A DNA stretch of 20,750 bases from a virus. Below, one piece after another: positions 1 to 20,750 of this stretch. The notes beneath the pieces are model-generated. The model searched no databases. It had not been told where the DNA came from and worked only from the letters and a program-made list of their open reading frames with translations. Both the position numbers and the translations under genes were made by a program. Location: positions 1 through 20,750 of IMG/VR virus record IMGVR_UViG_3300022074_000465. One strand, written 5' to 3'. The stretch's first letter is position 1; the number at the start of each line of letters is the position of its first letter.

Positions 1-12
1 ATTCTAAATCGC

Positions 13-42
13 TTTACAAAAAAATTTTTTTCACTATATATT
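13..42 (+). promoter_or_regulatory. sigma70-like promoter upstream of the packaging genes
   Basis: A -35-like TTTACA lies at 13-18 and a -10-like TATATT at 37-42, an 18-base spacer; TATATA at 35-40 would give a 16-base spacer. Each hexamer is one base from consensus. The spacer contains a perfect A7T7 tract (18-31), which would bend or stiffen the DNA. Transcription would start near position 49, about 75 bases before the terminase small-subunit ATG. All genes downstream are co-directional and closely packed, so this could drive the whole packaging/head block. The call rests on hexamers only; AT-rich DNA produces such matches by chance. Confidence 0.5.
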
Positions 43-90
43 GAGTTGCGTGGTTGTTTTCAAAGTGAGTCGCACCTGATTTGAGTCGCA
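42..90 (+). repeat. Three iterated 9-base motifs (TGAGTCGCA) before the terminase genes
   Basis: TGAGTCGCA occurs exactly at 66-74 and 82-90, and a two-mismatch copy, TGAGTTGCG, sits at 42-50. The starts are 24 and 16 bases apart, both multiples of eight. The motifs lie between the promoter and the terminase small-subunit gene. Small terminases commonly bind repeated sites near their own gene (pac/cos sites), and repressors bind iterated operators, so either role is possible. This is inference from spacing and position. Confidence 0.4.
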
Positions 91-125
91 ACCGCGCACC
101 AACGGTTAACAACCTGCGAGTGAAA

Positions 126-731
126 ATGACTATAACAGTAGAACCCGAAATGGGAGTTCCGTTAGATACTGTAAAACCTTCTATTGATTTGAAGGAACGT
201 ACCGCTACCGCTGCTAATACGGTTAAGGAACTAGAAAAACACGGGTTAGATACCACTGTTAATAAGGAATCCAAGGATATTGCCTCTAAGATATCAACAG
301 CTTATGCAGAGGACCCTGGTAAAACTTCAAAGAAAGTGTCTCATAAGAAACTTGCAACCCTAACACCCGCTTCAATTATACTAACAAACAGTATTATACA
401 GGAGTTTGGGCGGTCTGTAGTAGAAAATTCCTTACAAATTCGCCACCTTGTCACTAATAAACTGCTTTTAGAGACAGATAACCCCGATCCGAGGGTGAGA
501 ATACGTGCTTTAGAGCTTCTAGGTAAGATATCAGACGTAGGATTGTTTGCAGAGAAGTCTGAAGTTACTGTAACTCATCAGTCAACGGATGATTTGAGAG
601 AGAAATTACGTTCAAAACTAGCAAAACTAGTAAATCCAGAGGAAGAAACCGAAGATGCCGTTGTTATTAACGGTGAATCTATAGATATAGAGGAAGAATT
701 AGGGCTAAAGGACAACAATGAGCGCAGTTAA
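126..731 (+). CDS. terS: terminase small subunit (putative)
   Basis: Probable DNA-recognition subunit of the packaging motor, which marks viral DNA and hands it to the large subunit. The ATG at 126 gives 201 residues, with a weak GCGAG about 5 bases upstream. The frame is open back to a TTG at 81, adding 15 residues, but that start has no clear Shine-Dalgarno and falls inside the repeat region. The N-terminal third is polar and low in structure. The middle and C-terminal parts are helical, and a segment reading RIRALELLGKISDVGLFAEK, followed by DDLREKLRSKLAKL, resembles small terminases that pair with this TerL type. The C-terminus is strongly acidic. It overlaps the large-subunit gene by 14 bases, the classic TerS-TerL arrangement. 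Assignment rests on that segment plus position, without a homology search; a transcriptional regulator is less likely. Confidence 0.72.
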   Translation: MTITVEPEMGVPLDTVKPSIDLKERTATAANTVKELEKHGLDTTVNKESKDIASKISTAYAEDPGKTSKKVSHKKLATLTPASIILTNSIIQEFGRSVVENSLQIRHLVTNKLLLETDNPDPRVRIRALELLGKISDVGLFAEKSEVTVTHQSTDDLREKLRSKLAKLVNPEEETEDAVVINGESIDIEEELGLKDNNERS

Positions 732-2277
732 CTCTACATTAGACTTCTCTGAGACTGAAATTCAGGTTATGTTGGATAATTTAGACCACTATACCCCTGA
801 CGAGGTGGCAGAAATTGATAGAATGGTCGATGAGTTAGCCACTCGCGGTAAAAACCAGAGGGCTTACGATGATTTAATAGCGTTTTGTCAACATATGCAG
901 TCTGATTACATAGTTGGGAAGCACCATAGGCTTCTAGCTAACATGTTAATGGACATAGAACAGGGTAAAAAAGACCGTATTTGCGTGAACATACCCCCTA
1001 GACATGGTAAATCTCAGCTTGTTTCTATCTTTTTTCCCGCATGGTTCTTGGGTAGAAACCCTAATAAGAAGGTAATGATGGTATCACATACGACCGATCT
1101 AGCGGTAGATTTTGGTAGAAAAGTACGTAACTTGATTGCCACAGATGAATATGCGTCTATATTCCCTACTGTAAAGCTTGCTATTGACTCTAAATCAGCG
1201 GGAAGATGGAATACAAACTCAGGAGGTGAATATTATGCTTGTGGAATTGGATCATCTATTGCTGGGCGTGGTGCTGATTTACTTCTTGTTGACGATCCTC
1301 ATTCTGAGCAAGATGTAATTAACGGTAACTTTGATGTTTTTGAGAAGGCATATGATTGGTTTACCTTTGGCGCACGTACACGTCTTATGCCTGGGGGCCG
1401 TGTAGCTATTATACAAACACGTTGGCATATGGACGACTTAACAGGGCGTGTTACTAAAGATATGAGCCAGAATGATAAGTCTGACCAGTATGAGATTGTA
1501 GAGTTTCCTGCTATACTAAAGATTGAAGATAAGAAAACTAAGAAAGAAGTAGAGAAACCTCTGTGGCCTGAGTTCTTTGACATGGAGGCTCTGCTCAGAA
1601 CTAAAGCGTCTATGCCTGTGTTCCAGTGGAATGCTCAGTATCAACAAGAACCTACAGCAGAAGAAGCCTCTATTGTAAAAAGAGAATGGTGGATGCGGTG
1701 GAAGAACGAGGAACCTCCTATATGTGAATATATTATCATGTCTTTGGATGCAGCTGCTGAAACACATAATAGAGCTGACTATACGGCATTAACAACGTGG
1801 GGAGTTTTCTTAAACGAAAACGATAATACACATGGCATTATACTTTTAAATAGTATAAAGAAACGCCTAGAGTTCCCAGAGTTAAAAAATTTATCGTTAG
1901 AAGAGTACGACAGATGGAATCCAGATTCGTTTATTGTGGAGAAGAAAAGTGCAGGTACGGCTATATATCAGGAGATGAGACGTATGGGTATTCCTGTACA
2001 GGAGTATACTCCTCACAGAGGATCAGGAGATAAACTAGCACGTCTAAACTCTGTAACTGATATTGTATCGTCAGGTTTAGTATGGGTTCCTGAGACACGC
2101 TGGGCAGAGGAATTGATAGAAGAGGTTGCAGGATTTCCATTTATGAGCCATGATGACCTCGTGGATTCTACTGTTATGGCACTAATGCGGTTTCGGCAGG
2201 GAGGATTCCTACGGCTACCAAGTGATGAACTAGATGACATTATATACTTTAAGCAGAGAAAAGGTGGATATTACTAA
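718..2277 (+). CDS. terL: terminase large subunit (packaging ATPase-nuclease)
   Basis: The motor that pumps DNA into the prohead through the portal and cuts it at the end of packaging. The 519 residues are a normal length. The ATPase domain shows Walker A PPRHGKS at residues 93-99, a hydrophobic strand ending in the Walker B acids LLLVDD at 188-193, and a coupling motif IIQTRWHMDDL at 231-241. The RNase H-like nuclease domain follows, with likely metal ligands in SLDAA (D344), IVEKK (E408) and SHDD (D479/D480). An AAAGGA lies 5 bases before the ATG, so translation can begin within the end of the small-subunit gene. The stop overlaps the portal start as TAATG. All catalytic motifs are present, so it should be active. 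Confidence 0.96.
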   Translation: MSAVNSTLDFSETEIQVMLDNLDHYTPDEVAEIDRMVDELATRGKNQRAYDDLIAFCQHMQSDYIVGKHHRLLANMLMDIEQGKKDRICVNIPPRHGKSQLVSIFFPAWFLGRNPNKKVMMVSHTTDLAVDFGRKVRNLIATDEYASIFPTVKLAIDSKSAGRWNTNSGGEYYACGIGSSIAGRGADLLLVDDPHSEQDVINGNFDVFEKAYDWFTFGARTRLMPGGRVAIIQTRWHMDDLTGRVTKDMSQNDKSDQYEIVEFPAILKIEDKKTKKEVEKPLWPEFFDMEALLRTKASMPVFQWNAQYQQEPTAEEASIVKREWWMRWKNEEPPICEYIIMSLDAAAETHNRADYTALTTWGVFLNENDNTHGIILLNSIKKRLEFPELKNLSLEEYDRWNPDSFIVEKKSAGTAIYQEMRRMGIPVQEYTPHRGSGDKLARLNSVTDIVSSGLVWVPETRWAEELIEEVAGFPFMSHDDLVDSTVMALMRFRQGGFLRLPSDELDDIIYFKQRKGGYY

Positions 2278-4655
2278 TGGCTATTGAAAAAAGTTTGTAC
2301 CAAGCCCCTAATGGAATAGATACAGAAGAGGGGAAATCGCTAGAGATAGATATAGTTAATCCAGAGATGGTAACTTTTGATGACGGTAGTATGGAAGTAA
2401 CGATTATACCTGATGCAGCTACAGCAGACAGCATCCCCTTTGATGGTAATATAGTAGATTTTTTAGAAGATACCCAGTTATCAGCTTTGTCTGGAGACTT
2501 ACTTGATATGGTAGAGTCTGATATGGACAGTCGTAAAGAGTGGGCTGATATCTTTGTAAAAGGGTTAGATGTGTTGGGTTTCAAATATGAGGAACGCACT
2601 GATCCTTGGGAGGGAGCTTGTGGAGTGTACTCTACCGTGTTAGCAGAAGCTGCTATACGCTTCCAAGCTGAGACTATGAGTGAGACGTTTCCTTCCGCAG
2701 GACCAGTAAAAACAAAAATACTTGGTGAGGAGACTAAAGAGAAAGAAGCAGCAGCAACCCGTGTGAAGGCTGATATGAATTATCAGTTAACAGAAAACAT
2801 GGTAGAGTATCGCCCAGAGCATGAAAGATTACTATATAATCTTGGTTTAGCAGGGTCTGCGTTTAAGAAAGTGTACTATGATCCTAATTTAGGGCGACAG
2901 TGTGCTATATTTATCCCAGCTGAAGATGTAATCGTCCCCTATGGCGCATCACATATAGAGACAGCAGAACGTGTTACACATGTAATGCGGAAGACTAAGA
3001 ATGAATTGAAGAAGCTACAGGCAGTAGGATTTTACAGTGATATAGACTTAGGAGAACCCGAACCTTACCACACGGACATAGAAGAACGTAAGGCCGAAGA
3101 AGGTGGGTACTCTCTTACAGATGATGACCGTTATGCTATATACGAGATACACGCAGATATTGTTATTGAGGGCGTTGACGATGAGGATGATATCGCTCGT
3201 CCCTACGTGGTTACTATAGAACGTGGTTCAGGGTCTATTTTAGCTATACGTAGGAACTATGCCCCTGAAGACACTTTAATGTTAAAACGGCAACATTTTG
3301 TACATTACGTATATGTACCAGGATTTGGATTTTACGGGTTAGGACTTATTCATATTATAGGTGGCTACGCCCGTGCAGGAACCTCCTTGATACGCCAGCT
3401 CGTAGATGCTGGTACACTAGCTAACCTCCCTGGCGGTCTAAAGGCCCGTGGTCTTCGTATCAAGGGGGACGATACGCCTATAGAACCTGGGGAGTTTAAA
3501 GATGTAGATGTGCCATCAGGTAGTATACGGGATAATATTATGCCGTTACCATATAAAGAACCTAGCCAGACTCTCTTGGCATTACTCAATCAAATTACAA
3601 CTGAGGGTAGAAGACTAGGGGCTATCAGTGACATGAATATATCAGATATGTCGGCTAATGCCCCTGTAGGTACAACACTGGCTCTTTTAGAGAGAACCCT
3701 CAAACCTATGGCAGCAGTACAAGCCCGCGTACATTATGCTATGAAACAAGAGTTTAAACTCTTAAAGATGATAATGTCTGAGTATGCCCCTGCAGAGTAT
3801 TCTTACTTACCTGAAAGAGGTGAGATGACCGCAAGGCAGGTTGATTACTCTATGACAGACGTTATTCCTGTATCTGATCCTAATAGTTCTACTATGGCGC
3901 AAAGGGTTGTACAGTATCAAGCTGTCCTGCAGATGGCGCAACAAGCCCCACAGATATATGACTTACCACAGCTACATAGACAGATGATAGAAGTATTAGG
4001 GGTAAAGAACGCTGAGAAGCTTGTACCGACTAAAGATGATATCAAACCTTCTGATCCTGTTAGCGAGAACATGGCAGCTCTATTAGGTAAACCGATGAAG
4101 GCTTTCATTTACCAAGACCACGAAGCACATATCGCTGCACATATGGCGTTCATGCAAGACCCAATGATTGCTCAAATGATAGGGCAGAACCCACAAGCCA
4201 AGAGAATTATGGCTGGACTGCAAGCTCACATAGCAGAGCATCTAGGGTTTAAGTATAGAAAAGATATTGAGCAGCGTGTAGGCGCACCACTTCCTGCACC
4301 TAATTCAGAGCTATCTGAAGAGATTGAGGTTAATCTAGCTAGAGTCGTTGCCGAAGCAGGTAAACAACTAACTCAGGCTAATATGCAACAAGCAGCACAA
4401 AAACAAGCTATGGCTAAAGCAAAAGACCCAGTGGTTCAAATGCAACAAGCTGAGATGCAGATCAAACAGTCTGAAGTTCAACGGAAAGCTCAGAAAGATG
4501 CAGCAGACACAGCACTAGGTAAGGAGAAGCTTAATCTTGAGAAGACTAAGGTACAGATAGATGCTCAAGAGAAAGGTGTTAAGCTACAGGCAGATAAAGT
4601 TAAGGAAGATAATAAATTGGACTTAGAACTCTTCAAAACAACTAGGAAACAATAA
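2277..4655 (+). CDS. portal protein (P22-like, long form)
   Basis: Dodecameric ring at one head vertex that serves as DNA channel, terminase dock and adaptor platform. At 792 residues it is longer than most portals and similar to or longer than the P22 type (about 725). The N-terminal 80 residues are acidic. The core from about residue 85, with DPWEGACGVYSTVLAEAAIR and later GFYGLGLIHIIGGYARAGTS, has the look of the portal wing and clip. From about residue 681 to the end the protein is a Gln/Ala/Lys-rich helix with almost no hydrophobic core, suggesting a coiled-coil barrel or an unstructured tail projecting into the head. It starts in a TAATG junction with TerL and ends in one with the next small gene, so its translation is coupled on both sides. 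Order and size make this secure; the exact subfamily is inferred. Confidence 0.9.
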   Translation: MAIEKSLYQAPNGIDTEEGKSLEIDIVNPEMVTFDDGSMEVTIIPDAATADSIPFDGNIVDFLEDTQLSALSGDLLDMVESDMDSRKEWADIFVKGLDVLGFKYEERTDPWEGACGVYSTVLAEAAIRFQAETMSETFPSAGPVKTKILGEETKEKEAAATRVKADMNYQLTENMVEYRPEHERLLYNLGLAGSAFKKVYYDPNLGRQCAIFIPAEDVIVPYGASHIETAERVTHVMRKTKNELKKLQAVGFYSDIDLGEPEPYHTDIEERKAEEGGYSLTDDDRYAIYEIHADIVIEGVDDEDDIARPYVVTIERGSGSILAIRRNYAPEDTLMLKRQHFVHYVYVPGFGFYGLGLIHIIGGYARAGTSLIRQLVDAGTLANLPGGLKARGLRIKGDDTPIEPGEFKDVDVPSGSIRDNIMPLPYKEPSQTLLALLNQITTEGRRLGAISDMNISDMSANAPVGTTLALLERTLKPMAAVQARVHYAMKQEFKLLKMIMSEYAPAEYSYLPERGEMTARQVDYSMTDVIPVSDPNSSTMAQRVVQYQAVLQMAQQAPQIYDLPQLHRQMIEVLGVKNAEKLVPTKDDIKPSDPVSENMAALLGKPMKAFIYQDHEAHIAAHMAFMQDPMIAQMIGQNPQAKRIMAGLQAHIAEHLGFKYRKDIEQRVGAPLPAPNSELSEEIEVNLARVVAEAGKQLTQANMQQAAQKQAMAKAKDPVVQMQQAEMQIKQSEVQRKAQKDAADTALGKEKLNLEKTKVQIDAQEKGVKLQADKVKEDNKLDLELFKTTRKQ

Positions 4656-4852
4656 TGGCTAAAACCGTCTTTGACGTGCTTAAAGAAAAAATCGAAGAAG
4701 AAATAACTTCTGCAGAAGAATTTCTTAGTGGCGGGGGAGCAAGAGACTTTTCCCAATACAAAGAAACAACTGGTTTGATACGGGGTCTTCAAATTAGTTT
4801 ATCGTACATAGAAGACCTCTCGCGCAATAACATGGAAGATGACAATGACTGA
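4655..4852 (+). CDS. small conserved phage protein between portal and co-chaperonin
   Basis: A 65-residue acidic, mostly helical protein. The first half (KTVFDVLKEKIEEEITSAEE) would form a charged helix, and GLIRGLQISLSYIEDL a second. A Gly-rich turn SGGGARD lies between them, and the C-terminus is acidic (MEDDND). There is no signal peptide or membrane segment. It starts with a TAATG junction at the portal stop and overlaps the GroES-like gene. I recall similar short proteins at this place in marine phages but know no function. Its fixed place between portal and scaffold genes suggests a minor head or assembly role. Confidence 0.65.
   Translation: MAKTVFDVLKEKIEEEITSAEEFLSGGGARDFSQYKETTGLIRGLQISLSYIEDLSRNNMEDDND
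4834..4838 (+). promoter_or_regulatory. ribosome-binding site deciding the co-chaperonin start
   Basis: GGAAG at 4834-4838 touches the first in-frame ATG (4839) but lies 6 bases before the second (4845). Normal spacing therefore favours 4845 as the start of the GroES-like gene. The site sits inside the end of the preceding gene, linking translation of the two. Confidence 0.5.
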
Positions 4853-5231
4853 ATCAGTAAAATTAGTACAAGATAATACAACGGAAGAAGAGCTTGATGT
4901 TCAACTTCCTGTACCTGTTGGGTATAGAGTTTTAATAGCTATGCCTGAAATTGAAGAAACCTACACGGACACAAAAATCCTAAAGACTAAAACTGTTATG
5001 CACCAAGAACATATCATGTCTATTATTGGACTGGTGCTTGATATGGGTAGTCAAGCTTATACAGACAAAGAACGGTTTGGAGACAAACCTTGGTGTAAAG
5101 TAGGCGACTATGTAATGTTTCGTGCCAATACTGGTACGCGATTTAAAGTCGGTGATATTGAATATCGTTTAATGAACGACGATTCAATAGAAGCTGTGGT
5201 TACTGATCCTCGCGGTGTAGCGAGAGCATAA
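4845..5231 (+). CDS. phage GroES-like co-chaperonin
   Basis: Probable cap for the host GroEL ring, letting the host chaperonin fold phage proteins, as T4 gp31 does for its capsid protein. The 128 residues (130 if ATG 4839 is used) fit the GroES layout after a 20-residue leader: a PVGYRVLIAMPE strand at about 24-35, matching the PLHDRVIVK strand of GroES; a mobile-loop region at about 38-58 holding KIL, comparable to the GroEL-binding IVL; GLVLDMG at 62-68, like the GEVLAVG strand; KVGDYVMF at 85-92, the hallmark GroES strand; and a final strand pair ending in DDSIEAVV, like ESDILAIV. It lies between portal and scaffold genes, so the client is likely a structural protein. Position 32 in the alignment lacks the usual R/K repertoire, but the fold pattern is clear. 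Confidence 0.82.
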   Translation: MTESVKLVQDNTTEEELDVQLPVPVGYRVLIAMPEIEETYTDTKILKTKTVMHQEHIMSIIGLVLDMGSQAYTDKERFGDKPWCKVGDYVMFRANTGTRFKVGDIEYRLMNDDSIEAVVTDPRGVARA

Positions 5232-5241
5232 GGAATATAAA

Positions 5242-6291
5242 ATGGCATTTCAAAAAGTAGAATATAATTTTCCTGACGATGAAAAAAAAGATATAGATAT
5301 TGAAAGTTCTAGCGCAGTGGAGATTGATATATCTGGAAAAAAGAAAGAAGAGGCAGATGAGTCCAAAAGCCAAGAAAATAATAAAAGAAGCGAAGTGGCT
5401 CCTGTTGAAGACAACTTTGAAATTGAGGTTGTCGATGATACGCCAAAAGCTGATAGAAATCGTAAGGCTTCCGAGCCACCTGAAGAGGTCACTGATGAGG
5501 AGTTGCAAAAATATTCTGATCAAGTGCAAAAACGTATTAAGCACTTCAGTAAAGGCTATCACGATGAAAGGCGGGCAAAAGAATCTGCGTTCAGAGAAAA
5601 ACAAGAGTTAGAGAGTTTAGCTAGAACTCTTGTTGAAGAAAATAAAAAATTAAAAGGCAATGTTAGCAAAAATCAAGAAGCATTACTAGAGCAAGCTAAG
5701 AAGGGCGCATCTGTAGAGCTAGAACAAGCTAAAAAAGCATATAAGAATGCGTATGAGTCTGGAGACGCAGATGCTGTTGTCGAAGCACAAGATAGCTTAA
5801 CCAATGCTAAGATTAAGACAGATAAGCTACAGAACTTTAAATTGCCCACTTTACAAGAAGCAGAAACTCCTGTACAACCAGAAACAGATAGTGTTCCTAA
5901 AACACAGGCTCAACAACAAGTTGATCAAAAAGCCGTATCATGGTCTCAAAAGAACCCGTGGTTTGGTACAGATGATGAAATGACGAGTCTTGCTTTAGGT
6001 CTGCACAACAAGTTAGCAAAGCAGGGTGTAAACCTGCAAAGCGATGAATACTACGAGGCAATAGATACTCGTATGCGCCAGCTCTTCCCCGATAATTTTG
6101 ATGGGGGAGGAAAATTAGAGGATGAACAGCCGAAGCAAAAGCCAAATGTGGTCGCACCCGCAACGCGGAGCCTACCTGTTAAAAAGGTTAAATTATCGAA
6201 GACTGCGGTTACAATAGCTAAAAAGTTAGGAGTCCCCCTAGAATTATACGCCCAAATGGTTGCAGAAGAAATGAGGAAAGAAAATGGCTGA
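5242..6291 (+). CDS. scaffold protein (putative)
   Basis: Probable internal scaffold that guides procapsid assembly and then leaves. The 349 residues have a typical scaffold profile: an acidic, disordered N-terminus (1-80) rich in D, E, S and K; a long charged helical or coiled-coil region (about 83-200) starting TDEELQKYSDQVQKRIKHFS; a compact segment with NPWFGTDDEMTSLALG at about 237-252; a Gln/Pro-rich linker; and a basic C-terminal helix pair (about 313-349, KKVKLSKTAVTIAKKLGVPL) like the coat-binding ends of other scaffolds. AAGGA lies 7 bases before the ATG. There is no protease motif. It precedes the capsid genes, the expected place. It could carry other internal roles, but scaffold is the best reading. 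Confidence 0.78.
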   Translation: MAFQKVEYNFPDDEKKDIDIESSSAVEIDISGKKKEEADESKSQENNKRSEVAPVEDNFEIEVVDDTPKADRNRKASEPPEEVTDEELQKYSDQVQKRIKHFSKGYHDERRAKESAFREKQELESLARTLVEENKKLKGNVSKNQEALLEQAKKGASVELEQAKKAYKNAYESGDADAVVEAQDSLTNAKIKTDKLQNFKLPTLQEAETPVQPETDSVPKTQAQQQVDQKAVSWSQKNPWFGTDDEMTSLALGLHNKLAKQGVNLQSDEYYEAIDTRMRQLFPDNFDGGGKLEDEQPKQKPNVVAPATRSLPVKKVKLSKTAVTIAKKLGVPLELYAQMVAEEMRKENG

Positions 6292-6733
6292 AAACAGAAT
6301 TAACCGTGAAGACGGTACTCGTGAAAACAATGTTCGTAAAAGAAGTTGGCAGCGCCCAGAGGTTTTACCTTCGCCACATCCAGAAAAAGGTTATGCTTTT
6401 AGATGGATACGAACTAGTAATCAAGGGCAAGTTGACGCCACTAATGTATCCTCAAAATTACGTGAAGGTTGGGAACCTGTAAAGGCAAGCGATCATCCTG
6501 AAATTACGATGGTAACTGTAGAGAACGAAAGATTTGCAGATAACGTGGTAATAGGAGGATTAATGCTCTGTAAGGCTCCTGTTGAGTTAGTAGGAGAACG
6601 TTCTGACTATTATAAACAACAGACAGATAATCAAATACACTCAGTGGATAACAACCTCATGCGAGAAAACGACCCTCGGATGCCTATCTTCAATGAAAGG
6701 AAGTCGAAGGTTACTTTTGGAAAAGGTAGTTAA
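6284..6733 (+). CDS. conserved phage protein of unknown function between scaffold and capsid genes
   Basis: A 149-residue soluble, polar protein that overlaps the scaffold gene by 8 bases. Recognisable stretches are RKRSWQRPEVLPSPHPEKGY, then AFRWIRTSNQGQVDATNVSS, REGWEPVKASDHPEITMV, and a glycine-rich hydrophobic strand VVIGGLMLCKAPVEL. The Arg/Trp-rich start and the lysine-rich end (ERKSKVTFGKGS) are basic. No catalytic motif, signal or membrane segment is visible. I remember similar proteins at this position in marine phage genomes, always unnamed. Placement suggests a head-assembly or minor virion role. The next gene begins 31 bases on, after an AT-rich gap with its own AGGAG. Confidence 0.65.
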   Translation: MAENRINREDGTRENNVRKRSWQRPEVLPSPHPEKGYAFRWIRTSNQGQVDATNVSSKLREGWEPVKASDHPEITMVTVENERFADNVVIGGLMLCKAPVELVGERSDYYKQQTDNQIHSVDNNLMRENDPRMPIFNERKSKVTFGKGS

Positions 6734-6764
6734 TTTTAATATAGGATAATTTAGGAGACTAATT

Positions 6765-7403
6765 ATGGCTTATCCAACTATATCTGCCCCCTATGGGCTT
6801 GTACCTGTTGGTTTAATTGGTGGACGGTCTTATGCAGGTTCTACTCGCCAAATGAGAATAGCTAGTAACTACGGTACAGCTATCGGCAAAGGTGATTTAG
6901 TAAAACGTGTAAATGACGGCACTATTGAACGTGACGGAAGTACAACAGCTTTACCAGCTACTGGCACACTAGGTGTCTTCATGGGTTGTCAATATACTGA
7001 CCCAAATACTAGCCAATTAACATTTAACAACCAATATCCTGGTAGCATTGTTGCTAGTGACATTGATGCGTTTATCGTTGATGATCCTGATGTTGTGTTA
7101 AAAGCAGCTCTTTGTTCTTCAGGCACAACTATGGCTACAGTAGGGCGAACAGCTATTGGCAATAAAATTTCAATAATCAGCAACACATTAAATACTTTAA
7201 ATGGTCGTTCTAAATTGGCTCTTACGTCTGGGTCGATTGCAACAACGTCAACATTACCATTTCAAATTATTGATGTAGTTGAAGATACAAAGACGGGTAG
7301 CGACGCTTTTCAAGAAGTTCTTGTTATATATAGCGCACATGAAGACAATGGCAGTAACGTGTCTATTGGCGGTCATGCTTATCGTAACCCTGTCGGCTTG
7401 TAG
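6765..7403 (+). CDS. probable capsid decoration/minor head protein
   Basis: A 212-residue beta-rich protein immediately before the major capsid gene. It opens ISAPYGLVPVGLIGGRSYAG, a start I associate with virion proteins of marine phages, then alternates short strands and Gly/Thr/Ser loops (GTAIGKGDLVKRV, GTLGVFMGCQYTDP), and ends FQEVLVIYSAHEDN followed by RNPVGL. There are no helices of note, no signal and no enzyme motif. Size, composition and adjacency to the capsid gene fit a decoration or cementing protein, though direct evidence is lacking. AGGAG at 6753-6757 is 7 bases before the ATG. Its stop codon overlaps the ribosome-binding site of the capsid gene. Confidence 0.68.
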   Translation: MAYPTISAPYGLVPVGLIGGRSYAGSTRQMRIASNYGTAIGKGDLVKRVNDGTIERDGSTTALPATGTLGVFMGCQYTDPNTSQLTFNNQYPGSIVASDIDAFIVDDPDVVLKAALCSSGTTMATVGRTAIGNKISIISNTLNTLNGRSKLALTSGSIATTSTLPFQIIDVVEDTKTGSDAFQEVLVIYSAHEDNGSNVSIGGHAYRNPVGL

Positions 7404-7408
7404 GAGGT
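7402..7408 (+). promoter_or_regulatory. near-perfect Shine-Dalgarno of the major capsid gene
   Basis: AGGAGGT, 7 bases before ATG 7416, is the longest match to the anti-Shine-Dalgarno sequence in the window. It overlaps the stop of the preceding gene. The strength fits the need for hundreds of capsid copies per particle. Confidence 0.75.
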
Positions 7409-7415
7409 ATAGACA

Positions 7416-8324
7416 ATGGCAATATCCCGCGCACAACTTCTTAAAGAACTACTTCCTGGCCTTAACGCACTCTTCGGTTTAGAGTATGCTAAGTACGGTG
7501 AGGAACATGCAGAAATTTTTGAATCAGAAACTTCTGACCGTTCATTTGAAGAAGAAACCAAGCTGAGTGGCTTCTCAGCTGCACCTGTTAAAGACGAAGG
7601 CTCTGCCATCGAATATGACAATGCACAAGAAGCTTTTACGTCACGATATAACCACGAAACAGTGGCAATGGGTTTTTCAATTACTGAAGAAGCTATTGAG
7701 GATAACCTGTATGACTCATTGTCATCTCGTTATACTAAAGCACTAGCTCGTGCTATGGCGTATACAAAACAAGTAAAGGCAGCTTCTATATTGAACAATG
7801 CCTTTGATTCAGGTACTACTTATGGAGATGGAGTGGAACTCTGTTCTACTGCACACCCTCTAGTTTCAGGTGGTACTAACTCAAACGAACCAGCAACTGC
7901 TGCTGACTTGAATGAAACTTCTCTTGAAGCTGCTGTCATTCAAATCGCAAGTTGGACAGACGAGCGTGGCTTACTAATAGCTTCAAAACCTCGTAAGTTG
8001 GTTATCCCACCGAATTTACAGTTTGTGGCAACTAGATTGCTAGAGACTGAAGGACGTGTGGGAACCGCAGATAACGATCTGAATGCAATCCGTAACAACG
8101 GTGCAATTCCAGAGGGTTATACTGTTAACCACTATCTAACAGATACTGACGCATGGTTCTTAATGACAGACGTTCCAAATGGTCTAAAGCATTTCACACG
8201 TAGTCCAATGGCTACTTCAATGGATGCTGACTTTGATACAGGTAACAGTCGTTACAAAGCCAGAGAGAGATATTCTTTCGGTGTATCAGACCCGTTAGGA
8301 ATCTTTGGCTCCCCAGGAGCATAA
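7416..8324 (+). CDS. major capsid protein
   Basis: Main shell protein, expected HK97 fold. The 302 residues begin MAISRAQLLKELLPGLNALF, an N-terminal helix typical of one marine-phage capsid family. Next come an acidic segment, then GFSITEEAIEDNLYD (spine-helix region), a helical RYTKALARAMAYTKQVKAAS, the loop STAHPLVSGGTNSN, and the C-terminal RYKARERYSFGVSDPLGIFG. The last motif and the HPL loop recall Mu gpT-type head subunits, but the subfamily is uncertain. The N-terminus shows no long delta domain, consistent with a separate scaffold gene. It has the best ribosome-binding site in the window and a terminator straight after it, both signs of a highly expressed structural gene. Confidence 0.88.
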   Translation: MAISRAQLLKELLPGLNALFGLEYAKYGEEHAEIFESETSDRSFEEETKLSGFSAAPVKDEGSAIEYDNAQEAFTSRYNHETVAMGFSITEEAIEDNLYDSLSSRYTKALARAMAYTKQVKAASILNNAFDSGTTYGDGVELCSTAHPLVSGGTNSNEPATAADLNETSLEAAVIQIASWTDERGLLIASKPRKLVIPPNLQFVATRLLETEGRVGTADNDLNAIRNNGAIPEGYTVNHYLTDTDAWFLMTDVPNGLKHFTRSPMATSMDADFDTGNSRYKARERYSFGVSDPLGIFGSPGA

Positions 8325-8332
8325 ATAATATT

Positions 8333-8361
8333 AAGGGGTGACTTGCGGGTTGCCCCTTTTT
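8333..8361 (+). terminator. Rho-independent terminator after the capsid gene
   Basis: Ten base pairs form between 8333-8342 (AAGGGGTGAC) and 8349-8358 (GTTGCCCCTT), with two G-T wobbles and a 6-base loop, followed by a run of T to 8361. It starts 8 bases after the capsid stop and is the only textbook terminator I see in the window. It may also protect the 3' end of the capsid message. Confidence 0.85.
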
Positions 8362-8383
8362 ACTTTATAGTACAAAAATTACC

Positions 8384-8412
8384 TTGACAGTTACATGGTG
8401 TGACTGACTCTA
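8384..8412 (+). promoter_or_regulatory. possible promoter after the terminator
   Basis: A perfect -35 TTGACA lies at 8384-8389, 22 bases past the terminator. At the expected distance (8407-8412) the sequence is ACTCTA, a poor -10, and TCTAGC at 8409 is no better. A new promoter here makes sense because the terminator would otherwise silence downstream genes, but it would need an activator or be weak. Read-through of the terminator is the alternative. Confidence 0.3.
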
Positions 8413-8433
8413 GCCACTACAAGGAGATTTCAT

Positions 8434-9294
8434 ATGGCTAATACAACTTTTAAAGGTACTATCCGATCTGAGGGTGGATACCAACAAATAGCAACTGCCG
8501 ACTCTACAGGCGTTGAAACCACGAATACTTCAGTAGATTCTAGTGGTAATGTGTCAATAGGTGGCACACTTGGTGTAACAGGAAACACCACAGTCGCAAA
8601 CTTTAACGGTATGACTTCATATTTTAACGCGGGTGTAGGTACAACCATGTTGGGCATGAACCCTCAGTGGAACCAAAACTTTGGTAAAGCAGGGGCAACA
8701 GGTGTTGTAGCTAACGTAGACGATGTTCTTACTGAGCCGATTACTGCTCTTAAACTTGCAATCGCTCTTGAGGGTGTTGCAGGTCAGACAGATGCTGTAA
8801 CAGCTGCACAAGCTAGCGCTATCTTCGGTGGCACAGGTGTTGCAGGTTCAGACTTTGCAATCACTGCAGGTGCTACATCTATTGGCGCTAACCAGTCAGT
8901 TGTACGGTATACGGGTGACGTAGGCTCTACATTAGCTTTAACGGCATCAACTACTGACCTTGCTTCAGATACGCATAAGAGTTTGATTATATTCACTAAT
9001 AATGTGTTTACAGCAAGTCAAGCACTTACATTACAAGTTCACACAAATAACGAACTTGATGCTTCTTCGTTTGAAGCTTTTGTAACAGGCGCAGGTACAG
9101 GTGTACTTGAGCGTGAAGCTACAACTACTGATGATCACGCTAAGATCATTCTCACAGCTTCTGCAGCAACTACTACTCTTCTTGCGGGTTCATACATATA
9201 TTTTGAAGCTGCTGCTGATACAGATAGTATGGTTGTTAAAATGATGCTAAGAACTTCTGGTGGTACAATCGCAGTAACTACCGCTAACAACTAA
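8434..9294 (+). CDS. Thr/Ala/Gly-rich virion protein with fibre-like N-terminus
   Basis: A 286-residue protein built mainly of T, A, G, S, V and N, with a predicted all-beta fold. Residues 1-50 contain FKGTIRSEGGYQQI and GNVSIGGTLGVTGNTTV, the short beta motif also used many times in the 1855-residue fibre of this phage (for example NLEVSGTITLG and LTVTGDLTVNGTTT). The rest has strands separated by Thr/Ser loops, with one helix around ALKLAIALEGVAG. No enzyme motif is present. It follows the capsid gene and has AAGGAG 7 bases before the ATG. A head fibre, decoration or other abundant virion protein is likely. Its recurrence in marine phages is from memory. Confidence 0.7.
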   Translation: MANTTFKGTIRSEGGYQQIATADSTGVETTNTSVDSSGNVSIGGTLGVTGNTTVANFNGMTSYFNAGVGTTMLGMNPQWNQNFGKAGATGVVANVDDVLTEPITALKLAIALEGVAGQTDAVTAAQASAIFGGTGVAGSDFAITAGATSIGANQSVVRYTGDVGSTLALTASTTDLASDTHKSLIIFTNNVFTASQALTLQVHTNNELDASSFEAFVTGAGTGVLEREATTTDDHAKIILTASAATTTLLAGSYIYFEAAADTDSMVVKMMLRTSGGTIAVTTANN

Positions 9295-9303
9295 TGATTA
9301 ATT

Positions 9304-9325
9304 GGGTGGGGGTAACTCCCCACCT
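9304..9325 (+). other. strong GC-rich hairpin without T tract
   Basis: GGTGGGG at 9305-9311 pairs perfectly with CCCCACC at 9318-9324 across a 6-base loop, with a possible extra G-T pair outside. The next bases are TCCCCAGAATAGG, with no T run, so it is not a normal intrinsic terminator. It fills the gap between two virion genes and ends 10 bases before the AGGAGA of the next one. Possible roles are an mRNA stability element, a pause site or control of ribosome access. Confidence 0.6.
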
Positions 9326-9345
9326 CCCCAGAATAGGAGATTTAT

Positions 9346-9948
9346 ATGGGACTCTCAGATGTTAAGGTTCTTACAATAAGTGATGAAAATGCAGCAGATG
9401 CAGATAGGTTAGTTACAGCAGCTAGGCCGAACACTGGCGCAACAATGGCAAATACCACGTTTGCAGGTGGGGCTGCTAGAAATGTTACAGTAACAACTGC
9501 AGGAACTGGCGATAACGCTAAGACTAATACTATTGTAGGAACAGATGTTTTTGGTAATGCTCTTACTGAAGTTATAACTTCAACAGGTTCTGCAGAAGCC
9601 GTAGCAGGTACAAAATTATTCTTGACGGTTACTTCTGTAACAAGTTCAACGCAGTTTGCTGCTAATATTACAGTTGGTTCAGGCTCTTTGTGCGCTCAAG
9701 CTATTGAAGGAAGTAACCGTGTAAGATTAAAAGGTATGTCAATTACATCTGGTGGGACAGCAGGAGATGTAGAGTTTGTAGATGGCTCTCCTGAAGATGG
9801 TACAACTTTGTTTAAATCTAGGACTATAGGCACTGCTAATACTGTTATTGATAGAACTATACCCGCAGAAGGTGTTTTGTTTGCTAGTGGTTTAGTGATT
9901 AAGTACACACTAGATACCACTGACATGACAACAATATTTTATGCGTAA
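9346..9948 (+). CDS. beta-rich virion protein (putative)
   Basis: A 200-residue protein rich in T, A, G, S and V. Visible elements are an N-terminal LSDVKVLTISDENAADADR, paired strands RNVTVTTAGTGDNAKTNTIV and TDVFGNALTEVITSTGSAEA, and a C-terminal strand GLVIKYTLDTTDMTTIFYA ending on aromatic residues, as many phage structural proteins do. There are no cysteine pairs, signal or membrane segment; its single Cys is near the middle. AGGAGA lies 5 bases before the ATG. Together with the preceding protein it resembles paired virion proteins downstream of the capsid gene in marine phages. Exact role unknown; decoration, head completion or head fibre are options. Confidence 0.66.
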   Translation: MGLSDVKVLTISDENAADADRLVTAARPNTGATMANTTFAGGAARNVTVTTAGTGDNAKTNTIVGTDVFGNALTEVITSTGSAEAVAGTKLFLTVTSVTSSTQFAANITVGSGSLCAQAIEGSNRVRLKGMSITSGGTAGDVEFVDGSPEDGTTLFKSRTIGTANTVIDRTIPAEGVLFASGLVIKYTLDTTDMTTIFYA

Positions 9949-10255
9949 CGACTACAAAAAAGGCGGGCGAGTTCGTAAAGGCAAAGGCATGAAAGGTATG
10001 TCTATTAGTAGTGGTGACAAACGCCCTACTAAGTCTGGCGCGGGCATGACGGCTAAAGGTGTAGCTAAGTATAGAAGAAATAACCCTGGGTCAAAACTCA
10101 AGACAGCTGTTACAGAAGATAAGCCCACGGGTAAGAGAGCATCTAGGAGAAAGTCATATTGCGCTCGTTCAGCAGGGCAAATGAAGAAGTTCCCTAAAGC
10201 AGCAAAAGACCCTAACAGTCGTTTACGGCAAGCAAGAAGAAGGTGGAAGTGTTAA
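9941..10255 (+). CDS. small, very basic phage protein (DUF6321-like)
   Basis: A 104-residue protein with a strong positive charge. The N-terminus is KKGGRVRKGKGMKGMS. The body has a conserved-looking core, GAGMTAKGVAKYRRNNPGSK then TEDKPTGKRASRRKSYCARS (residues 33-77), and the end is RQARRRWKC. It has two cysteines (74 and 104). I recall this core, a conserved GL/MTxKGxxKYxxxNPGS plus TGKRAxRRKSxCAR, as a widespread phage domain of unknown function, possibly DUF6321. The charge suggests nucleic-acid contact, perhaps with packaged DNA. It overlaps the previous gene by 8 bases and ends in a TAATG junction with the next, and it opens the run of small basic genes. Confidence 0.74.
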   Translation: MRNDYKKGGRVRKGKGMKGMSISSGDKRPTKSGAGMTAKGVAKYRRNNPGSKLKTAVTEDKPTGKRASRRKSYCARSAGQMKKFPKAAKDPNSRLRQARRRWKC

Positions 10256-10500
10256 TGGCTAGTAAAAAACAACTACAAAATGATATTATTAGGTTAGAAC
10301 GTCTTATGGACGCAGATATTGTCGCAAGAGGCGGTAAATTTGGAGATGAAAGTGTTAGAGATAAACTAGAATCCGCATATGTTCGCTATTCAGATAAATA
10401 TGGTAAATCTTTTGGAAGAGGTAAAGAATACTCTAGTGGTGGCAAAGTCCGTGGCATGGGTGCAGCTACGCAAGGTGGTAAATTTACGAGGAATGGTTAA
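10255..10500 (+). CDS. small basic protein with Gly/Arg C-terminal motif
   Basis: An 81-residue protein. I chose ATG 10255 (TAATG with the previous stop, preceded by AAGGTGGAAG) over an in-frame GTG at 10243, because the latter lies inside the previous gene without a good site. Residues 1-60 form a charged helix pair (QLQNDIIRLERLMDADIVAR, then DKLESAYVRYSDKYGK). The C-terminus changes to a basic glycine-rich tail, SSGGKVRGMGAATQGGKF, which resembles the tail GGKVRGAGIAKKGVR of the gene at 11289. No enzyme motif is present. Function unknown; the shared tail links it to the cluster. Confidence 0.66.
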   Translation: MASKKQLQNDIIRLERLMDADIVARGGKFGDESVRDKLESAYVRYSDKYGKSFGRGKEYSSGGKVRGMGAATQGGKFTRNG

Positions 10501-10631
10501 TGACTATATCCCGCGCACAAATGGGTAAACAAATAATGAACCCACCTAATAAACTATCAAAACTCTCACAGAAGAGAAAAAAGGTGGCAAACAAGGGGAG
10601 AAAAAAGAAGGATGGCGTACCTACAAAGTAA
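10500..10631 (+). CDS. 43-residue basic protein
   Basis: A very short gene, starting in a TAATG junction at the previous stop and overlapping the next gene by 20 bases. It begins MTISRAQMGKQIMNPPNK and ends in a Lys/Arg-rich tail (QKRKKVANKGRKKK followed by DGVPTK). I recall short marine-phage proteins of the form SRxQMxxQIxxPP followed by lysines, which supports it being real. The first residues resemble the capsid protein start (ISRAQ), and 15 bases are identical. Function unknown. The continuous TAATG/overlap chain on both sides supports translation despite its size. Confidence 0.6.
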   Translation: MTISRAQMGKQIMNPPNKLSKLSQKRKKVANKGRKKKDGVPTK

Positions 10632-11292
10632 CATACCCTATTTTAAAGCATGGGTTCGCAGAGAGTACACGAAGAATTTAGAGGATTATCACGGAGAATT
10701 TTTACACGCTATGGTAGTCGCAGTAACAACAATGCCGAACAGGACTCTCAGTTTCCAAGTTATATTTACTGGGTGTGAGTCAGATAATACGGATGATCCT
10801 AATGTTCATGGTGGAGCTATGTGGGCAAGGATGCCTTTAACGGCTCTCGTTGCTGATGTAGCCTATGAAGAATGGCCTACGGAACTTCCCCCCTATATAG
10901 CACAACCTTGGGATTGTATGTCTCATAATCATTCTGTTTATAAAATAGAAAGAGCTTCACCTGCCCCTTGGATAGCTAAAGTTGATGGGGAGTTCTTCCC
11001 TGCTAAATACTATTTCACGGTGGATTATACAGATAGTGAAGTAGCTGACGATCCTGCTCAACATAAACAAAGTCATGTGCTTGAATTATTAGACGCAGGA
11101 GAGTATACTGGTAATATTGTTGCTCTACCTAACAATAGAGTTCGGGTTACACACCCTGCGTGGTTTGAAACAGGTGAAGGCGCACCAGACTTTAGACCAA
11201 ATCAACACACTTTCAATTCAAAAGAAGACGTGTCTTATGTCTGGGACACTGATCGTGTTTTCAATAATTTATATAAGGAGACAGACGAATGA
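10612..11292 (+). CDS. conserved marine-phage protein of unknown function (226 aa)
   Basis: A highly distinctive protein. It starts MAYLQSNIPYFKAWVRREYT, continues with MPNRTLSFQVIFTGCESDN and HGGAMWARMPLTALVAD, then QPWDCMSHNHSVY, FFPAKYYFTVDYTDSEVADD, and DAGEYTGNIVALPNNRVRVT. I have met close relatives in marine phage genomes, always as an unnamed protein, and the segments look strongly conserved. It is rich in Trp, Tyr, Asp and Pro, appears to be a folded mixed alpha/beta protein, and shows no known active-site motif; His/Cys/Asp residues (WDCMSHNH, HKQSH) could bind metal. No signal or TM segment. It differs from its neighbours by being acidic and globular, and its stop overlaps the start of the next gene as ATGA. 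AGG touches the ATG and GGGGAG lies 11 bases upstream. Confidence 0.72.
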   Translation: MAYLQSNIPYFKAWVRREYTKNLEDYHGEFLHAMVVAVTTMPNRTLSFQVIFTGCESDNTDDPNVHGGAMWARMPLTALVADVAYEEWPTELPPYIAQPWDCMSHNHSVYKIERASPAPWIAKVDGEFFPAKYYFTVDYTDSEVADDPAQHKQSHVLELLDAGEYTGNIVALPNNRVRVTHPAWFETGEGAPDFRPNQHTFNSKEDVSYVWDTDRVFNNLYKETDE

Positions 11293-11630
11293 AGAAGATG
11301 AAGAAAAAAGGTTACGCTAAAGGTAAAACGGTTAAACCTGACTTTTTAGATATTGATAAAGATGGTGATACAACTGAGTCAATGAAAGCAGCTTCAGGTA
11401 AAAAAGCTGGCGGTATGATGAAGAAAAAGAGTTATGCCAAAGGTAAAATGGTCAAAGGCGCTGCTAAAGGTGGCATGATGAAGAAAAAAGGCATGGCTGC
11501 AGGTGGCATGATGAAGAAAAAAGGCATGGCTAAAGGTGGCATGATGAAGAAAAAAGGCATGGCTAAAGGTGGTAAAGTGCGTGGCGCAGGTATAGCTAAA
11601 AAAGGTGTAAGACCTACAAAGATGAGGTAG
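11289..11630 (+). CDS. Lys/Met/Gly repeat protein with EF-hand-like loop
   Basis: A 113-residue protein. The first 16 residues are KKMKKKGYAKGKTVK-like. Residues 17-32 contain an acidic DFLDIDKDGDTTESM segment whose D21, D23, D25-G26 and D27 resemble the first half of a calcium-binding EF-hand/dockerin loop, although position 12 is Met. Then follow tandem units GGMMKKKGMAKG of 11 residues (three perfect to near-perfect at residues 61-93 and a degenerate one at 41-51). The last 20 residues, GGKVRGAGIAKKGVRPTKMR, form a basic tail shared with other small genes here. It is extremely positive, and nucleic acid or capsid-interior binding is plausible but unproven. The start overlaps the upstream stop (ATGA). 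I recall marine phages with similar KKGMAKGG repeat proteins, unnamed. Confidence 0.7.
   Translation: MKKMKKKGYAKGKTVKPDFLDIDKDGDTTESMKAASGKKAGGMMKKKSYAKGKMVKGAAKGGMMKKKGMAAGGMMKKKGMAKGGMMKKKGMAKGGKVRGAGIAKKGVRPTKMR
11469..11567 (+). repeat. three tandem 33-nt coding repeats
   Basis: Three adjacent 33-base units at 11469-11501, 11502-11534 and 11535-11567 encode GGMMKKKGMA followed by A or K. The copies differ only in the last codon (GCA in the first, AAA in the others). A diverged copy sits at 11409-11441 with other codons. The near-perfect nucleotide identity points to recent slippage or unequal crossover, and copy number may vary between phages. Confidence 0.9.
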
Positions 11631-11632
11631 AT

Positions 11633-11797
11633 ATGCGTAGATATTATAAATCTGGGGGTAAGATTTGTCCTAAAGGTAAATCGTGGGCGAAACGAACTTT
11701 TGACACTTACCCCAGCGCGTATGCTAATATGGCTGCGTCTAAATATTGCAAAGACCCAAATTATGCTAAAGGTAGTAAAAAGAAGAAGAAAAGCTAA
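11633..11797 (+). CDS. 54-residue basic protein with two cysteines
   Basis: Begins 3 bases after the previous stop and ends in a TAATG junction with the next gene. It reads MRRYYKSGGKICPKGKSWAK, then RTFDTYPSAYANMAASKYCK, and ends in a lysine run. C12 and C39 flank a predicted helix rich in aromatic and small residues. The CPxGKxxAKxxFxxYPSAYAN pattern is one I know from many short marine-phage proteins, including those of cyanophages, so it is very probably a real, conserved gene with unknown function. A zinc or disulfide link between the cysteines is possible. Confidence 0.7.
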   Translation: MRRYYKSGGKICPKGKSWAKRTFDTYPSAYANMAASKYCKDPNYAKGSKKKKKS

Positions 11798-12066
11798 TGG
11801 GTGAGCTTAAAGATTGGGTAAAACAAGATTGGGTTCGTATTGGTACGGACGGCAAGATAAAAGGTAAATGCGGTACTTCTAAAGATAAGAAGAATCCCGA
11901 CAGGTGTTTGCCAAGAAGTAAAGCTAACAGTCTTAGCCAATCACAAAGAGCGACTACGGCTAAGAAAAAGAAGCGAGCAGGAGCAAAAGGAAAAACGGTG
12001 GTAAAAAATACAAAACCTGCTACAGTACGTTTAGCACATGGCGGTTTAGCTAGGAGAAGAAGATGA
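11797..12066 (+). CDS. small basic phage protein, WVRIGTDGKIKG family
   Basis: An 89-residue protein. Residues 1-45 hold the distinctive LKDWVKQDWVRIGTDGKIKG, with CGTSK at 25-29 and NPDRCLP at 33-39. After this the protein is Lys/Arg/Ala-rich (SQSQRATTAKKKKRAGAKGK) and ends AHGGLARRRR, the same GGLAR element as the next protein. C25 and C37 could form a small metal or disulfide unit. I recall this first domain as a widespread small viral domain, possibly DUF5872, with a role not established. Junctions on both sides are TAATG and ATGA, so it is tightly coupled to its neighbours. Confidence 0.7.
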   Translation: MGELKDWVKQDWVRIGTDGKIKGKCGTSKDKKNPDRCLPRSKANSLSQSQRATTAKKKKRAGAKGKTVVKNTKPATVRLAHGGLARRRR

Positions 12067-12266
12067 CTGATAGAGAAAAAGAGTTAAGAGAAGAGTACTT
12101 TGATGGCCCAGCTTCTGACAGTATGAGTCTAAAACAATTTTTTCTATCAAAAGGTTTTAACCCTGACAAGTTTAGAGAGGGTGGTTTAGCGCGAGGTAAA
12201 CGAAGTATTGCTAGAGGGTGTGGCGCTATTATGGAAAAAAGACGTAAGAAAACTTTATACACTTAG
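12063..12266 (+). CDS. small protein with conserved ARGCGAIM C-terminal motif
   Basis: A 67-residue protein overlapping its predecessor by 4 bases (ATGA). The first 35 residues are acidic and helical (REKELREEYFDGPASDSMSL, then KQFFLSKGFNP). The C-terminal half switches to a basic motif EGGLARGKRSIARGCGAIM followed by EKRRKKTLYT. I recall the ARGCGAVMxxRRKxT ending at the tail of several marine-phage small proteins, a sign that it is a transferable motif. One cysteine (C53) lies in that motif. No enzyme motif. Function unknown. Confidence 0.66.
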   Translation: MTDREKELREEYFDGPASDSMSLKQFFLSKGFNPDKFREGGLARGKRSIARGCGAIMEKRRKKTLYT

Positions 12267-12275
12267 GAGACAATT

Positions 12276-12581
12276 ATGGCAAAACTAGAAATTATTTACG
12301 CTAAAGATGATGAAAGGGGTAATTCTCGTTATCACATTGGCTCTTACGATAGCAACGGTACTTTAACTATTGTAGACCCAAAATTAAGAAAACATCATAG
12401 AGCTTTAACAATTCTTGCGGAACTATCAGGTAAAAAAGATACTTCTGACGCTCCTAAATATAAAAACATGACTAAGAAAGAGTTAGAAGAAACTATGAGA
12501 ACTCATGGTATTGAGCTAGACAGGAGAAAAAGTAAATCTGTTCTGTTAAAAGAAGTAGAAACGTTTTTCGGAGCAAAATAA
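12276..12581 (+). CDS. small protein with C-terminal LEM/HeH- or SAP-like helix pair
   Basis: A 101-residue protein. Residues 1-55 look like a small beta-rich domain (AKLEIIYAKDDERGNSRYHI, then GSYDSNGTLTIVD). Residues 62-101 (YKNMTKKELEETMRTHGIEL followed by DRRKSKSVLLKEVETFF) match the pattern of the phage HeH/LEM or SAP helix-extended-helix fold: a helix starting MTKKELE, a turn with a Gly-Ile, a basic patch, and a second helix LLKEVE. Such folds bind DNA or proteins and are common at the ends of phage structural proteins. AGGAGA lies 5 bases before the ATG. It sits at the border between the small basic genes and the adaptors. Domain call from pattern only. Confidence 0.62.
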   Translation: MAKLEIIYAKDDERGNSRYHIGSYDSNGTLTIVDPKLRKHHRALTILAELSGKKDTSDAPKYKNMTKKELEETMRTHGIELDRRKSKSVLLKEVETFFGAK

Positions 12582-12584
12582 CTT

Positions 12585-13268
12585 ATGGCTACTTCAGGAA
12601 CTACAGCATTTGATATGGACTTCACGGAGATCGCTGAAGAAGCTTGGGAACGTGCAGGACGTGAAATGCGTTCAGGCTATGATCTACGTACTGCTCGTAG
12701 GTCTATGAATCTTTTAACGATAGAATGGCAAAATCGTGGGCTTAATCTATGGACAATAGATGAGCAAACAGTGTCCATTACATCAGGCACTTCTCAATAT
12801 ACTTTAGCTTCAGATACAATAGACGTATTAGATCAAGTCATAAGAGAAAATTCTGGAAATACTTCTACTCAATCTGATCTCACCATAAGTCGTATTGGTG
12901 TAAGTACTTACGCTACCATCCCTAACAAGTTAACACAAGGTAGGCCAATTCAAGTTTGGATAGAAAGACTTCGCGCTGCGCCTAGAATTAATCTGTGGCC
13001 TGTGCCTAACAAAAGTTTTACTTTCGTGTATTGGAGAGCCAGAAGAGTAGAAGATGCTGGTAGCGGTGTAGAAACAGCGGATATGAACTTTAGATTTTTA
13101 CCCTGTTTAGTAGCAGGATTAGCTTATTATATTGCTATGAAAACGCCCGAATTAGCCGAGCGTGTAACTATGTTGAAAACAATTTACGAAGAGCAGTATA
13201 GCCTTGCTGCAGGAGAAGACAGAGATAAAACGTCTGAACATTTTGTACCAAGAGTAGGAAGGATATGA
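12585..13268 (+). CDS. head-tail adaptor (P22 gp4/T7 gp11-like, putative)
   Basis: A 227-residue protein likely to form the ring joining portal and tail. The N-terminal helical domain FTEIAEEAWERAGREMRSGY then LRTARRSMNLLTIEWQNRGL (about 13-53) is followed by a strand region TIDEQTVSITSGTSQYTLAS, then a beta insert with RLRAAPRINLWPVPNKSFTF, and C-terminal helices with LVAGLAYYIAMKTPELAERV. The N-terminal helix pair, the IEWQNRGLNLWTI segment and a WPVP-type loop are features I associate with podovirus adaptor/tail-accessory proteins. It overlaps the zinc-ribbon gene by 4 bases. The order, just ahead of the second adaptor, supports a connector role. The exact family (P22 gp4-like or T7 gp11-like) is not settled. 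Confidence 0.7.
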   Translation: MATSGTTAFDMDFTEIAEEAWERAGREMRSGYDLRTARRSMNLLTIEWQNRGLNLWTIDEQTVSITSGTSQYTLASDTIDVLDQVIRENSGNTSTQSDLTISRIGVSTYATIPNKLTQGRPIQVWIERLRAAPRINLWPVPNKSFTFVYWRARRVEDAGSGVETADMNFRFLPCLVAGLAYYIAMKTPELAERVTMLKTIYEEQYSLAAGEDRDKTSEHFVPRVGRI

Positions 13269-13618
13269 CAAAAAAGTTTGCATCTAGTAAAAAGGCAATA
13301 GCAGAATGTGATGTTTGTGGGTTTCAATTCAAACTACGTGAGCTGCGGAGTAAAGTTGTTAGAGGTAGGGATACTAACATTCTAGCTTGTCCTGAGTGTT
13401 TTGATGGTGATCATCCACAAAATAAACTAGGTATGTTTCCTGTAGAGGACCCTCAAGCTTTAAAAAACCCACGCCCAGACTTTGCGGGACGTGATAGTAG
13501 TAGGAACGTGCAATGGGGGTGGAATCCTGTAGGGGATGGGAATAATTTTTACGGGTTATCAGTTAACAAACTAGCTGCCGTAGGAGCAATAGGCGAAGTA
13601 ACAGTAACAACGAGCTAA
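13265..13618 (+). CDS. zinc-ribbon structural protein
   Basis: A 117-residue protein with a clear four-cysteine zinc-binding unit: C15-x2-C18 (ECDVCGF) and C42-x2-C45 (ACPECFDGDHP), separated by 23 residues that form a treble-clef/ribbon-like hairpin. After this come FPVEDPQALKNPRPDFAG and a Gly/Asn-rich stretch WGWNPVGDGNNFYGLS. I have seen CDxCG...CPECY...HPQ...DPQALxxPRP proteins next to phage adaptor genes, so it is probably a virion or connector component. A replication or transcription factor is unlikely in this location. It overlaps the upstream adaptor by ATGA and precedes the second adaptor by 3 bases. Confidence 0.74.
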   Translation: MTKKFASSKKAIAECDVCGFQFKLRELRSKVVRGRDTNILACPECFDGDHPQNKLGMFPVEDPQALKNPRPDFAGRDSSRNVQWGWNPVGDGNNFYGLSVNKLAAVGAIGEVTVTTS

Positions 13619-13621
13619 AAT

Positions 13622-14266
13622 ATGAATTATACATCGTTAAAAACTAATATTCAGGATATATGCGAAACATCTTTTTCAGATGATCAGTTAGCATTGTTTA
13701 CTCAACAAGCAGAACAAAGAATTTATAATATGGTTCATATTGCTGCTATGCGTAATGTTGATAGTAGTAGTTTAACCGCTGGTAATGAGCTGTATACTAC
13801 ACCTGATGGGTATTTATACACTTATAGTTTAGCAATAGTAAATAATGATACTCAGACTTTTTTATTAAACAAAGATGTAAACTTTTTAAGAGAAGCATAT
13901 CCCGTAACTACAACTGCTAAACGTGGGCTACCAAAGTTTTATGCTTATCACAGCACTTCAGGCAATAAAATAAAATTTATGTTTTCTCCAATTCCAGACG
14001 CTAATTATACATTAGAACATATATACGCTAAATATCCAACGTCTATAGTGACAGCAGGTGGCACATACTTAGGAGATAATTTTGATTCTGCATTGTTAAA
14101 TGCTGCATTAGTAGAGGCTGCTAGATTTCAAAAAAGCGAACCTGATATTATACAGAATTACGATAAGATGTTTCTTGACTCAATTTCTCTATTAAAGAAC
14201 ACAGCTGATGGTAAGTTAACTCAAGATTATTATCGTTCAGGGCAACCAAGAGCAGATGTGAGGTGA
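13622..14266 (+). CDS. phage adaptor protein, SU10-like (putative)
   Basis: A 214-residue protein. Characteristic stretches are NYTSLKTNIQDICETSFSDD and QLALFTQQAEQRIYNMVHIA at the start, LYTYSLAIVNNDTQTFLLNK in the middle, LPKFYAYHSTSGNKIKFMFS, then NFDSALLNAALVEAARFQKS near the end. Together they match a family of head-tail adaptors I know from podoviruses and related marine phages (SU10-type). Two helices at the N-terminus and a C-terminal helix pair (DKMFLDSISLLKNTADGKLT) fit a ring-forming connector. It directly precedes the small beta protein and the fibre, the normal order. The match is from memory of the family. Confidence 0.74.
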   Translation: MNYTSLKTNIQDICETSFSDDQLALFTQQAEQRIYNMVHIAAMRNVDSSSLTAGNELYTTPDGYLYTYSLAIVNNDTQTFLLNKDVNFLREAYPVTTTAKRGLPKFYAYHSTSGNKIKFMFSPIPDANYTLEHIYAKYPTSIVTAGGTYLGDNFDSALLNAALVEAARFQKSEPDIIQNYDKMFLDSISLLKNTADGKLTQDYYRSGQPRADVR

Positions 14267-14267
14267 G

Positions 14268-14708
14268 ATGGCTTTTACTGGTAATTTTTTATGTACATCA
14301 TTTAAAGTAGCTCTACTAAACGGAGAAATGGATTTTAGTAGTGATACTTCTCAATCTTTTAAAATTGCTTTGTATACTTCAAGTGCAACGCTAAATGCTA
14401 GTACAACAGCTTATTCTACTACAAACGAAATCTCAGGCACAGGCTATACAGCAGGTGGTAATACATTAACAATAGGAACTAACCCTACTAACAGCACTTC
14501 AGGTACAGTTGCGTTTTTAAGTTTTTCTGATTCTTCCTGGGCTAGTTCTACTATAACAGCGAGAGGTGCTTTAATATACAAATCGGGTGGAACCGACCCT
14601 GCTGTAGCAGTATTAGATTTTGGAGCAGACAAAACTTCAAGCAGTAGTACATTCAAAGTTGAATTTCCTGCAGTATCTGATACAACAGCAATTATACGTA
14701 TTGGCTAG
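14268..14708 (+). CDS. small beta-rich virion protein upstream of the fibre
   Basis: A 146-residue protein rich in T, S, A and G, starting one base after the adaptor stop. It contains FLCTSFKVALLNGEMDFSSD, FKIALYTSSATLNASTTAYS, EISGTGYTAGGNTLTIGTNP, then WASSTITARGALIYKSGGTD and AVAVLDFGADKTSSSSTFKV. The pattern of alternating strands and Thr/Ser loops indicates a beta-sandwich. Close relatives occur in many marine phages beside tail or fibre genes, without an assigned role. Likely part of the tail or connector. The region before the fibre is 13 bases long with AAAGG, so both are probably co-translated. Confidence 0.72.
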   Translation: MAFTGNFLCTSFKVALLNGEMDFSSDTSQSFKIALYTSSATLNASTTAYSTTNEISGTGYTAGGNTLTIGTNPTNSTSGTVAFLSFSDSSWASSTITARGALIYKSGGTDPAVAVLDFGADKTSSSSTFKVEFPAVSDTTAIIRIG

Positions 14709-14721
14709 AAAGGTATAAAAT

Positions 14722-17700
14722 ATGGCAAGTACTTTCGAGAATGACCTTCGGCTAGAAGAGATAGGGACAGGCGAACAATCAGGAACCTGGGGCGCTACTA
14801 CAAATACTAACATGGAGTTGATCGCAGAGGCTTTTAGTTATGGCACAGAGGCGATTACAACAAACGCAGATACTCACGCAACAGTAGTAGCAGACGGTGC
14901 AACAGACGAAGGGCGTTCTATGTACTTAAAGTACACAGGCGCATTAGATTCTACTTGCACAATAACAATATCAGCAGGGTCTGCAGGGACTTTTACATTA
15001 TCGAAAGTTTGGTTAATTGAAAATGCTACCACTGGGGGGCAATCTATAATTATAACTTCAGGGTCTGGCGCTAGCATAACTATCGCTAATGGACAAGTTA
15101 AGATGGTTGCTACTGATGGAGCAGGGTCTGGCGGGATTGTTTATGATTTGCTCCAAGACCTAGCTGTACCTGATTTGTTTGTAGATGATGACCTAACTTT
15201 ACAGTCTGATGGGGCAGTACTTGGTTTTGGCGAAGATACAGATGTAACTCTCACGCACGTAGAAGACACAGGGTTGCTGTTAAACGCTGCTATGAAGGTA
15301 CAATTTAGAGATTCTGCTATATCAATTAGTTCTAGTGCTGACGCTACATTAGATTTAGCAGCAGATGGAGACATAAACCTCACGGCTGGAGTAGACATAA
15401 ATATTCCAGCAGATGTTGGACTAACCTTTGGTAATGATGGCGAGAAGATAGAAGGTGACGGCACAGACCTCACTATCGCAGGTAACAACATTAATCTTAC
15501 CGCTGTAGAAGACGTGAACATACCATCAGGTGTTGGACTTACCTTTGCAACTGCAGAAAAAATAGAATCAGATGGCACTGATCTTTCTATAACTGTAGGT
15601 TCAGGTGGGGATATAAATATTCCTGCTAATATCGGATTAACCTTTGGTGATGATGGTGAGAAGATTGAAGGTGACGGTACTGATCTTACTATATCAGGCA
15701 ATAACATTAATCTTACAGCTGTAGAAGACGTTGTCGTACCCGCTAACGTGGGCATTACCTTTGGAACTGGTGAGAAGATAGAAGGTGATAACACTGACCT
15801 TACCATAACTTCTGGGGCTAAAATTAACCTAGCTGCCAACTCAGATGTACATTTAGCCAACAATATAGGAATGGTATTTGGAGATGCTGGTGAAAAGATA
15901 GAAGGTGATGGCACTAATCTTGCAATTAACTCTTCAGGTGATGTTAATATTACAGCTACAACTGTTGACCTTAACGGTAATTTAGAAGTCTCAGGCACGA
16001 TCACACTGGGTTCTGGCGCAGTAATATCTGAAGCCGAGCTAGAGTTGTTAGACGACGTTACTGCTGGTACAGCAATCGCTTCTAAAGTGGTTACTACAGA
16101 TGCAAATATAGATACAACAGGACAAAGAAACCTCACCATTACAGGCGAGCTAGACGCAGCTACGGGTGACTTCTCTGGCGCAGTGGACATAGCAGGTGAC
16201 TTAACATTGTCTGCAGGGGCTGATGGGGCTTTAAACTTCAGCGCAGCAAGTTCAGTTAAGATACTAGACAATAATGCTGCATCTTTAGTGTTTGAAGAAG
16301 CTGACAACGCTTACATGACGTTTGTTACAACAAATAGCTCTGAAGAAGTCCAGTTTGACGTAAACGTAGATTTAAACGGTGATCTTGATGTGTCTGGCAC
16401 AGGGCTAGTTACAGGTGTCCTGACCACTACAGCTACACAGGTGGCAACTGGTGGAATTACAAGTGGTTCAAATATTGTTTCTGATACAGACAGCACTGAT
16501 GATCTCGGTACAAACAGTGTTCGTTGGGCTAACTTGTATGTTGATGGTATTACTGCAACTGATCAAATAACAGCTACTGGATTTACTGGTACGTTAGATG
16601 GTATTCTTGGGTCTGGCTCTGCTGCTGCAGCAACTGTAACAACTCTTGATTCAAGCGGTGCTGTTAACTTAAATCTTACTACTGACTCAACTAGCTCAAC
16701 TTCAGGTGCTTTGATTGTTGACGGAGGAGTTGGCATAGCTAAGAAGTTGTTTGTTGGTACAGACTTAGTTGTTTCAGGCGATTTAACGGTATCTGGTGAC
16801 GATATTACTATGGGTACAAACACTTCTGGTAATTTGTTAGTAGCAGATGGCACAAACTTTAATAGTATAGCTGTAAGTTCCTTGTCCGAGATTAGCACCG
16901 CTGCAGATAATGACGTGCTTATAGCAATAGATACGTCAGGTGGTGGGCTAAAGAAAATTACTAGAAGTGCTATTATTGCTGGTACTGGGTCAAGTGGAGA
17001 CTTAGCGAATGTTGTTGAGGATACAAGTCCTCAGTTAGGCGCGAACCTAGACACTAACAGCCACAATATACTTATAGATGACGCACATTTTATAGGTGAT
17101 GAAAACGGTAATGAGCAGATAATATTTCAAACTACGTCATCTGCTGTTAATCAGTTTGACATAACAAATGCTGCAACAGGTAACGCACCTGAGATATCTG
17201 CAACGGGTGGTGACACTAATATTAGTTTAAAGATAACACCAAAAGGAACTGGTCAAGTCTTAATAGATGGTAATGTTGGTATTGAATCAGGGCTAATTGA
17301 CTTAAAAAATGCAGGTACAGTATCACAAATAAAATTTTATTGTGAAAGCTCAAATGCTCATGCACAAACACTCCAAAGCGCACCACACTCAGAGAGTGCT
17401 TCAAATACTTTAACACTACCTAGCACTGGTGGTAATGTTAATTTAGTTTCAACAGCTTCAACTGCTACTCTTACAAACAAAGGATTTGGGGATAACGTAA
17501 GTTTTGGTGATAACAACATTACTAATGTAGGAGACATTGCGTTAGATTCTATCAGCGCAGATGCTACAGATATTAATGTAGCCGTAAGTGACAATTCTGC
17601 AACGGCTCTTACAATCAAACAAGGATCAGATGCTTACCTTATTATAGACACTGCAAACTCAAGTGAGTCTGTTTCTATAGGTACAGGTATATCAGGAACC

Positions 17701-20289
17701 GCTATAGTTATAGGGCATAGCACTTCAGAAACAACTGTTTCAGATAATTTAACAGTTACAGGCGATCTTACAGTTAATGGTACGACAACTACTATAGCAA
17801 CTACTAATTTAACTGTCACCGACCATTTAATAAAATTGGGACAGACGTATACAGGAAGCGCAAATGATCAAGGCATAATTATTACTCGTGGTGATGGATC
17901 AGATAGTAATACAGCTAATAGAGGTTTTATTTGGGATGAATCTGCAGACGAATTTGCCACCGTGTTTGCTAACACAGAAGCAGGGACTACTACAGGTAAC
18001 GTATCCATAGATGATTATGCAGATATACATGTAGGTAAAATAACAGCAGATGACGCATCGACGTTTTCTGGCGCTGTTACAGCAGCAGCTCTAACAGTAG
18101 ATGATGTAGCTGTAAACGGCAAAGTCATTACGATGACAGGCTCTAGCAGTGATACCGCTGTGTTTACAGTAGGTACAAATGGTACGTTAAGTATTGTAAC
18201 AACAGATGCTGCAGCTGCAGCTGCGAACATTCAAATTACAGCAGATGGCACAGCAGAGCTTGCAGGTACTACAGTTACACTAGACTCTGCTGGAGACATA
18301 GAACTAGAAGCTACAAATGATATAAATATCCCCGCTAATGTTGGTTTAACTTTTGGTACTGGTGAAAAGATAGAAGGCGATAGCACTGATTTAACTATAA
18401 CGTCTGGAAATAAAATTAATTTAACAGCAACTACAGATGTACATCTTCCAAATGATGTAGGCATAGTTTTTGGCGATGCTGGCGAGAAGATTGAGGGTGA
18501 CGGTACAGATTTAACTATATCAGGTAATAAAATTAATTTAGCAGCAGCTACAGATGTAGTTATTCCTGCTGACGTGGGTATTACTTTTGGTACTGGTGAA
18601 AAGATAGAAGGCGATAGCACTGATTTAACTATAACGTCTGGGAATAAAATTAATTTAACAGCAACTACAGATGTACATCTTCCAAATGATGTAGGAATGG
18701 TGTTTGGAGATGCAGGTGAAAAGATTGAGGGTGATGGTACTAATTTAACTGTAGCTAGTTCTAATAACCTCACTTTAGATGTTGCTAATGACCTAACTTT
18801 AGATGTTGAAGGTAATATTGAGATTAATGCAAATGGTGGCACAATTACATTCAAAGACGCTAGTGCTTCTCTTGGAACTATTACTTCTTCAGGATACTCA
18901 GGACTTGCTGGAACAGCTACAGCACTAGCAACAGCAAGAACTATTGGTGGAGTATCTTTTGATGGTAGTGCTAACATCAATCTACCTGGAGTTAACACTG
19001 GTGGTAATCAAAACACTACAGGTTCAGCAGCAACTTTGACAACTGCAAGAACTATTAACGGAACATCATTTGACGGTTCAGCAAACATTACTTTAGGTAC
19101 TGGGTCAGTTACTCATGCCATGCTTGCAGGAGATGCAGTTGATGGCGATAATATAGCAGATGATTCGGTTAATTCAGAACATTACGTAAATGGTTCTATT
19201 GATACAGCACATATAGCAGATTCACAAATTACTGTTGGTAAGATGGCAGCTAACTCTGTTGACTCGAACCAATATGTAGATGGTTCTATTGATACAGCAC
19301 ACATTGCTGATAATCAAGTTACGCTTGCTAAAATGGCAGGACTTGCTAGAGGTAAGATTATTTATGGAAACTCTAGTGGAGATCCTGCAGCACTTTCTAT
19401 AGGTAGTAATGGAACAGTGTTAAAATCAGATGGCACAGACATATCTTGGGGGACTATTGCTTCAGGTGTTGCAGCAGATGATATTACAGCGGGGGATTCA
19501 AATGTAGAAATTAGCACAAGTAGTGGCACAATTACTATTGATGCAAAAACGTATACAAAATTCGAATATAATAATACTTTAATAGGTGAATTTGGGTATT
19601 CGTCTGGCGCTGGCTATTCTTACTTAAATGTTGGTACCTCCACAGCAAACTCAAACGGTTACATCGGGCTTGGAACGGGTCAAGTTGGGTTTTTTGCTGC
19701 TACTACTGGGTCAACCGTAGTATGTAGGTCTGGTGGCACTCCATTTTATGTAGATAGACTAGCAAGTGATGGTAGTTTAATAGATTTTTATCAACAAGGT
19801 AGTGGTGAAGGGTCAATCTCAGTCAGTGGGTCAACGGTATCGTACAATGGTTTTTCTGGTCTACACGAAAGCTCTGGCATTTCTGATGATATAGCAGTTG
19901 GTACTGTTGTTAGTACAATAGATGAGCTTGATGTTTATTCTGATACAATTCTAGATGTTGAGGGGGAAATTAAGGTTAATAGTAAAAAAGGTCGAACAAG
20001 GGCAGACCACGCTAAGATTAAAGTATCAGATACAGAAGGCGACAAAAGAGTTTATGGCGTACTTCAAAGATATGATGATAATGGAAAACCTTTAGTAGCA
20101 TCAGTAGGGATTGGCTCTATTAAAGTTACTGGTGCTTGTGAAGGTGGAGATTTGCTCGAAAGTAATGGTGATGGCACCGCTAAAGTACAGTCTGATGATG
20201 TTATTAGGAGTAAAACTATAGGTAAAGTAACGATTAGTAATAACACAACTAGTGTAAAGCTTGTGTCTTGTGTTTTATATTGTGGATAA
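14722..20289 (+). CDS. giant repeat-built tail fibre / receptor-binding protein
   Basis: An 1855-residue protein likely to form a trimeric fibre contacting the host. The N-terminus (MASTFENDLRLEEIGTGEQS, then GTWGATTNTNMELIAEAF) is the virion-anchoring type common in marine phages. Residues about 234-420 and 1207-1362 hold two blocks of a 39-residue repeat with core GEKIEGDGTDLTI plus NKINLTA, suggesting a beta-solenoid shaft. The centre has shorter beta motifs such as LTVSGD and LTVTGDLTVNGTTT (about 1010-1025). Another repeat, GSIDTAHIAD, occurs twice near residues 1491 and 1521. The final 125 residues (RVYGVLQRYDDNGKP, GDLLESNGDGTAKVQSDDVI, KLVSCVLYCG) are a conserved fibre C-terminal domain, perhaps a trimerisation or chaperone unit. 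It starts after AAAGG (14709-14713). No catalytic depolymerase motif was seen. Confidence 0.85.
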   Translation: MASTFENDLRLEEIGTGEQSGTWGATTNTNMELIAEAFSYGTEAITTNADTHATVVADGATDEGRSMYLKYTGALDSTCTITISAGSAGTFTLSKVWLIENATTGGQSIIITSGSGASITIANGQVKMVATDGAGSGGIVYDLLQDLAVPDLFVDDDLTLQSDGAVLGFGEDTDVTLTHVEDTGLLLNAAMKVQFRDSAISISSSADATLDLAADGDINLTAGVDINIPADVGLTFGNDGEKIEGDGTDLTIAGNNINLTAVEDVNIPSGVGLTFATAEKIESDGTDLSITVGSGGDINIPANIGLTFGDDGEKIEGDGTDLTISGNNINLTAVEDVVVPANVGITFGTGEKIEGDNTDLTITSGAKINLAANSDVHLANNIGMVFGDAGEKIEGDGTNLAINSSGDVNITATTVDLNGNLEVSGTITLGSGAVISEAELELLDDVTAGTAIASKVVTTDANIDTTGQRNLTITGELDAATGDFSGAVDIAGDLTLSAGADGALNFSAASSVKILDNNAASLVFEEADNAYMTFVTTNSSEEVQFDVNVDLNGDLDVSGTGLVTGVLTTTATQVATGGITSGSNIVSDTDSTDDLGTNSVRWANLYVDGITATDQITATGFTGTLDGILGSGSAAAATVTTLDSSGAVNLNLTTDSTSSTSGALIVDGGVGIAKKLFVGTDLVVSGDLTVSGDDITMGTNTSGNLLVADGTNFNSIAVSSLSEISTAADNDVLIAIDTSGGGLKKITRSAIIAGTGSSGDLANVVEDTSPQLGANLDTNSHNILIDDAHFIGDENGNEQIIFQTTSSAVNQFDITNAATGNAPEISATGGDTNISLKITPKGTGQVLIDGNVGIESGLIDLKNAGTVSQIKFYCESSNAHAQTLQSAPHSESASNTLTLPSTGGNVNLVSTASTATLTNKGFGDNVSFGDNNITNVGDIALDSISADATDINVAVSDNSATALTIKQGSDAYLIIDTANSSESVSIGTGISGTAIVIGHSTSETTVSDNLTVTGDLTVNGTTTTIATTNLTVTDHLIKLGQTYTGSANDQGIIITRGDGSDSNTANRGFIWDESADEFATVFANTEAGTTTGNVSIDDYADIHVGKITADDASTFSGAVTAAALTVDDVAVNGKVITMTGSSSDTAVFTVGTNGTLSIVTTDAAAAAANIQITADGTAELAGTTVTLDSAGDIELEATNDINIPANVGLTFGTGEKIEGDSTDLTITSGNKINLTATTDVHLPNDVGIVFGDAGEKIEGDGTDLTISGNKINLAAATDVVIPADVGITFGTGEKIEGDSTDLTITSGNKINLTATTDVHLPNDVGMVFGDAGEKIEGDGTNLTVASSNNLTLDVANDLTLDVEGNIEINANGGTITFKDASASLGTITSSGYSGLAGTATALATARTIGGVSFDGSANINLPGVNTGGNQNTTGSAATLTTARTINGTSFDGSANITLGTGSVTHAMLAGDAVDGDNIADDSVNSEHYVNGSIDTAHIADSQITVGKMAANSVDSNQYVDGSIDTAHIADNQVTLAKMAGLARGKIIYGNSSGDPAALSIGSNGTVLKSDGTDISWGTIASGVAADDITAGDSNVEISTSSGTITIDAKTYTKFEYNNTLIGEFGYSSGAGYSYLNVGTSTANSNGYIGLGTGQVGFFAATTGSTVVCRSGGTPFYVDRLASDGSLIDFYQQGSGEGSISVSGSTVSYNGFSGLHESSGISDDIAVGTVVSTIDELDVYSDTILDVEGEIKVNSKKGRTRADHAKIKVSDTEGDKRVYGVLQRYDDNGKPLVASVGIGSIKVTGACEGGDLLESNGDGTAKVQSDDVIRSKTIGKVTISNNTTSVKLVSCVLYCG
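15415..15980 (+). repeat. five in-frame 39-residue repeats, 5' block
   Basis: Five copies of a unit with core GEKIEGDxTDLTI occur around 15439, 15541, 15631, 15748 and 15865. The last three are exactly 117 bases apart. The amino acids are conserved but the DNA differs by many synonymous changes, so the copies are old. The second copy is shortened and lacks the Gly before EKIE. They form the front part of the fibre shaft. Confidence 0.8.
18334..18808 (+). repeat. four in-frame 39-residue repeats, 3' block with recent 234-nt duplication
   Basis: Copies at about 18340, 18457, 18574 and 18691 are 117 bases apart and alternate between two types (FGTGEKIEGD and FGDAGEKIEGD). Bases 18349-18461 and 18583-18695, 234 apart, are identical except at one position (18408/18642), so the two-unit block was copied recently. 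The block is related to the 5' block 3 kb upstream. Confidence 0.88.
19162..19341 (+). repeat. two 30-residue repeats in the fibre
   Basis: The segment NSEHYVNGSIDTAHIADSQI and its copy DSNQYVDGSIDTAHIADNQV lie 90 bases apart (GGT of the shared core at 19192 and 19282). The repeats sit near the distal end and may form a spacer before the C-terminal domain. Limits are approximate. Confidence 0.7.
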
Positions 20290-20300
20290 AGGATAATAAA

Positions 20301-20543
20301 ATGGCTAAAACAAAAACAATAGACGAAAATGTGGTAAATATTGATGGTAAAGGTTATAAAAATGCTGATCTTAACAACCAACAAAAATATCTTATAGCTC
20401 AATTAAAAGACCTTGGCGCTAAAGCAGGAAAATTAAGGGCTGATTTAGACCAAATTCAAAGAGCCTCTGACAGTTTTCAAAAAGATTTATTAGATTCTTT
20501 TAAAGAAAAAGCTGAAGAAGTTTTAGATGAGAAGGCTAGCTAA
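20301..20543 (+). CDS. small helical phage protein (DUF6447-like)
   Basis: An 80-residue protein. I chose ATG 20301 because AAAGGA at 20288-20293 lies 7 bases before it; the longer frame starting at TTG 20268 lies inside the fibre gene. It starts with a small beta part, NVVNIDGKGYKNADL, and continues as one long amphipathic helix (NQQKYLIAQLKDLGAKAGKL, then RADLDQIQRASDSFQKDLLD). The DGKxYxxxDL plus long coiled coil recalls a small domain family seen downstream of phage fibres, perhaps DUF6447. No function known; a fibre chaperone or coiled-coil assembly partner is one possibility. It ends in a TAATG junction with the next gene. Confidence 0.65.
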   Translation: MAKTKTIDENVVNIDGKGYKNADLNNQQKYLIAQLKDLGAKAGKLRADLDQIQRASDSFQKDLLDSFKEKAEEVLDEKAS

Positions 20544-20704
20544 TGAAATTAGAAGACGTTAACACAGCTCTAGAGGTACATAAAGCAGTGAGTGAAGAAC
20601 GTTGGACTGAAATATTAGGGCGTGTTAAGCGCTTGGAGATGGTGTTAATAGGGGCAAGCGGGACGACAATAATACTATTGATCTCTCTAGTAGTAAAGGC
20701 ATGA
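20543..20704 (+). CDS. one-TM protein, XhlA/holin-like (putative)
   Basis: A 53-residue protein. The first 30 residues are a charged helix (EDVNTALEVHKAVSEERWTE then ILGRVKRLEM), followed by a single hydrophobic segment, MVLIGASGTTIILLISLVV (about 33-51), and a short KA tail. This shape (an N-terminal coiled helix and one C-terminal TM) is that of XhlA-like membrane proteins and small holin-associated proteins. It is coupled to the previous gene by TAATG and to the next by overlap, and its place after the fibre fits a lysis gene. The sequence alone does not prove a lysis function. Confidence 0.5.
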   Translation: MKLEDVNTALEVHKAVSEERWTEILGRVKRLEMVLIGASGTTIILLISLVVKA

Positions 20705-20750
20705 TGGATGGTTCTTGGAGACATAGTAACTGGTATCCAACTTGTCAAAC
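20701..20750 (+). CDS. truncated gene start at the window edge
   Basis: An open frame from ATG 20701 (a second ATG follows at 20704) overlaps the stop of the TM protein gene as ATGA. AAAGG lies 2-3 bases before the first ATG and 5-6 before the second. Only 16 codons are visible (MMDGSWRHSNWYPTCQ), polar and aromatic, and the rest lies beyond the window. Neighbourhood suggests a lysis or tail-related gene; the product cannot be named. Confidence 0.5.
   Translation, partial: MMDGSWRHSNWYPTCQ

Follow-up and report, generated by a model that had tools for sequence, protein, structure and literature searches.

Do the small, closely packed genes in the head module of this phage, several of which end in related Gly/Arg/Lys-rich tails, encode proteins with a common target, and which target might that be? 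The window, i.e., the whole stretch of DNA analysed here (20,750 bases), is an entire IMG/VR virus record (IMGVR_UViG_3300022074_000465) with terminase, portal, GroES, capsid, adaptor, and fiber genes. Since its capsid protein closely matches those of HTVC027P, HTVC023P, and Pag-Yong1 (Table 1), we placed it with the HTVC023P/Pam1-like podoviruses, and on sequence grounds the window is the head/neck gene module of such a marine podovirus. Genes are named below by their first position. Re-reading confirmed the ORFs, coordinates, and tails of the cluster at 9941-12266, which lies between capsid-side proteins and the adaptor, but the count is eight and not the seven (six small and one of 226 residues) of the original prediction: besides the 226-aa gene, there are seven that encode 43-113 aa. 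They abut or overlap, with ATGA/TAATG junctions at 10255, 10500, 11289, 11797, and 12063. The description of the small proteins as highly basic suits some of them, but the 12063 protein (16 K/R and 10 D/E) and the 10255 protein (17 and 10) are not strongly so. The acidic 226-aa protein has at least 600 relatives in IMG/VR; its PHROG label "ferredoxin" is doubtful, and its AF2 model (pLDDT 48) is too poor for use. PADLOC models for anti-phage defence gave no match.

Table 1. Features of the small-gene cluster and its two flanking landmarks
Feature	Position	Strand	Basis
Major capsid protein, landmark upstream of the slots	7416..8324	+	64-71% identity to HTVC027P, HTVC023P, Pag-Yong1
DUF6321 protein, 104 aa, SYCARSxGQMKK...SRLRQARRRWKC reaching the very C terminus	9941..10255	+	Pfam PF19846, 51.6 bits (cut-off 28.5)
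Basic protein, 81 aa, tail C at end	10255..10500	+	No Pfam/PHROG family found
Tail C: GGKVRGMGAATQGGKFTRNG	10438..10497	+	C-tail HMM 29.8 bits, best shuffle 8.4; IMG/VR pattern scan
Lys-rich protein, 43 aa, without tail	10500..10631	+	Tail HMM comparison
Conserved acidic protein, 226 aa, landmark between small-gene slots	10612..11292	+	PHROG 3704, E 1e-28
GGMMKKKGMAK-repeat protein, 113 aa, tail A at end	11289..11630	+	ORF translation; A-tail HMM
Tail A: GGKVRGAGIAKKGVRPTKMR	11568..11627	+	A-tail HMM 46.0 bits, best shuffle 15.4
54-aa module CPKGKSWAKRTFDTYPSAYANMAASKYC, resembles N-terminal half of DUF5872	11633..11797	+	PHROG 27331, E 8e-26
89-aa module WVRIGTDGKIKGKCG...DRCLP, resembles C-terminal half of DUF5872, truncated B tail at end	11797..12066	+	PHROG 23735, E 4e-27
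Truncated tail B: GGLARRRR	12040..12063	+	Aligns with start of full B tail in L002, L001, L254, L019, L021
67-aa protein, body MTDREKELREEYFDGPASDSMSLKQFFLSKGF, tail B at end	12063..12266	+	ORF translation; body comparison
Tail B: GGLARGKRSIARGCGAIMEKRRKKTLYT	12180..12263	+	B-tail HMM 45.9 bits, best shuffle 11.1
Head-tail adaptor, downstream landmark	12585..13268	+	Pfam SU10_adaptor, E 8e-11

The four tails that had been singled out as related comprise three full tails and one truncated tail, of the RGxG type, but they are variants rather than one sequence. The group shares the core RGxG[AI][AV], and the consensus sequences are GGKVRGAGIAxKGVRPxKM for tail A (11289 gene), GGLARxKRSIARGCGAxMxxRRKxT for tail B (12063 gene), RGMGAATxGGxF for tail C (10255 gene), and RGTGAATKGxxARGPM for tail D. 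We scored the tails with HMMs built from other loci, using as controls 2000 shuffles of the same composition per tail. Each full tail scores far above its best shuffle on the model of its own class (Table 1), in line with the expectation that the tails align better than random basic sequences. The 10255 tail also beats its shuffles on the D model (14.5 bits, best shuffle 10.1) and on the A model (12.0 and 11.5, respectively), and A, C, and D therefore look like one family. In contrast, B is distinct, with the 12063 tail scoring no better than shuffles on the A, C, or D models; it is tied to the others by the RGxG core and by hybrids such as RGCGIAVRGVKPTKMR (L159). Where the 11797 protein stops at GGLARRRR, its relatives continue ...VRLNGGGLARKRRDVARGCGAVQESRRKKTLYI, and judging from this alignment the short end is a truncated B tail, reduced to its first residues. 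None of the RGxG-type tails was detected by tail HMM comparison in the 9941, 10500, and 11633 genes.

These tails are terminal. We scanned IMG/VR with back-translated amino acid patterns without positional constraint and counted unique proteins. Among the matches listed, tail A is C-terminal in 123/123 proteins, tail B in 152/153, and tail C in 77/110, while nearly all the remaining tail-C matches listed are N-terminal, just after the start Met and beginning MAGRGMGAATRGGG. The generic motif RGxG[AIVS]A was found in 351 proteins, at the C terminus in 330, at the N terminus in 18, and internally in 3. One protein (L497) has the motif at both ends. Among 45 contigs (9 kb or longer), picked only via the 226-aa neighbour and without regard to tails, 18 loci contain one to four tail genes each; all 35 are C-terminal and none is antisense, against a single hit in a reversed-sequence control. 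The other 27 loci have no strict tail, which makes the tag accessory. Tailed proteins are thus common in related genomes, from which the original prediction had allowed that they might be missing. Searching isolate phages by tblastn with the short tails returned almost nothing, probably because of low-complexity filtering and the short queries, and isolate tails were found by direct motif scanning of isolate records. HTVC023P has the tails RGVGAA and RGGGAA; its gp51, which matches PHROG 27331 as the 11633 protein does, bears the tail RGGGAAVRGMGFKGVF, and its gp32 bears RGVGAAIRGHKFIGVK; RGFGAA is found in its gp53, and its gp43 is a DUF6321 protein. The motif is N-terminal in DSL-LC04, and phage 023Pt_psg01 encodes an unannotated YPSAYAN protein bearing a B tail. 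Tails were not seen in the examined stretches of HTVC027P, CRP-902, Pag-Yong1, and C75C1.

Stripped of their tails, the proteins fall into about 63 clusters (blastp E 1e-3), a rough count since Lys/Gly repeats merge some bodies and the largest cluster (209) is over-merged. The proposal that the same tail sits on otherwise unrelated short proteins is thus borne out by mutually unalignable bodies, which implies a shared target. The 12063 body is found with tail B; in L200 it carries tail A, and in L113-L116 its end is unrelated. L002 and its relatives carry a full B tail on the 11797 protein itself. These findings leave next to no doubt that the tag is real, terminal, and shared by unrelated bodies. 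The median net charge per residue is +0.20 for tailed proteins vs. -0.01 for others. Rich in RG and K/R, attached to strongly basic bodies, and encoded among head genes, the tails might simply be RG-rich nucleic acid-binding ends that serve phage DNA condensation or packaging, or bind RNA, with no dedicated protein partner. We consider this unlikely, though not far-fetched, because plain charge binding needs neither a terminus nor fixed variants, composition-matched shuffles fail to score, and conservation is sequence-specific beyond the scanned core (R10 93%, K13 97%, and M14 89% in tail A; K11 96% and T13 96% in tail B).

Tail genes lie among head and neck genes. Core head/neck families are present in 263/271 tail loci, co-oriented with the tail genes, and in the 88 loci holding both capsid and adaptor genes, 105/133 tail genes lie between the two, the remaining 28 elsewhere. 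Of 48 placed cases of tail D, 47 are between the adaptor/Zn-ribbon and the 13622 gene, and tail C is also found near the portal gene. As far as sequence can tell, the tails are restricted to a single phage lineage and, there, to the block of genes from portal to neck. LysM domains are present in four distinct tail-C proteins, and every LysM ORF in the loci but one is tailed; two of these proteins (L413 and L516, both with tail C) abut the 226-aa gene on the same side as the tail-C gene of the window. Slots that adjoin portal, GroES, capsid, and adaptor genes, and the almost invariable place of tail D between Zn-ribbon and 13622 genes, would also suit tails that dock small assembly factors (scaffold helpers or neck/portal chaperones) for head maturation, factors absent from the finished particle. 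However, such factors are not expected to have hypervariable bodies or to lose their tails in many relatives, and LysM bodies make little sense in the cytoplasm, which renders this reading clearly unlikely.

Accessory, hypervariable bodies, several per genome, could alternatively be late-expressed host-takeover proteins that the tails aim at a conserved host protein such as the ribosome or RNA polymerase. We regard a host target as improbable given the confinement of the tails to the head-neck block and to one phage lineage, and tail A has no genuine cellular match: its pattern produced two chance matches in 257 Gb of cellular genomes, neither at a protein end and neither a tail. Within genomes, A-tail similarity is slightly raised (0.865 vs. 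0.812, 52/5000 resamples), an increase so small, among related contigs that are not independent, that we do not claim co-evolution with a partner.

Invariant residues of the tails are encoded by many codons: in tail A, five for Arg, four for Gly, and four for Ala; in tail B, six for Arg; overall, mostly four for the invariant Gly and Ala. Such free synonymous variation around fixed residues reveals selection on the peptide and not on DNA, and on this ground we rejected the tails as DNA elements. Two copies of a 24-bp direct repeat, which encodes the start of the B tail, flank a body of ~117 bp in the window, so that a single event either joined the genes or separated them. Although tail DNA thus flanks a body insertion/deletion, it is barely credible that the tails are recombination-prone repeats or selfish linkers with no peptide function, since residues stay fixed while synonymous codons vary and both reading frame and terminal position are kept. 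Together, codon and slot data show peptide-level selection in late head genes, and not encapsidation.

The cluster had been put forward as a candidate undescribed system. This fits the tags, which look undescribed, but not the whole cluster, since the 9941, 11633, and 11797 proteins are in or near catalogued families of unknown function. The 9941 protein, which lacks an RGxG tail, is a member of DUF6321 (PF19846), a family widespread in cyano- and pelagiphages (344 phage records match), often C-terminal in larger proteins and also present in phages lacking the tags; in T4-like cyanophages, it ends proteins of 427-490 aa in the terminase region. Its AF2 model is helical (pLDDT 80.5), and neither a PDB sequence search nor a fold search revealed a relative of DUF6321. 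S-CREM2 ORF137 was found in a virion proteome (PMC10665884, Table 3). By coordinates, ORF137 ends in DUF6321; S-CREM2 is a T4-like phage, and ORF137 is supported by 4 peptides (4% coverage). S-SZBM1_190, considered as a second virion DUF6321 protein, was rejected, as it contains no DUF6321, and the P-SCSP1u and P-SSP7 papers have no proteome text on DUF6321. As for DUF5872 (PF19197), its first half is matched by relatives of the 11633 protein and its second half by relatives of the 11797 protein, corresponding here to two adjacent genes. A DSL-LC04 relative of the 11633 protein matches 1-39 (E 1e-3) and a relative of the 11797 protein matches 53-109 (E 5e-4), both below cut-off (19-21 bits vs. 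a gathering threshold of 27.5), and the window proteins themselves have no Pfam match to DUF5872. In P-TIM68 gp097, an 11797-like stretch (identified by eye) and DUF6321 are joined in one chain, which hints that these modules work together.

What might the tag do? A terminal tag on several unrelated basic carriers per genome, confined to head genes, suggests a label by which proteins dock onto a single structure during its assembly. By analogy with the T4 internal proteins and their targeting sequence (CTS), there is a nearly even chance that the tails are end tags that direct hypervariable proteins, probably packaged in the virion, to the capsid. RGxG-type tails would then serve as short terminal docking tags on unrelated small basic proteins, several per genome, and the tag would bind one component of the assembling head, be it scaffold 5242, the portal, the capsid protein, or the adaptor. 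Variable cargo would be co-assembled into the procapsid through the tag, its Lys/Arg-rich bodies would keep it with the DNA, and it would be ejected at infection. The same compartment would also hold DUF6321 and the two DUF5872-like half-proteins, as companions with a wider distribution. LysM peptidoglycan-binding domains in some cargo fit action at the cell envelope. The best explanation for the cluster, at just short of even confidence, is that it forms the part of a marine podovirus head module in which cargo genes vary. Among the three targets initially offered, the virion or capsid fits best, in view of the head-neck slots and of the DUF6321 relative in a virion proteome, while packaged DNA and a host factor are less favoured. 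The annotated window genes include no evident protease that might cleave the tag. Counting against a capsid tag are the N-terminal position of some tails, the lack of strict tails in 27/45 loci, and virion evidence that concerns DUF6321 of a T4-like phage, a domain that in the window is free of the RGxG tail.

If the tails do target cargo to capsids, a large number of small genes without annotation, from phages that abound in the ocean, would become a recognisable class of candidate virion cargo, providing a sequence handle on injected anti-host or counter-defence proteins of SAR11-type phages and a small tag usable for loading proteins into phage heads. Whatever the mechanism, a conserved partner is suggested by a peptide that recurs on about 63 bodies that do not align with one another.

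Two known systems invite comparison. Ejection proteins of the P22/T7 type share with the window proteins a podovirus head-module setting, and LysM bodies would fit envelope action, but no sequence similarity to the small proteins was found, nor did the small genes have any Pfam/PHROG match to P22-type ejection proteins. P22/T7-type ejection proteins are also larger and, to our knowledge, carry no shared peptide tag. In T4, the CTS is N-terminal, is cleaved by the gp21 protease, and is presumably unrelated in sequence to the window tails. The T4 internal proteins IPI, IPII, and IPIII are highly diverse, having in common only a short conserved targeting sequence, and their lysines contact packaged DNA (PMC3012670). 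What T4 shares with the window is thus a conserved short terminal peptide on unrelated bodies, whereas the window tails, like most proteins with the generic motif, are C-terminal, exist in several variants, and mark candidate virion proteins known from genes. Position and sequence therefore set the tags apart from the T4 family, and it is plausible, if still on the doubtful side, that they represent an undescribed, transferable address tag, independent of the T4 CTS, with which podoviruses of a widespread marine lineage load hypervariable cargo proteins into the capsid and deliver them to the host.

EF-hand/dockerin-like loops (e.g., DLTGDGKVTQADVLKGRGV) are common among proteins carrying the short RGxG-core terminal tails, with 39 of 568 such proteins in the fetched loci displaying them versus 29 of the 6,919 others, in a set where related contigs are not independent. 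Additional tail-bearing proteins are listed below, together with other genes of the window. In L113-L116 and L120, a body of the type seen in the 67-residue 12063 protein, which itself carries tail B, ends differently, with a conserved GFSQLPExVQQKMNPDLAAKYKHGGLVPKRKV, and this end may represent a further tail class.

Features and their coordinates in the window and in fetched phage loci
Feature	Location	Description
ORF with YPSAYAN body and B tail (IARGCGKVMSNRRKKTKIA)	L520:2654-2851, phage 023Pt_psg01	no annotation
LysM domain proteins with tail C at the end	L406, L413, L492, L505, L516	within head gene block
Phage-encoded GroES-like co-chaperonin	window 4839-5231	portal gene on one side, scaffold gene on the other
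Small protein	window 12276-12581	C-terminal ~45 residues match several PHROGs weakly
1,855-residue fiber-like repetitive protein	window 14722-20289	repeated IPANVGLTFGxxGEKIEGDGTDLTI units

Among the window genes, the co-chaperonin is conserved across the phage lineage. The weak PHROG matches of the small protein are to endonuclease VII, an Arc-like repressor and a prohead protease inhibitor, and its C-terminal part is possibly a small helical nucleic acid–binding motif.

In P-TIM68, a single protein, gp097 (L170:2948-4231), displays DUF6321, the family of the 9941 protein, at its C terminus and a stretch resembling the DUF5872-like 11797 protein close to its N terminus. Finally, the PurM label of HTVC023P gp44 (L160:11649-12293) looks wrong, since gp44 aligns with the 226-residue 10612 protein of the same phage lineage (29% identity; alignment A1).
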